This document shows, one piece after another, positions 1 through 64,000 of a stretch of 64,000 nucleotides of DNA (positions are counted from its first letter, which is position 1; every line of letters starts with the position of its first letter). The stretch comes from Flavobacterium foetidum (GTDB lineage Bacteria; Bacteroidota; Bacteroidia; Flavobacteriales; Flavobacteriaceae). The stretch covers positions 310,001-374,000 of the forward strand of contig NZ_SJTF01000002.1 in assembly GCF_004634245.1 (NCBI RefSeq), written 5' to 3'. The position numbers and the translations under genes are program-made. Under the pieces are notes generated by a model. The model saw nothing but the letters and a program-made list of their open reading frames with translations. It searched no databases and was not told the DNA's origin.

Positions 1-1436
1 TTCCATCCGCCGCCAAGGTCTCTGTATACGTGAACCGCAGCGTTTAATTGTTCTTTTTTCGTATCTATTAATTCTAATTTTGCTTCTAGAGCATCTCTTT
101 GCGTCATTAAAACTTCGAAGTAATCTACTCTAGCCGATTTAAACAAATCGTTAGACACATCGATTGATGTATTTAAGGCTGCAACCTGTTGTGATTTTAG
201 ATCGTATCCTTTTTGCAGGTTTTCGATTTTAGAAAGCTGGGTCGAAACTTCTAAGTAGGCATTTAAAATCGTTTTGTCATAATTGTACAAAGCCTGAAGC
301 TGTCTTGCATTGGCACTTGAAAATTCTGCCTTAATCGCGTTTCTGTTAATTAAAGGCGCAACTAAATCTCCCGCTAACGAATACAATAGTGATTCTGGCA
401 TCGTCAATAAATAAGATGGCTTAAAAGCTTGCACACCAATCGCTGCCGAAATATCCAATGAAGGATAAAATTCGGCACGAGCTGCTTTTACGTCTAATTT
501 AGCGGCAGCCAATTCTAATTCGGCTTGTTTTAGATCTGGACGGTTCAACAATAATTGAGATGGAATCCCCGATTTAACTTCTGCTGGAAGCATGGCTAAA
601 AAGTCAGTATGATTTCTTTTGATTTCCTGTGGATATCTTCCTAACAAAAAGTTGATTTTATTTTCGTTTTCTTTGATTTTTTGTAAAATATCAAACTCTA
701 AACTTTTGGAAGTCAAAACCTCAGCCTGAAATTTCTGAACACCAAGTTCTGTTGCTCTTGCTGCCTGTTTTTGAACTTTTACGATTTCAAGTGCATTAGA
801 CTGCAACTGAATAGTCTGTTTTACAATATCAAGCTGACTGTCTAAAGCCAGTAATTCGTAATACGAGTCGGCAATCTCTGCAATCAGGTTTGTTACTACA
901 AAATTCTTACCTTCAATAGTTGCCAAATAGCGGTCTATTGCAGCTTTTTTAGAATTGCGCAGTTTTTTCCATATGTCTACTTCCCAATTCGCATAAGCGG
1001 CAACCGTAAAATCAGGTAGCGGATCTGGAGTTTCTACCCCCGGCTTAATTTCGGTAGTGGCATCGCCCGCACCTTGGCTGGTATAACGCCCAACTTTTTC
1101 TATTCCTGCACCCGCACGAATACCTGCAGTTGGAAGCAAAAGCCCTTTTCTAACTCGGATGTCATTTTTTGCAATTTCGATTTCCTGCAACGTCATATTT
1201 AGCTCTTGATTGTTTTTAAGCGCAATATCAATGAGTTCATTCAAATTTTGGTCTTTAAAAAAATCTTTCCACTTAATGGATGCTGTAGTGACTGTATCCT
1301 GATTTTTTGTATTTCCGAAGGACTCAGGAACCGGTGCGCTTGCAACACTTGTCTCCGCCGCAGGGGTTTTGCAACCCACCACAGCAAGACAAAGCCCCAA
1401 AGCAATACTGTATTGATATAATTTTATTTTATACAT
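1..1436 (-). CDS. Efflux outer-membrane lipoprotein, NodT/TolC family (3' end outside window)
   Basis: Translating the minus strand from the ATG at 1436 gives about 478 residues with no stop before the window edge, so only the C-terminal tip is missing. The first residues form a lipoprotein signal ending in VVGCKT, so the mature protein should be anchored through that Cys. The body shows the two-fold repeated OEP pattern of TolC-like channels, with DFTVAAYANWEVDIWKKL in the first half and a YPSLDISAAIG segment in the second. It would form the outer-membrane duct of the tripartite pump encoded just upstream. Its start overlaps the pump gene's stop by 8 nt, which suggests translational coupling. 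The substrate is unknown. Confidence 0.9.
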   Translation of the reverse strand, partial: MYKIKLYQYSIALGLCLAVVGCKTPAAETSVASAPVPESFGNTKNQDTVTTASIKWKDFFKDQNLNELIDIALKNNQELNMTLQEIEIAKNDIRVRKGLLLPTAGIRAGAGIEKVGRYTSQGAGDATTEIKPGVETPDPLPDFTVAAYANWEVDIWKKLRNSKKAAIDRYLATIEGKNFVVTNLIAEIADSYYELLALDSQLDIVKQTIQLQSNALEIVKVQKQAARATELGVQKFQAEVLTSKSLEFDILQKIKENENKINFLLGRYPQEIKRNHTDFLAMLPAEVKSGIPSQLLLNRPDLKQAELELAAAKLDVKAARAEFYPSLDISAAIGVQAFKPSYLLTMPESLLYSLAGDLVAPLINRNAIKAEFSSANARQLQALYNYDKTILNAYLEVSTQLSKIENLQKGYDLKSQQVAALNTSIDVSNDLFKSARVDYFEVLMTQRDALEAKLELIDTKKEQLNAAVHVYRDLGGGW

Positions 1437-4400
1437 GATTATTATCTATTTCTTCTGTTAATGGATTTTCTTCTTCATGTTTTACCAATTTGTGTTTTTC
1501 GGCAATTTTGGCAAAAATGTAATACAAGCCCGGAATAACAAATACACCGCAGATAGTTCCTATAAGCATACCTCCCGCAGCAGCGGTTCCGATTGTTCTG
1601 TTACCGATTTTACCCGGACCAGTAGCAAAAGCAAGAGGCAATAATCCGGCAATAAAAGCAAAAGAAGTCATCAAAATTGGACGGAAACGTTCTTTTGCTC
1701 CCTCCATCGCACCTTCTAAAACAGTTTTTCCTGCGGCATGTCTCTGAATCGCAAACTCCACAATAAGCACGGCATTTTTACCTAATAGTCCGATAAGCAT
1801 TACCATGGCAACCTGTGCATAAATATTGTTTTCTAATCCGGTCAGCTTTAATAAAAGGAAAGCGCCAAAAATACCAGCCGGCAGCGAAAGAATAACAGAT
1901 AATGGAAGAATAAAACTTTCGTATTGCGCCGCCAAAACCAGATAAACGAATCCTAAACAAATCAGGAATACCCAGATTGCCTGATTTCCCTGCGCTACCT
2001 CATCGGCAGAAATACCAGCCCAATCAATGTCATATCCTCTTGGCAGTTTTTTTTCTGCCACTTCCTGAATCACCTTAATTGCAGTACCAGAACTATATCC
2101 CGGAGCCGGAGATCCACTGATTTGTGTAGAAGTGTACATATTATGACGTGTGATTTCTGAAAGCCCGTATACTTTTTCTAATCTCATAAAAGCAGAATAC
2201 GGTACCATTTCGTCGCGATTGTTTTTTACGTATAATTTTAAGATGTCGTCTGGTTGTGCACGATATTCTGGTGCCGCCTGAACGATAACTTTATAATTGA
2301 TTCCGAACTTGATAAAACTGATTTCGTAATTACTACCCACAAGTGTCGACAGCGTATTCATGGCATTTTCGATAGAAACACCTTTTTGCTGCGCCAGATC
2401 ATTGTCTACTTTCATCATGTATTGTGGGAAACTTGAACTGTAAAAACTAAATACGTTCGACAATTCTGGTTGTTTGTTCAATTCGGCAACAAAATCATTG
2501 TTTACCTGCTCCATTCTTTTATAATCTCCAGAACCTGTCTTGTCCAACAAACGAAGCTCAAATCCCCCAGCAGCACCGTAACCCGGCACAGCAGGCGGTT
2601 GGAAAAATTCGATATTGGCACCCGGAATGTCTTTACATTTTTCCTCCATTTCGTGCATAATCTCCAAAACAGATTCTTTACGTTCGCTCCAGTCTTTAAG
2701 GTTCACCAAACACGTTCCTGAATTAGCTCCTGTACCTTCAGAAAGAATCTCATAACCCGCTAATGAGGAAACCGATTTTACTCCATCAATATCCTCAGCG
2801 ATTTTTTGAACTCTCTCTGCAATATTATTTGTTCTTTCTAATGATGAACCTGGAGGAGTCTGGATCACGGCATAAAACATTCCCTGATCCTCGTTAGGAA
2901 TAAATCCTGAAGGAACTGTACTGCTTATCAACCATGTTCCGGCACAAAATCCAAGAAGCGCGATAAGCGTAACCGCTCTTCTATTGACGATTTTCCCCAA
3001 AAGATTTTGATATTTTCCTTGCGCTAAATTGAATTTTTCGTTGAAAGCATCAATAAATCTATTAATCGGCGTTTTCTTTTTAGGTTTGCCGTGATTGTTT
3101 TTCAACATCATAGCGCAAAGCGCCGGCGTAAGCGTCAAGGCCACAATACCCGAAAGAATAATAGCAGTGGCCATTGTAACAGAAAATTGTCTGTAGAACA
3201 CACCTACAGGCCCAGACATAAAGGCTACCGGAATAAATACTGCCGCCATAAGAAATGTAATGGCGACAATTGCCCCCGCAATTTCATGCATTGCTTTTTT
3301 AGTTGCCTTATAGGGAGAAAGATGTTCTTCTTCCATTTTGGCGTGAACGGCTTCGATAACCACGATTGCATCATCGACCACGACCCCGATGGCCAGCACC
3401 AAAGCAAACAATGTGATTAAGTTTAGCGAAATATCAAAGAAGGTCATGAATATAAATGTTCCAACCAGCGAAACCGGAACAGCAATGGCCGGAATAACCG
3501 TTGAGCGCCAGTCTCCTAAGAAAAGAAACACTACCAAACCTACCAGAATAAAAGCCTCGACCAAAGTGTGAACCACTTTTTCGATAGAAGCATCAAGAAA
3601 TTTAGAAACGTCGTACGAAATCTCATAATCCATTCCTTTTGGAAACTTCTGTTTTATTTTTTCGAGTTTTGCTTTTACTTCCTCGATAACCTGATTGGCA
3701 TTACTTCCAAAAGATTGTTTTAATACAATGGCTGCAGAAGGTCTTCCATTCAAATTAGAATAGATATCATACATCGAGCTTCCAAATTCTATTTTAGCAA
3801 TATCTTTCAATCGTAAAAGCTCTCCATTCGGATTTGCCTTTATCACAATATTCTCGTATTGCTCTTTGGTAGTAAAACGTCCGGAGTATTTCAGTACATA
3901 TTCAAATGCCTGAGAACGTTTACCGGAACTTTCTCCCGTTTTACCTGGCGAAGCTTCTAAACTCTGGCTTGATAAAGCTTCCATAACCTCATCAGCAGAA
4001 ACTTTGTATGCAAGCATGCGGTCCGGCTTAAGCCAGATACGCATAGCATATTCACGAGTTCCCAAGATATCTCCAGAACCAATACCGTTTACCCTCTTTA
4101 ACTCAGAAAGCACATTGATATCGGCATAGTTGTAAAGGAACTTCATGTCGGTATTTTTGTCTGTACTGTAAAGGTTGACATACATCAACATACTTGGTAC
4201 TTCACGCGTAATTTTAATACCTTCTCTAATTACCAAAGGCGGCAGTTTGTTGGTAACAGATGCCACACGGTTCTGCACGTTAATTGCTGCCTGATTCGGA
4301 TCTGTTCCTAAGTTAAAAACTACTTTTATGGTAGCTTCTCCATCGTTTCCTGCGTCAGAAGCCATATATTTCATTCCGGGAACACCATTTAGAGCTCGCT

Positions 4401-4596
4401 CTAAAGGAATAATAACCGATTTGATCATCAGCTCACCGTTAGATCCCGGATAATCGGCTGTAACGTTGACCATTGGCGGTGAAATGGTAGGGAATTGAGT
4501 AATTGGCAAATTCAGTACCGAAAGAACTCCCAAAAAGACAATAATCAGCGATATTACTATCGACAAGACAGGTCTTTGAATAAATTTATTAAACAT
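1429..4596 (-). CDS. RND efflux pump inner-membrane transporter, HAE1/AcrB family
   Basis: At 1055 residues it has the normal AcrB-type length. It starts with MFNKFIQRPVLSIVISL (TM1) followed by the conserved FPTISPP stretch. The proton-relay residues are visible: a DD pair in GVVVDDAIVVIEA (TM4) and a Lys in GLLGKNAVLIVEFA (TM10). Large periplasmic loops lie between TM1/2 and TM7/8. It is a proton-driven exporter of hydrophobic or amphiphilic compounds and works with the fusion protein upstream and the NodT-like channel downstream. The HAE1-like motifs fit organic compounds better than metals, but the actual substrate cannot be read from sequence. Confidence 0.95.
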   Translation of the reverse strand: MFNKFIQRPVLSIVISLIIVFLGVLSVLNLPITQFPTISPPMVNVTADYPGSNGELMIKSVIIPLERALNGVPGMKYMASDAGNDGEATIKVVFNLGTDPNQAAINVQNRVASVTNKLPPLVIREGIKITREVPSMLMYVNLYSTDKNTDMKFLYNYADINVLSELKRVNGIGSGDILGTREYAMRIWLKPDRMLAYKVSADEVMEALSSQSLEASPGKTGESSGKRSQAFEYVLKYSGRFTTKEQYENIVIKANPNGELLRLKDIAKIEFGSSMYDIYSNLNGRPSAAIVLKQSFGSNANQVIEEVKAKLEKIKQKFPKGMDYEISYDVSKFLDASIEKVVHTLVEAFILVGLVVFLFLGDWRSTVIPAIAVPVSLVGTFIFMTFFDISLNLITLFALVLAIGVVVDDAIVVIEAVHAKMEEEHLSPYKATKKAMHEIAGAIVAITFLMAAVFIPVAFMSGPVGVFYRQFSVTMATAIILSGIVALTLTPALCAMMLKNNHGKPKKKTPINRFIDAFNEKFNLAQGKYQNLLGKIVNRRAVTLIALLGFCAGTWLISSTVPSGFIPNEDQGMFYAVIQTPPGSSLERTNNIAERVQKIAEDIDGVKSVSSLAGYEILSEGTGANSGTCLVNLKDWSERKESVLEIMHEMEEKCKDIPGANIEFFQPPAVPGYGAAGGFELRLLDKTGSGDYKRMEQVNNDFVAELNKQPELSNVFSFYSSSFPQYMMKVDNDLAQQKGVSIENAMNTLSTLVGSNYEISFIKFGINYKVIVQAAPEYRAQPDDILKLYVKNNRDEMVPYSAFMRLEKVYGLSEITRHNMYTSTQISGSPAPGYSSGTAIKVIQEVAEKKLPRGYDIDWAGISADEVAQGNQAIWVFLICLGFVYLVLAAQYESFILPLSVILSLPAGIFGAFLLLKLTGLENNIYAQVAMVMLIGLLGKNAVLIVEFAIQRHAAGKTVLEGAMEGAKERFRPILMTSFAFIAGLLPLAFATGPGKIGNRTIGTAAAGGMLIGTICGVFVIPGLYYIFAKIAEKHKLVKHEEENPLTEEIDNNHV

Positions 4597-4647
4597 TTTA
4601 TATTTTTTAAATGATTAAACTTATTTGAAGTTTATAAGTGTTTTCAA

Positions 4648-4696
4648 GTTTCAAGTTTCAGGTTTCTTACATAACTTGAAACCTGAAACTTGAAAC
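4648..4696. repeat. Inverted repeat of the GTTTCAAG family inside the RND operon
   Basis: A 19-bp arm (4648-4666) is perfectly inverted at 4678-4696 with an 11-nt loop. The same GTTTCAAGTTTCAGGTTTC wording recurs near 21.4, 28.57, 29.7 and 41.2 kb. It sits between the fusion-protein and pump genes, where it could form a hairpin in the transcript without a T-tract. Confidence 0.85.
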
Positions 4697-4711
4697 TATT
4701 GAAACAAATAA

Positions 4712-5794
4712 CTATTCTGCTTTCAAACGTAAATGATTCATTACTTCTTTAGGAGATTCGTAATCAAACTTTATCTTGTCGTTTTCTTTTACTTTCTGAA
4801 CGCCTTCAAGCAAAATTTTATCATTTTCTGTAATACCGCTTTTTATCACGTATAAATCAGGGATTTCGCCGGTAATCGTGATTTCTCTTGAACTTACTTT
4901 ATTGTTTTTATCTACCACAAAAACATATTTCTTGTCCTGAATTTCGTAGGTCGCTTTTTGCGGAATCAGAATAGCGTTTTTAAGAGGAACAATCATCTGA
5001 ACTTGTCCTGTTTCGCCATTTCTTAAAAGTTTTCCTGAATTGGGAAATCGAGCTCTAAAAGCGATATTTCCAGTTTCGTTATTAAATTCACTTTCTATAA
5101 CTTCCACATTACCTTTTTCCTTAAAAATAGCTCCATTAGCCAAAACTAAAGACACTTTGTTATCAGCGCGATCTTTGATGTTGGTTTCGTATTGAAGATA
5201 TTCAGGTTCAGAAACATTGAAGTAAGCAAACATCTGACTGTTGTCTGAAAGGCTCGTCAGTAGCTCGCCTTCATCTATAAGACTTCCCAGTTTTAATGGA
5301 ATACGGTCGATTGTTCCATCAAACGGAGCTCTGATTTCTGTAAATGATAAATGTAGTTTTGCTAATGAAACTTCTGCTTTAGCCGACTGCAGTTTTGCCT
5401 GAGCAACACTCAGTTCGTTTTTAGAAACGATATTTTTATCGGCCAACAGTTTGGCATTTTGTAATTCGATTTCAGACGATTTTTGTTCTGCTTGAGCTTT
5501 TAGGAGTTCTGCCTGATACATGTTTGGCATAATTCTGAACAATAATTGCCCAGCTTTTACAAACTGTCCTTCATCGACGTAAATATTTTGCAGAAAACCT
5601 TTTTCCTGCGCACGAAGTTCGATATTTCGAACCGATTTTATTTGTGAAACATACTCTTTGGTAAACGAAGTGTCAATTTTTACCGGATTGGTAACTGTAA
5701 ATTTTTCAACTTCTTCTTTCTCTTCTTTTTTTGATGTACAACTGGTTAAGCACACCAAGGCCATAAAGCCTGTGAACAAGACAATTCTTTTCAT
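4712..5794 (-). CDS. RND efflux periplasmic adaptor (membrane fusion lipoprotein)
   Basis: 360 residues with a lipoprotein signal ending LTSC (Cys about residue 19). The order is the usual one for HlyD/AcrA adaptors: a first half-lipoyl segment (residues about 60-90, YVDEGQFVKAGQLLFRI), an alpha-helical hairpin (about 95-150), a second half-lipoyl segment (LSFTEIRAPFDGTIDRI) and a beta-barrel/membrane-proximal part to the end. It bridges the inner-membrane pump and the outer-membrane channel. It is first in the three-gene operon, 115 nt ahead of the pump gene. No local regulator gene flanks the operon, unlike the second efflux system at 36.5 kb. Confidence 0.93.
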   Translation of the reverse strand: MKRIVLFTGFMALVCLTSCTSKKEEKEEVEKFTVTNPVKIDTSFTKEYVSQIKSVRNIELRAQEKGFLQNIYVDEGQFVKAGQLLFRIMPNMYQAELLKAQAEQKSSEIELQNAKLLADKNIVSKNELSVAQAKLQSAKAEVSLAKLHLSFTEIRAPFDGTIDRIPLKLGSLIDEGELLTSLSDNSQMFAYFNVSEPEYLQYETNIKDRADNKVSLVLANGAIFKEKGNVEVIESEFNNETGNIAFRARFPNSGKLLRNGETGQVQMIVPLKNAILIPQKATYEIQDKKYVFVVDKNNKVSSREITITGEIPDLYVIKSGITENDKILLEGVQKVKENDKIKFDYESPKEVMNHLRLKAE

Positions 5795-5909
5795 GATTTT
5801 TAATGGAAATTAAGCGATTGAATGCTGGAATACAAAGATTCCTTTTAGATGGTTTTAGACATCAGTGCCTTAGTCAGACCTTAATTTTCATATAAGGAGA
5901 AGTAAAAAA

Positions 5910-5955
5910 AGTATACATCACAAGATATGCTGGATCGCAACTAGGCAGCCAATGT
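5910..5955. promoter_or_regulatory. Inverted repeat upstream of the RND operon
   Basis: AAGTATACAT near 5910 is repeated inverted as ATGTATACTT near 5943, with a smaller GCTGG/GCAGCC pairing inside the loop. It lies just past the stop of the small secreted gene and about 115 bp before the adaptor start. It could be a terminator-like hairpin or an operator; there is no T-tract. Confidence 0.35.
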
Positions 5956-5966
5956 ATACTTGTAAA

Positions 5967-6344
5967 TCAAATTCTTAATACTCGTTGCGTAATGTATAAA
6001 GGATTTGAATGCCCAAAGACAGGCGTAGAAAATTTAAAACGATTCGACTCTTTCGCCACAGACTGATCTGAAAGAGCTAGATACAAGGTATCTATCAAAC
6101 TATACGAAGCCGCAAAAAACTTATTCGTAAGTCCATCAACATCATCACCTCCAAGAAGATCTTCTTCGATATCAACATCGGCATCTTCAATGATTGAAGA
6201 ACCACGGTCCTGACTTGTAAATTTAACCCGATGTTTTTTCTCGATTTGATGATGAGAGCCGCCAAAAGTATTTGCATTAAGATATTGGCCTCCGCCTGAC
6301 AGAAGCAAATTCATGAATACTAAAAATACTATTAACTTTCTCAT
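5967..6344 (-). CDS. Small secreted protein of unknown function
   Basis: 125 residues beginning with a hydrophobic N-terminal signal (MRKLIVFLVFMNLLLSGGG). The mature part has an acidic stretch (EDADVDIEEDLLGGDD, residues about 53-68) and no domain I recognise. It lies on the same strand as the RND efflux operon, 172 bp upstream, with an inverted repeat between. The arrangement may reflect a functional link with the pump, but that is only positional. No lipobox is visible. The ATG at 6344 is the only sensible start. Confidence 0.65.
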   Translation of the reverse strand: MRKLIVFLVFMNLLLSGGGQYLNANTFGGSHHQIEKKHRVKFTSQDRGSSIIEDADVDIEEDLLGGDDVDGLTNKFFAASYSLIDTLYLALSDQSVAKESNRFKFSTPVFGHSNPLYITQRVLRI

Positions 6345-6485
6345 TTGGGTGCGAAAGTACTAAAAGATCGGAATAAAAAAAATAAAATAAGAAATCCTTA
6401 ACAACTAAAAATAGGCGAAAACGTTTTCATCTTAATTTTAATTTAAAACAGCAGCATCAGATTTTCAAAAAAAAACAGTAATTAA

Positions 6486-6905
6486 TTACAAATCAATTAC
6501 ATATAAAACAATTTCCATTACAGTGAATTCCTGTCCTGCTTTTTCAAAAACCTGATTTGTATCTTGCATCCCGAACTTTTCGTAGAATGATTTTTTATTT
6601 GTCCTTGCGTTGCACCACACTTTTTTAATATTGTTGCTTTTTGCGAATTCTAAAATATAATTCATTAATTCTGAAGCAATTCCCTGCCCTTGATAAGAAA
6701 CCAAAGTAGCCAGTTTTCTAAACTGCATTTCAGTACCATTGATGAAGCAGGATACAATTGCCACTAATTTGTCTTCTATAAAAACCCCAAAATGCTCACC
6801 CAAATTGTCTTCTTCTAACTGAACAAATTCAAAAGGCTGTTCTGGCCACATGACTTCGTGACGAATCTGCCAAGTATCTGAAGCGTTAATTTTTTTAATT
6901 TTCAT
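6486..6905 (-). CDS. GNAT-family N-acetyltransferase
   Basis: 139 residues. The acetyl-CoA binding motif is visible as LVSYQGQGIASELMNYILEFA (about residues 68-88; Q/R-x-x-G-x-G/A form), followed by the typical WCNART and FYEKFGM strands of the GNAT fold. It should transfer an acetyl group from acetyl-CoA to an amine, with the substrate unknown. It is a single gene, separated from the upstream gene by a terminator. Confidence 0.85.
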   Translation of the reverse strand: MKIKKINASDTWQIRHEVMWPEQPFEFVQLEEDNLGEHFGVFIEDKLVAIVSCFINGTEMQFRKLATLVSYQGQGIASELMNYILEFAKSNNIKKVWCNARTNKKSFYEKFGMQDTNQVFEKAGQEFTVMEIVLYVIDL

Positions 6906-6964
6906 GGATTATTATTTACTCCTCAAAATTAATTCAATTAAAAATATTAGATTCCATAGCGCAT

Positions 6965-6995
6965 AAAAAAAGGGAATCTTTTTAGAATTCCCTTT
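6965..6995 (-). terminator. Intrinsic terminator after the 7.0-7.6 kb gene
   Basis: A 9-bp stem, ATTCCCTTT (6987-6995) with AAAGGGAAT (6969-6977), is followed in the minus direction by a run of T. It lies directly past the stop at 7002. Confidence 0.75.
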
Positions 6996-7001
6996 GTATT
7001 T

Positions 7002-7610
7002 TTAGATTCTCACATAATACCGTTCCAAATTATCGGTATTTATTTTCTGAATTCCGTTTTCCGTTTTAACAGCTATATTGATTACATGAAGCACATTTGA
7101 TTTTTCGTTAATCTGGCAGTTCCAGATTGTGCCGTCTGAGAGGATTATTTCTGAAAACAACGATACTAGACTGTTTTCATCATTGTAAATCAAATTCTCT
7201 TTTTTAATCAGGGTTTTTGCTTTTGTTTTTTTGTCTACTTCATAAAATAGAATTTCATCTTTGCTGATTTCGATAATCTCGTCGACTCCAGAGGTATTAT
7301 CTACATTAGTTGATGCCCATACTGGGTGGTCTCCCGATTTTTTCCAAGAACCGATTGCTTGGTCAAGAATGTTTTTTCTTAAGATCTCTCTTAAAGTATC
7401 CACTTTTTTAACAGCTTCCTGAGCAATCTGATTTTCAGGTTTAATTTTTGCTGCCAATGAAAATAAGTCAATAGCTTTTACATAGTCAGCTTTTTTGTAG
7501 TACGAAATTGCTGCTTCGTATTTACCTTTCTGAAATGCGGTTTTGGGGTCGTTCTGCGCAAAAATCTGAGAAGTAAATAAGAGAACAATCAAAAGTAATT
7601 TGTTTCTCAT
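7002..7610 (-). CDS. Secreted protein with TPR-like N-terminus, unknown function
   Basis: 202 residues starting with a signal peptide ending in QIFAQ (cleavage about residue 18). Residues about 25-70 look like one to two TPR-type helices (KYEAAISYYKKADYVKAIDLFSLAAKIKPENQ). The remainder is a beta-rich domain with SGVDEIIEISKDEILFYEV and no family I can name. It is probably periplasmic or on the cell surface. It stands alone between two terminators, downstream of the M1 peptidase. Confidence 0.75.
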   Translation of the reverse strand: MRNKLLLIVLLFTSQIFAQNDPKTAFQKGKYEAAISYYKKADYVKAIDLFSLAAKIKPENQIAQEAVKKVDTLREILRKNILDQAIGSWKKSGDHPVWASTNVDNTSGVDEIIEISKDEILFYEVDKKTKAKTLIKKENLIYNDENSLVSLFSEIILSDGTIWNCQINEKSNVLHVINIAVKTENGIQKINTDNLERYYVRI

Positions 7611-7700
7611 TAAATAGTAGGTTTATTTGTTTTTTTGCAAACCTACATTTTTTATTGACAAATTCTTACTTTTATTGGATAAATATGAATTGATATAAAC

Positions 7701-7737
7701 AAAAAAACACCTTTTAAGTCAAAAAGGTGATTTTTTT
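7701..7737 (-). terminator. Bidirectional-looking terminator after the M1 peptidase gene
   Basis: An 8-bp stem, CACCTTTT (7708-7715) with AAAAGGTG (7722-7729), has A-runs on one side and T-runs on the other. It follows the M1 peptidase stop (7756, minus strand). Confidence 0.7.
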
Positions 7738-7755
7738 CTCTCAAATTAGAAAATC

Positions 7756-9633
7756 TTATTTCAGTTGCCAGCTGTTATTTTTTGGAGTGGCATCCATAAA
7801 AATACCGCCGTCAAGTTCTACTTGTTTAATCTTCTTTCCGCTTTTTAAAACAATCTTAGCTGTCTTTTGATTCTTTTCCCAAACTGACGGAGTCTGATGC
7901 AAGGTTTCTTTTGAATTATCTGTATAAGTAACAACAACGTCAAACGGAATTGCAAATCCACCAATATTTTCGACAGTGATTATTTTATTATCTGAAGAAA
8001 CGCTTTTTACTGCTATATCTAGATAACTGTTGGTGAAAAACCAGTTATTAAAAAACCAATTCAGATTTTTACCAGATGCTGTATTGAATGAGTTGAAATA
8101 ATCCCACGGAATTGGGTGTTTGCCATTCCATGTATCCATGTAAAAGTGCAATGATTTTTTGAACAAATCGTCGCCCAGCAAATCTTTTAGCGCCAGATAA
8201 GACAATGAAGCTTTTCCGTACGAGTTGTTTCCATAACCCGCACCCGATACCTGAGTTGACATTGTGATAATCGGCTGGTCTTGTTCTCCCGAAGGATCAT
8301 TGATATAGCTTTTTACTCTGAAATTTTTATAAAACTTGTCGGCAGCTTCTTTTCCATGTTCAGCAATTCCAATCAAATATTCAAAAGTAGTTGCCCATCC
8401 TTCATCCATAAAAGCGTAACGGGTTTCATTAATTCCCATATAAAAAGGAAAATAAGTATGTGCTACTTCGTGATCTTGTACCAATTGTGCAAATTTTGCA
8501 TCTCCCATCTGCGAATCGTTGCACATCATTGGATATTCCATATCTGCAAAACCTTGAAAAGCAGTCATTTTAGAAAACGGGTACGGAACTCCTGGCCAGT
8601 TATTAGAAAACCAATCTAACGCATACTGATTGTTTTTAACCGAGTTTACAAAATCGGTGCCTTTTACGTCATAAGCAGCCTGAACACTGGCGCGACGGTT
8701 TGTTTTCTTGTCTACCACAACACTGCTGGCATCCCATAAATAGTGATCGCTCAAACCAAAGCAGACGTCGGTAATGTTTTTTGCTTCAAATTTCCAGACA
8801 TTCCAATCGTATTGCTTGGTTACAATACCGCTTTTTATTTCTTGTTCGTTGGCTATATGAAGAATCTCATCTGTCGTGTACGATTTCTTTAAACGAGTTG
8901 CAAAATCAGGTTGCAAAACCTCATCGGGATTTAGCAAATCTCCCGTTGCATACACCACATAATTTTTGGGTACTTTTACAGAATATACATAATCATTGAA
9001 ATCATTATAAAATTCCTGACGATCGGTATGAGGTAGTTTATCCCAGCCGTTATAATCATCATAAACCGAAACTCGAGGATAACTGTAAGCCACAAAAAAT
9101 GTCGTTTCGTCTATTTGTCCTTCCCTTCCGCTTTCTTTAGATAATGGATAATTCCAATCGATGTTAAGAGTGGTTTTCGAGTGAGGCAAAATTGGTTTTT
9201 TAAGTTTCACCGTTCCTACGGTTCCCCAGTTTTTTGCATCTTCTTTATAAATTTCATTATCAATTTTTAATGAAGTTAGGGTAAGTCCTTCGCTCAAAAA
9301 ATCATCACTGACATTACCCCCTCGCGGAGAAGAAGGTTTGTGGAGGTTGTTTACAAATCGTATGACAATAGTTTTTAAGGTATCATTGCTGTTATTGTGG
9401 TAAATAATACTTTCTGAACCGGTTACCATTCTTGTCTTAGGCTCCACGGTAATTTCCATATTATATTTTCCGTGATTTTGCCAATAATTTCGCCCTGGTT
9501 TCCCGTCTTTAGAACGTGTTTCGTTTGCATATGCCGCTTTTATATTTCTGGGCATATAAAGTTCTTGGGCAAAGTTATTTTGGGCTGAAAGAACAAATGC
9601 TATTACTACAAATTGCAAAAATCTCTTTTTCAT
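7756..9633 (-). CDS. M1-family metallopeptidase (aminopeptidase N-like), secreted
   Basis: 625 residues with a signal peptide (cleavage near NNFAQ). The zinc site is complete: HEVAH followed after exactly 18 residues by E in FMDEGWATTFEY. Upstream, FADMEYP matches the GxMEN exopeptidase loop in degenerate form, so exopeptidase activity is likely but not certain. The N-terminal beta domain (about 50-230) precedes the catalytic domain (about 260-500). The length is that of the short bacteroidete M1 group without the HEAT-like C-terminal domain. It probably removes N-terminal residues from peptides in the periplasm. It is a single-gene unit with its own terminator. Confidence 0.92.
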   Translation of the reverse strand: MKKRFLQFVVIAFVLSAQNNFAQELYMPRNIKAAYANETRSKDGKPGRNYWQNHGKYNMEITVEPKTRMVTGSESIIYHNNSNDTLKTIVIRFVNNLHKPSSPRGGNVSDDFLSEGLTLTSLKIDNEIYKEDAKNWGTVGTVKLKKPILPHSKTTLNIDWNYPLSKESGREGQIDETTFFVAYSYPRVSVYDDYNGWDKLPHTDRQEFYNDFNDYVYSVKVPKNYVVYATGDLLNPDEVLQPDFATRLKKSYTTDEILHIANEQEIKSGIVTKQYDWNVWKFEAKNITDVCFGLSDHYLWDASSVVVDKKTNRRASVQAAYDVKGTDFVNSVKNNQYALDWFSNNWPGVPYPFSKMTAFQGFADMEYPMMCNDSQMGDAKFAQLVQDHEVAHTYFPFYMGINETRYAFMDEGWATTFEYLIGIAEHGKEAADKFYKNFRVKSYINDPSGEQDQPIITMSTQVSGAGYGNNSYGKASLSYLALKDLLGDDLFKKSLHFYMDTWNGKHPIPWDYFNSFNTASGKNLNWFFNNWFFTNSYLDIAVKSVSSDNKIITVENIGGFAIPFDVVVTYTDNSKETLHQTPSVWEKNQKTAKIVLKSGKKIKQVELDGGIFMDATPKNNSWQLK

Positions 9634-9898
9634 AAATGATTTTAAGTTTTTTAAATTGTTTACTGAAATAAGACTGCTGTTTTAAAGCAATGTTACAAAT
9701 TTAATTATTAATTGTGAATTGCCAGATTTATTGTTTATTGTTATAGTTTAGTTTGCCATTTGTTAAAAATCAAAATCAGAATCTAAGCATCTAAGTACTT
9801 CAGTCCTCAGCACCTCAGTACCTTCAGCACCTTAGCAAAAAAAATCCGCCTGAATCAAAGAAACAGACGGAATCTACAATATTATATAGTTTTGATTT
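9634..9898. repeat. Intergenic gap with CTTAG-octamer repeats and a terminator
   Basis: Bases 9782-9838 are a run of degenerate 8-base units (CTAAG/CTCAG/CTTAG plus three bases). A terminator-like hairpin follows at 9844-9872 (CCGCCTG with CAGACGG, T-run in the minus direction) after the GapN stop. The peptidase promoter must lie in the AT-rich part near 9640-9720. I see no further gene here. Confidence 0.7.
9844..9872 (-). terminator. Terminator after gapN
   Basis: Imperfect stem CAGACGGAAT/ATCCGCCTG, ending in the minus direction in eight T. It lies 27 bp past the GapN stop. Confidence 0.65.
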
Positions 9899-11479
9899 CT
9901 ATAAAATGTAATCGGTATTAATAAAATTTGATTCTTTGCTGTTAAGCAGTTCCTGCAGAATTTCATTATTATAATCGATATCTTTTGAAGCCACGAAAGT
10001 ACGAATTGAGAATGATCGCAAAGCGTCAGGAATGCTCAAAGTTCCTACTGCCGAATCTTTTCTTCCTGTAAACGGGAAAGCATCCGGACCTCTTTGGCAA
10101 GAACTGTTGAGGTTTACGCGACATACTAAGTTTACCAATGCATCGATAAGCGGAGCTAGGGTTTTAATGTCTTTACCAAACAAACTAACTTGCTGCCCAT
10201 AGTTTGATTCGGCCATATCGTTTAAAGGCTCTTTAATATCCTGAAAAGAAATGATCGGAACCACAGGTCCAAATTGCTCTTCGTGATACACTCGCATTTC
10301 CTGATTTACGGGATACAAAACTGCCGGAAAAATATAATTATCAGTATGCTTTCCTCCTTTTTCGTTTAGGATTTCTGCTCCTTTTGAAGTGGCATCATCA
10401 ATTAATCCCTGAATGTATTTCGGTTTGTCTGATTCTGGAAGTGGGGTTAAAGAAACTCCTTTTTCCCAAGGATTTCCAAATTGCAGCGAATCTACTTTTT
10501 CAGAAAAACGTCTGTTGAATTCTTCTCTGATAGACTCATGAACATACAATACTTTTAACGCAGTACATCTTTGACCATTAAAAGACAAACTTCCTGTAAT
10601 GCATTCCTGAATAGCCAGGTCTAAATCGGCATCCGGAAGAATGATGGCTGGATTTTTAGCTTCTAAACCTAAAATCAGACGTAATCTGTTTTTGTTTGGA
10701 TGCTGGTCCTGAAGTGCGATAGCCGATTTGCTGTTTCCAATTAAAGCCAAAACATCAATTTTTCCAGACTTCATAATTGGCGAAGCTACTTCTCGGCCTC
10801 TTCCGTAAACAATATTGATCACCCCTTTCGGAAAACTGCTTCTGAAAGCTTCTAATAATGGCGAAATACATAAAACACCGTGTTTAGCAGGTTTGAAAAT
10901 CACAGCATTACCCATAATTAGCGCCGGAATCAAAAGCGAAAAAGTTTCGTTTAGCGGATAATTATATGGTCCTAGGCACAGTACAACTCCAAGAGGACCA
11001 CGACGAATCATGGCGTTGACGCCTTGCACTTTTGAAAAGTGAGAGCTGCGGCCGTTCAATTCTTTGTAGCTGTCAATTGTATCGTAAATATATTCTACGG
11101 TTCTGTCAAATTCTTTTTGAGAATCCCCCAATGATTTTCCGATTTCCCACATTAGGTATTTTACCACCTCTTCGCGGGTTTCTTTCATTTGGGTAACGAA
11201 TTTCTCCATGCATTTAATACGGTCAACGACTTTCATGGTTGGCCATAATCCTTGTCCCATGTCGTAGGCGGCTGTCGCGGCTTCAACAACTTCAGCTGCT
11301 TCCTTTTCTCCCATAAAAGGAATTGATCCTAATAAGGTCGGCGAATATTTTTCTGTTGAGGAAATAGTAGAAAAAACAGGCGTGGTCTGTCCTGTCCATT
11401 GTTTCAATTCTCCATTTACAAGATAAGTATCTTGGTTTATCAGCGTATTAATCTGATATTCTTCTGGTATAAAACTCAT
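9899..11479 (-). CDS. gapN: NADP-dependent glyceraldehyde-3-phosphate dehydrogenase-like aldehyde dehydrogenase
   Basis: 526 residues counted from the ATG at 11479. A longer frame reaches a TTG at 11518, but that lies inside the preceding terminator and is unlikely to be used. Aldehyde dehydrogenase hallmarks are clear: the Rossmann segment [10 protein letters not shown], the general-base Glu region [10 protein letters not shown] and the catalytic Cys in [11 protein letters not shown]. The C-terminal [21 protein letters not shown] part is typical of the GapN branch. The expected reaction is irreversible oxidation of glyceraldehyde-3-phosphate to 3-phosphoglycerate with NADP+, which bypasses the ATP-yielding step and gives NADPH. 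Substrate specificity is inferred from family resemblance. Confidence 0.85.
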
Positions 11480-11516
11480 AATTTGGTTGTTTAATAGGTC
11501 TGGTAATTCTATTTTC

Positions 11517-11551
11517 AAAAGAAAAAAGAGGCTTTTTTCTGCCTCTTTTTT
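11517..11551 (-). terminator. Terminator between rhodanese gene and gapN
   Basis: An 11-bp perfect stem, AAAAAAGAGGC (11522-11532) with GCCTCTTTTTT (11541-11551), gives T-runs in both directions. It ends transcription from the rhodanese gene. Confidence 0.85.
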
Positions 11552-11557
11552 ATGTTT

Positions 11558-11869
11558 TTATGGTTGTACGGTTTCTCCTTCCCAATCCAGGATTCCACCA
11601 AGCAGATTATAGGCATTTTCTATACCTAATTCGTTCATAATCTGGCAGGCTTTGGCGCTTCTGGCTCCAGAACGGCAGTAAACGTAGTAGTTTTTATTTT
11701 TGTCTAGTTCTTCGATTTCATAAATAAAACCCTGTCCTTTATGAATATCAATATTTATGGCATTCTCAATGTAGCCGTCATTAAATTCGTCTGCAGTTCT
11801 TACATCAAGTATAACTGCATTTTGGTCAGCATTAAGCTGCGCTACCCAATCTTCTTGTGATAAATTCAT
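11558..11869 (-). CDS. Single-domain rhodanese
   Basis: 103 residues, one rhodanese domain. The active-site loop is VYCRSGARSAKA with the catalytic Cys; the CRSGAR loop of six residues points to sulfane-sulfur rather than phosphatase activity. There is no signal peptide, so it is cytoplasmic. It should move sulfane sulfur from thiosulfate or persulfides to acceptors. It lies next to, and divergent from, the Crp/Fnr regulator that precedes a TauE exporter, which fits a local sulfur theme. A TAAATTTG box on the minus strand (11986-11993) is a possible -7 element. Confidence 0.88.
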   Translation of the reverse strand: MNLSQEDWVAQLNADQNAVILDVRTADEFNDGYIENAINIDIHKGQGFIYEIEELDKNKNYYVYCRSGARSAKACQIMNELGIENAYNLLGGILDWEGETVQP

Positions 11870-12078
11870 AATAAATGTCTTTTTGTAAAATTACGACGTT
11901 TCTATATACAAAAAACGTCTCAAATGCGATTTCGATTATTATTCTCAGAAAACGTTTTAGAGAAAGCATTATAATCAGTGAATTACAAATTTAGTTACTA
12001 TTTTTAAAAATATAGTCTATAAATTCGATAGAAAATAGGATTTTTTCATTTACATAAAATTAATCTAAAATATATTTT

Positions 12079-12114
12079 TTTGACAATTAATAGCATTTCA
12101 AACTACTATCTTTG
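12079..12114 (+). promoter_or_regulatory. Promoter of the Crp/Fnr regulator gene
   Basis: TATCTTTG (12107-12114) matches the Bacteroidota TAnnTTTG -7 element. TTTG at 12079-12082 is a -33 candidate, with a slightly long 24-nt spacer. Transcription would start near 12120. Confidence 0.6.
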
Positions 12115-12230
12115 CAAACAATCACGACATTCAATTCGATTTTGACAAAAACACCAGCTTAGAATTGCAAAAATCCGCACTCATCAATGTGCGGAAATCA
12201 GTAGAATTCGAAGCAAAAAAAATCCATAAA

Positions 12231-12857
12231 ATGCAGCATTCAATAAAATCCATTTTTCCTAATTTCTCTAACGAACTTATCGCTGCTATAGAAAAAAATG
12301 GAGCCTTGCAGGATTTTAAGGCTGGAACAATTTTAATGCGTACCGGACAATACATCAAAAACACAGTTCTGATTACAAAAGGCAAAATCAAGATTTATCG
12401 TGAGGGAGAAGACGGTGGAGAATTTCTGATGTATTATCTGCAACCTGGTCAAGCCTGCGCTATTTCGATGATTTGCACCGCAAAAAGTGAAAAAAGCCAA
12501 ATTATGGCAAAAGTGGTCGAAGATGTCTCGGTGATGATGATTCCGCTCCAGATGATGGACAAATGGATGATGGAACACCGTTCTTGGTACGAATTTGTCA
12601 TAGAAACTTACCGAAACCGTTTTGAAGAAGTTTTAGAAGTCGTCGACAATATTGCTTTTCGCTCGATGGATGAGCGATTGGAGTTTTACTTAAAAAGACA
12701 TTCTGATGCCTGTGGCTGTTCTGAAGTGAATCTATCCCATCAGGAAATTGCGGCCGAACTGAATACTTCACGCGAAGTGGTCTCCCGCTTGCTCAAAAAA
12801 ATGGAACAACGAGGCCTCGTGAAACTCAACCGCAACCAGATTGAGTTATTAAAATAA
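12231..12857 (+). CDS. Crp/Fnr-family transcriptional regulator
   Basis: 208 residues from the ATG at 12231; an in-frame ATG at 12165 would add 22 residues that do not resemble the family. An N-terminal cyclic-nucleotide-binding-type beta-roll (about 1-120) is followed by the dimer helix and a C-terminal winged HTH whose recognition helix reads TSREVVSRLLKKMEQRG. No Fnr-type four-Cys cluster is present, but two Cys lie six positions apart in QACAISMIC and two more in ACGCSE, so a thiol-based or persulfide sensor is conceivable (inference). It lies directly upstream of a TauE/SafE exporter. A shared box in front of that gene and the 18.7-kb sulfur operon is the best candidate for its operator. 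Confidence 0.9.
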   Translation: MQHSIKSIFPNFSNELIAAIEKNGALQDFKAGTILMRTGQYIKNTVLITKGKIKIYREGEDGGEFLMYYLQPGQACAISMICTAKSEKSQIMAKVVEDVSVMMIPLQMMDKWMMEHRSWYEFVIETYRNRFEEVLEVVDNIAFRSMDERLEFYLKRHSDACGCSEVNLSHQEIAAELNTSREVVSRLLKKMEQRGLVKLNRNQIELLK

Positions 12858-12863
12858 GTTTTT

Positions 12864-12936
12864 GCCACAAACTACACGAATAACACTAATTCTCTCTATG
12901 TGAAAATAATTTGTGCGAATTTGTGTAATTCGTGGC
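12864..12936. repeat. GCCAC...GTGGC inverted repeat
   Basis: A degenerate inverted repeat whose ends read GCCACAAACTACACGAAT and ATTTGTGTAATTCGTGGC. The same wording recurs near 15.25, 30.85, 31.7 and 42.2 kb. It lies between the regulator stop and the promoter of the next gene and may act as a weak terminator. Confidence 0.75.
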
Positions 12937-12951
12937 GAAAAAAAAGCTTCT

Positions 12952-12995
12952 GTGATAAATGTTACTGTAGGTTTGTAATTTCCGAAGCACCTTTG
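12952..12995 (+). promoter_or_regulatory. Crp/Fnr-like box and -7 element of the TauE gene
   Basis: GTGATAAATGTTAC (12952-12965) is an imperfect inverted repeat of GTRAC half-sites spaced by four. CACCTTTG (12988-12995) is a near-consensus -7 element starting 36 bp after the box start. The sulfur operon promoter at 18.7 kb has the same box and -7 element with the same spacing. The box centre would be about -41 from the start site, as for class II activation by Crp-type regulators. Confidence 0.65.
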
Positions 12996-13010
12996 CAGAA
13001 AAGATTACAA

Positions 13011-13796
13011 ATGGAAATTGCAGGTTATTTAGCATCTATCATTATCGGGATTACGCTTGGGCTTATTGGCGGTGGCGGGTCGATTTTGACGATTCCCATT
13101 CTGGTCTATCTATTCAAAGTAAATCCGGATCAAGCTACGTCGTATTCGTTGTTTATTGTGGGCATAACCGCCATGTCTGGAAGCTACAGCCATTACAAAA
13201 TGGGGAATTTAAAACTAAAATCTGCCTTGTATTTTGCTGTTCCGTCTGTGATTTCGATTTTGATAATCCGCGAAGTCATTTTTCCTAAAATTGCCGCAAC
13301 CTTGTTTTCTATAGCTTCTTATACTGTATCTAAAGATTTTTTGATTATGATTATCTTTTCGGTATTAATGATAACGGCAGCGCTTTCGATGATACGAAAA
13401 AACCAATCGGAAATAAAATCGTCTCAAACCAATTATGCGCAGCTTAGTTTTATTGGCTTTTTGGTCGGAATTGTAACGGGATTTCTTGGTGCTGGAGGAG
13501 GTTTTTTAATTATTCCCGCTTTGTTATTCTTCGCAAATCTGCCAATGAAGCAGGCAGTCGGAACTTCACTATTAATCATCACTATTAATTCAGCTATAGG
13601 TTTTGCCGGAGATTTGTATATCGGCACACCCATAAACTACACTTTTTTACTAAGCGTTTCCATAATGGCCCTAATCGGAATGTTTATTGGAAGCCAGCTT
13701 TCAAAAAAAATAGACGGTACAAAACTAAAACCACTTTTTGGCTGGTTTGTACTCGTTATGGGATTTTACATTATTGCAAAAGAAGTTTTGCTTTAG
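13011..13796 (+). CDS. TauE/SafE-family anion (sulfite/sulfoacetate-type) exporter
   Basis: 261 residues from the ATG at 13011. A reading frame upstream of it runs through the promoter and repeat and is not coding. Two homologous halves are visible, each with a Gly-rich motif: LGLIGGGGSILTIPILVYLF near residue 15 and VTGFLGAGGGFLIIPALLF near residue 155. About eight membrane helices are expected. Members export sulfite, sulfoacetate or related anions, or import sulfur compounds. The neighbouring Crp/Fnr gene and the box shared with the sulfane-sulfur operon suggest removal of sulfite or thiosulfate made by persulfide oxidation. The exact substrate is unknown. Confidence 0.88.
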   Translation: MEIAGYLASIIIGITLGLIGGGGSILTIPILVYLFKVNPDQATSYSLFIVGITAMSGSYSHYKMGNLKLKSALYFAVPSVISILIIREVIFPKIAATLFSIASYTVSKDFLIMIIFSVLMITAALSMIRKNQSEIKSSQTNYAQLSFIGFLVGIVTGFLGAGGGFLIIPALLFFANLPMKQAVGTSLLIITINSAIGFAGDLYIGTPINYTFLLSVSIMALIGMFIGSQLSKKIDGTKLKPLFGWFVLVMGFYIIAKEVLL

Positions 13797-13864
13797 AATT
13801 TAATGTTCTCACTGTTAGCGCATCAGTGCAGATTTTTAAATATTTTTTGAATTTAGTTTTACTT

Positions 13865-13932
13865 GTAGAGTAATCTTTGTCAAAGTTTTAGGCTTTGACA
13901 AAGATGAAACTAAAAATCGAGCTTTACTCTAC
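13865..13932. terminator. Long nested hairpin between convergent genes
   Basis: An inner 13-bp perfect stem, ATCTTTGTCAAAG (13873-13885) with its complement (13893-13905), is enclosed by a 9-bp outer pairing GTAGAGTAA (13865-13873) with TTACTCTAC (13924-13932). The right arm runs 4 bp into the XRE gene's end. It lies between two converging genes and probably stops transcription from both sides, though it lacks a clean T-tract. Confidence 0.6.
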
Positions 13933-14315
13933 AGTTCCCCAAACCTGTCTTTATAACGACCAAGCTCGATTTCAGTCTGATTCAGAAGTTTTTCTAATAA
14001 TTGAATTTTGTCTTCATATAATTCTTTTAAAATAGAAGTATTTTCTGTATTTATCAAAATACTTCCGTTGTTGTTTCCAGTAACTCTATTGAAGTTGTTG
14101 AAATACCTATGGTAGTCGAAACTTATGATATCTTCTACACTGACATCTAGAATTTTTCCAATTTCAACCAATTTTTCATAACTCAAGGAAGTTTTTCCTT
14201 TTTCAATCTTACTGTAACCCGCCTGAGTTACACCTAATTTTTCTGCCATATATTCCTGAGTATAATTTTTTAACTCTCTAATGCTTTTAATTTTGTTTTT
14301 AATTGTTGCGGCCAT
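13929..14315 (-). CDS. XRE-family HTH transcriptional regulator
   Basis: 128 residues from the ATG at 14315; a longer frame begins at a TTG (14348) that falls inside the upstream operator palindromes, so the shorter start is chosen. Residues about 5-60 are a Cro/C1-type HTH (QEYMAEKLGVTQAGYSKIEKGKTSLSYEKL). The C-terminal part (about 85-125) is a predicted coiled coil (ILKELYEDKIQLLEKLLNQTEIELGR), likely for dimerisation. It probably represses its own promoter through the paired palindromes at 14340-14386. Its other targets are unknown. Confidence 0.88.
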   Translation of the reverse strand: MAATIKNKIKSIRELKNYTQEYMAEKLGVTQAGYSKIEKGKTSLSYEKLVEIGKILDVSVEDIISFDYHRYFNNFNRVTGNNNGSILINTENTSILKELYEDKIQLLEKLLNQTEIELGRYKDRFGEL

Positions 14316-14339
14316 ATAATTTCTGATTTGGGGGTCATG

Positions 14340-14386
14340 TATAGTCAAAACAGCCCGCTGTTAAACCTTTTAACAGCATAACTATA
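14340..14386 (-). promoter_or_regulatory. Overlapping palindromic operators upstream of the XRE gene
   Basis: AACAGC-cc-GCTGTT (14349-14362) is a perfect inverted repeat. Its right half-site is reused in GCTGTTAAA-cct-TTTAACAGC (14357-14377). A further outer pair, TATAGT (14340-14345) with ACTATA (14381-14386), encloses both. Three AACAGC half-sites in this layout fit cooperative binding by a Cro/C1-type dimer. Confidence 0.6.
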
Positions 14387-14438
14387 CTTATTTTTGGGAA
14401 CTTTAAAGTTACTTTATCGCGATGAATAAAGTAAAAAA

Positions 14439-14531
14439 TTATTGCTTTTTTCGCATGGTAATAATAAAACCATATACAAACGCTGTCATCATCAAAATGT
14501 AGTCGCAGCGCGGGATTCCAGATGTAAACAT
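14439..14531 (-). CDS. Possible small membrane peptide (30 aa)
   Basis: A short frame from the ATG at 14531 encodes 30 residues with a hydrophobic middle (YILMMTAFVYGFIIT) ending in MRKKQ. It is preceded at good distance by AAGGAAA, an unusually strong ribosome-binding-like site for this genome, and lies 20 bp after the stop of the 134-residue membrane gene. It could be a co-transcribed small membrane protein. Length and lack of a known family keep confidence low. Confidence 0.35.
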   Translation of the reverse strand: MFTSGIPRCDYILMMTAFVYGFIITMRKKQ

Positions 14532-14550
14532 TATTATTATTTCCTTAAAT

Positions 14551-14955
14551 CTATGCAGTTTTCCTAATGTTCTGATTGAACTGAAGTTCGAGAAAGGAAT
14601 CAATTTGTTTACCAACCAAGAAACGGTCTTTTGATGCAATTTTTACTCTTTTCTCGTTATCATAAACATCTCTAATCATAACCAGATATACAAATTCTTC
14701 GGTATTGTAAAATCTGCTGCTAACTAGAATTGTGTACCCTAAAATTGCCGGAATTAGATAATACAAATCGTTGACATCGGTAAAAATCATAAAGTAATAA
14801 GTAATCGCTGTAACAGCGGCAAAAGTGGCATTGTGTAGATAAAACATTTTTTTTCTCCGAACCAATCCAAGTTCTTTGATTTCATCAAAATGATAATGCC
14901 ATTGCTTCGATTTGAAGCGAAATTCAATCTTTTCGGAAGTGAGTGTAATGAACAT
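14551..14955 (-). CDS. Small membrane protein of unknown function
   Basis: 134 residues. An N-terminal beta-like segment (MFITLTSEKIEFRFKSKQWHYHFDEIKELGLVRR read in parts) precedes two hydrophobic helices at about residues 45-80 (ATFAAVTAITYYFMIF and YYLIPAILGYTILVSS). The C-terminal cytosolic part is charged (RDVYDNEKRVKIASKDRFLV). The pattern resembles small PH-like membrane proteins that sense or modulate membrane state, but I cannot assign a family. It lies upstream of the XRE regulator on the same strand, with the operator region between. Confidence 0.65.
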   Translation of the reverse strand: MFITLTSEKIEFRFKSKQWHYHFDEIKELGLVRRKKMFYLHNATFAAVTAITYYFMIFTDVNDLYYLIPAILGYTILVSSRFYNTEEFVYLVMIRDVYDNEKRVKIASKDRFLVGKQIDSFLELQFNQNIRKTA

Positions 14956-15268
14956 AAATAATCTGCGGATAATACTAAATTTTACGGGTTTTATGTGAGA
15001 AATCTTTTCCTTTAATCTCTTAGGTCCGCAATATTAGGTAATATGTTCTTTTTTTTCCTACAATTGAAATTATAGAATATAACTGTGAGTTGTAATTAAA
15101 TCTTTACATAAAATAAATTGGCTTTAAAGCTTTTTACTTTTCGATATATGATTTAGGGGTGATGAAATACCTGCATAAAAAAACCTCCAGCAAAAACTAG
15201 AGGCGTTGATATAATTTTTATACAGATATTGATTTCGTGAAATTTGTGTAATTGGTGGCCAAACAAAA
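14956..15268. other. Gap between cydB and the 14.5-kb membrane gene
   Basis: AT-rich and without a supported gene. It holds a GTGTAATTGGTGG-type repeat fragment around 15226-15262 and the cydAB terminator at 15177-15206. A 67-codon minus frame over 15124-15327 has no family resemblance and overlaps cydB. Confidence 0.6.
15177..15206 (-). terminator. Terminator of the cydAB operon
   Basis: Stem CCTCTAG/CTGGAGG on the minus strand with one G-T pair, followed by seven T (15177-15183). It is about 63 bp past the cydB stop. Confidence 0.7.
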
Positions 15269-16345
15269 TCAATGTTCCCCATACCCAATATCATCCATTT
15301 TTCCGCTGAAAACTCTATACTGAACAATAAAATACACTATTACTAAAGCCAATGCAATAAAAAACCAGCTCATTCCGGCAGATAAACCGTATTCGTGGGC
15401 GGCAGTATTATAAATCGTCAAGGACGGATTTACCTTATTGGTTGAAGGCAGTACATTCGGAAAAATCGAAACGGCAGTTGAGGCAAATCCACCAACTAAA
15501 AAGAACGTCGAGAATACAAATCCATGACCGTCTTTTTTGAAGGAACGAACTTTGAACAATCCTAAAATCCCAACAAAGGTCAGTAAAGGAAAAAACCAAA
15601 GAATCGGATTTTCTACAAAATTATGAAATGGTTTAGGCTCAATAAAGTGCCAGATTTGTAATGAAATACAAACTAAAACCAGCAAAACAATGTTTAGAGC
15701 AAAAACCACTTTTTTCAATTTCGGATTTAAAGCAGAATTTGTTTTATAAATAATCCAGTTAGCGCCATGAATCGTTAAAGCCACAACACTCACAATTCCT
15801 AGGAAAAGCGTAAACCAATCGATGATTCCTAATTCATTTGCCTGTGGACTAAAGGTTGGATTCCATAACGGAAGAAAGAAGTAATGCGCCTCTTGTGTTG
15901 AAACTCCGTTTTGTACCATTCCGAGATTGACGCCGCGAACGATATTTCCTAAGGCAATTCCAAAGAATAAAGCCAAAAGCAAACTTGCGATTCCGAAAGC
16001 TTTATCCCAAATACTTTCCCACATATGATTATGTATTTGACCGCGCATTTCGAGTCCGATTGCACGGAAAATCAAAAGCCATAAAATCATAATCAAAGGC
16101 AGATAAAATCCGCTGAAAGAAGAAGCGTATAAAGTCGGAAATGCAAAAAACAAAACACCTCCCGCTGCAATTAACCAAACTTCGTTGGCGTCCCAAAACG
16201 GACCAATTGAATTGGTGATTGCTTTTTTGTCTTTTTCTGTATCGGCAAAAAACAAATGAATAATTCCTGCTCCAAAATCATAGCCGTCTAAAACCAGATA
16301 AACGGCCAAAATTCCCATTAAAACTACGTACCAAAAAAATTCCAT
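15269..16345 (-). CDS. cydB: Cytochrome bd quinol oxidase subunit II
   Basis: 358 residues, polytopic, with the subunit II opening YLVLDGYDFGAGIIHL and the conserved FWDANEVWLIAAGG motif near residue 55. It pairs with CydA in the inner membrane, where the complex oxidises quinol and reduces O2 to water with high affinity, without pumping protons. It starts 2 bp after cydA ends, so the two are translated from one message. The cydX-type small subunit is not visible here. Confidence 0.95.
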   Translation of the reverse strand: MEFFWYVVLMGILAVYLVLDGYDFGAGIIHLFFADTEKDKKAITNSIGPFWDANEVWLIAAGGVLFFAFPTLYASSFSGFYLPLIMILWLLIFRAIGLEMRGQIHNHMWESIWDKAFGIASLLLALFFGIALGNIVRGVNLGMVQNGVSTQEAHYFFLPLWNPTFSPQANELGIIDWFTLFLGIVSVVALTIHGANWIIYKTNSALNPKLKKVVFALNIVLLVLVCISLQIWHFIEPKPFHNFVENPILWFFPLLTFVGILGLFKVRSFKKDGHGFVFSTFFLVGGFASTAVSIFPNVLPSTNKVNPSLTIYNTAAHEYGLSAGMSWFFIALALVIVYFIVQYRVFSGKMDDIGYGEH

Positions 16346-16347
16346 AC

Positions 16348-17694
16348 TTATATTTTTTCTGTTGAAAGTTCCACATGATGAGGTCCTTTATTGATAATTT
16401 TTCCAACTAAAAGCAAAAACAGCATTCCGAGCAGAAGGTATAAACCAATAAAACCGAGTAACGTAAACAAGGTATTTCCTGACGAAACAGTTGGCGATGC
16501 TCCAGATGCTGTACGCATTAAATTATAAACCAGCCAAGGCTGTCTTCCTAACTCGGCCGTGTACCAGCCTGTTGTATTGGCGATATACGGAAACGGCATC
16601 ATAAACATGAGCGACCACAAAAGCCATTTGGTATGAAACAACTTCCCTCTTATCAATTGAAAAAGAGAAAGAACCATCAAACCAATAAAAACAGTTCCCA
16701 ATCCGACCATTATATGATAAGCGTAGTACAATCCCGAAATGTTTGTTGGATGCAAATCTTCTTCAAACTGGTCTAAACCTTTTATTTCCTGATCCCAATT
16801 TCCGTAAGTCAAGAAACTTAGAATATTTGGAACTGCGATTTTATTATCCAGTTTTTTGTCTTTTACGTCGGGCTGACCGATTAAGACAATTTCAGAACCT
16901 TTCTTTTCGGTATGAAAAATTCCCTCCATTGCTGCAAAAGTTACTGGCTGATATTTTACAACATTTTTTGCCGCTAAATCTCCTGTCGGCACCGCTACAA
17001 CAATACTCGAAATCAATCCGAAAACAACTCCAGTTTTTAGGAACAATTTTCCGAAAGAAACATTCTTTTTACTTAAAATATAAAAAGCTCCAATTCCAGC
17101 CACAACAAAAGAACTTGTCACTAAAGAAGCCGCCTGATTGTGCAAATAAGAAGGCCAAAGCCACGGATTTAAAAATAAAGCCTGAAAATTATTCAATACA
17201 AATTTTCCGTTTTCTAAAATTTCGTAACCTACAGGATTTTGCATCCACGAATGAGTGGCAATAATTAAAAATCCGCTTGCCCATGAACCAATCATGATTA
17301 ATAATCCGGTTACAAAATGCCATTTATGTCCGAGGAGTTTTTCTCCAAATAAAAACAAACCTAAAAATGACGATTCGAGAAAGAAAGAAAACATTCCTTC
17401 CATTGCCAATGTTTGCCCGATGATTCCTCCCGTTAATTCGGAAAATTTTGCCCAATTGGTTCCGAACTGAAACTCCATCGGAATTCCGGTTACAACACCC
17501 ATCGCAAAATTGAGGGCAAAGATTTTCATCCAGAAATGGGTGGCGTGATTGTAATGTTCGTCTTTAGTTTTTAGATACTTCCATTTGAAGTAAACAATGA
17601 TGAGCGAAAGACCCATTGTAAGCTGCGGAAAAAGGTAATGAAAAGTAATGGTGAAGGCAAATTGCATTCGGTCATAAAAGAGCATTTCTTCCAT
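16348..17694 (-). CDS. cydA: Cytochrome bd quinol oxidase subunit I
   Basis: 448 residues. Haem ligands and the core are recognisable: the N-terminal RMQFAFTITFHYLFPQLTMG carries the first His, GIPMEFQFGTNW and the EGMFSFFLESSFLGLFLFG helix carry conserved Glu residues, and GRQPWLVYNLMRT is the C-terminal signature. The Q-loop is short (about residues 215-310). It binds haems b558, b595 and d and oxidises quinol. A TAAATTTG box on the minus strand (17722-17729) is a plausible -7 element with a short leader. The operon fits low-oxygen growth. Confidence 0.95.
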   Translation of the reverse strand: MEEMLFYDRMQFAFTITFHYLFPQLTMGLSLIIVYFKWKYLKTKDEHYNHATHFWMKIFALNFAMGVVTGIPMEFQFGTNWAKFSELTGGIIGQTLAMEGMFSFFLESSFLGLFLFGEKLLGHKWHFVTGLLIMIGSWASGFLIIATHSWMQNPVGYEILENGKFVLNNFQALFLNPWLWPSYLHNQAASLVTSSFVVAGIGAFYILSKKNVSFGKLFLKTGVVFGLISSIVVAVPTGDLAAKNVVKYQPVTFAAMEGIFHTEKKGSEIVLIGQPDVKDKKLDNKIAVPNILSFLTYGNWDQEIKGLDQFEEDLHPTNISGLYYAYHIMVGLGTVFIGLMVLSLFQLIRGKLFHTKWLLWSLMFMMPFPYIANTTGWYTAELGRQPWLVYNLMRTASGASPTVSSGNTLFTLLGFIGLYLLLGMLFLLLVGKIINKGPHHVELSTEKI

Positions 17695-17721
17695 AAGTGG
17701 TAATTTGTTTATGAAGTTCTA

Positions 17722-17729
17722 CAAATTTA
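17722..17729 (-). promoter_or_regulatory. -7 element of cydAB
   Basis: TAAATTTG on the minus strand matches TAnnTTTG, 28 bp before the cydA ATG. The Crp-like box found at the two sulfur promoters is not present at the equivalent position. Confidence 0.5.
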
Positions 17730-17783
17730 ACCATTACAACCCGAATAGCCTCTTTAAAATACTAGTTTCTTTTAAAATTTTGA

Positions 17784-17954
17784 ACCATATAAGTGATATA
17801 AGTATATAATAGCATCAGACGTCCAAATGAGCTTATTTAAGATTAACTCCTGCAAGGTTTCCAAAACCTTGTAGGTGTTTTCTCTTAAGTCTTAATACCT
17901 ACAAGGTTTTGAAAACCTTGCAGGAAATAAATGAACTTATATGACTTATATGGT
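17784..17954. repeat. ATAAGT inverted repeat enclosing a CCTGCAAGG palindromic element
   Basis: Outer 20-bp arms (17784-17803 and 17935-17954) match inverted with one mismatch. Inside lies a 78-bp element (17848-17925) made of two facing CCTGCAAGGTTT/AAACCTTGTAGG hairpins, seen again at 34.8 and 57.9 kb. It fills the gap between the divergent cydA promoter and the HD-gene stop. Confidence 0.85.
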
Positions 17955-17960
17955 GAAATA

Positions 17961-18551
17961 TTATTTCTTCAAAATCCCTTTTTCAACACTTTCATTAATC
18001 AAACCTTCTGCATAATTCCATAAAGTTGCTGAGCCGTGTTTTATGACGCTTTTCTTTTCATAGACTTTATCGTATTTTACTCCAAACTCTTTCCAGGTGC
18101 CGCCGTTGTTAGAAGTATTTTGCAATAATGGCTCCAATCTGTCCATTGACTTGGCAAATTTCGCTTCGTTGGTTTCGCCAGCTTCAAATTCTTCCCAAAT
18201 GCTGATAAATTCTTCTTTTTGTTTTTCAGGAAGCAAACCAAAAATCCTATTGGCTGCTAAACGCTCTTGATCGGTATTGCAATGATTTTTTACAGTATCA
18301 TAAATAAAAACATCTCCAGCATCAATTTCTACGATATCATGAATCAAAACCATTTTTACGACCTTCAAAACATCAATCGGTTCATTCGAATGTGCTGCCA
18401 GAACAATTGCCATTAATGCCAAATGCCAACTGTGTTCTGCATCATTTTCGCATCGGTCGCTGTTGAATAATTTTGTCTTGCGCTGAATGTATTTTACCTT
18501 ATCAATTTCTTTTATAAAAGCAATTTGATCCGCTAAATCTTTTGTGTTCAT
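17961..18551 (-). CDS. HD-domain nucleotidase (YfbR-like, HD_3)
   Basis: 196 residues from the ATG at 18551. An in-frame start at 18629 would overlap a TAATTTTG promoter box (18587-18594, minus), so the shorter start is preferred. Metal ligands are present: H in ENDAEHSWHLALMA, the HD pair in LIHDIVEIDAGD and a later D in KSMDRLEPLL. Relatives dephosphorylate 5'-deoxynucleoside monophosphates. The gene stands alone. Confidence 0.87.
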   Translation of the reverse strand: MNTKDLADQIAFIKEIDKVKYIQRKTKLFNSDRCENDAEHSWHLALMAIVLAAHSNEPIDVLKVVKMVLIHDIVEIDAGDVFIYDTVKNHCNTDQERLAANRIFGLLPEKQKEEFISIWEEFEAGETNEAKFAKSMDRLEPLLQNTSNNGGTWKEFGVKYDKVYEKKSVIKHGSATLWNYAEGLINESVEKGILKK

Positions 18552-18684
18552 TTTCTTTTTTATTTTGAAATGACATTCGTCATATGCAAAATTAAAGCTT
18601 AAACCGTAATTGTGCGGCTTAAAATTCATTTATCTCAAATCCTATGACAAACTCCACATTTTTTTACACAAAAACCTAATTTCT

Positions 18685-18728
18685 GTAACATTAGTCACCT
18701 ATTTTTTTAAAAAACAAAGCTACCTTTG
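18685..18728 (+). promoter_or_regulatory. Crp/Fnr-like box and -7 element of the sulfane-sulfur operon
   Basis: GTAACATTAGTCAC (18685-18698) reads, on the other strand, as nearly the same box found before the TauE gene. TACCTTTG (18721-18728) is a full-consensus -7 element starting 36 bp after the box start, as at 12952/12988. There is no good -33 element, which fits activator dependence. Transcription would start near 18734, so the coding start is the ATG at 18756. Confidence 0.68.
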
Positions 18729-18755
18729 TATCCCATCATTTTTATAATACCTATC

Positions 18756-20174
18756 ATGAAAATAGAACAAATTTACACCGGATGCCTTGCGCAAGGTGCA
18801 TATTATATCACCTCAAATGGCGAAGCGGCCATTATTGACCCGCTTAGAGAAACACAGCCCTACTTAGATCGTTTGGAACGTGACGGGGTTAAACTCAAAT
18901 ATATTTTTGAAACCCATTTTCACGCTGATTTTGTTTCGGGACATGTAGATTTGAGCAAAGAAACCGGCGCACCAATTGTTTACGGACCAAATGCTGCGTG
19001 TGCGTTTGATTGCATTTCTGCTAAAGACGGACAAGAATTTAAGCTTGGAAAAGTTACCATTAAAGTTTTGCACACTCCAGGACATACCATGGAAAGCACA
19101 ACTTTTTTATTAATTGACGAAAACGGAAAAGATCATGCGATTTTCTCTGGAGACACCTTATTTATTGGCGATGTAGGCCGTCCTGATTTAGCACAGAAAG
19201 CATCTGGAATGACTCAAGACCAACTGGCTGGAATTTTGTATCATTCGCTAAGAAATAAAATTATGACTTTGGCTGATGATGTAATTGTTTATCCTGCGCA
19301 CGGTGCGGGAAGCGCTTGCGGAAAAAACATGAGCAAAGAAACGGTTTCTACTATCGGAAATCAAAAAGCGACAAATTATGCTTTGCGTGCTGATATGACC
19401 GAAGCCGAATTCATCAAAGAAGTGACTGACGGATTATTGCCTCCCCCAGCCTATTTTAGCATGAATGTAGCCATGAACAAACAAGGTTACGAAAGTTTTG
19501 AAACGGTTTTGCATAACGGAATGAAAGCAATAAATGTAAAAGATTTTGAAGCTGTTGCTGAAGAAACTGATGCATTGATTTTGGATACAAGAAGCGCAGC
19601 CGATTTCAGCAAAGGATTTATTCCGCAGTCTATCAATATCGGAATCAATGGCGATTTTGCTCCTTGGGTCGGTACTTTGATTGCGAATGTAAAACAGCCA
19701 ATTATTTTGGTTACTGCTATCGGCATGGAAGAAGAAGCGGTTACTCGTTTGAGCCGCGTTGGTTTTGATACCATCATCGGACATCTGGAAGGCGGTTTTG
19801 AAGCTTGGCAAAATGCTGGTTTTGAAATTGATACCGTAAACCGAATTACAGCAGAACAATTTGCTAACGAATTTAAATTTGGTGAAGACAAAGTCGTAGA
19901 CATTCGCAAAGAAACAGAATACGAAGCTGAACATATTGACGAAGCTTACAGCAAACCCTTGGCTTATATTAACGACTGGGTAAAAGACATTAACCCAAAC
20001 GAGCATTTTTATTTGCACTGTGCAGGAGGGTACAGAAGTATGATTGCCGCTTCTATCTTGCAAGCAAGAGGTTTCAGAAATTTCTCTGAAGTCGAAGGCG
20101 GTTTCGGAGCAATCTCGAAAACCGAAGTTCCAAAATCAGATTTTGTGTGCCAAAGTAAAGTTTTGAAAGCATAA
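18756..20174 (+). CDS. Metallo-beta-lactamase/double-rhodanese fusion (persulfide dioxygenase-like)
   Basis: 472 residues from the ATG at 18756; a TTG at 18726 lies within the promoter. The order is an ETHE1-like MBL domain (1-240) with ETHFHADFVSGH and HTPGHTMEST metal motifs, then two rhodanese domains. The first rhodanese (about 255-355) has no Cys in its loop (ILVTAIGMEEEAV) and is presumably non-catalytic. The second (about 375-465) has the active Cys in LHCAGGYRSM. The MBL domain should oxidise glutathione- or other low-molecular persulfide to sulfite. It heads an operon with two YeeE/YedE-type transporters, and the sulfite could leave through the TauE protein sharing the same promoter box. 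Confidence 0.9.
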   Translation: MKIEQIYTGCLAQGAYYITSNGEAAIIDPLRETQPYLDRLERDGVKLKYIFETHFHADFVSGHVDLSKETGAPIVYGPNAACAFDCISAKDGQEFKLGKVTIKVLHTPGHTMESTTFLLIDENGKDHAIFSGDTLFIGDVGRPDLAQKASGMTQDQLAGILYHSLRNKIMTLADDVIVYPAHGAGSACGKNMSKETVSTIGNQKATNYALRADMTEAEFIKEVTDGLLPPPAYFSMNVAMNKQGYESFETVLHNGMKAINVKDFEAVAEETDALILDTRSAADFSKGFIPQSINIGINGDFAPWVGTLIANVKQPIILVTAIGMEEEAVTRLSRVGFDTIIGHLEGGFEAWQNAGFEIDTVNRITAEQFANEFKFGEDKVVDIRKETEYEAEHIDEAYSKPLAYINDWVKDINPNEHFYLHCAGGYRSMIAASILQARGFRNFSEVEGGFGAISKTEVPKSDFVCQSKVLKA

Positions 20175-20187
20175 ACATTGACATAAA

Positions 20188-20324
20188 TTTTTAACCATAT
20201 AAGTGATATAAGTTCTTTTTAGGTTGTACGCAATTTAAACTCTTATATTTACTTTCACTATCTAAGTTATATAAGCAAAAACGTTCCAGCTTATAATTCC
20301 TTATATCACTTATATGGTTAAAAA
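20188..20324. repeat. ATAAGT inverted repeat within the sulfur operon
   Basis: Perfect 25-bp arms at 20188-20212 and 20300-20324, with further degenerate TTATAT/AAGTTATATAAG copies inside. The arms are the same sequence as the outer arms at 17784-17954. It fills the 173-bp gap between the fusion gene and the first transporter gene. Confidence 0.9.
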
Positions 20325-20347
20325 TAAAAAGCACTTAATTTTAAAGT

Positions 20348-20917
20348 ATGAGTATAATTGAAATTATAAGAGAACCTTGGCCTTGGTATGTTGCAGGCCC
20401 ACTGATTGGATTAACTGTTCCAATTTTGTTAATTATCGGAAACAAATCTTTCGGGATTAGTTCGTCCTTACGTCATATTTGTGCCGCTTGTATTCCTGCC
20501 AATATTTCGTTTTTTAAATACGATTGGAAGAAAGAAAGCTGGAATTTATTCTTTGTTCTTGGAATATTTTTCGGAGGCGTTATTGGCGCTTATTTCTTGT
20601 CAAATCCAAATCCGGTAGAAATTGCTCCAGAATTATCAGAGAAATTGGCAACTTATGGAATCACAGACCACAGCGGTCTAGTGCCTGCGCAATTATTTTC
20701 TTGGGAAAGCTTACTAACGATTCGCGGTTTTATTATGATTGTCGTGGGCGGATTCTTGGTTGGTTTCGGAACACGTTACGCTGGCGGATGCACAAGCGGA
20801 CACGCCATTATGGGACTTTCAAATCTGCAATGGCCTTCACTAATAGCTACCATCTGTTTTATGATTGGCGGTTTTGTAATGTCCCTTTTTATTTTGCCTT
20901 ATATTCTTTCACTTTAA
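20348..20917 (+). CDS. YeeE/YedE-family sulfur transporter half (PmpA-like)
   Basis: 189 residues with about four to five membrane helices. The conserved Cys motif is [18 protein letters not shown] (about residues 140-157), and a second Cys pair lies in [15 protein letters not shown] near residue 45. Proteins of this family move thiosulfate or sulfane-sulfur species through Cys relays. It is followed after 10 bp by a second half-size gene, so the two probably form a heterodimeric channel equivalent to a full-length YeeE. Confidence 0.87.
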
Positions 20918-20927
20918 AATTTCAAAA

Positions 20928-21404
20928 ATGAGTTTAGAAAATAAAAACATCGACGGAGAAGGAATCAATGCAAGCCAGAAAAAAGAAACTGGATTTGCAA
21001 ATCTTAAATATTTAATTGTTGGAATCTTTTTCGGAATTGTATTCGTAAAAGCGGAAATCATCAGCTGGTTTAGAATACAAGAAATGTTTCATCTTGAGTC
21101 ATTCCACATGTACGGCGTAATTGGTTGCGCTGTTGCTGTTGGATTAATTTCAGTACAATTGATTAAAAAATTTAATATCAAAACCCTTGATGGCGAAAAA
21201 ATCGAAATCCAGCCCAAGACTTTCAGCAAAGGACAAATCTATGGCGGACTTCTGTTCGGTTTCGGATGGGCAATTACGGGCGCATGTCCTGGTCCGCTTT
21301 TTGCGCAGATTGGTACAGGAGCGACGGTAATCGTAGTAACTTTAGTAAGTGCTATTTTCGGCACTTGGGTTTATGGTTTGATTAAAGATAAACTGCCACA
21401 CTAA
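20928..21404 (+). CDS. YeeE/YedE-family sulfur transporter half (PmpB-like, DUF6691)
   Basis: 158 residues, about four membrane helices, with the Cys motif AITGACPGPLFAQIG near residue 120. The first 25 residues are hydrophilic. It pairs with the 189-residue half encoded 10 bp upstream. Together with the MBL-rhodanese protein this forms a sulfane-sulfur handling operon: uptake or export by the transporter, oxidation and transfer by the enzyme. Confidence 0.87.
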   Translation: MSLENKNIDGEGINASQKKETGFANLKYLIVGIFFGIVFVKAEIISWFRIQEMFHLESFHMYGVIGCAVAVGLISVQLIKKFNIKTLDGEKIEIQPKTFSKGQIYGGLLFGFGWAITGACPGPLFAQIGTGATVIVVTLVSAIFGTWVYGLIKDKLPH

Positions 21405-21410
21405 AAATTT

Positions 21411-21547
21411 GTTTCAAGTTTTCTTTGTTTCAGGTTTCAAGTTGATTTAACCGCAAAGTTCGCAAAGTTTATTTACATAGCTTTGCGAACTTTGCGCTTT
21501 ATACGACCTTATTAGGAAAGCATCTTGCGTGCTTTGCGGTTAAATAT
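21411..21547. repeat. CGCAAAGT inverted repeat downstream of the sulfur operon
   Basis: GCAAAGTTCGCAAAG (21453-21467) is perfectly inverted at 21481-21495. An outer pairing TTTAACCGCAAAG (21446-21458) with CTTTGCGGTTAAA (21533-21545) encloses it. A GTTTCAAG-family fragment sits to the left (21411-21441). It may act as a terminator between the operon and glpD. Confidence 0.85.
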
Positions 21548-21619
21548 TTTTCATCAATTTTAATTTCCTTTTGTTAAGTTTGTTTAAAACAAATAAGTCC
21601 CATAAAAGCAACGCAAAAT

Positions 21620-23206
21620 ATGAACCGTTCAGAACAGTTATCCAGATTACAGAATGCCGAAAATTGGGACATAATAATTATTGGCGGTGGAGCAAGCGGA
21701 CTCGGAACAGCAATTGACGCTGCAAGTCGTGGTTACAAAACCATCTTATTTGAAGCCGTAGATTTTGCAAAAGGAACTTCCAGCCGAAGCACTAAATTGG
21801 TTCATGGTGGTGTGCGTTATCTGGAACAGGGAAATGTACATTTGGTTCGAGAAGCATTAAAAGAAAGAGGTTTGTTGGCTCAAAATGCAAATCATTTGGT
21901 AAAAAACCAGTCATTTGTTATTCCGAATTATCATTGGCTAAGCGGTTATATCTATACTATCGGACTAAAGATTTACGATTTATTGTCTGGCTGCCTAAGT
22001 TTAGGGAGTTCCAAATATCTTTCGAAAAAGAAAACTATAGAAATGCTTCCAAACGTTGAGAAAAACGGATTGGTAAATGGCGTCGTTTATCACGACGGGC
22101 AATTTGATGATTCTCGTCTAGCCATAAATTTAGCGCAGACTGCTGCGGAAAATGGTGCCTGTCTCTTAAATTATGTAAAAGTCGTCAGTTTATTAAAAGA
22201 CGACAGGAATCAAATTACTGGCGTTACAGCAATTGATCAGGAAACTGGAAAATCTTACAACGTTCAAAGCAATGTTGTTGTAAATGCAACTGGCGTTTTT
22301 ACCAACGCCATTATGAAACTTAATGATAAAGTTTATAAAAAATACATTGTTCCGAGTCAGGGAATTCATTTGGTTTTTGACAAATCTTTTCTCCCTAGCG
22401 AAAATGCCTTAATGATTCCGAAGACAAAAGACGGAAGAGTTTTGTTTGCTGTTCCGTGGCACAACCGTGTTGTAGTAGGAACTACCGATACATTAATAAA
22501 GAAACAAAGCCTGGAACCTATTGCATTGGAAAGCGAAATCGAATTTGTCTTGGAAACAGCCCAGCGATTCTTAGCAAAAAAACCAACAAGAGCCGATGTA
22601 CTTTCTGTTTTTGCTGGATTACGTCCATTGGCAGCGCCGAAAGAAGAAGGCAAAAGCACCAAAGAAGTTTCGAGAAGCCATAAAATCATAGTATCAGAAA
22701 CGGGACTCATTACGATTACTGGAGGAAAATGGACCACTTATCGAAAAATTGCCCAAGACATTATCGACAAAGCAATCAAAACTGGAAAATTGCCTAAAAA
22801 AGAATGCCGTACAGAACATCTCTCCATCCATGGAAATAAAACAACTACTTCTCAAGACAGAGAAAATCACCTTTATATATATGGTTCTGATATTCCGAAA
22901 ATAATCGAACTGCAACAAAACGAACCCGAATTAAAAGAAAAGCTTCATCCTGCTTACGAATTTACTATGGCAGAAGTCATTTGGGCTATTCGTTATGAAA
23001 TGGCTAGAACTATTGATGATATTTTAGCAAGACGTGTTCGCTTATTATTTTTAGATGCCAGAGCAGCTTTAGCCGTTTCAGAAAAAATAGCAAAAGTTAT
23101 TGCCATAGAATTAGGTCATGATGAAAATTGGATACGAAAAGAAATTGCCAACTTTAAAGAGATTTCTAAAGGATTTTTTCTCTCAGAGTTTAGAGAAATT
23201 TCATAA
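21620..23206 (+). CDS. glpD: FAD-dependent glycerol-3-phosphate dehydrogenase/oxidase
   Basis: 528 residues. The FAD-binding Rossmann motif IIIGGGASGLGTAIDAASRG is at residues 19-38, followed by the DFAKGTSSRSTKLVHGGVRYLE signature of this family. The C-terminal domain (about 390-528) matches the GlpO/GlpD cap (YGSDIPKIIELQ, EMARTIDDILARRVRLLFLDARAA). It oxidises glycerol-3-phosphate to dihydroxyacetone phosphate and feeds electrons to the quinone pool or O2. No other glycerol gene is adjacent. No amphipathic membrane anchor is obvious, so dehydrogenase versus oxidase activity is undecided. Confidence 0.9.
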   Translation: MNRSEQLSRLQNAENWDIIIIGGGASGLGTAIDAASRGYKTILFEAVDFAKGTSSRSTKLVHGGVRYLEQGNVHLVREALKERGLLAQNANHLVKNQSFVIPNYHWLSGYIYTIGLKIYDLLSGCLSLGSSKYLSKKKTIEMLPNVEKNGLVNGVVYHDGQFDDSRLAINLAQTAAENGACLLNYVKVVSLLKDDRNQITGVTAIDQETGKSYNVQSNVVVNATGVFTNAIMKLNDKVYKKYIVPSQGIHLVFDKSFLPSENALMIPKTKDGRVLFAVPWHNRVVVGTTDTLIKKQSLEPIALESEIEFVLETAQRFLAKKPTRADVLSVFAGLRPLAAPKEEGKSTKEVSRSHKIIVSETGLITITGGKWTTYRKIAQDIIDKAIKTGKLPKKECRTEHLSIHGNKTTTSQDRENHLYIYGSDIPKIIELQQNEPELKEKLHPAYEFTMAEVIWAIRYEMARTIDDILARRVRLLFLDARAALAVSEKIAKVIAIELGHDENWIRKEIANFKEISKGFFLSEFREIS

Positions 23207-23435
23207 TCGACTTAAAAACAGACTCCAAATTAATTATTTTCTTAGGAAACTTAAAAATTCACCTTACAAAAACTCTAATCCAAAAAGAAACAACAAAATC
23301 TACTTTCTCAATTTTAATTCTACGTTAAATCACAATATATCAATAATTTAAAAAATAAAATTGAGTAACTTTATATCGACACAAAAAATCCTCCCTAATA
23401 AGATCTTTACATATTAACAAAAATTTAACATGACA

Positions 23436-23480
23436 TTTGTATATACAACTATTAATTATTCTACATTTGTATATACAAAT
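23436..23480 (+). promoter_or_regulatory. Promoter with twin MarR operators
   Basis: TTGTATATACAA, a perfect palindrome, occurs at 23437-23448 and 23467-23478, centres 30 bp apart; the second extends to a perfect 16-bp palindrome (23465-23480). The -33 TTTG (23436-23439) lies in the first and the -7 TACATTTG (23462-23469) in the second, with a 22-bp spacer. A repressor bound here would block both promoter elements. Confidence 0.75.
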
Positions 23481-23495
23481 TATACACTTACGACT

Positions 23496-23954
23496 ATGAC
23501 AATTGAAGAAGTTATTAAGAGTACGGTTAAGATGGATAATGCGAAAAAAGTTATTCTGAATATCATGTACACACAGAATGTGATTCAGGATCATTTCAAC
23601 GAGTTAATCAAACCGTATGATCTGTCTGGAGAGCAATATAACGTGTTGCGTATATTAAGAGGGCAAAAAGGAAATCCGGCCAATATGTGCGTGATACAGG
23701 AAAGGATGCTGGCAAAAACAAGCAATACGACAAGACTGGTAGACAAATTATTATTAAAGGATTTTGTAACAAGAAACGTTTGTCCAGACAACCGAAGAAA
23801 AATCGAAGTCTTGATTACCCAGAAAGGATTGGATGTTTTAGAAGAATTAGATCCAAAAGTAGATGAGCACGAACGCGCATTTGCTAATAATCTAAAACCC
23901 GATGAATTAGTTTTTTTAAACCAGTTATTAGAAAAATACAGAACCAATAAATAA
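23496..23954 (+). CDS. MarR-family transcriptional regulator
   Basis: 152 residues from the ATG at 23496. A frame from 23430 reads through the twin operators and promoter and is rejected. A winged HTH is visible (about residues 30-100): LSGEQYNVLRILRG, then MLAKTSNTTRLVDKLLLKDFVTR as recognition helix and wing lead-in. It has one Cys in NMCVIQ and one in NVCPDN, so redox control is possible but unproven. It lies 13 bp before a nitroreductase and then a YceI gene, which it likely controls together with itself. Confidence 0.9.
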   Translation: MTIEEVIKSTVKMDNAKKVILNIMYTQNVIQDHFNELIKPYDLSGEQYNVLRILRGQKGNPANMCVIQERMLAKTSNTTRLVDKLLLKDFVTRNVCPDNRRKIEVLITQKGLDVLEELDPKVDEHERAFANNLKPDELVFLNQLLEKYRTNK

Positions 23955-23967
23955 AACAATATAGACT

Positions 23968-24600
23968 ATGAGCAATTTCTTAGAAAATCAAAATTGGAGA
24001 TATGCAACCAAACAATTTGATGCTTCAAAAAAGATATCAGACACAGATTTAAATACATTAAAAGAAGCCGTTAGATTAAGCGCTTCTTCATACGGATTGC
24101 AACCTTATAAAGTAATCATTGTTGAAAATCCAGAATTACGAGAAAAATTAAAAGGAGCCGCTTGGGGACAATCTCAAATTACAGATGCTTCTCACCTATT
24201 CATTTTCGCAAACGACTTAAACCTTGACGCTGGTTCTGTTGACAAATACATCACCAATATCAGTGAAGTAAGAGGCGTTCCTGCAGAAGCTTTGGGCGGA
24301 TTTAGCGATATGATGAAAAATGTAATCGCAAATTTGACTGAAGATGCAAAACACATCTGGACAGCCAAACAAACTTATCTAGCATTAGGAAACTTATTGA
24401 ATGCAGCGGCAGAGTTAAAAATTGACGCTACTCCAATGGAAGGTTATAATGCAGCATCTTTCAACGAAATTTTAGGTTTTGACAAATTAGGCTTAAATGC
24501 TTCAGTAATTGCAACAGTAGGCTACAGACACGACGAAGACAAGTCACAACACCTGAAAAAAGTTAGAAAATCAAACGAAGAATTATTTATCACTCTATAA
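23968..24600 (+). CDS. NAD(P)H-dependent oxidoreductase, nitroreductase family
   Basis: 210 residues of the NfsB-like FMN family: an N-terminal RYATKQFD, the LSASSYGLQPYKVIIV strand-helix and the C-terminal GYRHDEDKSQHLKKVRKS. The enzyme should reduce quinones or nitro compounds with NAD(P)H through FMN. It is second in the MarR-led cluster, consistent with a detoxification role against an electrophile sensed by the regulator. The natural substrate is unknown. Confidence 0.9.
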   Translation: MSNFLENQNWRYATKQFDASKKISDTDLNTLKEAVRLSASSYGLQPYKVIIVENPELREKLKGAAWGQSQITDASHLFIFANDLNLDAGSVDKYITNISEVRGVPAEALGGFSDMMKNVIANLTEDAKHIWTAKQTYLALGNLLNAAAELKIDATPMEGYNAASFNEILGFDKLGLNASVIATVGYRHDEDKSQHLKKVRKSNEELFITL

Positions 24601-24631
24601 TTATTATTAATCCAAAATCAATTTTAACAAA

Positions 24632-25198
24632 ATGAAAAATTTTAAAACATTTGCAATAGCATTATTCGTAGCAGTGGCTAGCGTTTCAGTAAACGCACAA
24701 ACTAAAAAAATCGACGTAAAAGCGTCTACTATCAAATGGGTAGGTAAAAAAGTAACAGGAGAGCACTCTGGAACTGTAAACTTTAAAGACGGAGCTGTAG
24801 TTTTTAAAGGAAAAAAATTAACTGGAGGAAGCTTTACAGTAGACATGACATCTTTGACTGCAACAGATTTAACTGGAGAATATCAAGGAAAATTGAACGG
24901 GCACTTAAAAGCTGACGATTTCTTCGGAACTGATAAATACCCAACTTCAAAACTAGTTTTCAAAACTATCAGCGCAAAATCTGCTGATGTTTACAGTGTA
25001 ACTGCTGACTTAACTATCAAAGGAATCACTAAACCGGTATCTTTTGACATCACAGTAAAAGGAAACACTGCTACAACTGCTTTCAAAGTTGACAGAACTA
25101 AATACGACATTAAATACGGTTCAGGAAGTTTCTTTGATGGTTTAGGAGACAAAACTATCAATGACGAATTCGAATTAGCTGTATCTTTAAAATTCTAA
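24632..25198 (+). CDS. YceI-family periplasmic lipid-binding protein
   Basis: 188 residues with a signal peptide (cleavage after SVNAQ, about residue 21). The mature part is an all-beta lipocalin-like barrel of the YceI type, with the pattern STIKWVGKKVTGEHSGTVNF, DLTGEYQGKLNGHLKADDFF and a GITKPVSFDITV strand. Such proteins bind polyisoprenoid chains in the periplasm. It is third in the MarR cluster and ends at a strong terminator. Confidence 0.92.
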   Translation: MKNFKTFAIALFVAVASVSVNAQTKKIDVKASTIKWVGKKVTGEHSGTVNFKDGAVVFKGKKLTGGSFTVDMTSLTATDLTGEYQGKLNGHLKADDFFGTDKYPTSKLVFKTISAKSADVYSVTADLTIKGITKPVSFDITVKGNTATTAFKVDRTKYDIKYGSGSFFDGLGDKTINDEFELAVSLKF

Positions 25199-25226
25199 TA
25201 TTAGAAGCTTACTAGTTCATAAATTT

Positions 25227-25266
25227 AAGAAACCCCAATAGTTTTGGCTATTGGGGTTTCTTTTTT
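25227..25266 (+). terminator. Strong terminator after the MarR-nitroreductase-YceI cluster
   Basis: A 15-bp perfect stem, AAGAAACCCCAATAG (25227-25241) with its complement (25248-25262), loop of six, then a T-run. Both strands could be terminated. Confidence 0.92.
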
Positions 25267-25402
25267 GCAAAGTTTTCAAAATAATAACATTCTTAATACT
25301 CACATAACATATTGGTAATAATCAGCAGGAGTTTGATTAACATAAGCGGTCTAATTTTGGGTCAATTAAAAAATCAAAAACTAGAAATTAAAAATCATAG
25401 TT

Positions 25403-26683
25403 ATGAAAAAAAAAGTACAAGTTATTCTTATTATCCTAATTAACAGTCTGTTTCTACACGCCCAACAACAGCCAAAAGGAATTATTGGAACCAGCAACTG
25501 GCTGAACAATTGGACCAATTTTAAACCTGCCGCTAACGAATATAACGAAGCCACCAACATAATTGCCGGAACTATTGAGAAAGATACCAAACTGGTTAAA
25601 CGCAATACTTACCAGCTGGTTGGTGTAGTGTATGTTACCAATAATGCCACTTTAACTATCGAGCCCGGAACTGTCATTCGCGGAGACGACAAAACTTGCG
25701 GCACACTTGTGATTACAAACGGTTCTAAAATTATTGCCGAAGGATTGGAAACAGATCCTATTATTTTTACCTCCAACAAAGAAAAAACAGAAAGAAAACC
25801 AGGCGACTGGGGCGGCATTATTGTTATGGGTAAGGCTCCAATCAATACTTTGGGAGGCTTACAAACACTTCCGTTTGACTTAGAACCGACCTTAAACCAT
25901 TACGGAGGTCAAGATGCTGAAGATTATTCAGGAATCTTAAAATATATCAGAATTGAATATGCTGGAAGAAAATTGAGCGCACAAAAAGAGTTAAACGGTC
26001 TTTCTCTTGCAGGTGTAGGCAAAAAGACATTAGTAAGCCACATACAAATCAGTTTTTCGAATGACGATTCTTTTGAATGTTACGGCGGTAATCTAAATAT
26101 GAATAATTTAATTTCGTATAGAACTACAGACGACGACTTCGATTTTACGCAAGGTGCGCAAATCAACATTACGAATAGTATTGCCATTCGTCATCCTTTC
26201 TCTTCGGATATTTCGGGCTCAAGATGTTTCGAGGTAGATTCGTATGAGAAAGTAGCCAATACCGATATGACCAAACCAATGACCCAAATAAATGCTTCCA
26301 ACATTACGCTGATCAATTTGGAAGAAAATAATCAAGGATTGGTAAGAGAGTCTGTTTATGTAAAAGAAAACACGCTTTTTAATCTTTCAAACAGTGTGGT
26401 TTCCGGTTTTACTCCTTTCATTCTGCTAGAAGGAAGCATCGGAAACGGAGAAGCAAATCTTTCTAAGATTGCTTTGAAAAATGTAGTTGCCAATAATTGC
26501 ACAGGCGAAATAAGCAGCGAATCGGCAAGCAACAATCCAGGACTAAAAAGCTATTACAGCAATCCAGATTTTGGAGTACAATTCACAAAAATGAAAAATA
26601 ACGAGCTTTTTGCATTGCCAAATATCAAAGGAAATCCAGATTTTAGATTGAATGTAAACAATACAATAGCTATTGGTAATTAA
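25403..26683 (+). CDS. Secreted right-handed beta-helix-like protein
   Basis: 426 residues with a signal peptide (cleavage after LFLHAQ). The mature protein shows the turn-and-strand rhythm of a parallel beta-helix: TLTIEPGTVIRGDDKTCGTLVITNG (in parts), then GDWGGIIVMGKAPIN and later GILKYIRIEYAGRK and SHIQISFSNDDSFECYGG. It lacks a visible T9SS C-terminal sorting domain or lipobox. It resembles surface proteins found widely in Flavobacteriia, often described only as hypothetical. Role unknown; possibly adhesion or glycan contact. Confidence 0.75.
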   Translation: MKKKVQVILIILINSLFLHAQQQPKGIIGTSNWLNNWTNFKPAANEYNEATNIIAGTIEKDTKLVKRNTYQLVGVVYVTNNATLTIEPGTVIRGDDKTCGTLVITNGSKIIAEGLETDPIIFTSNKEKTERKPGDWGGIIVMGKAPINTLGGLQTLPFDLEPTLNHYGGQDAEDYSGILKYIRIEYAGRKLSAQKELNGLSLAGVGKKTLVSHIQISFSNDDSFECYGGNLNMNNLISYRTTDDDFDFTQGAQINITNSIAIRHPFSSDISGSRCFEVDSYEKVANTDMTKPMTQINASNITLINLEENNQGLVRESVYVKENTLFNLSNSVVSGFTPFILLEGSIGNGEANLSKIALKNVVANNCTGEISSESASNNPGLKSYYSNPDFGVQFTKMKNNELFALPNIKGNPDFRLNVNNTIAIGN

Positions 26684-26780
26684 GCTGTTGAAGCTAAACT
26701 AATCTATAAAATTTAACAAATTTCAAAAATTCGAATAGATTTTTTTCAAAATTTATATACGCTATTTAAAATTACATTTA

Positions 26781-26788
26781 TATCTTTG
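26781..26788 (+). promoter_or_regulatory. -7 element of the trp operon
   Basis: TATCTTTG matches TAnnTTTG. The start site would fall near 26794, about 15 nt before the leader peptide ATG. A -33 TTG is not evident. Confidence 0.6.
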
Positions 26789-26808
26789 CTTCAACAAAAA
26801 AAAAAAAA

Positions 26809-26865
26809 ATGAGAACAATTTTAAACAATACTTGGTGGTGGAGTAATTTACGTCAGACGTCGTGA
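26809..26865 (+). CDS. trpL: trp operon leader peptide
   Basis: An 18-codon frame, MRTILNNTWWWSNLRQTS, carries three consecutive Trp codons at positions 9-11 (26833-26841). It lies between a consensus -7 element and a rho-independent hairpin, ahead of trpE. It acts as the sensor of charged tRNA-Trp: with Trp scarce the ribosome stalls at the UGG codons and an alternative hairpin forms; with Trp plentiful it reaches the UGA stop and the terminator forms. The stop codon itself lies in the segment that pairs to form the antiterminator. Confidence 0.9.
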   Translation: MRTILNNTWWWSNLRQTS

Positions 26866-26936
26866 ACGAAGCTTCCTATGGTATTGTAAAAACTATAAAT
26901 ATAAAAGGCTTGTCATCACGACAAGCCTTTTTTTTT
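26859..26936 (+). promoter_or_regulatory. trp attenuator (antiterminator and terminator)
   Basis: Terminator: 12-bp stem AAAAGGCTTGTC (26903-26914) with GACAAGCCTTTT (26920-26931), followed by T. Competing antiterminator: GTCGTGA (26859-26865, including the leader stop) with TCACGAC (26916-26922), extended by AAGC (26869-26872) with GCTT (26908-26911). The two cannot form together, and the left arm is released when a ribosome stalls at the Trp codons. Confidence 0.85.
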
Positions 26937-26988
26937 GGATTAAAATTGAAACACCTAAACAGTAGAAAAAAAATAAAATCTATATACT

Positions 26989-28389
26989 TTGAAACCTTTT
27001 ATACTCAACACACACTACAAACAAATTCTGGCAGACACCATTACGCCAGTAAGTATTTATTTTAAGATAAGAGATAAATTCCCAAACAGCTTATTGTTGG
27101 AAAGTAGTGACTATCACGGAAATGACAACAGTTTTTCTTATATCTGCTGCAATCCGATTGCTACTATCAAAATCGAAAACGAAGTAATCTCAAAAACATT
27201 TCCGGACGGAAGTTCAGAAACTATTTCAATCGATGCTTCCACAAATATTCCTGAAGTAATCCAGCAGTTTTCGGCTAAATTTCAATCAGAGAAAAACGAT
27301 TTCAAATTCATAAACAACGGATTATTTGGCTACATTTCTTATGATGCCGTTCGTTATTTTGAAAAAGTTTCGATTGCAAAAAAAGACAATGCGACTTCAA
27401 TTCCAGATGTGTTTTATGCGGTGTATCAAAACATCATTGCCATCAACCACTTTAAGAATGAAGCGTACATTTTCTGCCACAGCGTAGACGGAAAAAATAA
27501 TATTGCCGAAATCGAGCAATTACTGCAATCCAGAAATATCGCTTCTTATAAATTTACCAAAGAAGGCGAAGGTTTTTCAAATTTAACCGACGAAGAATTC
27601 AAGCATAATGTGGCTTTAGCCAAAAAACATTGTTTCCGTGGCGACGTTTTTCAATTGGTCTTATCACGCCGCTTTACCCAAGGTTTCAAAGGAGACGAAT
27701 TCAACGTTTATAGAGCTTTAAGAAGTATTAATCCATCTCCGTATTTATTCTTCTTTGATTATGGAGATTTCAAAATATTCGGTTCTTCTCCAGAAGCGCA
27801 AATCATTGTAAAAAACAGAAAAGCCGAAATTCATCCAATCGCTGGAACTTTCAAAAGAACGGGAAATGACGAACGCGATGCGCTTTTGGCCAAAGAGCTT
27901 TCTGAAGACAAAAAAGAAAACAGCGAACATGTAATGCTGGTCGATTTGGCCAGAAACGATTTAAGTCGCAACGGACATGATGTAAATGTGGAAAAATACA
28001 GAGAAGTGCAGTTTTTCTCTCATGTAATTCATCTAGTCTCAAAAGTTACAGGCCATTTGCACGAAAAAGCGACAACCATGCAGGTCGTTGCCGATACTTT
28101 TCCGGCCGGAACCTTAAGCGGTGCGCCTAAACACAGAGCGATGCAGTTAATTGAAGATTATGAAAAAACAAATCGTAATTTCTACGGAGGCGCAATTGGC
28201 TTTATGGATTTTGAGGGGAATTTTAACCACGCAATCATGATCCGAACTTTCCTTTCTAAAAACCACCAATTGCATTGTCAGGCTGGCGCCGGAATCGTAG
28301 CAAGTTCTGATGAAGAAAGCGAAATGCAGGAAGTCTACAATAAATTAAGAGCTTTGAATACAGCGCTGGAGATGGCAGAGAAAATTTAG
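26989..28389 (+). CDS. trpE: Anthranilate synthase component I
   Basis: 466 residues. The apparent start is TTG at 26989 (reading MKPFILNTHYKQ); no ATG fits the conserved N-terminus, so a weak start may moderate expression. The tryptophan feedback motif LLES is present in NSLLLESSDY. The catalytic chorismate-binding half (about 205-460) shows VFQLVLSRRF, SPEAQIIVKN, HPIAGTFKRTGN and AGAGIVASSDEESE. It converts chorismate plus ammonia (from TrpG) to anthranilate. It is first in the operon, behind the attenuator. Confidence 0.95.
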   Translation: MKPFILNTHYKQILADTITPVSIYFKIRDKFPNSLLLESSDYHGNDNSFSYICCNPIATIKIENEVISKTFPDGSSETISIDASTNIPEVIQQFSAKFQSEKNDFKFINNGLFGYISYDAVRYFEKVSIAKKDNATSIPDVFYAVYQNIIAINHFKNEAYIFCHSVDGKNNIAEIEQLLQSRNIASYKFTKEGEGFSNLTDEEFKHNVALAKKHCFRGDVFQLVLSRRFTQGFKGDEFNVYRALRSINPSPYLFFFDYGDFKIFGSSPEAQIIVKNRKAEIHPIAGTFKRTGNDERDALLAKELSEDKKENSEHVMLVDLARNDLSRNGHDVNVEKYREVQFFSHVIHLVSKVTGHLHEKATTMQVVADTFPAGTLSGAPKHRAMQLIEDYEKTNRNFYGGAIGFMDFEGNFNHAIMIRTFLSKNHQLHCQAGAGIVASSDEESEMQEVYNKLRALNTALEMAEKI

Positions 28390-28530
28390 TAATCAGTGTT
28401 CTGTTTTTTTAGTGTTCAGTCAAATTATCAGTCGCAGTTACTATATCACTCCATGATAAGCAATATGTCCTTGAGGTTGAAACGAGCTATGTTTGAAAAG
28501 CAGATTATAAGGAATAATTTAGAAATATAG

Positions 28531-28592
28531 CCAACGGTTTCCAACCGTTGGAGACAAAGATTGACAAAACCTGAAACCTGAAACTTGAAACA
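28531..28592 (+). repeat. CCAACGG palindrome and GTTTCAAG-family repeat between trpE and the lipoprotein gene
   Basis: CCAACGGTT-tcc-AACCGTTGG (28531-28551) is a perfect 9-bp-arm hairpin, close to the CAACGG/CCGTTG hairpins in the 45.4-46.1 kb array. It is followed by CCTGAAACCTGAAACTTGAAAC (read in two parts, 28568-28591). It sits inside the trp operon. Confidence 0.8.
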
Positions 28593-28614
28593 ACTAACAA
28601 ACAAACCAAAAACC

Positions 28615-29055
28615 ATGAAAAAAGCAATTTCAGTTTTAATTTTAATTAGTACAATTTCAGCTTGTAATTCTGAGAAGAAAAATCCAATTATCGGGACTTG
28701 GCGTCTAGTATCAGCTGAAACGACAGATAAGGATTCGACTTTTTCGACTTTTAATGCAAACACCAAAATGATTAAGATTATAAATGAAACACATTTTGCT
28801 TTTTTGAATCATGATTTAAAAAACGGAAAAGATTCCACCACAGCATTGTACTTCGCAGGAGGCGGAAAATATACTTTGAAAGACAGCATTTACACCGAAA
28901 ATCTGGAATATTTCAACAACCGCGACTGGGAAAACAACAAATTCGAATTTATAGTGAAAGTCCAAAACGACACTCTAATTCAAAAAGGAATAGAAAAAGT
29001 AGAAAAATTAGGCGTAGATCATATTATAATTGAGAAATACGTTCGAGAAAAATAA
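28615..29055 (+). CDS. Lipocalin-like lipoprotein inserted in the trp operon
   Basis: 146 residues from the ATG at 28615. The signal ends STISAC, a lipobox with Cys about residue 17. The mature part begins NPIIGTWRLVSAETTDKDS, the GTW opening typical of small lipocalin-like (DUF4488/lipocalin_5-type) proteins. It has no known link to tryptophan synthesis. It lies between trpE and trpG, with repeats on both sides (28531-28592 and 29096-29130), so it looks like a later insertion tolerated in the operon. It is probably anchored in the outer membrane and would be co-transcribed with trp genes unless it has its own promoter. Confidence 0.8.
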   Translation: MKKAISVLILISTISACNSEKKNPIIGTWRLVSAETTDKDSTFSTFNANTKMIKIINETHFAFLNHDLKNGKDSTTALYFAGGGKYTLKDSIYTENLEYFNNRDWENNKFEFIVKVQNDTLIQKGIEKVEKLGVDHIIIEKYVREK

Positions 29056-29095
29056 AATTTAGTTGCCAGTCTCAGTCTCAGTTTTCAGTAAAAAA

Positions 29096-29130
29096 CTTAG
29101 TGTCTCAGAACCTTAGCAACTTAGAAACTT
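29096..29130 (+). repeat. CTTAG-octamer repeat upstream of trpG
   Basis: Four to five degenerate 8-base units (CTTAGTGT, CTCAGAAC, CTTAGCAA, CTTAGAAA) end 8 bp before the trpG start codon. Confidence 0.8.
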
Positions 29131-29137
29131 AAAAAAA

Positions 29138-29704
29138 ATGAAAAAGATTTTAGTTATAGACAATTACGATAGCTTCACTTACAATTTAGTGCACTATCTA
29201 GAAGATTTGAACTGCGAAGTAACCGTTTACAGAAACGACGAATTCGAAATTGATGAAATCGCTTCTTTCGAAAAAATATTGCTTTCTCCTGGACCTGGAA
29301 TTCCAGACGAAGCGGGTTTATTAAAAGCAGTAATCGAAAAATACAGTCCAACAAAAAGCATTTTGGGCGTTTGTTTAGGACAGCAAGCAATTGGTGAAGT
29401 TTTCGGCGGAACACTATCGAACCTTGATAAAGTGTATCACGGCGTTTCGACAAATGTAAAAACAGTAGTTTCAGACGAAATTTTATTTGAAGGATTAGGA
29501 ACCGAATTCGAAGTAGGAAGATACCACTCTTGGGTTGTCGATTCCAATTTACCACAAGATTTAGAAGCAACTTCTGTTGACGAAAATGGACAAATCATGT
29601 CTTTGCGTCACAAAAATTATGATGTAAGAGGTGTTCAGTTTCACCCAGAAAGCGTTTTAACCCCAAACGGAAAAAGGATCTTAGAGAATTGGATTAAGAG
29701 TTAA
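29138..29704 (+). CDS. trpG: Anthranilate synthase component II (glutamine amidotransferase)
   Basis: 188 residues. Class I amidotransferase features: the N-terminal IDNYDSFTYNLVHYL, the oxyanion segment SPGPGIPDEAG, the nucleophile Cys in GVCLGQQAIGE and the His-Glu pair in GVQFHPESVLT. It releases ammonia from glutamine for TrpE. TrpG is a separate protein here, not fused to TrpE or TrpD. Confidence 0.95.
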   Translation: MKKILVIDNYDSFTYNLVHYLEDLNCEVTVYRNDEFEIDEIASFEKILLSPGPGIPDEAGLLKAVIEKYSPTKSILGVCLGQQAIGEVFGGTLSNLDKVYHGVSTNVKTVVSDEILFEGLGTEFEVGRYHSWVVDSNLPQDLEATSVDENGQIMSLRHKNYDVRGVQFHPESVLTPNGKRILENWIKS

Positions 29705-29706
29705 TT

Positions 29707-29812
29707 TTTTTTGTTTCAAGTTTCAGGTTCTTGGAACGTGAAACCTGAAACCTGAAACTTGAAACCTGAAACAAATCTTAGCATCTCAGAACCTTAGCAA
29801 CTTAGAATCTTA
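29707..29812 (+). repeat. Compound repeat between trpG and trpD
   Basis: GTTTCAAGTTTCAGGTTC and its inverted copies (29710-29775) are followed by CTTAG-octamers (29777-29812) ending just before the trpD ATG. The same two families occur side by side at 41.2-41.3 kb. Confidence 0.85.
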
Positions 29813-29819
29813 AAAAAAA

Positions 29820-30812
29820 ATGAAAACTATATTAAACAAATTAATCAATCACGAAGTACTTTCTAAAGAAGAGGCAAAAAACGTTTTGATTAATATTTCA
29901 AGCGGTCAATACAATCCAAGCCAGATCTCGGCATTTTTGACCGTTTTTATGATGCGAAGCATAACAATCGATGAACTTTCAGGATTTCGTGAAGCTTTAT
30001 TAGAATTATGCATTCGTGTTGATTTATCAGCATACAACACAATCGATTTATGCGGAACGGGCGGTGACGGCAAAGATACTTTCAATATTTCGACTTTAGC
30101 TTCTTTTGTCTCGGCTGGAGCCGGAATAAAAGTGGCAAAACACGGAAACTACGGAGTTTCATCGATTTCTGGATCAAGCAACGTAATGGAAAAAATGGGA
30201 ATAAAATTCAGTAACGATCCCGATTTCTTAGAAAAATGTATCGATCAGGCCGGAATCTGCGTTTTGCACGCTCCCCTATTTCACCCAGCTATGAAAAATG
30301 TCGGACCAATCCGAAAAGAATTGGCGGTAAAAACCTTCTTTAATATGTTGGGACCAATGGTAAATCCGGCGTTTCCACAAAATCAATTGGTTGGAGTTTT
30401 CAATCTAGAGTTGGCTAGAATGTACGCATACTTGTATCAAAATACAGATACGAACTTTACCATTCTTCATTCGCTTGACGGATATGACGAAATTTCGTTG
30501 ACAGGTCCGACAAAAATCATCACCAGCAATATGGAAGGCATGATAAAACCAGAAGATTTTGGCGTACGCCTTTTATCTCAAACCGAAATTGAAGGCGGAA
30601 AAACAATTGAAGAATCGGCAGAAATTTTTACGAATATTATTTCAGGAAAAGGAAACGATGCACAGAATAATGTGGTTTGTGCCAATGCAGCAATGGCGAT
30701 TGCAACGGTTAACAAATGTTCTCCGCAAGAAGGATTTGAATTGGCAAAAGAAAGTTTATTTTCTGGAAAAGGATTAAAAGCTTTACAGAAACTACAAGAA
30801 TTAAGTAAATAA
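29820..30812 (+). CDS. trpD: Anthranilate phosphoribosyltransferase
   Basis: 330 residues. The PRPP-binding motif DLCGTGGDGKDTFNIST (about residues 77-93) and KHGNYGVSSISGSSNVMEKMG are both present, as is the later anthranilate-contact region IRKELAVKTFFNMLGPMVNP. It transfers phosphoribose from PRPP to anthranilate. Third of the canonical trp genes. Confidence 0.95.
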   Translation: MKTILNKLINHEVLSKEEAKNVLINISSGQYNPSQISAFLTVFMMRSITIDELSGFREALLELCIRVDLSAYNTIDLCGTGGDGKDTFNISTLASFVSAGAGIKVAKHGNYGVSSISGSSNVMEKMGIKFSNDPDFLEKCIDQAGICVLHAPLFHPAMKNVGPIRKELAVKTFFNMLGPMVNPAFPQNQLVGVFNLELARMYAYLYQNTDTNFTILHSLDGYDEISLTGPTKIITSNMEGMIKPEDFGVRLLSQTEIEGGKTIEESAEIFTNIISGKGNDAQNNVVCANAAMAIATVNKCSPQEGFELAKESLFSGKGLKALQKLQELSK

Positions 30813-30818
30813 AAAACA

Positions 30819-30875
30819 AACACAAATTTCACGAATTAGCACAAATTAATTTGCGTCTTTGTGACTTCGTGGCAA
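30819..30875 (+). repeat. CACGAATT/TTCGTGGC repeat between trpD and trpC
   Basis: A degenerate member of the GCCAC...GTGGC family, TTTCACGAATTAGCACAAATTA-type wording, ending in CTTCGTGGC 11 bp before trpC. Confidence 0.65.
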
Positions 30876-30885
30876 AACAACAACA

Positions 30886-31665
30886 ATGAACATTTTAGAT
30901 AAAATAATAATCGATAAAAAAAGAGAAGTTGTTCTGAAGAAATCAATTATTCCGGTTTCTCAATTGGAAGCTTCAGTATTTTTTGGAAAACAAACCATTT
31001 CTCTTAGTCAGAAATTAAAAGAAAGCAATTCCGGAATTATTGCAGAACACAAACGTCGTTCGCCTTCAAAATCAATCATCAACAATAATTTTACGGTTGA
31101 AGAAGTGGTAAAAGGGTATGAAGATGCCGGTGCTTGTGGCATTTCTGTTTTAACCGATGGAAAATATTTCGGCGGGTCTTTAGACGATTTGCTTTTGACC
31201 AGAGCTTCAGTAAATATTCCGCTTTTGCGAAAAGAATTTATTGTAGACGAATACCAGATTTTAGAAGCAAAAGCACACGGAGCTGATTTGATTTTGTTAA
31301 TCGCAGCGGTTTTAACCCGCGATGAAATCAAATCTTTATCAGAATTTGCGAAGAAATTAGGTTTAGAAGTTTTGCTGGAAGTTCACAATCAAGAAGAACT
31401 TGAAAAGTCAATTATGCCGACTTTAGACATGATTGGAGTGAATAACAGAAACCTAAAAACGTTTGAAGTAAGCTTAGATTTCAGCAAAGAATTGGCATCG
31501 CAGATTCCGAATGATTTTGTAAAAGTTTCCGAGAGCGGTATTTCATCAATCGAAGCCATTCAAGAATTAAAACCTTATGGTTATAAAGGTTTTTTAATTG
31601 GAGAAAACTTCATGAAAACCGACAACGCAGGACAAGCCGCAACGGATTTTATTAAACAGCTTTAA
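30886..31665 (+). CDS. trpC: Indole-3-glycerol phosphate synthase
   Basis: 259 residues, a TIM barrel with the family motifs IIAEHKRRSPSKS (catalytic Lys), LLRKEFIVDEYQI, GVNNRNLKTFEVSLD and VSESGIS. It closes carboxyphenylaminodeoxyribulose phosphate to indole-3-glycerol phosphate. TrpC and TrpF are separate proteins here, unlike the enterobacterial fusion. Confidence 0.95.
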   Translation: MNILDKIIIDKKREVVLKKSIIPVSQLEASVFFGKQTISLSQKLKESNSGIIAEHKRRSPSKSIINNNFTVEEVVKGYEDAGACGISVLTDGKYFGGSLDDLLLTRASVNIPLLRKEFIVDEYQILEAKAHGADLILLIAAVLTRDEIKSLSEFAKKLGLEVLLEVHNQEELEKSIMPTLDMIGVNNRNLKTFEVSLDFSKELASQIPNDFVKVSESGISSIEAIQELKPYGYKGFLIGENFMKTDNAGQAATDFIKQL

Positions 31666-31674
31666 ATTTAGTTT

Positions 31675-31822
31675 GCCACGAATTTCACAAATTACGCTAA
31701 TTCAATTCGTGGAGATTAGTGTAATTCGTGGCAAAAAAATAAAAAAACTTTGTGCCTTTGTGTCTTTGCGGCAAAAAGAAAAAAAACTCAGTGTCTTTAG
31801 CGCCTTCGTGGCAAAAAACAAA
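31675..31822 (+). repeat. Two adjacent degenerate inverted repeats between trpC and trpF
   Basis: 31675-31732 begins GCCACGAATTTCACAAATTA and ends GTGTAATTCGTGGC. It is followed by a TTTGTGCCTTTGTGTCTTTGCGGC / GCGCCTTCGTGGC stretch (read in parts, 31748-31814). These fill the 163-bp gap; no promoter is evident. Confidence 0.8.
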
Positions 31823-31828
31823 TAAAAA

Positions 31829-32461
31829 ATGAAACTTAAAATATGCGGTATGAAATATCCAGAAAACATCCTCGAAGTAGGCTCGCTCCTGCCCGACTAT
31901 ATGGGATTTATTTTCTGGGAAAAGTCCGCTAGATATTGCAACGGGAATGTTCCCGAATTGATAAAAACAATCAAAAAAACTGGAGTTTTTGTCAATCAAA
32001 GTCAGGAAGAAATTCTAGAGAAAGTCGAAAAATACAATTTACAAGCCGTTCAGCTTCATGGAGAAGAATCAGTTGAATTTTGTTCAGAATTAAAAGCAAA
32101 ACTTCCTAAGAAAATCGAGATTATTAAAGTATTTTCGGCTGATGAAACTTTTGATTTCGAAACAATAAAACCGTTTGAAAATGTCTGTGATTATTTTCTA
32201 TTTGACACCAAAGGAAAACTGCCAGGCGGCAACGGAACAACTTTTGACTGGAGCATCTTAAAAAAATACAATTCTCAAAAGCCGTTTTTTCTAAGTGGCG
32301 GTATCGGGATGAACGAATTAAGAGCCATTGAAGAGATTTCAAAAACCAAACTGCCGATTTATGCGGTCGATGTAAATAGTAAATTTGAAATCGAACCAGG
32401 GCTAAAAAATAAAAATCTATTAAGCAATTTTAAACGCAAATTTGAAATTGTAAACATTTAA
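31829..32461 (+). CDS. trpF: Phosphoribosylanthranilate isomerase
   Basis: 210 residues. KLKICGMKYPENI at the start holds the catalytic Cys, and FDTKGKLPGGNGTTFDWS holds the catalytic Asp. The phosphate site LSGGIGMNELRAIEE is near residue 155. It catalyses the Amadori rearrangement of phosphoribosylanthranilate. It is 13 bp upstream of trpB. Confidence 0.95.
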   Translation: MKLKICGMKYPENILEVGSLLPDYMGFIFWEKSARYCNGNVPELIKTIKKTGVFVNQSQEEILEKVEKYNLQAVQLHGEESVEFCSELKAKLPKKIEIIKVFSADETFDFETIKPFENVCDYFLFDTKGKLPGGNGTTFDWSILKKYNSQKPFFLSGGIGMNELRAIEEISKTKLPIYAVDVNSKFEIEPGLKNKNLLSNFKRKFEIVNI

Positions 32462-32474
32462 AATTTATAAAAAA

Positions 32475-33656
32475 ATGAGTTTTAACGTCAATGAAAAAGG
32501 ATATTACGGAGAATTTGGAGGAGCTTACATTCCTGAAATGTTATATCCAAATGTAGAAGAATTACGCCAGAAATACTTAAGCATAATGGACGAGCCTGAT
32601 TTTAAAGCAGAGTTTAACCAATTGCTGAAAGATTACGTAGGACGCCCGAGTCCGCTGTATTTTGCAAAACGTTTATCGGAAAAGTACAATACCAAAGTTT
32701 ACCTAAAAAGAGAAGATCTAAATCACACCGGAGCCCACAAAGTAAACAATACTATTGGACAAATTTTACTAGCAAAACGTTTAGGCAAAAAAAGAATTAT
32801 TGCCGAAACTGGCGCTGGGCAACATGGCGTGGCAACCGCAACAGTTTGTGCGCTTATGGGAATTGAATGTATTGTCTACATGGGCGAAATCGACATTGCG
32901 CGTCAGGCACCAAACGTGGCACGTATGAAAATGCTAGGTGCAGAAGTTCGTCCGGCACTTTCGGGTTCAAGAACTTTAAAAGATGCCACAAACGAAGCAA
33001 TCCGCGATTGGATCAACAATCCTGTTGATACCCATTATATCATTGGATCGGCAATTGGGCCTCATCCTTATCCGGATATGGTAACCCGTTTTCAGAGTAT
33101 TATTTCCGAAGAAATCAAATGGCAGTTAAAAGAAAAAGAGGGTCGTGAAAATCCTGATTATGTGGTAGCATGTATCGGCGGAGGAAGTAACGCCGCAGGA
33201 ACGTATTACCACTTTCTGCACGAACCAGAAGTTGGCATCATTGCTGTTGAGGCTGCTGGGAAAGGTGTTGACAGCGGGCATAGCGCTGCCACCAGCAAAT
33301 TAGGAAAAGTTGGTGTTATACACGGTTGCAAAACGCTTTTAATGCAAACTACAGACGGACAAATTACAGAACCTTATTCTATTTCGGCAGGATTAGACTA
33401 TCCTGGAGTTGGGCCTTTGCACGCACATTTGGCGCAATCAGGAAGAGGAGAATTTTTCTCTGTTACCGACGATGATGCGATGAACGCAGGGCTTCAATTG
33501 ACCAAATTGGAAGGAATTATTCCGGCTATCGAGAGTGCGCATGCCTTTGCTGTTTTAGATCAAAAGAAATTCAAACCAACCGACGTTGTCGTAATCAGCC
33601 TTTCTGGTCGTGGAGATAAAGATTTAGATAATTATATAGAATATTTTAAATTGTAA
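32475..33656 (+). CDS. trpB: Tryptophan synthase beta chain
   Basis: 393 residues, TrpB1 type. The PLP Lys is in LNHTGAHKVNN (about residue 85), the cofactor phosphate loop is IGGGSNAAGTYY, and AETGAGQHGVATA is also present. It condenses indole with serine to tryptophan, receiving indole from TrpA through a tunnel. Unusually, trpA does not follow directly: two other genes intervene. Confidence 0.96.
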   Translation: MSFNVNEKGYYGEFGGAYIPEMLYPNVEELRQKYLSIMDEPDFKAEFNQLLKDYVGRPSPLYFAKRLSEKYNTKVYLKREDLNHTGAHKVNNTIGQILLAKRLGKKRIIAETGAGQHGVATATVCALMGIECIVYMGEIDIARQAPNVARMKMLGAEVRPALSGSRTLKDATNEAIRDWINNPVDTHYIIGSAIGPHPYPDMVTRFQSIISEEIKWQLKEKEGRENPDYVVACIGGGSNAAGTYYHFLHEPEVGIIAVEAAGKGVDSGHSAATSKLGKVGVIHGCKTLLMQTTDGQITEPYSISAGLDYPGVGPLHAHLAQSGRGEFFSVTDDDAMNAGLQLTKLEGIIPAIESAHAFAVLDQKKFKPTDVVVISLSGRGDKDLDNYIEYFKL

Positions 33657-33729
33657 TAAAAGTTATACTTTTGAATAACACTCAAAATAGGTATCAAACC
33701 ACAACAATTAAAGAGAAAAATAAGTAATT

Positions 33730-34047
33730 ATGGAAAAGTTATTCTCATACGGAACTTTACGATCAAAAGAAATTCAAATGCGTCTTTTTAATAAAATACT
33801 AACTGGCACTGCAGATCAGCTGTTAGGATATAAGTTAAAAAGCCTCAAAATAGAGGAAGAATTTGGAATGGCTGATTATGTAGTTGCAGTAGCAAGCGAA
33901 AATCCTACCGATGTTATACATGGTGTTGTTTTCAATATTACGACTGCAGATTTTGCTAAAGTAGATTTATTTGAATCAAATGCTTACAGAAGAGTCCAGG
34001 TAACTTTACAGTCTGGAGCGACGGCTTGGGTTTATATCGAAAATTAA
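33730..34047 (+). CDS. Gamma-glutamylcyclotransferase-like (AIG2) protein in the trp operon
   Basis: 105 residues. The substrate loop LFSYGTLRSKEIQ (YGTL) at the start and a conserved Glu in VDLFESNAYRRVQV match the AIG2-like GGCT fold. Relatives split gamma-glutamyl-amino compounds to 5-oxoproline plus the free amine. It sits between trpB and the nitrilase-like gene on the trp transcript. Whether it has any role in tryptophan metabolism is unknown. Confidence 0.85.
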   Translation: MEKLFSYGTLRSKEIQMRLFNKILTGTADQLLGYKLKSLKIEEEFGMADYVVAVASENPTDVIHGVVFNITTADFAKVDLFESNAYRRVQVTLQSGATAWVYIEN

Positions 34048-34057
34048 TGTATAGAAA

Positions 34058-34795
34058 ATGATTTTAGCTGCAGCACAAACAAAACCAAAACGCGGAGATA
34101 TATCTGCTAATTTATTGAATCATTATCATCTTATTGAATTGGCGGCTCAAAACGACGTAAATTTGATTGTCTTTCCAGAATTGTCGATTACTGGCTATGA
34201 AAGAGAACATGCAGAAGCTTTAGTTTTTACAGAAGATGATTATAGAATCGATCATTTAAAAGAATTAGCCGTTAGAAATAATATCGTAATTGTTGTTGGA
34301 GCTCCAGTCGTTATCGATTCGAAAATGTATATTGGCGAATTTATTATTGCTCCGGATGATTCGGTATCAATCTACACAAAACAATTTCTACATGAAGGTG
34401 AAGACGAATTCTTTCAATCCTCCTTTGATTATGACCCGATGATTACTATAGAAGATCAAAATATCTCTTTTGCTATTTGTGCTGATATTTATCATTCTGA
34501 ACATCCTGAAAAAGCAAGCAACAGAGATACAGATATTTATATAGCCAGTATTTTCTTCTCGCCGAACGGAATTCCGAGCGCTTATAAAAATCTGCAAAAT
34601 TATGCCGAAAAACACAAAATCAATGTTTTGATGTCGAATTTCAGCGGAGAATCTTGGGGATCGCCATCAGCAGGACAAAGTGCTTTTTGGAACAACAAAG
34701 GAGAATTAATTGGCCAGATGAATGATTCAGACTCTGGATTATTATTGGTTGAAAAAGTAAATGATACTTGGACAACAAAAGTTATTATCGCTTAG
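34058..34795 (+). CDS. Carbon-nitrogen hydrolase (nitrilase superfamily) in the trp operon
   Basis: 245 residues. The Glu-Lys-Cys triad is complete: E in IVFPELSITGYE, K in IYTKQFLHEGED and C in FAICADIYHSE. There is no signal peptide. It hydrolyses an amide or nitrile, substrate unknown. It starts 10 bp after the cyclotransferase gene, and together the two could act on a gamma-glutamyl amide (inference). A palindromic repeat separates it from trpA. Confidence 0.88.
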   Translation: MILAAAQTKPKRGDISANLLNHYHLIELAAQNDVNLIVFPELSITGYEREHAEALVFTEDDYRIDHLKELAVRNNIVIVVGAPVVIDSKMYIGEFIIAPDDSVSIYTKQFLHEGEDEFFQSSFDYDPMITIEDQNISFAICADIYHSEHPEKASNRDTDIYIASIFFSPNGIPSAYKNLQNYAEKHKINVLMSNFSGESWGSPSAGQSAFWNNKGELIGQMNDSDSGLLLVEKVNDTWTTKVIIA

Positions 34796-34802
34796 CATAA
34801 AT

Positions 34803-34884
34803 CCTGCAAGTTTTACAAAACCTTGTAGGTATAAATCACTTAAAAAACATAAAAATACCTACAAGGTTTTGAAAACCTTGCAGG
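34803..34884 (+). repeat. CCTGCAAGG palindromic element (copy 2)
   Basis: About 82 bp: a CCTGCAAGTTTTAC.../CCTTGTAGGT hairpin facing an ACCTACAAGGTTTTG.../CCTTGCAGG hairpin. It is the same element as at 17848-17925 and 57924-58000. It lies in the operon between the nitrilase-like gene and trpA, ending 17 bp before trpA. Confidence 0.9.
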
Positions 34885-34901
34885 GGAAAAATATACTAAA
34901 A

Positions 34902-35663
34902 ATGAACAGAATAACTCAAAAATTAGGAGAAGATAAAAAGATACTTTCGATTTATTTCTCTGCCGGATATCCTAATCTAAATGATACGGTACAGATTATT
35001 CAGGATTTAGAAAAAAACGGGGTCGACTTAATCGAAATCGGGCTTCCTTTCAGCGATCCTTTGGCAGACGGACCTACAATTCAGGCGAGTTCGACTCAGG
35101 CGCTACATAACGGAATGACCACTCAAATTCTTTTTGATCAGCTGCAGAACATCCGCGAAAGCGTGAAAATTCCGTTGATTATCATGGGATATTTTAATCC
35201 GATGTTACAATATGGTGTTGAGGCTTTTTGTAAAAAATGCGCCGAAATCGGAATTGACGGTTTAATTATTCCGGATCTTCCTGTTGATGTTTACGCAGAC
35301 GAATACAAATCGATTTTCGAAAAATACGGTTTAATAAACGTGTTTTTGATTACGCCACAGACCTCTGATGAACGTATTCGTTTTATCGACAGCGTTTCGA
35401 ACGGATTTATCTATATGGTAAGTTCTGCAAGCGTTACGGGTTCTCAAAGTGGTTTTGGAGACGTTCAGGAAAATTACTTTGAAAGAATTGCAAAATTAAA
35501 CTTGAAAAACCCTCAAATCGTTGGTTTCGGAATTTCGAACAAAGAGACCTTTAATCAAGCTACAAAATATGCGAAAGGAGCGATTATCGGAAGCGCTTTT
35601 ATTAAACATTTAAGCGAAAGCGGAAGTAGGAAGATTGAAGAGTTTGTTGGAGGGATTCGATAA
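34902..35663 (+). CDS. trpA: Tryptophan synthase alpha chain
   Basis: 253 residues from the ATG at 34902; a longer frame from 34761 crosses the palindromic repeat and is rejected. Catalytic Glu in LIEIGLPFSDPLADGP and catalytic Asp in DGLIIPDLPVD are present, with the phosphate site VGFGISNKETF. It splits indole-3-glycerol phosphate to indole and passes it to TrpB. It is the last trp gene, followed by a long hairpin. Confidence 0.95.
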   Translation: MNRITQKLGEDKKILSIYFSAGYPNLNDTVQIIQDLEKNGVDLIEIGLPFSDPLADGPTIQASSTQALHNGMTTQILFDQLQNIRESVKIPLIIMGYFNPMLQYGVEAFCKKCAEIGIDGLIIPDLPVDVYADEYKSIFEKYGLINVFLITPQTSDERIRFIDSVSNGFIYMVSSASVTGSQSGFGDVQENYFERIAKLNLKNPQIVGFGISNKETFNQATKYAKGAIIGSAFIKHLSESGSRKIEEFVGGIR

Positions 35664-35677
35664 GACATTGTTATACG

Positions 35678-35719
35678 AATATTCAAGCGGCATTAAATTT
35701 AAAATGTCGCTTGAATATT
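35678..35719 (+). terminator. Hairpin at the end of the trp operon
   Basis: A 17-bp stem with one G-T pair, AATATTCAAGCGGCATT (35678-35694) with its complement (35703-35719). No T-tract beyond TAAAATTT, so it may act mainly to protect the message end. Confidence 0.65.
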
Positions 35720-35816
35720 TAAAATTTATAAGTCTACCAAAAGAACTTTAACAATAGAAGAAATATAGACCTAAAACATTTTGTCTGATTTTGTATCTTT
35801 AAAAAAATTAAACATC

Positions 35817-36059
35817 ATGGATTTAGAAACTCGCAAAATATCGTTTATCCAAGAATTCTTAAGACTTCAAAGTGAGGAAATAGTTATCCGTCTTGAAAAT
35901 CTTCTTCATACACAAAAAGTTGAATTGCTAGCTCGAGAAATGAAATCAATGAGTATAGAGCAATTTAATAAAGAGATTGACCAATCGCTCGATGATGCAA
36001 AAAATGGCAGAATAATTTCTGCAAAAGATCTCAAATCAAAAATTCAAAAATGGGATTAA
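35817..36059 (+). CDS. Antitoxin-like small protein
   Basis: 80 residues from the ATG at 35817. A TATCTTTA box at 35794-35801 is a possible -7 element and rules out a frame starting at 35781. The sequence is helical and charged (MKSMSIEQFNKEIDQSLDDAKNGRIISAKDL in parts), like the addiction-module antitoxins that precede RelE/ParE toxins in Bacteroidota. Its last 10 bases overlap the start of the toxin frame, the usual toxin-antitoxin coupling. Confidence 0.75.
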   Translation: MDLETRKISFIQEFLRLQSEEIVIRLENLLHTQKVELLAREMKSMSIEQFNKEIDQSLDDAKNGRIISAKDLKSKIQKWD

Positions 36060-36366
36060 CTGTATATTGGACACAGTTAGCACAAGATAAACTCGATGAC
36101 ATATTTAAATATTACAAATTTAAGCTGGAATCGGAATTGCTCAAAAATTAGTCAATGGAATAATTGATACTTCCCTTTCTCTAGAAACTAATACCTATGC
36201 TGGGCAAAAAGAAAATCTTTTATCTAATAGGGAAGAAGATTTTAGATATTTAGTTTTTAAAAATTACAAAATTATCTATTGGATAGATGAAGACAGGCGT
36301 ATTGTCTTTATTGCCAACATTTTCGATACCAGACAAAACCCTGCAAAACTTAGGCTTGGGAAATAA
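36050..36366 (+). pseudogene. RelE/ParE-family toxin, frameshifted
   Basis: From the ATG at 36050 the frame reads MGLTVYWTQLAQDKLDDIFKY and stops at a TAG at 36149-36151. Shifting frame at the AAATTTAAG near 36119-36124 continues as AGIGIAQKLVNGIIDTSL, then EEDFRYLVFKNYKIIYWID and a C-terminal VFIANIFDTRQNPAKL, a normal RelE/ParE ending at 36366. Loss of one A in the AAATTTAA(A)GCTGG stretch would explain it. The intact protein would be about 105 residues. It is either an inactivated toxin beside an intact antitoxin, or a sequencing indel. Confidence 0.82.
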
Positions 36367-36455
36367 ATCTAGCTCAATTTCACTTCCTTAAATTCTATAT
36401 CAAGTTAGCATATTTCAACTACAGCGTTTTATGTTAATATTATGTTAAAACAAAA

Positions 36456-36493
36456 TTAAACAAGCGTTTAAATTAAACAAGTGTTTAATTTTG
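36456..36493 (+). promoter_or_regulatory. Twin TetR operators and -7 element
   Basis: TTAAACAAGCGTTTAA (36456-36471) and TTAAACAAGTGTTTAA (36473-36488) are tandem inverted repeats with 4-nt centres, 17 bp apart. The second extends to AATTAAAC/GTTTAATT arms (36471-36490). TAATTTTG (36486-36493), a -7 element, overlaps the second site. A bound TetR dimer would block transcription of its own operon. Confidence 0.72.
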
Positions 36494-36514
36494 CATTCGA
36501 TTAGAAACACTATC

Positions 36515-37144
36515 ATGTCAAACATCGAATTAAACGACAAAAAAATTCAGATTCTTACAGTTGCAGAACGGCTGTTTTCTGAAAAAGGATTTGAGGGAAC
36601 TTCTATACGGGACATCTCCAAAGAGGCCAAAATAAATATTGCGATGGTTTCGTATTATTTTGGTTCGAAAGATAATCTACTCGAATCTTTAATCATCTAC
36701 AAAACTTCTGATTTAAGATTAAAACTTGAAAATCTGCTTCAGGAAGATTTGGAACCGATTGAAAAAGTCAACAAACTGATTGAAATCTACATCAACAGAA
36801 TCAGCTGCAACAAAGGGATTTTCAGGGTTTTGCATTTTGAAATCAACTCCAAAAAGAAAGAGAAAAGCATGGCCGCTTTTACAGAACTTAAAAAAGGAAA
36901 CTTAAAATCTGTAGAAAGCATCATTGCACAAGGACAGTCTAAAGGCGTTTTCAGAAAAGATGTCATTATTCCGCTCATTACTCCCACTATCATCGGAACG
37001 TTTTTTCATTTCCATATGAATAAATCTTTCTTTGTCGAATTACTGAATTTACATACAGAAGAACTGTACAACAATTACATCAAAACCAGTCTCACAAAGC
37101 ACATTCAACAAACTATAAAAGCGCTACTTGTTTATGAAAATTAG
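36515..37144 (+). CDS. TetR-family repressor of an EmrAB-type efflux operon
   Basis: 209 residues from the ATG at 36515; a TTG at 36491 lies in the promoter. The N-terminal HTH is typical: AERLFSEKGFEGTSIRDISKEAKINIAMVSYYFGSKDNL (about residues 14-52, shown in family form). The C-terminal part is the ligand-binding helical domain. It is the first gene of the operon and its stop overlaps the outer-membrane gene start by 11 bp. It probably derepresses the pump when a drug or bile-like compound binds. Confidence 0.92.
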   Translation: MSNIELNDKKIQILTVAERLFSEKGFEGTSIRDISKEAKINIAMVSYYFGSKDNLLESLIIYKTSDLRLKLENLLQEDLEPIEKVNKLIEIYINRISCNKGIFRVLHFEINSKKKEKSMAAFTELKKGNLKSVESIIAQGQSKGVFRKDVIIPLITPTIIGTFFHFHMNKSFFVELLNLHTEELYNNYIKTSLTKHIQQTIKALLVYEN

Positions 37145-38462
37145 TCAATTAATGCTCTTTGGAGTTTTCTTTATCGGAATATCTTCAATAGAAGCACAAG
37201 AGAAAACAAGTTTAACTTTAGATGAAGCCGTAAAAATGGCTTGGGAAAAGAGCAATGAAGTTGCGCTTGCCAATACTAAGGTAAACTCAAAAAAATACGA
37301 ACTGCAGTCGGTTAAAAATAACCAATATCCTGATTTAAAAATTTCGGGCCAATACCAGCGATTAACAAAAGCTTCTATTGACCTGCACAACGGAGATCAG
37401 GCGAGTTCTTCCGAACCGATGCCTTCTCCGGATCAAGCGATGCTGGGAATGGCAAATCTTAGTCTGCCAATCTTCTCCGGATTTAAAATCCAAAACAGCA
37501 TCAATGCCTATGATAATTTGTACGAAGCAGAAACGGCAAATGCAGCCAAAACAAAAGAAGATGTTGCTCTTAGAGTAATCACGTATTATACTGCATTGTA
37601 CAAGGCTCAAAAGACATTAGATCTTTTAAACGAAAACCAGAAGCAAGCTAAACAACGTGTTACCGATTTTACGGAATTAGAGAAAAACGGAATTATTCCG
37701 AGAAATGATTTATTGAAAGCACAGTTACTGGTTTCGAAAACGCAATTATCTATCGATGAAGCTAATAATAATATCAATAACATCAATTTTTATCTGACAA
37801 CATTGCTTAAATTAGAGCCGTCTGTTAAACTAGAAGTTAATGAAGCAGATTTCTTTAATTTGAAAACAAGCAATGCCCCTACATCTGATGCTTTGGCACT
37901 TGAAAACAGAAAAGATTTAGAAGCGCTTCGTTTTCAGTCAAAAGCCAGCGAAGCAAATATCAAAATTGCGAGAGCAGGATATTATCCGTCGCTTGCTTTA
38001 TTGGGAGGCTACACCGCTTTGGATTTGAAAGATTTTATTACAGTTAAATATGCAATGAATTTTGGAGTTGGTTTATCTTATGATTTATCTGGAATCTTAA
38101 AAAACAATGCACATGTAAAAGAAGCTGAAAGCAAAGCTCTTGAAGTAAAAAATTCAGAAGCTATTTTGACAGACCGTATTAAAGTTGAAGTTCAAAAATC
38201 TATCGAAGACTATGACTTAGCAATCAATCAAAGTGTCGTTTACGATGAAGCACTTCAGCAGGCAGCAGAAAATTACAGATTGGTAAAAGACAAATTCGAC
38301 AACGGTTTATCTGACACCAATGATTTGGTTGAAGCAGATGTTGAGCATTTGAGTGCAAAAATCAACACGGCATTATCAAAAGCAACCATCATTCAAAAAT
38401 ATTACGAATTACTTTCAGTATCAGGACAATTATCACAATCATTCAATCTTTCAAAAATATAA
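37134..38462 (+). CDS. TolC-family outer-membrane efflux protein
   Basis: 442 residues from the ATG at 37134; a TTG six bases earlier is less likely. The signal peptide ends near SIEAQ. Two OEP repeats are visible, with LTLDEAVKMAWEKSNEVALAN at the N-terminus and a long helical second half ending in YYELLSVSGQLSQSFN. It is the outer-membrane channel for the EmrA/EmrB-like proteins downstream. Unlike the channel at the window start it has no lipobox. Confidence 0.92.
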   Translation: MKISQLMLFGVFFIGISSIEAQEKTSLTLDEAVKMAWEKSNEVALANTKVNSKKYELQSVKNNQYPDLKISGQYQRLTKASIDLHNGDQASSSEPMPSPDQAMLGMANLSLPIFSGFKIQNSINAYDNLYEAETANAAKTKEDVALRVITYYTALYKAQKTLDLLNENQKQAKQRVTDFTELEKNGIIPRNDLLKAQLLVSKTQLSIDEANNNINNINFYLTTLLKLEPSVKLEVNEADFFNLKTSNAPTSDALALENRKDLEALRFQSKASEANIKIARAGYYPSLALLGGYTALDLKDFITVKYAMNFGVGLSYDLSGILKNNAHVKEAESKALEVKNSEAILTDRIKVEVQKSIEDYDLAINQSVVYDEALQQAAENYRLVKDKFDNGLSDTNDLVEADVEHLSAKINTALSKATIIQKYYELLSVSGQLSQSFNLSKI

Positions 38463-38474
38463 TCTATAGCTCTC

Positions 38475-39554
38475 ATGGAAAAGAAAAAAACAAATAAAAA
38501 ATTCATTATCATACTAACCGTTATGGTTTTAGTGGGCGGAACTTACGGAATCTCAAAATACATGCACTCATTGGCTCATGAAGAAACAGATGACGCGCAG
38601 ATTGAGAAAAAAATGAATCCGATTATACCAAGAGTTTCAGGATACATCAGCAAAGTTTATGTGAAAGATAATGATTATGTAAAGAAAGGTGATACACTCT
38701 TTACAATTGATAAAAGAGATTATCAGTTGAAGATTGATGAGGCAAATGCCGCACTTTTGGGAGCTGAAGGACAATATGAAGCTGCAAAAGCAGACATTGG
38801 AAGTGCGAACGCAAGTATTTCGGTTTCAGACGCTCAAATGAGATCTGCTACAGGTTCTATCGAAAGCGCAAAAATTAGATTGAGACAGCTTACCAACGAT
38901 TTCAACCGTTACAATAACTTATATAAAACGCATACTATTACCAAACAGCAATTTGAGCAGGCTCAAGCTGCAAAAGACGAAGCCGAAAACCAAGTTCGTG
39001 TATTAGAACAACAGCAAAGAGCAAGTTCTTACCAAAAATCGGTTATTCAGTCAAAATCAAAAGTATCTGACAAACAGACAGAAGTGGCTGCTGCAAACAT
39101 CAAAAAAGCACAAACAATGCTTGATGTTGCCAAATTAAATCTTTCGTATACAGTTGTAACTGCCGCAATTGATGGTCAGGTCTCTAAAGTTGATATACAG
39201 CCAGGACAATTGGTACAGCCAGGACAGTCTTTGTTTTATATCATCAACAATAATGAAGCTTGGGTTGTGGCCAACTTTAAAGAAACACAATTAAACAAAA
39301 TGGTAATCGGCCAAAAAGTGAGCTTAAAGGTAGATGCGTATCCAAACTACGAATTTAAAGGAACGCTGACTTCTTTTTCGCCTGCAACCGGATCACGTTT
39401 TTCTTTATTGCCTCCTGACAATGCAACAGGAAACTTCGTAAAAACAATTCAAAGATTACCAGTAAAAATCAGTCTAGATGAAACAAACGATCCTGAAAAA
39501 GTAAAACTTTTAAGACCAGGGATGAATGTTGATGTAGACGTACACTTGAAATAA
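38475..39554 (+). CDS. EmrA/HlyD-type membrane fusion protein
   Basis: 359 residues. A single N-terminal membrane helix (FIIILTVMVLVGGTYGISKY) is followed by TDDAQIEKKMNPIIPRVSGYISKVYVKDND, the EmrA-type first lipoyl half (in parts). A long coiled-coil hairpin (about 85-205) follows, then the second half with LNLSYTVVTAAIDGQVSKVDIQPGQLVQPG. It joins the MFS pump to the TolC-type channel. It starts 12 bp after the channel gene. Confidence 0.93.
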   Translation: MEKKKTNKKFIIILTVMVLVGGTYGISKYMHSLAHEETDDAQIEKKMNPIIPRVSGYISKVYVKDNDYVKKGDTLFTIDKRDYQLKIDEANAALLGAEGQYEAAKADIGSANASISVSDAQMRSATGSIESAKIRLRQLTNDFNRYNNLYKTHTITKQQFEQAQAAKDEAENQVRVLEQQQRASSYQKSVIQSKSKVSDKQTEVAAANIKKAQTMLDVAKLNLSYTVVTAAIDGQVSKVDIQPGQLVQPGQSLFYIINNNEAWVVANFKETQLNKMVIGQKVSLKVDAYPNYEFKGTLTSFSPATGSRFSLLPPDNATGNFVKTIQRLPVKISLDETNDPEKVKLLRPGMNVDVDVHLK

Positions 39555-39560
39555 GATTAA

Positions 39561-41150
39561 ATGGCAACAGCAGTACAATCAGAAGATGATTTAGTAGAAT
39601 ACGGCTTCAGACGTGTTGTCATTACAATCACAGCAGTGCTTTGTGCACTGCTTGAAATTGTAGATACCACGATTGTAAACGTAGCGCTGACACATATGCG
39701 AGGGAGCCTTGGTGCTACCCTTACCGATGTGGCGTGGGTAATTACGGCATACGCAATCGCGAATGTTATCGTAATCCCAATGACGAGCTGGCTCTCGCAG
39801 CAATTTGGACGACGTAATTACTTTGTAGCTTCTATTATAATTTTTACGGTCTGTTCTTTTTTATGCGGTAATGCCACAAATATATGGGAACTCGTAGCTT
39901 TTAGGTTTGTTCAAGGAATGGGCGGCGGTGCTCTCTTAGTAACTGCACAGACGATTATTACAGAAAGTTATCCTGTAGCCAAACGTGGTATGGCGCAAGC
40001 TATTTACGGAATGGGTGTAATCGTGGGACCAACTTTAGGACCGCCTTTGGGAGGATATCTAGTAGATACTTACTCTTGGCCTTATATATTTTACATTAAT
40101 ATTCCGCTGGGTATTATTGCTACAATTCTGGCAATAAGCTTTGTGAGAAGTCCGAAATACGGAGAAAAACTAAAAGCAAATCAAGTAGACTGGTGGGGAA
40201 TTATTCTACTGATGGCGTTTATTGGATCGCTTCAATTCGTTTTAGAACACGGACAGCAGGATGATTGGTTTAATGATTCGACTATCATCGTTTTAAGCGT
40301 TGTTTCAGTTCTTGGATTATTATTGTTTATCTGGCGAGAACTAACTTACAAATATCCGATTGTAAATTTAAGTGTTTTAAAAGACGGAAACTTAAGAATC
40401 GGAACGGTAATGTGTTTTATTCTTGGTTTTGGCCTCTACGGATCAACATTGATCATTCCGATTTACACGCAATCCATTTTAGGATGGACCGCCATGGATG
40501 CAGGTTTATTGCTAATTCCGGGATCTATTACCACTGCCATAATGATGCCGTTTGTAGGAAGCATGATTCAGAAAGGGGTACCGCAGGGCTATATGGTCGG
40601 AGTGGGATTTTTGATATTCTTTTTCTTCACCTTGCTCATGCACAACAGGATGACTCCTGATACAGGTGCAGAACATTTATTCTGGCCGTTGATTTTGAGA
40701 GGAATTGGTTTAGGATTGCTTTTCGTTCCGATTACCACTCTTTCTCTTTCCACATTAAAAGGAAAACAAATTGGTGAAGGAGCTGCTTTTACAGGAATGA
40801 TGCGTCAATTAGGAGGTTCATTCGGTATCGCAATCATTACCACTTATATCACAAGATTAAGCCAAGAGCATAGAGTTAATTTGTTACGATATTTAGATCC
40901 TGCAAAATTTGAAGTGCAACAAAAAATTGCTGGCATGCAGCAAGCCTTCATGGCAAAAGGATTCAGTGCAGACGTAGCGCTTAAAAAAGCGCATCAAGCA
41001 ATAGATTATTCAATTTTAAAACAGAGTACCGTTCTCTCTTACATGGATATTTTCATGTATTTAGGAATTATGTTTTTATGCTGTATTCCAATCATCCTTT
41101 TCATCAAAAAAGGAAAGAATAAGGTTAATCCCGCAGATGCGATGCATTAA
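39561..41150 (+). CDS. DHA2-family MFS multidrug transporter (EmrB-like)
   Basis: 529 residues, 14 predicted membrane helices. DHA2 motifs are visible: LEIVDTTIVNVAL (TM1), WVITAYAIANVIVIPMTSWLSQQFGRRNYF (motif A, in parts) and GPTLGPPLGGYLVDTYSW (motif C). It exports hydrophobic drugs with the proton gradient through the EmrA-type and TolC-type partners. It starts 6 bp after the adaptor gene and ends before a strong terminator. Confidence 0.95.
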   Translation: MATAVQSEDDLVEYGFRRVVITITAVLCALLEIVDTTIVNVALTHMRGSLGATLTDVAWVITAYAIANVIVIPMTSWLSQQFGRRNYFVASIIIFTVCSFLCGNATNIWELVAFRFVQGMGGGALLVTAQTIITESYPVAKRGMAQAIYGMGVIVGPTLGPPLGGYLVDTYSWPYIFYINIPLGIIATILAISFVRSPKYGEKLKANQVDWWGIILLMAFIGSLQFVLEHGQQDDWFNDSTIIVLSVVSVLGLLLFIWRELTYKYPIVNLSVLKDGNLRIGTVMCFILGFGLYGSTLIIPIYTQSILGWTAMDAGLLLIPGSITTAIMMPFVGSMIQKGVPQGYMVGVGFLIFFFFTLLMHNRMTPDTGAEHLFWPLILRGIGLGLLFVPITTLSLSTLKGKQIGEGAAFTGMMRQLGGSFGIAIITTYITRLSQEHRVNLLRYLDPAKFEVQQKIAGMQQAFMAKGFSADVALKKAHQAIDYSILKQSTVLSYMDIFMYLGIMFLCCIPIILFIKKGKNKVNPADAMH

Positions 41151-41174
41151 TATTTAATAATTATTTATAATACG

Positions 41175-41216
41175 AAAAACGCCGAGTTATTCCTGAACTC
41201 GGCGTTTTTATTTTTT
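41175..41216 (+). terminator. Strong terminator of the EmrAB-type operon
   Basis: A 14-bp perfect stem, AAAAACGCCGAGTT (41175-41188) with AACTCGGCGTTTTT (41196-41209), loop of seven, T-rich tail. Confidence 0.92.
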
Positions 41217-41321
41217 GTTTCAAGTTTCAGGTTTCAAGTTTCAAGTTTCAGGTTTCAAGTTTCAGGTTTCAAGTTAAAAACCTTAGAACCTTAGTAGCTC
41301 AGCACCTTAGAAACTCAAAAA
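41217..41321. repeat. GTTTCAAG array followed by CTTAG-octamers
   Basis: About five GTTTCAAGTTTCAGG units (41217-41275) run into CTTAGAAC, CTTAGTAG, CTCAGCAC, CTTAGAAA octamers (41282-41316). The array lies between the convergent EmrB-like and yaaA genes. Confidence 0.88.
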
Positions 41322-41323
41322 AA

Positions 41324-42082
41324 CTATCTCGTAAAAACCAAATTATTTCCTTTTGAAAGATTTGCATCAAACTGATACCCTTCATAATTAAATCCTTTCA
41401 AATCATCAATGGTTTCTGCATTGGTGTCGATAATATAACGCACCATCATTCCTCTCGCCTTTTTGGCAAAGAAACTGATCATCTTTAGCTTTCCGTCTTT
41501 ATAATCTTTAAAATCGGGAGTAATTACAGGCACTTTCAAAGCTTTTACATCGACAGCCGAAAAATATTCATTACTAGCTAAATTCACGAATAATTCATCT
41601 TTTTTTAATTCTTTATTTAAAGCTTTAGTCACAACAGGTTTCCAGAATTCGTGAAGGTTTTTAGATTCACCTACAGGCATTTTTGTTCCCATTTCCAAAC
41701 GATAGGCCTGCATTAAATCAAGCGGTTTCAGAAGTCCGTAAAGTCCAGATAAAATTCTTAACTTATCCTGAAGAACATCCAATTTTTCTAACGGAATTGT
41801 ATAAGCATCCAAACCTGTATAAACATCTCCATCAAAAGTATAGACAGCCGGACGCGCATTTTCTGGGGTAAATGGTGTTTTCCATTCCTGATTGCGTTTC
41901 CAGTTTAAATCGGCTAGCTTGTCTGAAATTGACATTAGCTCTGATAATTCGGCTGGCTTTTTTGTTTTGACTACTTTATGAACCACTCTGGCTTCTTTTA
42001 AGAACGATGGTTCGGTATATTGAGATGTTGGTAATTCTTTTTCGAAATTCAGTGATTTCGCAGGAGATATAACAATTTTCAT
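41324..42082 (-). CDS. yaaA: Peroxide stress protein YaaA (DUF328)
   Basis: 252 residues. It shows the family start MKIVISPAKSLNFE and the core patterns YTFDGDVYTGLDAYT, LRILSGLYGLLKPLDLMQAYRLEMGTKM (in parts) and the C-terminal FFAKKARGMMVRYII. E. coli YaaA limits free iron and oxidative DNA damage during H2O2 stress. It is a single gene, with no obvious OxyR-type site visible. Confidence 0.93.
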   Translation of the reverse strand: MKIVISPAKSLNFEKELPTSQYTEPSFLKEARVVHKVVKTKKPAELSELMSISDKLADLNWKRNQEWKTPFTPENARPAVYTFDGDVYTGLDAYTIPLEKLDVLQDKLRILSGLYGLLKPLDLMQAYRLEMGTKMPVGESKNLHEFWKPVVTKALNKELKKDELFVNLASNEYFSAVDVKALKVPVITPDFKDYKDGKLKMISFFAKKARGMMVRYIIDTNAETIDDLKGFNYEGYQFDANLSKGNNLVFTR

Positions 42083-42173
42083 GTGTGCTTTTTTCTATGT
42101 TTCAAAAATACAAATTGCATTTCTAAAAATTGATTATCGTTATTGATTTGTTTTATTGTGGTATTGTTTTTTT

Positions 42174-42256
42174 GCCACGAATTACACTAATTTTTTTTAA
42201 TCCTGTCATTTGTGGCTAGAAAAAATAAATTCGTGGAACTTCGTGCAATTCGTGGC
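42174..42256. repeat. GCCACGAATT/AATTCGTGGC inverted repeat
   Basis: Ends GCCACGAATTACACTAATT and GTGCAATTCGTGGC, with AAATTCGTGG inside. It lies in the divergent gap between yaaA and the CCA gene and is a member of the family at 12.9, 30.8 and 31.7 kb. Confidence 0.85.
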
Positions 42257-42357
42257 AACCATTCCCATTTTGATAAAATTCTACACGACAAAATGTGAAA
42301 TTGTTCAAAAAAGTGAGCTCTAGATTATAATAGGCATTTTCTATGTTGTAAATTTGC

Positions 42358-43845
42358 ATGCATTTAATTTCTACTAAAATCTTAAATGCATTTTACTCAA
42401 AAATTAGTGAATTCGTGGCGATACAAACAAACTATAAAACTGCTTTACAAAACAAAATCTTCGATATTATCTCGAAAGCTTCTCAAGAATTAAAAGTTGA
42501 TTCCTATGTCATAGGCGGATTTGTTCGTGATTTGCTTCTAAACCGAGGTTCTAAAAAAGACATTGATGTAGTGGCCGTCGGGAGCGGCATCGAGTTGGCT
42601 CTTAAAGTTTCAGATCTGCTTCCTAATAAACCAAAGGTTCAGGTTTTTAAAACTTACGGAACTGCAATGTTGCGTTTTGAAGATACAGACATCGAATTTG
42701 TTGGTGCTCGAAAAGAATCTTATAACCGTGACAGCCGAAATCCGATAGTTGAAAACGGAACCCTTCAGGATGATCAGAATCGTCGTGATTTTACAATCAA
42801 TGCATTAGCTTTATCATTAAACTCAACTAATTTCGGAAATCTTTTAGATCCTTTTGACGGATTAACCGATTTAGAAAATAAAACAATCAAAACGCCATTG
42901 GATCCGGATATTACCTATTCTGATGATCCTTTGCGGATGTTACGTGCGATTCGTTTTGCTACACAGCTGCATTTCGAAATTGAAGAAAATTCATTAAATG
43001 CCATCACAAAAAACGCAGAACGTATAAAGATTATTTCTGGTGAAAGAATCGTTGATGAACTGAATAAAATTCTTCTGACGGATAAGCCTTCGACAGGATT
43101 TTTACTTTTATACAAAACCGGACTTCTTGACATTATTTTACCTGAGTTAACAGCTCTGAATCAAGTAGAAGAAATTGAAGGACATACGCATAAAAACAAC
43201 TTTTATCATACACTAGAAGTTGTCGACAACATCTGCCCGAATACAGACGATGTCTGGCTTCGTTGGTCTGCATTATTGCACGATATCGGGAAAGCCCCAA
43301 CCAAACGTTTCAATAAAAAACAAGGATGGACTTTTCACGGGCATGAATTTTTGGGCGGAAAAATGACAAAGAAAATCTTCGAGCGTCTGCATATGCCGTT
43401 GAATCATAAAATGAAATTCGTTCAGAAAATGGTCATCATGAGTTCGCGTCCGATTGTTTTGGCGCAGGATATTGTAACCGACAGCGCAGTTCGCCGTTTG
43501 GTTTTTGATGCTGGCGAAGATGTAGAAAACTTGATGACTTTGTGCGAAGCGGATATCACAACCAAAAACCCGTCAAAATTCAAGAAATATCATAAGAATT
43601 TTGAAGTTGTCCGTAAGAAAATTGTAGAAGTAGAAGAACGCGATCATGTCCGTAATTTCCAGCCGCCAATTACTGGTGAAGAAATTATGGAAATGTTTGA
43701 TTTGAAACCTTCACGAGAAATTGGGGTTTTGAAAGAAGCGGTTAAAGAAGCCATTTTAGAAGGTGTTATTCCAAATGAATATCAGGCCGCTTATGATTTT
43801 GTGATTAAAAGAGCTGAGAAATTGAATCTAACGCTTAAAAAATAA
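42358..43845 (+). CDS. cca: CCA tRNA nucleotidyltransferase with HD domain
   Basis: 495 residues from the ATG at 42358, but the start is doubtful: TAAATTTG (42349-42356), a consensus -7 element, ends just before it, and the first 20 codons cover repeat-like sequence. GTG at 42415 is an alternative. The nucleotidyltransferase head shows YVIGGFVRDLLL and KDIDVVAVGSG, then RRDFTINALAL and DDPLRMLRAIRFATQL. The C-terminal HD domain (about 300-420) has LLHDIGKAPTKRF. It adds or repairs the tRNA 3' CCA end. The next gene overlaps by 1 bp. Confidence 0.92.
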   Translation: MHLISTKILNAFYSKISEFVAIQTNYKTALQNKIFDIISKASQELKVDSYVIGGFVRDLLLNRGSKKDIDVVAVGSGIELALKVSDLLPNKPKVQVFKTYGTAMLRFEDTDIEFVGARKESYNRDSRNPIVENGTLQDDQNRRDFTINALALSLNSTNFGNLLDPFDGLTDLENKTIKTPLDPDITYSDDPLRMLRAIRFATQLHFEIEENSLNAITKNAERIKIISGERIVDELNKILLTDKPSTGFLLLYKTGLLDIILPELTALNQVEEIEGHTHKNNFYHTLEVVDNICPNTDDVWLRWSALLHDIGKAPTKRFNKKQGWTFHGHEFLGGKMTKKIFERLHMPLNHKMKFVQKMVIMSSRPIVLAQDIVTDSAVRRLVFDAGEDVENLMTLCEADITTKNPSKFKKYHKNFEVVRKKIVEVEERDHVRNFQPPITGEEIMEMFDLKPSREIGVLKEAVKEAILEGVIPNEYQAAYDFVIKRAEKLNLTLKK

Positions 43846-44219
43846 TGGACATTGTAGGAGCTTTTTTCTTATTACTTTTTGCATTGATTTTTACAGTATC
43901 AAATATTCTTTTTATAAAAAGTTTAAAGAAAAACGAAATTACATACTTCAAATATAAATTAATATTTTTCATAATGTGTTTGGTTTCTTTCTTCACAACT
44001 GTTCTTATTTATTATTTATTTAATAAATATATTTTATCTGGCTTACTAAAAATACAAATGATTGACAGCACCTATGAAGCCAGATTTACTGCAGTTTCAT
44101 CGATTGGCATTTTAAATATTATAGGAAACTTTTTAATACTAAAATTTTATTTAAAAAAGATTTATTTAAAAGAAAAAAACATAAAAACAAAAGAAATAGA
44201 ATTAATCGGAAAAGAATGA
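43845..44219 (+). CDS. Small membrane protein of unknown function
   Basis: 124 residues, Lys- and Ile-rich, with three to four hydrophobic helices: residues about 3-25 (FFLLLFALIFTVSNILFI), 39-63, and 85-105. The C-terminus is charged (KEKNIKTKEIELIGKE). It starts inside the cca stop (TAATG) and overlaps ctaA by 4 bp (ATGA), so it is translationally coupled with both. No family is recognised. Confidence 0.75.
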   Translation: MDIVGAFFLLLFALIFTVSNILFIKSLKKNEITYFKYKLIFFIMCLVSFFTTVLIYYLFNKYILSGLLKIQMIDSTYEARFTAVSSIGILNIIGNFLILKFYLKKIYLKEKNIKTKEIELIGKE

Positions 44220-45241
44220 AAAAAGAGAATAAATCAGTAATCATTTGGTTACTATCGGGTTGTGTTTTATTATTTTTAATGGTTGTTGTGGGCGGTATCA
44301 CACGTCTAACCAATTCAGGTTTATCGATGACCGACTGGCATTTGGTAACCGACACATTTCCGCCAATGACAGAAGCCAAATGGCAGGCCGCTTTTGATGA
44401 ATATAAAAAGTTTCCTGAATATCAAAAGATCAATATTCACAACGATTTTCAATTAGCAGATTACAAATTTATTTATTTCTGGGAATGGTTTCACCGTTTC
44501 ATCGGGCGTATTATTGGTTTGGTTTTCTTTGTTCCTTTTGTTTACTTCTTAGCCAAAAAGAGATTAGATACTCCAACAATCAAAAAATGCATCGTGCTTT
44601 TGGCAATGGGAGGTTTCCAAGGATTTTTGGGATGGTTTATGGTCCGCAGCGGTTTAATCGATAACCCAGATGTGAGTCACTTTAGACTTTCATTACACTT
44701 AACTTTTGCTTTTATCACTTTTGCCTATACGCTTTGGGTTGCACTAGATTTGATTTATCCTGAAAGAAACATCAACAAGATTTTGCCACTTAGAAATATT
44801 GCGCGTTATGCTTTAGTTGCTTTATTAATCCAAATTATTTATGGTGGATTTGTAGCAGGATTAAACGCAGGATTAATTCACAATCATTGGCCTTTAATGA
44901 GCGATGGTGAGTTTATTCACGAATCGGTTTTTATTGAACAATCTTCTTTGATTAAAAATTTAATAGAAGGAAAAAGCGGAGTTCAGTTTGTACACAGAAC
45001 GTTTGCTTATGCGGTTGTTGCCGTTATTCTTTTCCTTTTCTTCAAAAGCAAAAAATATTCGCTCACGACAACGCAGGCTAACGGAATCAATATTTTAGTT
45101 GTTTTTGTTTTTATTCAATTCCTTCTTGGCGTTTTTACTTTGCTGTATAGCGTGCCTTTGGCATTGGGATTAATTCACCAGATTATGGCGTTTTTCCTTT
45201 TGAGCGCGATGACATTTACATTGCATCGTTTGAGCAAATAA
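44216..45241 (+). CDS. ctaA: Heme A synthase (COX15/CtaA)
   Basis: 341 residues with about eight membrane helices in two repeated halves. Family signatures are GGITRLTNSGLSMTDWH in the first half, the haem ligand region FWEWFHRFIGRIIG, and FVHRTFAYAV plus GLIHQIMAFFLLSAMTF in the second. It oxidises haem O to haem A for aa3-type oxidase, using a ferredoxin. Its 3' end is the source of a fragment repeated in the tandem array immediately downstream. Confidence 0.94.
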   Translation: MKKENKSVIIWLLSGCVLLFLMVVVGGITRLTNSGLSMTDWHLVTDTFPPMTEAKWQAAFDEYKKFPEYQKINIHNDFQLADYKFIYFWEWFHRFIGRIIGLVFFVPFVYFLAKKRLDTPTIKKCIVLLAMGGFQGFLGWFMVRSGLIDNPDVSHFRLSLHLTFAFITFAYTLWVALDLIYPERNINKILPLRNIARYALVALLIQIIYGGFVAGLNAGLIHNHWPLMSDGEFIHESVFIEQSSLIKNLIEGKSGVQFVHRTFAYAVVAVILFLFFKSKKYSLTTTQANGINILVVFVFIQFLLGVFTLLYSVPLALGLIHQIMAFFLLSAMTFTLHRLSK

Positions 45242-45255
45242 CATTTCTAAATCAT

Positions 45256-45289
45256 AAAAAAGGGCTGAAAAATTTCAGCTCTTTTTTTT
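45256..45289 (+). terminator. Terminator after ctaA
   Basis: Stem AAAAGGGCTGAAA with TTTCAGCTCTTTT (one G-T pair), a 3-nt loop, then a T-run. It lies 15 bp past the ctaA stop. Confidence 0.88.
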
Positions 45290-45350
45290 AGGTAATATTT
45301 TCTTGAAAATATCCGCCGAGCCTATGGCTCTCTAAATTCGGGACGTCTAT

Positions 45351-46094
45351 TTGTGACCGGATTAAAATCCGGCCCTACAAAATGTATCGAGCCGATGGCT
45401 CTTCTTAAAAAACGAAAATGTAATTGAGAAAAACAAAAAATTCCGTAGGAATGAAAAATATATTGTAGCAACGGATTTTAATCCGTTGGAATAATAAATC
45501 CGTCCTAGATAAAGTTCCGTAGGAACGGAACATTTTCATATACATCATAATTTTTTGCATTCTTTGTTGTATAGCGTGCCTTGGGTATTGCGCCATGACG
45601 TTTACATTGCATCCTTTGTAACCGGATTAAAATCCGGCCCTACAAAATGTATCGAGCCGATGGCTCTTCTTAAAAAACGAAAATGTAATTGAGAAAAACA
45701 AAAAATTCCGTAGGAATGAAAAATATATTGTAGCAACGGATTTTAATCCGTTGGAATAATAAATCCGTCCTAGATAAAGTTCCGTAGGAACGGAACATTT
45801 TCATATACATCATAATTTTTTGCATTCTTTGTTGTATAGCGTGCCTTGGGTATTGCGCCATGACGTTTACATTGCATCCTTTGTAACCGGATTAAAATCC
45901 GGCCCTACAAAATGTGTCGAGCCGATGGCTCTTCTTAAAACGAAAATGTAATTGAGAAAAATAAAAAATCCCGTAGGAATGAAAAATATATTGTAGCAAC
46001 GGATTTTAATCCGTTGGAATAGTAAATCCGTCCTACACAAAGTTCCGTAGTAACGGAACATTTTATATATACATCATAAAATTTTGCATTCTTT
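45351..46094. repeat. Tandem 265-bp repeat array carrying a ctaA remnant
   Basis: Three copies start at ACCGG 45356, 45621 and 45886, exactly 265 bp apart. Copies 1 and 2 are virtually identical; copy 3 has several differences and is truncated. Each unit holds short palindromes: CCGGATTAAAATCCGG, GAGCCGATGGCTC, TTCCGTAGGAA and CAACGGATTTTAATCCGTTG. At the end of copies 1 and 2 (45562-45619 and 45827-45884) lies a segment closely resembling the ctaA 3' end with about 35 nt deleted. The array ends 5 bp from the LytTR gene's stop. The 63-codon frames within it are not genes. Confidence 0.93.
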
Positions 46095-46099
46095 AAAAA

Positions 46100-46867
46100 C
46101 TATCCCAGCCAAGCTTTAAAATCCTGTACCTTTTCACGGCTTACAACTACCTCATCGTCTTTGTAACTCGGTAAAATCACTTTTAAACGTGAATTGGTGT
46201 ACACCTGAATTTCTTTGATTGCTTTTAAGGGAACAATAAATTTTCTGCTTACACGAAAGAAATCCTTTTTATCGAGCTCTTGTTCTAGAATTTCTAAAGT
46301 CGAATCAATTAAATAATCACGGTTTTCGAAGGTATGAATGTAAGTTCCTTTGTTTTCGCTAAAAAAACACTCAATTTCTTCTGTGTTTATTACTTTGAGA
46401 TGCTGACCGATTTTTACGGTAAATCTTTTTTTATAGCTTTTCTCAAACGGATTGGAAAGCATTTGTCGGATTTGTTCAAAATCCATTTTTAAGTTTTGAG
46501 TTTCGGCTTCTGCTTTTGGGATACGGCTTTTAAATTTATTGACTGCCGTTTCCAGATCATCTTCATCGATTGGTTTTAGCAGGTAATCGATGCTGTTGAG
46601 TTTAAAAGCTTTTAACGCATATTCGTCATAAGCTGTTGTAAAAATAATGGCGCTTTGAATATCAATTTTTTCAAAAATCTCAAAAGACAAACCATCTGAA
46701 AGCTGGATATCCAAAAATATCAAATCAGGATGACTGTTGTTCTCAAACCATTCTACCGATTCTTCTACAGAATGCAGCATAGTTTGTACGTTTATATCTA
46801 GTTTTTCGAGTTTTCGCTGCAACAATCTCGCAGCTGGTTTTTCGTCTTCTATGATTAAGGTTGTCAT
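46100..46867 (-). CDS. LytTR-family response regulator
   Basis: 255 residues. The receiver domain (1-120) has the phosphoacceptor Asp in PDLIFLDIQLSDG, Thr in AIIFTTAYDEYA and Lys in YLLKPIDEDD. The C-terminal LytTR DNA-binding domain (about 150-255) contains RFTVKIGQHLKVINTEEIECFFSEN and FFRVSRKFIVPLKAI (in parts). It is the partner of the LytS-type kinase at the head of this minus-strand operon, with four 2TM genes between them. LytTR regulators bind paired 9-bp direct repeats; I did not find a clear pair here. Confidence 0.93.
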   Translation of the reverse strand: MTTLIIEDEKPAARLLQRKLEKLDINVQTMLHSVEESVEWFENNSHPDLIFLDIQLSDGLSFEIFEKIDIQSAIIFTTAYDEYALKAFKLNSIDYLLKPIDEDDLETAVNKFKSRIPKAEAETQNLKMDFEQIRQMLSNPFEKSYKKRFTVKIGQHLKVINTEEIECFFSENKGTYIHTFENRDYLIDSTLEILEQELDKKDFFRVSRKFIVPLKAIKEIQVYTNSRLKVILPSYKDDEVVVSREKVQDFKAWLG

Positions 46868-46899
46868 GTATTAATACAAAAAGGTTAATTATTTTAAAG

Positions 46900-47268
46900 T
46901 TATTCCCATTTATCAGCTTTAGCTTGTTCTTTACTCATGTATTCTTGAATTTTCTTCTGCTCCCAATCCTGGGTGAAGAACCAATCTCTACCGAAAACAG
47001 AAAAAGCATGAAACAGCAAACCGATTCCCCAATAAAATGCTGTCGAATAAGTTCTCCAGTCAAACAATCCTGTTTCATAGATATTTCTGGTAAAGAAGTC
47101 CGAATTAATACTTGCTACAATAATAATAAAATTAATAATGATATAAATTCGTAAATGCGAATAAAAACCTTTAAGCTTCTTTACCTTTCTGTATGCGATA
47201 TCAAATTTTTCATCAGAACCAAATTCTTCTCTATAATTCTGATACATACGATTTCTAAACTGTCCCAT
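46900..47268 (-). CDS. 2TM domain-containing protein
   Basis: 122 residues. The 2TM domain order is an N-terminal amphipathic helix (YRKVKKLKGFYSHLRIYIIINF), a first helix, a short loop, then a second helix (AFYWGIGLLFHAFSVFG) and a C-terminal charged WEQKKIQEYM helix. It is the last of four 2TM genes between the kinase and regulator genes. The function of 2TM proteins is unknown; the repeated association with LytS/LytTR suggests a sensory or scaffold role in the membrane. Confidence 0.85.
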   Translation of the reverse strand: MGQFRNRMYQNYREEFGSDEKFDIAYRKVKKLKGFYSHLRIYIIINFIIIVASINSDFFTRNIYETGLFDWRTYSTAFYWGIGLLFHAFSVFGRDWFFTQDWEQKKIQEYMSKEQAKADKWE

Positions 47269-47285
47269 TTCTTTATAAATTTAGA

Positions 47286-47591
47286 TTATTGCCATTTTTC
47301 TTTATTATCTCTTTCTTTTTCCATCAGTTCCCTGATTTTTCTTTCCTCCCACTCTTTTCCAAAACCAGGCAGGATACTAAAAACTTTCATTCCGTGAATC
47401 ACTACTCCTATTCCCCACCATAATAAAGGCCAGTAAAACCATAAGTGCTGTGGAGAAGTGTACAAATTAATGAAAACCAGCACTATATTTACTAATATAT
47501 AAGCTGTCAGGTTTCCATAAAACCCTTTAATGTTTTCAACTTTCTTTTTTGCTTGAAGATATTTGTCTTCTTCTACATAATCTCTTTCCAT
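47286..47591 (-). CDS. 2TM domain-containing protein
   Basis: 101 residues from the ATG at 47591, 2 bp after the previous stop; a longer frame to 47657 would run back into the upstream gene. The core reads KKKVENIKGFYGNLTAYILVNIVL, then WYWPLLWWGIGVVIHGMKVF-like second helix and EWEERKIRELMEKE tail. It is a close paralogue of its neighbours. Confidence 0.87.
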   Translation of the reverse strand: MERDYVEEDKYLQAKKKVENIKGFYGNLTAYILVNIVLVFINLYTSPQHLWFYWPLLWWGIGVVIHGMKVFSILPGFGKEWEERKIRELMEKERDNKEKWQ

Positions 47592-47593
47592 AA

Positions 47594-47920
47594 TTACTCC
47601 CATTTTTGATTTTTTCTTTCTTTTTCTAAAATACTTTTCACTTTTCGCTGTTCCCATTCCTCGCCAAAAAACGTGCAGGAGGCAAATTGCTCAACGGCCT
47701 GAATTAAAAATGCTGTTGTCCAAATACACATTACAAATCCGTTTATATATTTAATAGGGAAGAAATTAAATTTCACTTCAAAATAAACGTTTAAAACATA
47801 AAGAATTAATCCTGCGGCGTAAATAAGTGCATGCGAATAGAACGATTTAAGTTTGGCTACTTTTTTGGCTGCTATCTTTTGAAGTTCAGACTCGTAACTT
47901 CCGTTGTAATTTGTTTCCAT
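47594..47920 (-). CDS. 2TM domain-containing protein
   Basis: 108 residues from the ATG at 47920 (a TTG at 47932 gives four extra residues). Core: KKVAKLKSFYSHALIYAAGLILYV, then MCIWTTAFLIQAVEQFASC and the tail EEWEQRKVKSILEKERK. The second helix differs most from the other paralogues, so the copies have diverged. Confidence 0.87.
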   Translation of the reverse strand: METNYNGSYESELQKIAAKKVAKLKSFYSHALIYAAGLILYVLNVYFEVKFNFFPIKYINGFVMCIWTTAFLIQAVEQFASCTFFGEEWEQRKVKSILEKERKNQKWE

Positions 47921-47922
47921 TT

Positions 47923-48228
47923 CTATTCCCAATTTTGTGTGTTATTTTTCTCTTTCTCCATAATCTCACCGATTTTTCTTTCCTCCCATTTTTAATCAAA
48001 AAACGGAGGCAGATTGAAAACCTTTAAACCATGTATTACAATTGCCAGTCCCCAGCCCATAAGACACCATAGAAACCAAAAATAACCTGGAGACGTTGTA
48101 AGATTTACCACTATTACAATCGGATTAGAAATGAGATACAATGTTAAGTGTTCGTAAAAACCTCTAATCTCTTTTACTTTTTTTTGGGCCCTGTAATAAC
48201 GTTCTGCATCTGTAAAATCAGTTTTCAT
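47923..48228 (-). pseudogene. 2TM domain gene with in-frame stop
   Basis: From the ATG at 48228 the frame encodes 78 residues, MKTDFTDAERYYRAQKKVKE onwards, and stops at TAA (47992-47994) after VFNLPPFFD. Read past this codon the same frame continues KWEERKIGEIMEKEKNN to a TAG at 47923-47925, exactly the WEERKI tail of the other four 2TM domains. A single substitution made the stop, removing 22 residues. Both membrane helices are intact, so the short protein might still work. The ATG overlaps the kinase stop by one base (TAATG). Confidence 0.85.
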
Positions 48229-49568
48229 TATTTCCAGTTTTTTTGGTTGTTCTCTTTTTCCAGAATCTCCCTGATTTTTCGTTCTTCCCAATTCGAACTG
48301 TAGCCAAAAACCTTAAAAGCGTGCATTACGACTCCAAATCCCCAGCCTATTGCAGAAAACCAAAACCACTGAAATTTAGGAGAATAGGTCAAATTTATAA
48401 AAATTAAAAACGGAATTACACAGCAGTATGAAATAATATTTCCATAAAAACCTTTTAATTCTTCGACTCTTTTTTTAGCTCTGAAATAAGCTCTATTTTC
48501 GGCATTATTATAATCTAAACTCGTTTCCATAACTGTAATTTGTTTGGTTAAAATCGGAATTTTAACGGTGAAATTTTTCTCATCTTGTTCAACAATTACT
48601 CTTCGTTTGGTTACAATTCCGTATCGGTCAACGATATTTTGTAATCCAACTCCTTTTCTGTCCCGAAGCACTTCTTTTTTTTGAAAATCGTTCTGAATAA
48701 CCAGATAATCCTTTTCAATAAAAATTCTGATATGCAACGGTTTCTGTTCGCTTACTACATTGTGTTTTACTGTATTTTCAAGCAGCAGCTGCAGGGAAAG
48801 CGGTACTACCTTTGCATCTGGATTTATTCCTGCGGTTGGAATTTCGTAAAACAAACTGTTTTCAAAACGCATCTTCAGCAGGTTCATATAAGTTTTTGCA
48901 AAAGAAAGCTCATCTTCTACAGAGACCAATTCTTTATCACGCTGTTCCAGAACATAGCGGTAAATTTTTGATAAAGAAGTGGTGAATCGTTGTGCATTAT
49001 CCGGATTTTCTTCAATTAAAGAACTTAAAACATTCAGGCTGTTGAATAAAAAATGCGGATCAATCTGGTTTTTTAAGCTTTCGAATTTTGCGTTGGCTGT
49101 TCCGGCAATGATTTTTTGTTGTGTTACCTTATTTTCCTGATACAGTTTGTAAAAATGAAGCGAATGGAAAACCAGCAACACAATAAAAGTAAGTACAGAT
49201 GATGATACATAGTCGGCTGCGCTTTCGTTGGCCAGAAAACTGATTATGGTTTTCTGTTCGATTACAACCTGCGTAAACATGCGAAGGATGAAAATAACGA
49301 AAAGCGAAATAAAAAATGAACTTACAAAACCAACGCTGATGCGTCTTGGCGAAAAACGGTCTTCTTTAAAAACCCGATCTAGCAATTCAAACAATGCAGC
49401 ATTGACAATATATAAAACCACACTGTAAAGCATACAGTAAAAAAAGTAGATGAAGAGATTCTTCTGAAAAACTTCGAAACCGTAAGTCGCAAAGCGAATC
49501 AGGAATGTAAAAAGAAAAACAATTCCTCCTACTATAAATGCTTTAAACAAATTTGGTTTTAGTGTCAT
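48228..49568 (-). CDS. LytS/YehU-type histidine kinase fused to a C-terminal 2TM domain
   Basis: 446 residues. Four N-terminal membrane helices (about 10-145) precede a His_kinase domain whose phosphoacceptor motif is QIDPHFLFNSLNVLSSL (about residue 172). A short HATPase part follows, with LLLENTVKHN and GVGLQNIVDRYG. Residues about 350-446 are a 2TM domain (RAKKRVEELKGFYGNIISY... WEERKIREILEKE, shown in parts), a fusion to the domain encoded by the next four genes. It heads the operon that ends with the LytTR regulator. The signal sensed is unknown. Confidence 0.92.
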   Translation of the reverse strand: MTLKPNLFKAFIVGGIVFLFTFLIRFATYGFEVFQKNLFIYFFYCMLYSVVLYIVNAALFELLDRVFKEDRFSPRRISVGFVSSFFISLFVIFILRMFTQVVIEQKTIISFLANESAADYVSSSVLTFIVLLVFHSLHFYKLYQENKVTQQKIIAGTANAKFESLKNQIDPHFLFNSLNVLSSLIEENPDNAQRFTTSLSKIYRYVLEQRDKELVSVEDELSFAKTYMNLLKMRFENSLFYEIPTAGINPDAKVVPLSLQLLLENTVKHNVVSEQKPLHIRIFIEKDYLVIQNDFQKKEVLRDRKGVGLQNIVDRYGIVTKRRVIVEQDEKNFTVKIPILTKQITVMETSLDYNNAENRAYFRAKKRVEELKGFYGNIISYCCVIPFLIFINLTYSPKFQWFWFSAIGWGFGVVMHAFKVFGYSSNWEERKIREILEKENNQKNWK

Positions 49569-49589
49569 TACTGTGATTTAAATTTTAGA

Positions 49590-50210
49590 TTATTTGCATG
49601 TTTTCTGCACTTCCAAGGCTCTTTCTAATCCCCATTTTGGCGAAAATTCGGTTTCTGGTTTAAAAGTAGCAAAAAGTTCGATAGCTTTATTCACCTCTAC
49701 ACACAATGGTTTTGTGTCTACTCCTGTCCATTTTGCTCCTCCTAATTGGTATTCTGCTTCGCCAAAAACTGCTCTCGGATTTTTTGGATCAAGGGCTTTT
49801 GCTTTAGCATAAGCTTCCATCACTTTAGCAGAATATTTCATTCCGTTTGTCATTGGATCTGCAACGACATAAGCTGTATAAATCAAAGCCTGCAATACGT
49901 AAAGTTCTGAATTTGATTGATCTTTAATCATTTCGACATCAAGTGCTTCTTGCGCTTTGGTAAGCATCAGATTTACTTTTGTTTTGTCTTTTTCTGCAAA
50001 AGATGCGGTCGTGTTTACCAAAGCCACATAGTAATTTGGCAGCCAGCTCGATTTTTCAGCAGAAGCAATTCTTTCGAATAATTGCGAAGCTTCTGTGTTT
50101 TTTCCTTCTTTCCAAAGAGCAAAAGCTTTCCCCATTCCTTGTTCAAATTTTGTCTGTGCAGTACTTACTGCTACAATAAATAAAGCGATTGCGGTAATAA
50201 AATTTCTCAT
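49590..50210 (-). CDS. Secreted TPR-like protein of unknown function
   Basis: 206 residues with a signal peptide (cleavage after VSTAQ). TPR-like helices are visible at about 22-65 (GMGKAFALWKEGKNTEASQLFERIASAE) and 105-165. It lies 22 bp upstream of the LytS-type kinase gene on the same strand, so it may be the first gene of that operon. The C-terminal FKPETEFSPKWGLERALEVQKTCK is the stretch seen in similar Flavobacteriia proteins, but I cannot name the family. Confidence 0.8.
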   Translation of the reverse strand: MRNFITAIALFIVAVSTAQTKFEQGMGKAFALWKEGKNTEASQLFERIASAEKSSWLPNYYVALVNTTASFAEKDKTKVNLMLTKAQEALDVEMIKDQSNSELYVLQALIYTAYVVADPMTNGMKYSAKVMEAYAKAKALDPKNPRAVFGEAEYQLGGAKWTGVDTKPLCVEVNKAIELFATFKPETEFSPKWGLERALEVQKTCK

Positions 50211-50246
50211 TTTCTTATTTTTTATGGTTGTTAATTGATTGTATTT

Positions 50247-50657
50247 TTATTTAAAAGTAATTGTAATTTTCGAATTACCGTTGACGGAAAATTTAGCATC
50301 TTTATAAGAAGGCGGCCCCATAAATCCTTTCGCATTGTTTGAAGCGGCATAATCCTCAGACGGAATTCCCATCATGTTTTTGTCTAAGATTCCGTTGTTG
50401 TTTTCATCGTGAAAAGTTGAAATTGCATATTCTCCAGCAGGAATCCCCACAAAAGTTACCGTCGCTTCATTATTTTTAATTTCTGAAGTCTGGCTTTTGA
50501 AAGTTGTTTTAAGAAAAGTTCCTTCCGAATTGTATAAACCAACTTTTACAATTCCGTTACTGTTTTTCAATCCCGAAATAGAAACGGTAAGATTAGCATT
50601 TTGAGCAGACATTAAGCTGCAGATGAATAACATGGTAAGTGTAATAATTTTGCTCAT
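50247..50657 (-). CDS. DUF2141-family secreted protein
   Basis: 136 residues, signal peptide ending MSAQ. The mature part shows DUF2141 features: LTVSISGLKNSNGIVKVGLYN, GIPAGEYAISTFHDENNNGILDKNMMGIPSEDYAASN (in parts), a beta-sandwich pattern with a metal-like DENNNGILD loop. Role unknown, presumably periplasmic or extracellular. It probably belongs to the same transcript as the 49.6-50.2 kb gene. Confidence 0.88.
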   Translation of the reverse strand: MSKIITLTMLFICSLMSAQNANLTVSISGLKNSNGIVKVGLYNSEGTFLKTTFKSQTSEIKNNEATVTFVGIPAGEYAISTFHDENNNGILDKNMMGIPSEDYAASNNAKGFMGPPSYKDAKFSVNGNSKITITFK

Positions 50658-50659
50658 GA

Positions 50660-51371
50660 TTTCTTTTTTTTTAAAGGTTCTAAGTTACTAAGGGTCTGAG
50701 GTTCTAAGGTTTTTTAGGTTTAAAGGTTCAGAGTGGCAAAGTGGCAAAGGTTTTATTTTCAAACTGTTAATTCCAACTCGGATACTTTGTCACTTTGTTA
50801 CTTTGTCACTCTGTTTCTTTTAATTTATACTTCAAAAGTATGCTGGTTTTTACTCTTTTAAAATTAAATACTACCGAGTTGTCGATTTTTGATGATGAAT
50901 TGTTTTTTTAAGGTGCTAAGGTTCTAAGTGGCTAAGTTTCTAAGTTTTTTAAAGATTCAGGAAAGCTTAGAAGCTTAGAACCTAAGCACCTTAGAACCTC
51001 TTCTTAAAGATTCAGGAAAGCTTAGCAGCTTAGAACCTTAGAAGCTCTTCTTAAAGATTCAGGAAAGCTTAGAAGCTTAGAACCTTAGCACCTTAGAACC
51101 TCTTTTAAAAGATTCAGGAAAGCTTAGTAGCTTAGAACCTAAGCACCTTAGAAACTCTTATTAAAGATTCAAGAAAGCTTAGCAGCTTAGAACCTAAGCA
51201 CCTTAGAAGCTCTTATTAAAGATTCAAGAAAGCTTAGCAGCTTAGAACCTCTTCTTAAAGATTCAGTAAAACTTAGTAGCTTAGAACCTAAGCAGTTTAG
51301 AACCTCTTTTTAAAGATTCAGGAAAGCTTAGTAGCTTAGAACATAAGCACCTTAGAACCTCTTTCTAAAGA
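50660..51371. repeat. 55-bp minisatellite with nested 8-bp units
   Basis: AAAGATTC-headed units begin at 50951, 51006, 51053, 51108, 51163, 51218, 51257, 51312 and a partial one at 51367. Spacings are 55, 47, 55, 55, 55, 39, 55, 55, so units differ by whole 8-bp CTTAGNN-type steps. The last partial copy overlaps the TonB receptor's stop codon. To the left, GGTGCTAAGGTTCTAAG-type inverted octamers (50672-50945) precede the array. No gene is visible here. Confidence 0.92.
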
Positions 51372-53524
51372 TTTCTCAACTGATTCTCATTTTTATTCTG
51401 GCTTATAGTCCAGAAGAAACCTACAAAGAAAAAACGGTCTGCAGTTGGCACAATGGCTTGTCTGTTGTAGACTCCGGCTGCGTCTGGTGTTTTAGCATAA
51501 TCGTATCCGAAAATGTTCTGAGTTCCTAAAATATTCGATACAGAAAAATAAATAATCTTTTGTGTTGTCAGCAAGTACGCCCAGTTAAAACTTAAACTGT
51601 TGTATGCCTTTGTTTTGCCGTTCATAAATTGTGTCTGATTTGGATCGTTGTACGGACGACCTGTACTGAAACTGTTTGTAAAACCAATCTGAGATTTCCA
51701 GTCTGTAATGAAATATTTGGTTACAACCGATAAGTTATGATTGGCTACAAAACTTGGTGTTGCCATAGTTGGAAAGTTTTTGTATTGTCTTTCAGAATCT
51801 ATGTAAGAATACGAAACCCAATATTCGAGGTTTTTATACAAATTGCTGTCTCTCCAAAACAAATCCAATCCTTTTGCATAACCCGAACCGTTATTATTGA
51901 AAACCGAATTGTACTGAATATCTCTTGTATCGTACTGAACCAAATTGCTGTAATCCTTGTAATATGCCTCTGCCCTGAAAGTTTGTCCCGGTTGGGTAAA
52001 CTGATAATTTAATATATAATGTCTAGCTTTTTCGCTTTCAAACTGATGGTATTTTGAATATTTAATGTAATCTACTACAGGAGCTTGCGTAAAGTCTCCG
52101 TAAGCAAATGAAAACTGGCTGCTCTTAGAAACTTTGTATGCTAGTGAAGCTCTCGGCGCAATTGCAGTTTCATCTAAAAGACTGTTGTAAGACAATCTGA
52201 AACCTACTTTTGCCGCCAACTTTTTAGAAAACTGAATATCTCCTTCGGTGTAGAAAGCCGCAATATTGGAATTGTAACCGTTTGAAGCCTGAATGGAAAT
52301 ATTATCATCAAAATTTTCATTGAATTTAGTGATGAAATAATCGGTACCAAAAGATAATTTGAAACGATTAGAAAAGCTTTTTCTTAATTTAAGTTTAAGC
52401 TGCGCAGCATTTTCATTATTATCAAGATTGTTGATGTCGTATTTTACTTTGTTTTTGCTGTATCCGTAGCTTAGACCAGTTGTCAATTGCCAGCCGTCTC
52501 CAAAATTACCTTTATAAGAAGAATTCAGATAAAAATTGTTATTATTCAAATCTGTTCTAACTGGATTCTCAAAATTGATGTTTTTTTGGTTCAAATCGAA
52601 TCTTTCTGAATCAAAAGCGGCATACATTTTAAAAATTCCGTTTGTGAAATTGTAGCGGTAAACCAACTCTCCGCCAAGCGACTGATAAGGACTGTTCCAA
52701 TCGACATTTTGAGGAATCACCGCCTGATAAGGAGCCAGATTAATATAAGCCATATTTACGCTCAACGAACTTTTTTTCCATTTTTGAGTATTTCCTAAGC
52801 TTAGGCCAACAGTCATTAAACCAATATCTGTTTTGTTGTGATCAGGTTCGTCCTGAGTATTCAGAAGCAAGACACTCGACAATGCTTCTCCGTATTCAGC
52901 TGAATATCCTCCAGTTGAAAACGCAATTCCGCTGAATAAAAAAGGAGAAAAACGGCTTCTTGTTGGCAAATTGTTCGTAGTCGCGCCATAGGGTTGCGCT
53001 ACACGAATTCCGTCAACAAAAGTCTGGGTTTCGCTGGCTTCACCTCCACGTACAAACAAACGACCGTCTTCGCCTACAGATTGTGTTCCTGGCAAGGTTT
53101 GCAGTGCGGCAATAATATTTCCGGCAGAACCCGCAGTAGTTACAATATCGAGCGGTTTTAAAACCGAAACCCTAGCCTTTTCACCAGATTCCATGGTTCC
53201 GGCAGTAATTACAACAGCATCCAGAGCATTTACATTTTCTTTCAGTTTTATCGTCTGATCTTTAAAATTGGTTACATCTATTTCTTTGGTAAAAGTTTCA
53301 AACAATAAAAAACTAATTACTATTGTCTGGTTTCCTGCAGTTGTAGTCTCAAAAGAAAAATCTCCCGTTTCAGAACTTGAAGCACCATCGTAAGTTCCGT
53401 CCAGATAAATGTTTGCTCCTGCTACTGGTTTTCCTTTCTGGTCAAGAACTTTTCCTGAAATGATGTTTTGAGCGAAAGTAAACACACTCATTAATAAGAA
53501 AATAAACGTAATTCTGGTTTTCAT
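51365..53524 (-). CDS. TonB-dependent outer-membrane receptor with CarboxypepD_reg domain
   Basis: 719 residues. Signal peptide to about residue 18, then a CarboxypepD_reg-like domain (about 20-100: ISGKVLDQKGKPVAGANIYL), a plug with LKPLDIVTTAGSAGNIIAALQTLPGTQSVGEDGRLFVRGG (in parts), and the beta-barrel to the C-terminus. It lacks a SusD partner nearby, so it is not a classical polysaccharide locus. It may take up siderophores or small ligands. TACATTTG on the minus strand (53578-53585) is a candidate -7 element. Confidence 0.93.
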   Translation of the reverse strand: MKTRITFIFLLMSVFTFAQNIISGKVLDQKGKPVAGANIYLDGTYDGASSSETGDFSFETTTAGNQTIVISFLLFETFTKEIDVTNFKDQTIKLKENVNALDAVVITAGTMESGEKARVSVLKPLDIVTTAGSAGNIIAALQTLPGTQSVGEDGRLFVRGGEASETQTFVDGIRVAQPYGATTNNLPTRSRFSPFLFSGIAFSTGGYSAEYGEALSSVLLLNTQDEPDHNKTDIGLMTVGLSLGNTQKWKKSSLSVNMAYINLAPYQAVIPQNVDWNSPYQSLGGELVYRYNFTNGIFKMYAAFDSERFDLNQKNINFENPVRTDLNNNNFYLNSSYKGNFGDGWQLTTGLSYGYSKNKVKYDINNLDNNENAAQLKLKLRKSFSNRFKLSFGTDYFITKFNENFDDNISIQASNGYNSNIAAFYTEGDIQFSKKLAAKVGFRLSYNSLLDETAIAPRASLAYKVSKSSQFSFAYGDFTQAPVVDYIKYSKYHQFESEKARHYILNYQFTQPGQTFRAEAYYKDYSNLVQYDTRDIQYNSVFNNNGSGYAKGLDLFWRDSNLYKNLEYWVSYSYIDSERQYKNFPTMATPSFVANHNLSVVTKYFITDWKSQIGFTNSFSTGRPYNDPNQTQFMNGKTKAYNSLSFNWAYLLTTQKIIYFSVSNILGTQNIFGYDYAKTPDAAGVYNRQAIVPTADRFFFVGFFWTISQNKNENQLRNL

Positions 53525-53577
53525 ACCTGTTGATTTTATTTGTTATTGGGTCTTGTATTATTTTGTTTTTGATGAAG

Positions 53578-53585
53578 CAAATGTA
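53578..53585 (-). promoter_or_regulatory. -7 element of the TonB receptor gene
   Basis: TACATTTG on the minus strand matches TAnnTTTG, about 54 bp before the ATG. No -33 is evident. Confidence 0.45.
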
Positions 53586-53696
53586 TCTCAACATTACTTG
53601 TTAAAAAATATATAATAACTCAATTGTAGAATTTCGAGGATGAGTTGTAAATTTCTAATTTGTATCTTAGCTAGGAATTCAAAAAACAGAATTATT

Positions 53697-54155
53697 ATGT
53701 CAGAAAACAAAAGAATCTCAAATTTATACCAGTCCATTTATAATGGAAATCCTTGGCTAGAGGTTACTCTGGCAGGCACATTAAACAATGTAACAGCCGA
53801 ACAAGCCTACAGAAAAATAAATCCGAATCTAAATACCATTTGGGAAATTGTCAATCATCTGATCCAATGGAGAAGAAACATTTTGCAACGCATGCAGGGT
53901 GAAACCATTATAACTCCAGATCATAATTATTTTGTACCAGTTCTAGATCCGTCTGAAGCGGCTTGGGAGCAGTCTTTGCAGACACTGGCAAAATCGCAAG
54001 AAGCTTGGAATACTTTTTTTGAGGATTTTAATGATGAAGATTTAGCTAAAATATACGTAAATAACGGCCATACCTTTTACGAACATATTCATGGAATTAT
54101 TCAGCACGACGTTTATCATTTGGGACAGATTGTAATTTTGAAGAAAATGCTTTAA
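53697..54155 (+). CDS. DinB-family protein
   Basis: 152 residues from the ATG at 53697; a frame starting at 53640 overlaps a likely promoter (TTG 53645, TATCTTAG near 53663). The DinB four-helix fold is indicated by IWEIVNHLIQWRRNILQRM (first metal His) and HIHGIIQHDVYHLGQIVILKKML (second and third His, in parts). These metal-binding proteins often act as thiol- or mycothiol-type transferases, but the activity here is unknown. Confidence 0.87.
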   Translation: MSENKRISNLYQSIYNGNPWLEVTLAGTLNNVTAEQAYRKINPNLNTIWEIVNHLIQWRRNILQRMQGETIITPDHNYFVPVLDPSEAAWEQSLQTLAKSQEAWNTFFEDFNDEDLAKIYVNNGHTFYEHIHGIIQHDVYHLGQIVILKKML

Positions 54156-54164
54156 AAAATCATT

Positions 54165-54624
54165 ATGAAAAAGCCGTTTTTAATTTTCGCCTTTTTTATG
54201 CTAAATGCAGTCGGATTTTCTCAGGCAACTGAAGCAAAATACGACGAAAGCTTAGCAAAATCGCTTCATGCCGATGAGTTCGGAATGAAGAAATACGTTT
54301 TCTGTCTTTTGAAATCAGGAAGCAATACTACCGTTTCTAAAGAAGAAAGCAAGAAATTGTTTGAAGGTCATATGGCAAATATCAATAAACTAGCAAAAGA
54401 AGGAAAACTGGTAGTTGCTGGACCTTTTATGAAAAACGACCGAAATTATCGCGGTATTTATATTTTTTAATGTAGAAACCATAGCCGAAGCCGAGGCGCT
54501 CGTTGCGACGGATCCAGCCATACAAGCAAAATTACTCGAAGCCGAATTAACGCCTTGGTACTGTACCGCAGCATTGCCGGAAATTCCAAAAATACACGAT
54601 AAAATTGCCAAGACGAAAATGTAA
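54165..54624 (+). pseudogene. YciI-like secreted protein gene, frameshifted
   Basis: The frame from 54165 (signal peptide, then YDESLAKSLHADEFGMKKYVFCLLKSG) reads to RGIYIF and stops at 54470. Shifting one base in the run of six T at about 54463-54468 gives RGIYIFNVETIAEAEALVATDPAIQA and onward to 54624, a normal YciI-type ending. Thus one extra T truncates the gene. It could be a real decay, a slippery run with some readthrough, or a sequencing indel. The full-length protein would be about 152 residues. Confidence 0.82.
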
Positions 54625-54628
54625 AATA

Positions 54629-55204
54629 ATGAAAACAGAAAAAGAAAAAATGATTTCTGGCGAATATTACAACGCCTTTGACCCTGAATTGGTAAAAGGT
54701 CGAAGAGCTGCCAAAAATCTCCTTCATTCCTTAAATGTAAAAGAGTACAGAGTTACCAAAAAAGCCAAAGAAATTGTAAAAGAACTTATTCCGAATGCGG
54801 GAGCAGGATTTTATATCGAGCCACCGTTTCATTGTGATTATGGTTACAATATTTTTGCTGGAGAAAATGTTTATTTCAATGTAAATTGTGTGGTGCTCGA
54901 CTGCGCTCCTGTAACTATCGGATCCAATGTTTTTATTGCGCCAAACGTACAGATTTATACCGCTTCGCATCCGCTTGACGCTGAGTTAAGAAAAACATTG
55001 GAAAATGCTTATCCTGTTACAATAGGAGACGATTGCTGGATTGGTGGCAATTCTGTTATCTGCCCAGGGGTTACCATCGGAAAAGGTTGCGTTATTGGTG
55101 CAGGTTCTGTCGTTACAAAAGATATCCCTGACAACTCTTTGGCAGTTGGAAATCCGGCGAAAGTCATTCGAAAATTAAATCAGGAACCTGAAACTCAAAA
55201 ATAA
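54629..55204 (+). CDS. maa: Maltose/galactoside O-acetyltransferase-like protein
   Basis: 191 residues from the ATG at 54629; a start at 54605 falls within the previous gene's tail. Helical N-terminal domain, then left-handed beta-helix hexapeptide repeats (GSNVFIAPNVQIYTASHPL, where SHPL holds the catalytic His; GDDCWIGGNSVICPGVTIGKGCVIGAGSVVTKDIP in parts). It acetylates the 6-OH of a sugar with acetyl-CoA. The next gene overlaps its stop by one base. Confidence 0.92.
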   Translation: MKTEKEKMISGEYYNAFDPELVKGRRAAKNLLHSLNVKEYRVTKKAKEIVKELIPNAGAGFYIEPPFHCDYGYNIFAGENVYFNVNCVVLDCAPVTIGSNVFIAPNVQIYTASHPLDAELRKTLENAYPVTIGDDCWIGGNSVICPGVTIGKGCVIGAGSVVTKDIPDNSLAVGNPAKVIRKLNQEPETQK

Positions 55205-55593
55205 TGCTTACGCTAAACAAAATTCATCACATCGCTATTTTATGCTCTGATTACGAAAAATCGAAACATTTCTACACTCAGATTTTAGGCCTGACGATTA
55301 TTCGCGAAATTTACCGTGAAGAACGTCAATCTTATAAGTTAGATCTGGCATTAAATGGTGCTTATGTTGTCGAATTATTTTCATTTCCTAATCCGCCAAA
55401 AAGACCTTCGAGACCAGAAGCTGTCGGTTTGCGTCATCTGGCTTTTGAAGTTATCAATCTCGAAGAAACTATTGCCTTTTTAACTTCCAAAAATATCGAA
55501 TCAGAACCAATTAGAATTGATGAAACGACCGAAAAGCGTTTCACTTTTATTGCAGATCCTGATTTGTTGCCGATAGAGTTTTATGAGCGTTAG
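55204..55593 (+). CDS. gloA2: VOC-family protein (GloA2-like)
   Basis: 129 residues with the two-fold beta-alpha-beta-beta-beta pattern of vicinal oxygen chelate proteins. The first metal His is in NKIHHIAILCSDYEKSKHFY and later ligands lie in GLRHLAFEV and LLPIEFYE. The overall resemblance is to SMU1112c/YaeR-type proteins often called GloA2. Activity is unproven. It overlaps the acetyltransferase stop by one base (TAATG). Confidence 0.87.
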   Translation: MLTLNKIHHIAILCSDYEKSKHFYTQILGLTIIREIYREERQSYKLDLALNGAYVVELFSFPNPPKRPSRPEAVGLRHLAFEVINLEETIAFLTSKNIESEPIRIDETTEKRFTFIADPDLLPIEFYER

Positions 55594-55929
55594 GCTTTTT
55601 TTGCCGCGAAGACACTAAGGTTTTTTATTTAAGGCAACGACTAAACCGGTAGTTTGTCATTTCGACGAAGGAGAAATCTTCACTAGTAACTCCGCAATCA
55701 AAATCGCCAATCTTTGTAGAGCTTCTCGCGGAGATTTCTCCTTCGTCGAAATGACAAAAAATACGAAATATCCTTGCGCCTTAGCGTCTTTGCGGCAAAA
55801 CCCAAAACGAAAGATTTTTCCTGTTTTTATGCATTTTAACACATTAAAATCAAGATTTACTATTAAAAACCGAAATTCATCCTTAATTTTGCAACCCGCA
55901 TAAAATAAATGCGAATTTTCAAACTTATA
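55594..55929. repeat. Nested repeat gap before the ClC gene
   Basis: A perfect 27-bp inverted repeat (55653-55679 with 55732-55758) encloses 52 bp, giving a 106-bp palindromic element with TTTGTCATTTCGACGAAGG ends. It lies inside an older pair of arms, TTTTGCCGCGAAGACACTAA (55599-55618) and TTAGCGTCTTTGCGGCAAAA (55781-55800). TAATTTTG (55884-55891) is the likely -7 of the ClC gene. No coding sequence seen. Confidence 0.9.
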
Positions 55930-57210
55930 ATGATGAACAAAACGGCGCAAATCAAAAAAAATCATCAATTTATCAAATTCCGAAAATTAGTTATTGTTTC
56001 TATCTTAATCGGCTTTCTTTCAGCCTTTCTCGGAATTTCACTCAAAAAAATCACAGAATATTACGAAGAAATTTTCTTTCACGAAGTTACGGTTCATCCG
56101 ATATTCTATATTGTTTTTCCGGTTTTTGGATTATCCGTAATTTATTTTCTCAGACAATATTTATTTAAGAAAAAAGAGAACAAGGGAATTAAAGAAGTTT
56201 TTGAAAGTACCGCTTCAAAATCTAAAAATCTTCCTTCTTATAAAATTCCGTCGCACTTTATAAACGGCTTGATTACAGTGATTTTTGGCGGTTCAACCGG
56301 AATCGAAGTTTCGACTGTAGTCGCAACCGCTACCATAGGTTCTGTGGCTCACGAAAAAGAAAACGTATTTCGACAATACAAAACCGAGTTAATTTGTGCA
56401 GGAGTTGCGGCTGGAGTTACAGCGCTCTTCAGCAGTCCGATTGCGGGAATTTTATTTGCTTTTGAAGTGATTTCCAGAAAAGTAACCCGTGCATTTGTCA
56501 TTTCAAACTTGATTGCCGTGGCAATTGCTTTTGGCTTATTGACCATTTTAAAAGAACAACCATTATTTGCCGTATCTATTACAACCTGGCATCTAAAAGC
56601 AATTCCGTATTTTATTCTTTTAGGAATTTTGGCGGGAATGAATTCTGTTTACCTTACACGCTGCGTTTTGTTTTTTAAATCACAATTCGGAAAAATCAAT
56701 ACCCATTATTATAAAATTATTATTGGTTCTGCAGTTTTAAGCGTTTCGCTTTTCCTTTTTCCACAACTTTACGGAGAAGGATATCATGCCATTAAAACAA
56801 GTTTTATAGCGCCTAACCAAATCATGACGATGACTTTGGCTTTGACATTTATAGGAATTCTGATTCTAAAACCAATTGTGACTTCGATAACGCTGGCTTC
56901 AGGAGGTGACGGCGGTGTTTTTGCTCCGAGTCTTTTTATCGGTGCTTTTTTAGGATTACTTTTGGCTACAATCTTGAACAGCTTTTTTCATGTAAATGTA
57001 ATTCCGATTAACTTTATGATTATCGGAATGGCTGCTGTTTTAAGCGCCAGCATCCACGCTCCTTTTACCGCAATATTTTTGGTCTGTGGTTTAACAAACG
57101 ACTACACTTTGTTTTTGCCCATTCTTGCAGTCTGTCTAATTTCAAAATATACCGCAAAGACCATTTATCCTTATACAGTGTACAGTTACGCTCCAAGCTT
57201 GACTAAATAA
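55930..57210 (+). CDS. ClC-family chloride channel/transporter
   Basis: 426 residues from the ATG at 55930 (an ATG at 55909 is also possible). About ten membrane helices. The family motifs are partly altered: FGGSTGIEVSTVVATATIGS stands in place of GxEGP, keeping the gating Glu, and GGDGGVFAPSLFIGAFLG matches GxFxP. It should move chloride, or exchange Cl- for H+, across the inner membrane. No CBS domains are present. It is a single gene, or at most joined with the HPP gene 100 bp downstream. Confidence 0.9.
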   Translation: MMNKTAQIKKNHQFIKFRKLVIVSILIGFLSAFLGISLKKITEYYEEIFFHEVTVHPIFYIVFPVFGLSVIYFLRQYLFKKKENKGIKEVFESTASKSKNLPSYKIPSHFINGLITVIFGGSTGIEVSTVVATATIGSVAHEKENVFRQYKTELICAGVAAGVTALFSSPIAGILFAFEVISRKVTRAFVISNLIAVAIAFGLLTILKEQPLFAVSITTWHLKAIPYFILLGILAGMNSVYLTRCVLFFKSQFGKINTHYYKIIIGSAVLSVSLFLFPQLYGEGYHAIKTSFIAPNQIMTMTLALTFIGILILKPIVTSITLASGGDGGVFAPSLFIGAFLGLLLATILNSFFHVNVIPINFMIIGMAAVLSASIHAPFTAIFLVCGLTNDYTLFLPILAVCLISKYTAKTIYPYTVYSYAPSLTK

Positions 57211-57215
57211 TATTT

Positions 57216-57284
57216 TTTAGCCACAGATGAATAGGATTAGAAGGAATTAAAATATGTGTTAATCTTTTAATCTGTGGCTAAAAT
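57216..57284. repeat. TTTTAGCCACAGAT/ATCTGTGGCTAAAA inverted repeat
   Basis: Degenerate inverted repeat between the ClC and HPP genes, with arms of 14 bp plus GATTAG/TTAATC pairing further in. It resembles the other intergenic repeats in wording but is a distinct family. Confidence 0.8.
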
Positions 57285-57310
57285 AAAATGCTACAACGAA
57301 TATTAAATTT

Positions 57311-57910
57311 ATGCCCACTCAAAAATTAAAAAGAAGCTACCGCAAAACCCGTTACATTCTATACAAGGAAACTTTAATTGATTATAAAGAACATTTTTGG
57401 TCGTTTGTAGGGTCTTTTGTCGGGATTGGGGTTTTAGCTTACATCCAATCTCTGCAGTTTTCAGGAAGTGATGCTGTTTACTTAATTGGTTCTTTTGGAG
57501 CTTCGAGCGTTTTGGTTTACGGAATTATTCAGAGTCCGTTTTCGCAGCCTAGAAATTTGGTTGGTGGACATGTTATTTCGGCTATTGTAGGCGTAACAGT
57601 TCATAAACTGGTTCCAGATATTATGTACATTGCGGCGCCATTGGCTGTTTCTATTGCTATCATTCTAATGCAGATCACTAAAACGCTTCATCCGCCTGGA
57701 GGCGCAACAGCTTTGATTGCTGTTATTGGAACCGAAAAAGTAAAAGCTTTAGGCTATATGTATGTGCTTTCGCCAGTATTGACGGGGGTTTTGATTCTGC
57801 TTTTGACTGCTTTGATTTTTAATAACATGACATCGAGCAGAAGTTATCCTAGTCATAGTACTTATCACAAACATTATCATAAAATTAGAAAAAGATTGAC
57901 TGGAAAGTAA
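57311..57910 (+). CDS. HPP-family membrane protein
   Basis: 199 residues with four to five membrane helices; the family hallmark LHPPGGATALIAVIG is at about residues 127-141. Hydrophilic termini. HPP proteins have been linked to nitrite transport in chloroplast relatives, but the bacterial function is not established. It follows the ClC gene. Confidence 0.88.
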   Translation: MPTQKLKRSYRKTRYILYKETLIDYKEHFWSFVGSFVGIGVLAYIQSLQFSGSDAVYLIGSFGASSVLVYGIIQSPFSQPRNLVGGHVISAIVGVTVHKLVPDIMYIAAPLAVSIAIILMQITKTLHPPGGATALIAVIGTEKVKALGYMYVLSPVLTGVLILLLTALIFNNMTSSRSYPSHSTYHKHYHKIRKRLTGK

Positions 57911-57923
57911 AAGGTTCCTAATT

Positions 57924-58000
57924 CCTGCAAGGTTTTCGAAACCTTGTAGGTTTGTAATTCTACTTAAAGTTATACCTACAAGGTTTTGAAAACCTTGCAG
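57924..58000 (+). repeat. CCTGCAAGG palindromic element (copy 3)
   Basis: 77 bp of the same two-hairpin structure as at 17848-17925 and 34803-34884, here between the HPP gene and the next promoter. Confidence 0.9.
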
Positions 58001-58089
58001 AAGCGTCAACCGAAAACTACAGTAAATCAGAAGATTAAAATCTTTTCAACAAATCGTAATTCACAATTCGTATTTCGTTTTTTATATTT

Positions 58090-58097
58090 TACCTTTG
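58090..58097 (+). promoter_or_regulatory. -7 element of the pRiA4b ORF-3-like gene
   Basis: TACCTTTG, a consensus -7 element, ends 23 bp before the ATG at 58121, fixing the start and excluding a longer frame that begins at 57986 inside the repeat. Confidence 0.65.
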
Positions 58098-58120
58098 ACC
58101 TCTCAATAAAAACAAAGATT

Positions 58121-58660
58121 ATGGTTTATAAATTTAGAGTAATTCTAGACGCCGAAGAAGATATTTTCAGAGACATTGCGATTCTTGAAGATGATACGCT
58201 TGAAGACCTACACAATGCTATATTCAACGCTTTTGGTTTTGACGGATCTGAAGTAGCGTCATTTTATACTTGTGATGATACGTGGAATCAGGAAGATGAA
58301 ATTCCGCTTTTTGATACCGGCGATGTTCCAGGCGAGCAAAGAACCATGAACGATTACCCTTTGTCGAGCATTCTGGATAAAGAAAACACTAAAATTATTT
58401 ATGTCTACGATTTCATCAGCATGTGGACTTTTTTAGTCGAATTGGCAGCTATCGAAGAAGAAACCGTTGGCGCAACCTATCCTGAAACATTGTTTTCGCA
58501 CGGAGAAATGCCAGACGAAGCTACCGAAAAAAGTTTCGAAGCAGACATGCACGACGATATCTACGGAGAATTTGAAGACGATTTAGACGAAGATGACCTT
58601 GATATGTTTGAAGGCGACGACAGCTTCGAAGATTACGGATTTGAGGAGAATTGGAATTAG
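58121..58660 (+). CDS. Plasmid pRiA4b ORF-3-like (IS1096 passenger TnpR-type) family protein
   Basis: 179 residues from the ATG at 58121. The N-terminal half has the family's beta-alpha pattern, VYKFRVILDAEEDIFRDIAILEDDTLEDLHNAIFNAFGFDGSEVASFY (in parts), and the middle carries IIYVYDFISMWTFLVEL. The C-terminus is extremely acidic (about residues 150-175). Members occur as passengers in some IS elements, but no IS is present here and the protein is common in Flavobacteriia. Function unknown. Confidence 0.87.
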   Translation: MVYKFRVILDAEEDIFRDIAILEDDTLEDLHNAIFNAFGFDGSEVASFYTCDDTWNQEDEIPLFDTGDVPGEQRTMNDYPLSSILDKENTKIIYVYDFISMWTFLVELAAIEEETVGATYPETLFSHGEMPDEATEKSFEADMHDDIYGEFEDDLDEDDLDMFEGDDSFEDYGFEENWN

Positions 58661-58663
58661 ATT

Positions 58664-58701
58664 AAGGTGCTTAGCTTCTGAGCTGCTAAGCTTCTAAGAT
58701 T
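58664..58701. repeat. CTTAG-octamer repeat (inverted orientation)
   Basis: AAGGTGCTTAGCTTCTGAGCTGCTAAGCTTCTAAG-type degenerate octamers (in parts) between the acidic protein and four-helix bundle genes. Confidence 0.75.
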
Positions 58702-58760
58702 TTTATTTTGAGAGTTTTTTCTTATTTTTTAATTTTACTAAAAATTAAAAAACATAAAAA

Positions 58761-59120
58761 ATGAGCAATTTTAGAAACTTATTAGTTTGGCAGAAATCAA
58801 TGACCTTGACAACCAAAATTTATTCCTTAACAAACAAATTCCCAAAAGAAGAAATCTTCGGATTAACTTCGCAAATTAGACGCAGTTCGATTTCTATTCC
58901 CAGCAATATTGCCGAAGGGTACGGCAGAGAAAGTGATAAAGATCTCTTACGCTTTTTAAGTATTTCACTTGGCTCTTTGTTTGAAATGCAAACGCAATTA
59001 GAAATCGCAAAAAATATATCTTATTTAAAAGAAGAAGATTTTAACAATTTATATGAGGATAGTCGTGAAGTAGAAAGAATGTTGGTTTCGTTAATAAAAA
59101 AAATAAAAGACAGAACCTAA
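58761..59120 (+). CDS. Four-helix bundle protein (23S rRNA IVS-type)
   Basis: 119 residues, all-helical, with the conserved core LLVWQKSMTLTTKIYSLT, FGLTSQIRRSSISIPSNIAEGYGR (in parts) and LEIAKNISYL. This family was first seen encoded in intervening sequences of 23S rRNA genes and is also widely present as free genes, as here. The function is unclear; self-assembly into small oligomers has been described for the family. CTTAG repeats flank the gene on both sides. Confidence 0.9.
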   Translation: MSNFRNLLVWQKSMTLTTKIYSLTNKFPKEEIFGLTSQIRRSSISIPSNIAEGYGRESDKDLLRFLSISLGSLFEMQTQLEIAKNISYLKEEDFNNLYEDSREVERMLVSLIKKIKDRT

Positions 59121-59160
59121 AGCCTTAGCAACTTAGCAACTTAGAACCTCAGCACCTTAA
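59120..59160 (+). repeat. CTTAG-octamer repeat just upstream of the nucleoid-protein gene
   Basis: CTTAGCAA, CTTAGCAA, CTTAGAAC, CTCAGCAC octamers end a few bases before the ATG at 59163, in the same position as those before trpG and trpD. Confidence 0.82.
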
Positions 59161-59162
59161 AA

Positions 59163-60221
59163 ATGATAAACCTATTCAACACTCACATCGACACGCTGGC
59201 AATACACCGCGTAGGAAATAAAAGCCGTAATGAGGCTATTTTTTTATCAGAGCAGCCATTTAATCTAAATGATGAAATCGTTCCTTTGATAAAAGAATTC
59301 TTTTTTAAGCCTTTTAGAGAAAAAGAAGAAAACTATTACCAGTTTGCGCATGAAGTAGATTTAGACTACAATGACATGTTTAAGTATGCCACTGAGATTT
59401 TTGCCAATCCAGCCAATGTTCATGAGGTTTCTAAAAAGATTACAAAACATTTATACGAGCAGTCAAATCACCCGCACATTAAAAACGGAGAGGTTTATGT
59501 AACCTATCTGACAAATCTAAGTATCGATAACAATGTCGTTGATGCTATCGGAATTTTTAAAAGCGAATTGCAAGCCGACTTTCTGCAGTTTGAAGAAAAC
59601 GGAAGCAATCTTGAAATGATTCTGCAGCAAGGGATCAACTTGAGTAAATTAGACAAAGGCTGTCTGATTTTTAACTACAAAAAAGAAGAAGGATATAAAA
59701 TCCTGACGGTAGACAGCAACCGTTATGACGCTCGCTACTGGCTAGAGCACTTCTTGTCTGTTGATGCTTTTGAAGACGAAAATTTCATCACTAAAAAATA
59801 TTTAAAATTCTGCCAGAACTTTGCAAAAGACGTTGTTTTGCCAGCAGAAGACAAGAAAGAGGAAGTAATGTTTATGAACCGATCTGTGAATTATTTCGCT
59901 AAAAATGATCAGTTTGAAGAGCAGAATTTCTTGAATGAAGTATTAGACAATCCTGATTTGATTCCTGAATTTAAAAATTATAAAGTTGATAAAGGAGAAA
60001 AATACAGCATCGAAGATGTGACCTCATTCCCTATTGCCAACGCAGCAGTTTCTGACGCCAGAAAATCGATTAAAAACGTCATCAATCTGGATACTCATAT
60101 TCAGATTAAAATGGATTTCATTAATCCTGAAAGCGCAGAAAAATTTGTTGAAAAAGGCTGGGATGAAGAAAAACAAATGTATTACTACTTAGTGTATTTC
60201 AATAAAGAAGAAAAAAGCTAA
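59163..60221 (+). CDS. Nucleoid-associated protein, NdpA/YejK family
   Basis: 352 residues. Family features are the N-terminal IDTLAIHRVGNKSRNE, LYEQSNHPHIKNGEVYVTYL and the middle ILQQGINLSKLDKGCLIF. E. coli YejK binds nucleoid DNA and contacts topoisomerase IV. The length matches the family. It is followed by a terminator. Confidence 0.88.
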   Translation: MINLFNTHIDTLAIHRVGNKSRNEAIFLSEQPFNLNDEIVPLIKEFFFKPFREKEENYYQFAHEVDLDYNDMFKYATEIFANPANVHEVSKKITKHLYEQSNHPHIKNGEVYVTYLTNLSIDNNVVDAIGIFKSELQADFLQFEENGSNLEMILQQGINLSKLDKGCLIFNYKKEEGYKILTVDSNRYDARYWLEHFLSVDAFEDENFITKKYLKFCQNFAKDVVLPAEDKKEEVMFMNRSVNYFAKNDQFEEQNFLNEVLDNPDLIPEFKNYKVDKGEKYSIEDVTSFPIANAAVSDARKSIKNVINLDTHIQIKMDFINPESAEKFVEKGWDEEKQMYYYLVYFNKEEKS

Positions 60222-60525
60222 GAGTCATTCATTTTCCATTACTTACTTACTCAAAAAGAAAACGGCATTTACATTAGGTAACTGCCGTTTTTTTATATTA
60301 TGAGATGTGTAGCAAACATTTCGTTTTTCATATAGTCGCTCCATTAATTTTAACCATCAATTATTTAGCAACACCATTCCCCAATCAAATTGCCCCAGTA
60401 GGATAACATACGTCAAAGATTATTTTGCCATATCTATTTTCTACTATCAGATTATAAACGAAAGAGATAGCAAAATGTGAAAGATGATTAATTAATCATT
60501 AATTTTGCATTAAAAATAAACTAAG
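60222..60525. other. Gap with terminator and promoter
   Basis: The terminator of the nucleoid-protein gene is at 60257-60294 (see next entry). AT-rich DNA follows, with TAATTTTG (60500-60507) as the -7 element of the GAF gene 26 bp before its ATG. Nothing else recognised. Confidence 0.7.
60257..60294 (+). terminator. Terminator of the nucleoid-protein gene
   Basis: AAAACGGCA (60259-60267) pairs with TGCCGTTTT (60283-60291), with additional TTAC/GTAA pairing inside, and a T-run follows. Confidence 0.88.
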
Positions 60526-62895
60526 ATGGATATTCAGTTTTTTAAAGAAAGTCCTTTTACCACGATAATCTCATTCCATAAACTAATCGAATCTTTTGAG
60601 GAAATTGCCTTGTCGGATATTGATTACCGATCCAATTATGCCAAAGCGATTTTAAACCAAATCGATCTAATTCCAGAATTGAGGACCGGAATTTACGATT
60701 ATTCGGTTATTAAAGAAAACGAAGCATTAATCAAAAACATTGTAGCCGATTTGTTTCCCACGGCGCTTACGCATAACGAAATAAAAGCGATCACTATTCC
60801 GTTTCAAAATATTTCATTCAATTATACCGAGCGTTTCAAAAAAATCTTAAGAAACGCAGGAGACGAATTTTATATGGAAATTCGTGATTTTAGCGACCAT
60901 CAATTCTATATCAATAACTGTTGCTTGATTTTAAGTTATTATTACAAGCAGCATGTCGATTTTAATCAGCCTTTTTTCTACGATATTCCAGATGAAAACG
61001 GGGTCGAAAAACATTATCGTATTTTATACAACGCAGATTTCATGGAAATTATTCCAACAGAAAATGCAGTTTCCCTTACTCAAGAAGATATTGATCAATT
61101 ACTTGACAACTACAATGATATTGATTTATGGAAATCTAAATTTCCGAAAGGAAGCTGGATTTTAAGAGGTTTCGGAATCGTTTCTTTATTTGACGCAACA
61201 ACAGAAAGCGCTATTTCTACCTTGAAAAGCAATCTCTTAAAACCAAGTTCTTCAAAATTAGATTCAAATGATATACTTGTAAACATTTTTAAATCTATTT
61301 TTAATCTGCCAAATTTAAAAGTTGGATTTATTATTTACAATCCCGAAGAAGAAAAGTTTATTCGTCCAATAAAATTTGACGAACAAATAGCTAGTTTTTT
61401 ACTTCATAGTACGCAAGAAGTCGATTGCAAAAATGCCTTTTTTGGTTGCTCTTTTGAAAATCTTTTAGACAAAAAAGAACCATTTGTTATTTCGAATGTC
61501 AAAAAATTCATTGAAGAATCACCGAATAAAAATCTAGGTGAGCATTTATTGAGACAAGGAATTCAAAGCTGTGTTTTTGCTCCCGTTACTAAAGACGGGC
61601 AATTATTAGGCGTGATTGAATTGGTTTCTGAAAATCCTAGAGATTTAAATACTGTGAACGCTACAAAACTAGATTTAGTTCTTCCTTATCTGACCGATAC
61701 GATCGATCGTTACAATACCGATATGCAACATCAGGTTGAAGCAATCATTCAGCGCGAATACACCACTATTCATCCAAGCGTGTATTGGAAATTTAAGAAA
61801 GAATCTCAAAATTATTTCCAAAATAATGATCCGTCAAAAGATTATATTTTTAAAGAAATTGTATTTAAAAATGTTTTCCCGCTTTATGGCCAGATTGACA
61901 TTAAAGGTTCTTCTGAACACAGAAACGAAACCGTCCGAAAAGATTTAAAAAATCAACTCACGACCATACTTAATATTTTTGAAAATCAGAAGCCAAACAG
62001 CAGTCTCATGCTTTTGGAACAAAGAAAATTTGAACTAGAATCGCTTCGAGACGAGCTTGACCAGCCTTTAAAAGCAGATACCGAACAACATATTCAACGT
62101 TATATCGAAGATGAAATTCATCCCATTTTAAAGAATACGAAGGATACGTCTACCAACCAGAAACTGGAAGAAGAATATTTTGAAAGTCTAGACGAAAAGA
62201 CTGGCATGTTTTATCAGGAAAGAAAGAAATTTGATAATGCAATGTCAATCATCAACAAGAAACTAGCTTCTGTTTTGGATAAAAAGCAACTAGAAGCCCA
62301 GCAGATTTATCCGCATTATTATGAGCGCTTTAAAACCGATGGCGTAGAACATAACCTTTACATTGGAGCTTCTATTGCACCAACCAAGCCTTTTGACATT
62401 ATGTATCTGCACAATCTGCGTTTATGGCAGCTGCAGACTTTATGCGAAATGGAACTCGAGCATCATCAGCTTAAGGAATCGCTTCCATACGAATTAGATG
62501 TCACTTCACTTATTTTGGTATTCAGCTCTGCTCTATCCATTCGTTTTAGAATGGACGAAAAACGTTTTGATGTCGACGGAACTTATAATGCAAGATATGA
62601 GGTAGTTAAAAAACGTATCGACAAAGCGCACATTAAAGGAAGTAGTGAACGCATTACCGAGAAAGAAAAAATTACGATTGTATATTCGCAAAACAGCGAA
62701 GAAGCTGAATATTTGAAATACATTAAATACCTGCAACACAAAAAAATTCTCGAGCCTGCAATAGAACAATTTGAAGTAGAAGATCTTCAGGGAGTTTCTG
62801 GTTTGAGAGCGATTCGTGTAAAAGTGATTAACAATACTTCAAACTCAGCAGCTAAAAAAATAACCTATCAAGATTTATTAGATGAGCTCAACTAA
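60526..62895 (+). CDS. Large GAF-domain protein
   Basis: 789 residues, no signal peptide or membrane helix. A GAF domain spans roughly residues 235-400, with IFNLPNLKVGFIIYNPEE, EPFVISNVKKFIEESPNKNLGEHLLRQGIQSCVFAPVTKDGQLLGVIELVSENPRDL (in parts). The N-terminal 230 and C-terminal 390 residues are helical, with coiled-coil stretches at about 500-580, and unassigned. No output domain such as HATPase, GGDEF or LytTR is found. It may be a cytosolic sensor or scaffold; the function is unknown. Confidence 0.85.
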   Translation: MDIQFFKESPFTTIISFHKLIESFEEIALSDIDYRSNYAKAILNQIDLIPELRTGIYDYSVIKENEALIKNIVADLFPTALTHNEIKAITIPFQNISFNYTERFKKILRNAGDEFYMEIRDFSDHQFYINNCCLILSYYYKQHVDFNQPFFYDIPDENGVEKHYRILYNADFMEIIPTENAVSLTQEDIDQLLDNYNDIDLWKSKFPKGSWILRGFGIVSLFDATTESAISTLKSNLLKPSSSKLDSNDILVNIFKSIFNLPNLKVGFIIYNPEEEKFIRPIKFDEQIASFLLHSTQEVDCKNAFFGCSFENLLDKKEPFVISNVKKFIEESPNKNLGEHLLRQGIQSCVFAPVTKDGQLLGVIELVSENPRDLNTVNATKLDLVLPYLTDTIDRYNTDMQHQVEAIIQREYTTIHPSVYWKFKKESQNYFQNNDPSKDYIFKEIVFKNVFPLYGQIDIKGSSEHRNETVRKDLKNQLTTILNIFENQKPNSSLMLLEQRKFELESLRDELDQPLKADTEQHIQRYIEDEIHPILKNTKDTSTNQKLEEEYFESLDEKTGMFYQERKKFDNAMSIINKKLASVLDKKQLEAQQIYPHYYERFKTDGVEHNLYIGASIAPTKPFDIMYLHNLRLWQLQTLCEMELEHHQLKESLPYELDVTSLILVFSSALSIRFRMDEKRFDVDGTYNARYEVVKKRIDKAHIKGSSERITEKEKITIVYSQNSEEAEYLKYIKYLQHKKILEPAIEQFEVEDLQGVSGLRAIRVKVINNTSNSAAKKITYQDLLDELN

Positions 62896-62913
62896 AGTTG
62901 GGCTTTTTTTTTA
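62885..62913 (+). terminator. Terminator overlapping the GAF gene's stop
   Basis: AGCTCAACT (62885-62893) pairs with AGTTGGGCT (62896-62904) with one G-T pair; the stem includes the last two codons and the loop the stop. A run of T follows. Confidence 0.85.
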
Positions 62914-62951
62914 CTTTTCAAACCGATTAAATTGAACACGGATGAAAACGC

Positions 62952-63045
62952 ATTCGCTATTGCGAAGACGCGGATTAACGCAGGTTTTATTTTGATTTAT
63001 TGAGAAAAAAAATCCGTTTTTATCCGCGTCTTCGCGATAGCGAAT
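62952..63045. repeat. ATTCGCTAT-GCGAAGACGCGGAT inverted repeat
   Basis: 24-bp arms (62952-62975 and 63022-63045), one mismatch, between two convergent genes. It may serve as a bidirectional terminator. Confidence 0.85.
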
Positions 63046-63067
63046 CAGTAAAATCAGAGTCTAAAAA

Positions 63068-64000
63068 TTAAATCGATTTAAAAGCAATCACGAAAGCTAT
63101 CACAGTTATAATAATTCCGACCATAAAAAAGTTATAGGCAATTCGGAGCAGATTGTATTTTCGCTGCAAAACCAATCCGAGATAATACAAATCTTTTATC
63201 ATTGTGGAGTACAGATAATCCCGATCCTTCATCATTTCATTCATCGCCCAATCGTAATCTTCCAGAGGCATTTTATAGAAATTTCCAAAAAACATAAGAT
63301 TGACTTTTTTAGCTTCTACATCTCCTCTTGTAAAAAAACCAGAAGTCACTTTTGGTCTTGTCGAAAGAATGGCAAAAATAATCGTAATCACACTCGACAT
63401 CAGCATGATAAAAGTCGGCAACACCAAATGTGCATTTTTTGGACTGTCTAGTTTTGGAATAATAGATGATAATGCAATTGAGATGATAATCGCATTTACC
63501 GAAAGCAAAATATTGGCTTTGCTGTCTGCAATTCCGCTTAAACGAGTATGATTTCCAAGAGTAACGCGAAATAAAGTATCAACGCCACGCTCTGTTTTGT
63601 CGTTTTTATCTTTTTTGCTGTTTTCTTCTTCAATTGCCGTTGCGGCTTTTAACTGTTGCTTATTAATTTTTTTCTGAATCAAAAGCAAGTTTTTCTCTTT
63701 CAGCGGTTGCCATTTTCTCAATGCATAATCGGTATAAAAACGATGCTTATTGAGTAAAAAATTCAGATTTTCTTTTGTCCATTCTGCATTTGTAAAACTT
63801 GCAAGACCTGTATTTTTTAGTTCTAAACGAAGCAGTTCGCAAGTTGTTACATATTCTGTCCCCATCAAATGGGCATAATCTGCATCTTTAATAATTTTTT
63901 CGAGATGCGTTTTTGGCTGGTATTCTTTGGCTGTAGCCAGAATCAAACTAGAGACAAGCGAAATAAATTCTTGAGATTTTCCTTTTTCTCTCAAAAATTT
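63068..64000 (-). CDS. HD-domain/PycTM (Pycsar effector-type) protein, 5' end outside window
   Basis: The frame is open through the window edge; a TTG at 63994 is not a convincing start, so the N-terminus lies beyond 64000. The visible N-terminal portion reads LREKGKSQEFISLV...IIKDADYAHLMGTEY, the second half of an HD-type phosphohydrolase. A helical linker follows, then the PycTM/DUF5706 module from about residue 145 of the visible part: FRVTLGNHTRLSGIADSKANILLSVNA, two paired membrane helices, STRPKVTSGFFTRGDVEAKKVNLMFFGNFYKM (in parts) and a final helix. PycTM modules act as membrane effectors in Pycsar anti-phage systems; the HD-fused form is widespread in Bacteroidota and its role is less clear. 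No cyclase is visible inside the window. Confidence 0.87.
   Translation of the reverse strand, partial: KFLREKGKSQEFISLVSSLILATAKEYQPKTHLEKIIKDADYAHLMGTEYVTTCELLRLELKNTGLASFTNAEWTKENLNFLLNKHRFYTDYALRKWQPLKEKNLLLIQKKINKQQLKAATAIEEENSKKDKNDKTERGVDTLFRVTLGNHTRLSGIADSKANILLSVNAIIISIALSSIIPKLDSPKNAHLVLPTFIMLMSSVITIIFAILSTRPKVTSGFFTRGDVEAKKVNLMFFGNFYKMPLEDYDWAMNEMMKDRDYLYSTMIKDLYYLGLVLQRKYNLLRIAYNFFMVGIIITVIAFVIAFKSI

Follow-up and report, generated by a model that had tools for sequence, protein, structure and literature searches.

How did a tandem array of hairpins, carrying pieces of a neighboring gene, come to lie between ctaA and a LytTR response regulator gene of Flavobacterium foetidum, and what kind of repeat is it made of? 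The window analyzed here is a stretch of 64,000 nucleotides (C21:310001-374000) from a genome of 5.1 Mb in 28 contigs, and the copy number of the array is that of this one assembly. TRF, run on the window, detected a tandem array at 45350-46094 with a period of 265, 2.8 copies and a score of 1390. The array sits within a 544-kb contig between two convergent genes. On its left is ctaA (44216..45241, plus strand), an ORF for the COX15/CtaA heme A synthase (PF02628, E 5.4e-99) and the donor of the captured fragment, whose product is at most 97% identical to proteins of named Flavobacterium species. On its right is the LytTR response regulator gene (46100..46867, minus strand; PF04397, PF00072), with the array in its 3' flank. 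A hairpin with T tracts on both strands lies 3' of ctaA (45258..45290; terminator-like site on the minus strand at 45279-45264, plus-strand T tract read from the sequence), and its position could suit the ending of both convergent transcripts. Between this terminator and the array is a lone hairpin, GAGCCTATGGCTC, read from the sequence at 45318..45330.

The array contains three hairpin sets. Unit 1 (45350..45614, plus strand; TRF and repeat search) is made up of hairpin set X1 and a remnant of ctaA, and unit 2 (45615..45879, plus strand; TRF, repeat search and alignment) of set X2 and a ctaA remnant. The two units differ at a single base, G at 45355 and A at 45620. The third set, X3 (45880..46094, plus strand; TRF, repeat search and alignment), has diverged and is without a ctaA remnant. 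It differs from X1 in 14 aligned columns, 3 of which are gaps, and from X2 in 13, and its end is 5 bp short of the LytTR stop codon at 46100. The original prediction had described two copies virtually identical over 265 bp, a third that diverges and ends 5 bp before that stop codon, and four different palindromes per unit. All of this agrees with the alignments and with our count of five hairpins of four types per unit, a core, TTCCGTAGGAA, being common to two.

Reading through unit 1, the first hairpin is tagged REP 1, GTAGGGCCGGATTTTAATCC (45359..45378, minus strand; again at 45624-45643 and 45889-45908; pattern search). Outside its tag is a second hairpin, GAGCCGATGGCTC (45389..45401, also in units 2 and 3; sequence and terminator scan). 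Tagged REP 2, GTAGCAACGGATTTTAATCC (45465..45484, plus strand; again at 45730-45749 and 45993-46012; pattern search), likewise has a second hairpin outside its tag, ATTCCGTAGGAAT (45440..45452; identical in unit 2 and with one base altered in unit 3; sequence and alignment). REP 1 and REP 2 are inverted relative to each other and have their GTAG tags on the inner side, which makes the pair a tail-tail dimer. The last hairpin, GTTCCGTAGGAACGGAAC, is terminator-like on both strands (45514..45531; again at 45779-45796 and 46042-46059; terminator scan). One unit gave a fold z-score of -3.8 as DNA and -2.9 as minus-strand RNA. Between 45100 and 46200 there were 9 terminator-like sites compared with 0.9 expected, mostly copies of one hairpin on both strands. 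The hairpins of the array probably provide the convergent transcripts with structured ends of a terminator-like kind. Nine Rfam matches had E values of up to 1, all of them short of the gathering score, and these were taken as chance. No phage relative of 45200-46150 was found. Two other repeats were seen in the window: an array of related repeats at 50949-51373 (TRF periods 55, 94, 110 and 149), built on CTTAGAACC and AAAGATTCAGGAAA and unlike the REPs, and 8.4 repeats of the heptamer GTTTCAA at 41217-41275, in the gap between two genes.

The array is a BIME-like REP cluster of a GTAG-tagged palindrome family in Flavobacterium. The palindrome GGATTNNAATCC occurs 51 times in the genome, compared with 5 times for the reversed control, and GTAG lies at 0-6 nt from 42 of the 51 (1 in the control). 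The pairing of the stem and the second hairpin were counted in own-genome stretches picked by similarity to the unit rather than as random samples. Of 37 distinct tagged REPs, 35 had a Watson-Crick pair at the first stem position beyond the core and 35 at the second, using three and two kinds of pair, respectively, and 26 had one at the third. Of 40 REPs, 36 had a second hairpin no more than 45 nt away on the 5' side of the tag, compared with 16 of 72 control windows. In relatives, the second hairpin was found at 38 of 47 REPs and in 19 of 91 control windows. Neighboring tagged REPs are often on opposite strands, forming inverted dimers. They are similar in this to REPINs, reportedly introduced by Bertels and Rainey in 2011 as inverted REP pairs. 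Here, the spacing within a pair varies by site, and therefore movement of the pair as one unit is not supported.

Tandem reiteration was found in two REP arrays, that of the window and one on contig C15 (C15:25829-27160, L029), which has 202-bp units in about 5.5 copies and no match to its local flanks. We also asked if the capture of a flanking gene is a habit of REP arrays by comparing 9 other REP regions with their local flanks. No clear gene fragment was found, and capture is therefore not supported as a habit. Six of the regions were without a match, and two had short inverted flank matches (28 nt at 89% and 34 nt at 76%). The region at C8:46.7-47.3 kb contained a tandem duplication (93 nt, 95.7%). 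This duplication (C8:46690-47260, L043) has a spacing of about 0.35 kb by eye and includes REPs and the palindrome CCTAACAGGTTTTAAAAACCTGTTAGG.

The piece of ctaA in the units was then compared with the gene. Remnant 1 (45562..45618, plus strand) is ctaA 45138-45166 joined to 45204-45232 with one G shared, and remnant 2 (45827..45883, plus strand; repeat search and alignment) is identical to it. The resemblance to ctaA with an internal loss of about 35 nt, noticed originally, was upheld on alignment, and the values can now be given as 57 nt of remnant for 95 nt of ctaA, with 38 nt missing inside. Each half matches ctaA at 26 of 29 positions, compared with a best of 21/29 among 5000 Markov-generated 29-mers and a best of 22/29 among 8825 29-mers elsewhere in the window. 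For comparison with relatives, 101 ctaA loci were collected, 22 without a LytTR match in the stretch were dropped, and 79 were used. The remnant differs from its own ctaA at 6 of 58 compared positions and from the ctaA of the 79 relatives at 10 or more, which rules out the ctaA of another species among these as its source. At three sites the remnant is changed where ctaA is invariant in 55 of 55 close relatives, as expected of functionless sequence. The remnant is most likely a passenger that does nothing locally.

The junctions and the differences between copies suggest how the array was built. Both fusion points show 4-bp microhomology, CTTT where the end of a set meets ctaA and TTTG where ctaA meets the start of the next set. 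None of the remnant joints is inside a REP, with one only a few nt from REP 1, and thus the first duplication need not have involved an enzyme. At X position 6, set 2 has the base of set 3, and at every other variable column (13) it follows set 1. An unequal crossover, in which the outer copies of an array of two exchanged between X positions 6 and 37, explains this pattern in one step, the left side of this signature being one base only.

The same gap was examined in relatives. It was 125 bp or less in 12 of 55 closer relatives, and 14 of the 55 had a strict tagged palindrome in it. Tandem repeats with a period above 21 were absent from the gaps of these 55, where the periods found were 7-21. 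None of the gaps of the 79 relatives matched the 3' end of this genome's ctaA, a search that diverged pieces could escape. Similar hairpin sets occur in single copy in the gap of relatives such as L069, L079 and L093, with the halves of the set about 120 nt farther apart in L079. Due to these single sets, one set is likely the older state. No other strain of the species was found in the collections searched, from which very near records may be absent.

From these data, the following course of events can be proposed. First, a single REP dimer would have arrived 3' of the ctaA terminator, along with its additional hairpins. By tandem duplication, the dimer's end would then have been fused at a 4-bp match to a site within ctaA, so that the 3' end of ctaA and the former spacer lay in front of the second copy. 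This stretch would have been cut down to 57 nt by deletions, and the two copies would have yielded the third by unequal crossover. As the simplest account of the locus, this needs no enzyme after the first arrival of a REP. The data fit, and suggest, a history of capture, decay and amplification in which the order of events is inferred. Such a history had been proposed at the outset, as a duplication that captured the ctaA end followed by decay and a newer amplification, and the junctions and copy differences support it. Of the triplication proposed with it, the array itself stands, and is better described as one older and one recent duplication with a third set that lacks the ctaA piece.

What could have spread the REPs themselves? 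A Y1 transposase gene at C8:114951-115412 (minus strand, 153 aa) adjoins about 0.8 kb of the same palindromes, which continue up to the end of the contig. Contig C13 begins with sequence shared by the C8 end, both inside a REP array, and therefore the two contigs probably join. The protein matches PF01797 at 101 bits and contains the motifs DHVH, WQ and YIQNQEEHH. The Y---NP motif of RAYTs (class 2 TnpA-REP) was not found. It fails the NCBIfam model REP_Tyr_transpos (34.5, cut-off 80) and passes that of IS200 (77.5, cut-off 55). By the signature Y---Q--HH, DH[IV]H and WQ, it would belong to TnpA-Y1 subclass 1.2. All 22 genes of the group with at least 66% identity to it have Y---Q--HH and DH[VIL]H (one as DHLH), and 21 of the 22 have WQ. 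The check suggested earlier, for a REP-like family with a RAYT, thus has a positive outcome with a qualification: GTAG-tagged REPs do lie beside a Y1 transposase, but one that fails the RAYT motif; the enzyme has RAYT-like surroundings and is not filed as a RAYT. IS200/IS605 insertion sequences are typically present in several near-identical copies per genome. In contrast, genes of the 66% group are single in 21 of 22 genomes, with two in G162 (78 and 76% identical to the query).

By analogy with TnpA-REP, the C8 transposase would act in trans on REPs exposed as single strands, and it is the most likely candidate for mobilizing this family. Other Y1 genes of the genome were considered as the partner and rejected: no strict REP was found at the loci of three query-found genes, beside which other palindromes were seen by eye. 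The Y1 genes of the genome also include those at C8:58496-58840 (L039), C28:178507-178851 (L038), C21:144587-144931 (L040), C8:32206-32496 (L042) and C11:150825-151061 (L041), the last with internal stops. Palindromes near these genes include CCGTGGTTGAAACCACGG, CTCCAGATTTATCTGGAG, GCCTCGGAGAGGC (a tandem array) and CCTGCAAGGTTTT-AAAACCTTGCAGG.

Across the genus, the transposase group and the tagged palindromes tend to occur together. The first sample contained 150 genus genomes, our own included, of which 22 had an intact homologue at 66% identity or more and 128 did not. The median number of strict tagged palindromes was 8.5 in the 22 and 0 in the 128 (Mann-Whitney p 2.5e-14, uncorrected for relatedness). 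One genome, G135, had the gene and 0 strict REPs, and three without an intact group member had REPs (G159, 17; G098, 11; G131, 6). Two more counted as without the gene have broken group genes only, G144 with 57 REPs and G089 with 9. In a second sample, strict REPs numbered 23, 31, 14 and 16 in four additional genomes of the genus that carry the group, compared with 0-3 in the remaining 21 (5 shared with the first sample).

The association was also seen at the gene itself. Strict REPs were present at 18 of the 22 fetched loci of the 66% group (of 23 such genes) and at 0 of 8 fetched loci of homologues at 51-57% identity. With a wider pattern, which allows the tag G[TC][AG]G and one more core, and with the four second-sample genomes added, 24 of 26 loci had a tagged REP within 700 nt of the gene and 2 had none (control 0). 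REPs were on both sides at 9 of the 26 loci, inverted at 5 of these. The nearest upstream REP was in plus orientation in 18 of 21 cases and the nearest downstream REP in minus orientation in 10 of 12. Hairpin density around the 66% group genes was 4.92 per kb within 300 nt and 0.44 farther off, compared with 0.58 and 0.16 for homologues at 50-57%. A tree set these 50-57% homologues apart with support of 98/99, and the 66% group was not recovered as one clade. At six loci of 59-67% homologues from other families, palindromes were at 3.83 per kb nearby and 0.23 farther off, with none at 2 of the 6; at 19 more distant loci the values were 1.14 and 0.40. Some palindromes beside the 62-67% homologues of another family have a similar layout and a different sequence. 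No strict REP was found at the other-family 59-67% loci, nor a GTAG tag at the palindromes in the flanks viewed. In another family of the order (L188, L189 and L190), homologues of the transposase lie among CTAAGATT-NN-AATCTTAG-like palindromes, GTTCCGTAGGAAC and GTCGC-GCGAC hairpins.

Various features of the locus are shared with known systems. In Di Nocera et al. (2013; PMC3733652) and Nunvar et al. (2010; PMC2817692), REP clusters are described as tandemly reiterated together with pieces of flanking DNA, and the tagged short palindromes, inverted dimers and reiteration of flanking DNA in our array are like these GTAG clusters and BIMEs. The differences are the core GGATT-NN-AATCC, the few nt from tag to core, and the second hairpin outside the tag. 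The 42 tagged copies are below the more than 100 given in the abstract of PMC2817692. The word Flavobacter* is absent from the main texts of these two papers. According to the 2018 survey by Quentin et al. (PMC6006769), the REP families surveyed are mostly proteobacterial and REPs are tied to class 2 enzymes. Our system resembles RAYTs (class 2 TnpA-REP in that survey) in having a HUH Y1 enzyme beside GTAG palindromes, at low copy number and with palindromes genome-wide. RAYTs have Y---NP and a gene flanked by two inverted REPs, whereas the F. foetidum enzyme has Y---Q--HH, scores below the RAYT cut-off and has tagged REPs on one side only. With subclass 1.2, as outlined in the same survey, it shares DH[VIL]H, WQ, Y---Q--HH, a length of 153 aa, occurrence in Bacteroidetes and mostly one copy per genome. 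That outline lists no typical terminal structures for subclass 1.2 in general, a tendency, whereas REP-like tagged hairpins lie near nearly all group genes here. TnpA-REP cleaves REPs in single-stranded DNA close to the hairpin, aided by GTAG (PMC8266576). RepRanger (PMC12306157) counted palindromes in two Flavobacterium species, and the word RAYT is absent from the portion consulted. Among the open-licence papers listed by our searches, none paired subclass 1.2 with REPs in its title or the beginning of its abstract. The array itself thus looks ordinary for REP clusters, and what is apparently new is the partner enzyme.

Overall, we are fairly confident in an explanation in which a REP cluster grew by microhomology duplication and crossover, and its REPs were spread in trans by the Y1 transposase. 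It is unlikely that the transposase made the amplification as well, by forming a REP-to-REP circle that included the ctaA piece and was copied by rolling circle. A rolling-circle model for BIMEs was published by Nunvar et al. (2010; PMC2817692), and the exchange interval between X positions 6 and 37 contains REP 1 with its tag. However, plain unequal crossover fits this interval equally well, and the older duplication ends in ctaA and about 35 nt past the last hairpin, not at REPs, and with 4-bp microhomology. The palindromes could instead be independent of the transposase and kept as terminators or RNA stabilizers, the association reflecting common ancestry only. The excess of terminator-like sites, mostly from one hairpin on both strands, and a genus-wide test made without tree correction are in keeping with this idea. 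We consider it quite unlikely, given the GTAG beside most palindromes, often in alternating orientation, the presence of palindromes at one transposase group and not at the fetched loci of the next, and the palindromes of another sequence but a similar layout next to some 62-67% homologues in another family.

Assembly is another matter to weigh, since two units one base apart over 265 bp, and the ends of C8 and C13 in another array of the same family, are what a miscounted array might look like. Still, the array is inside a long contig and its three copies can be told apart, which makes it very unlikely that the true copy number differs. Lastly, the remnants might act on ctaA. They are identical and in the orientation of ctaA, and a read-through transcript from the LytTR side would be antisense to the ctaA 3' end (26/29 twice), damping ctaA or tying it to the regulator. 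Against this are the changes at three positions invariant in close relatives, the lack of a match in the gaps of the 79 relatives, and a terminator-like hairpin at 46059-46042 (minus strand) between the LytTR stop codon and the remnants, and we regard such a function as extremely improbable.

With spread in trans by the Y1 transposase and growth by duplication and crossover as the preferred reading, the array is a tidy example of a REP cluster picking up a piece of a neighboring gene. We lean slightly toward a broader reading, in which the subclass 1.2 signature marks a further kind of REP-associated transposase, nearer to IS200 than to RAYTs, with its own two-hairpin GTAG REPs in Flavobacterium and with palindromes that changed along with the enzyme beside the 62-67% homologues in another family of the order (CTAAGATT-NN-AATCTTAG, no GTAG seen). 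That no tag was seen in genomes beyond the genus makes this broader reading slightly less likely than first judged. If it is true, there would be recognition of a tag and hairpin in trans outside the RAYT branch, whether arisen or retained there, and the tagged REPs with their IS200-like enzyme would be a small, assayable system.
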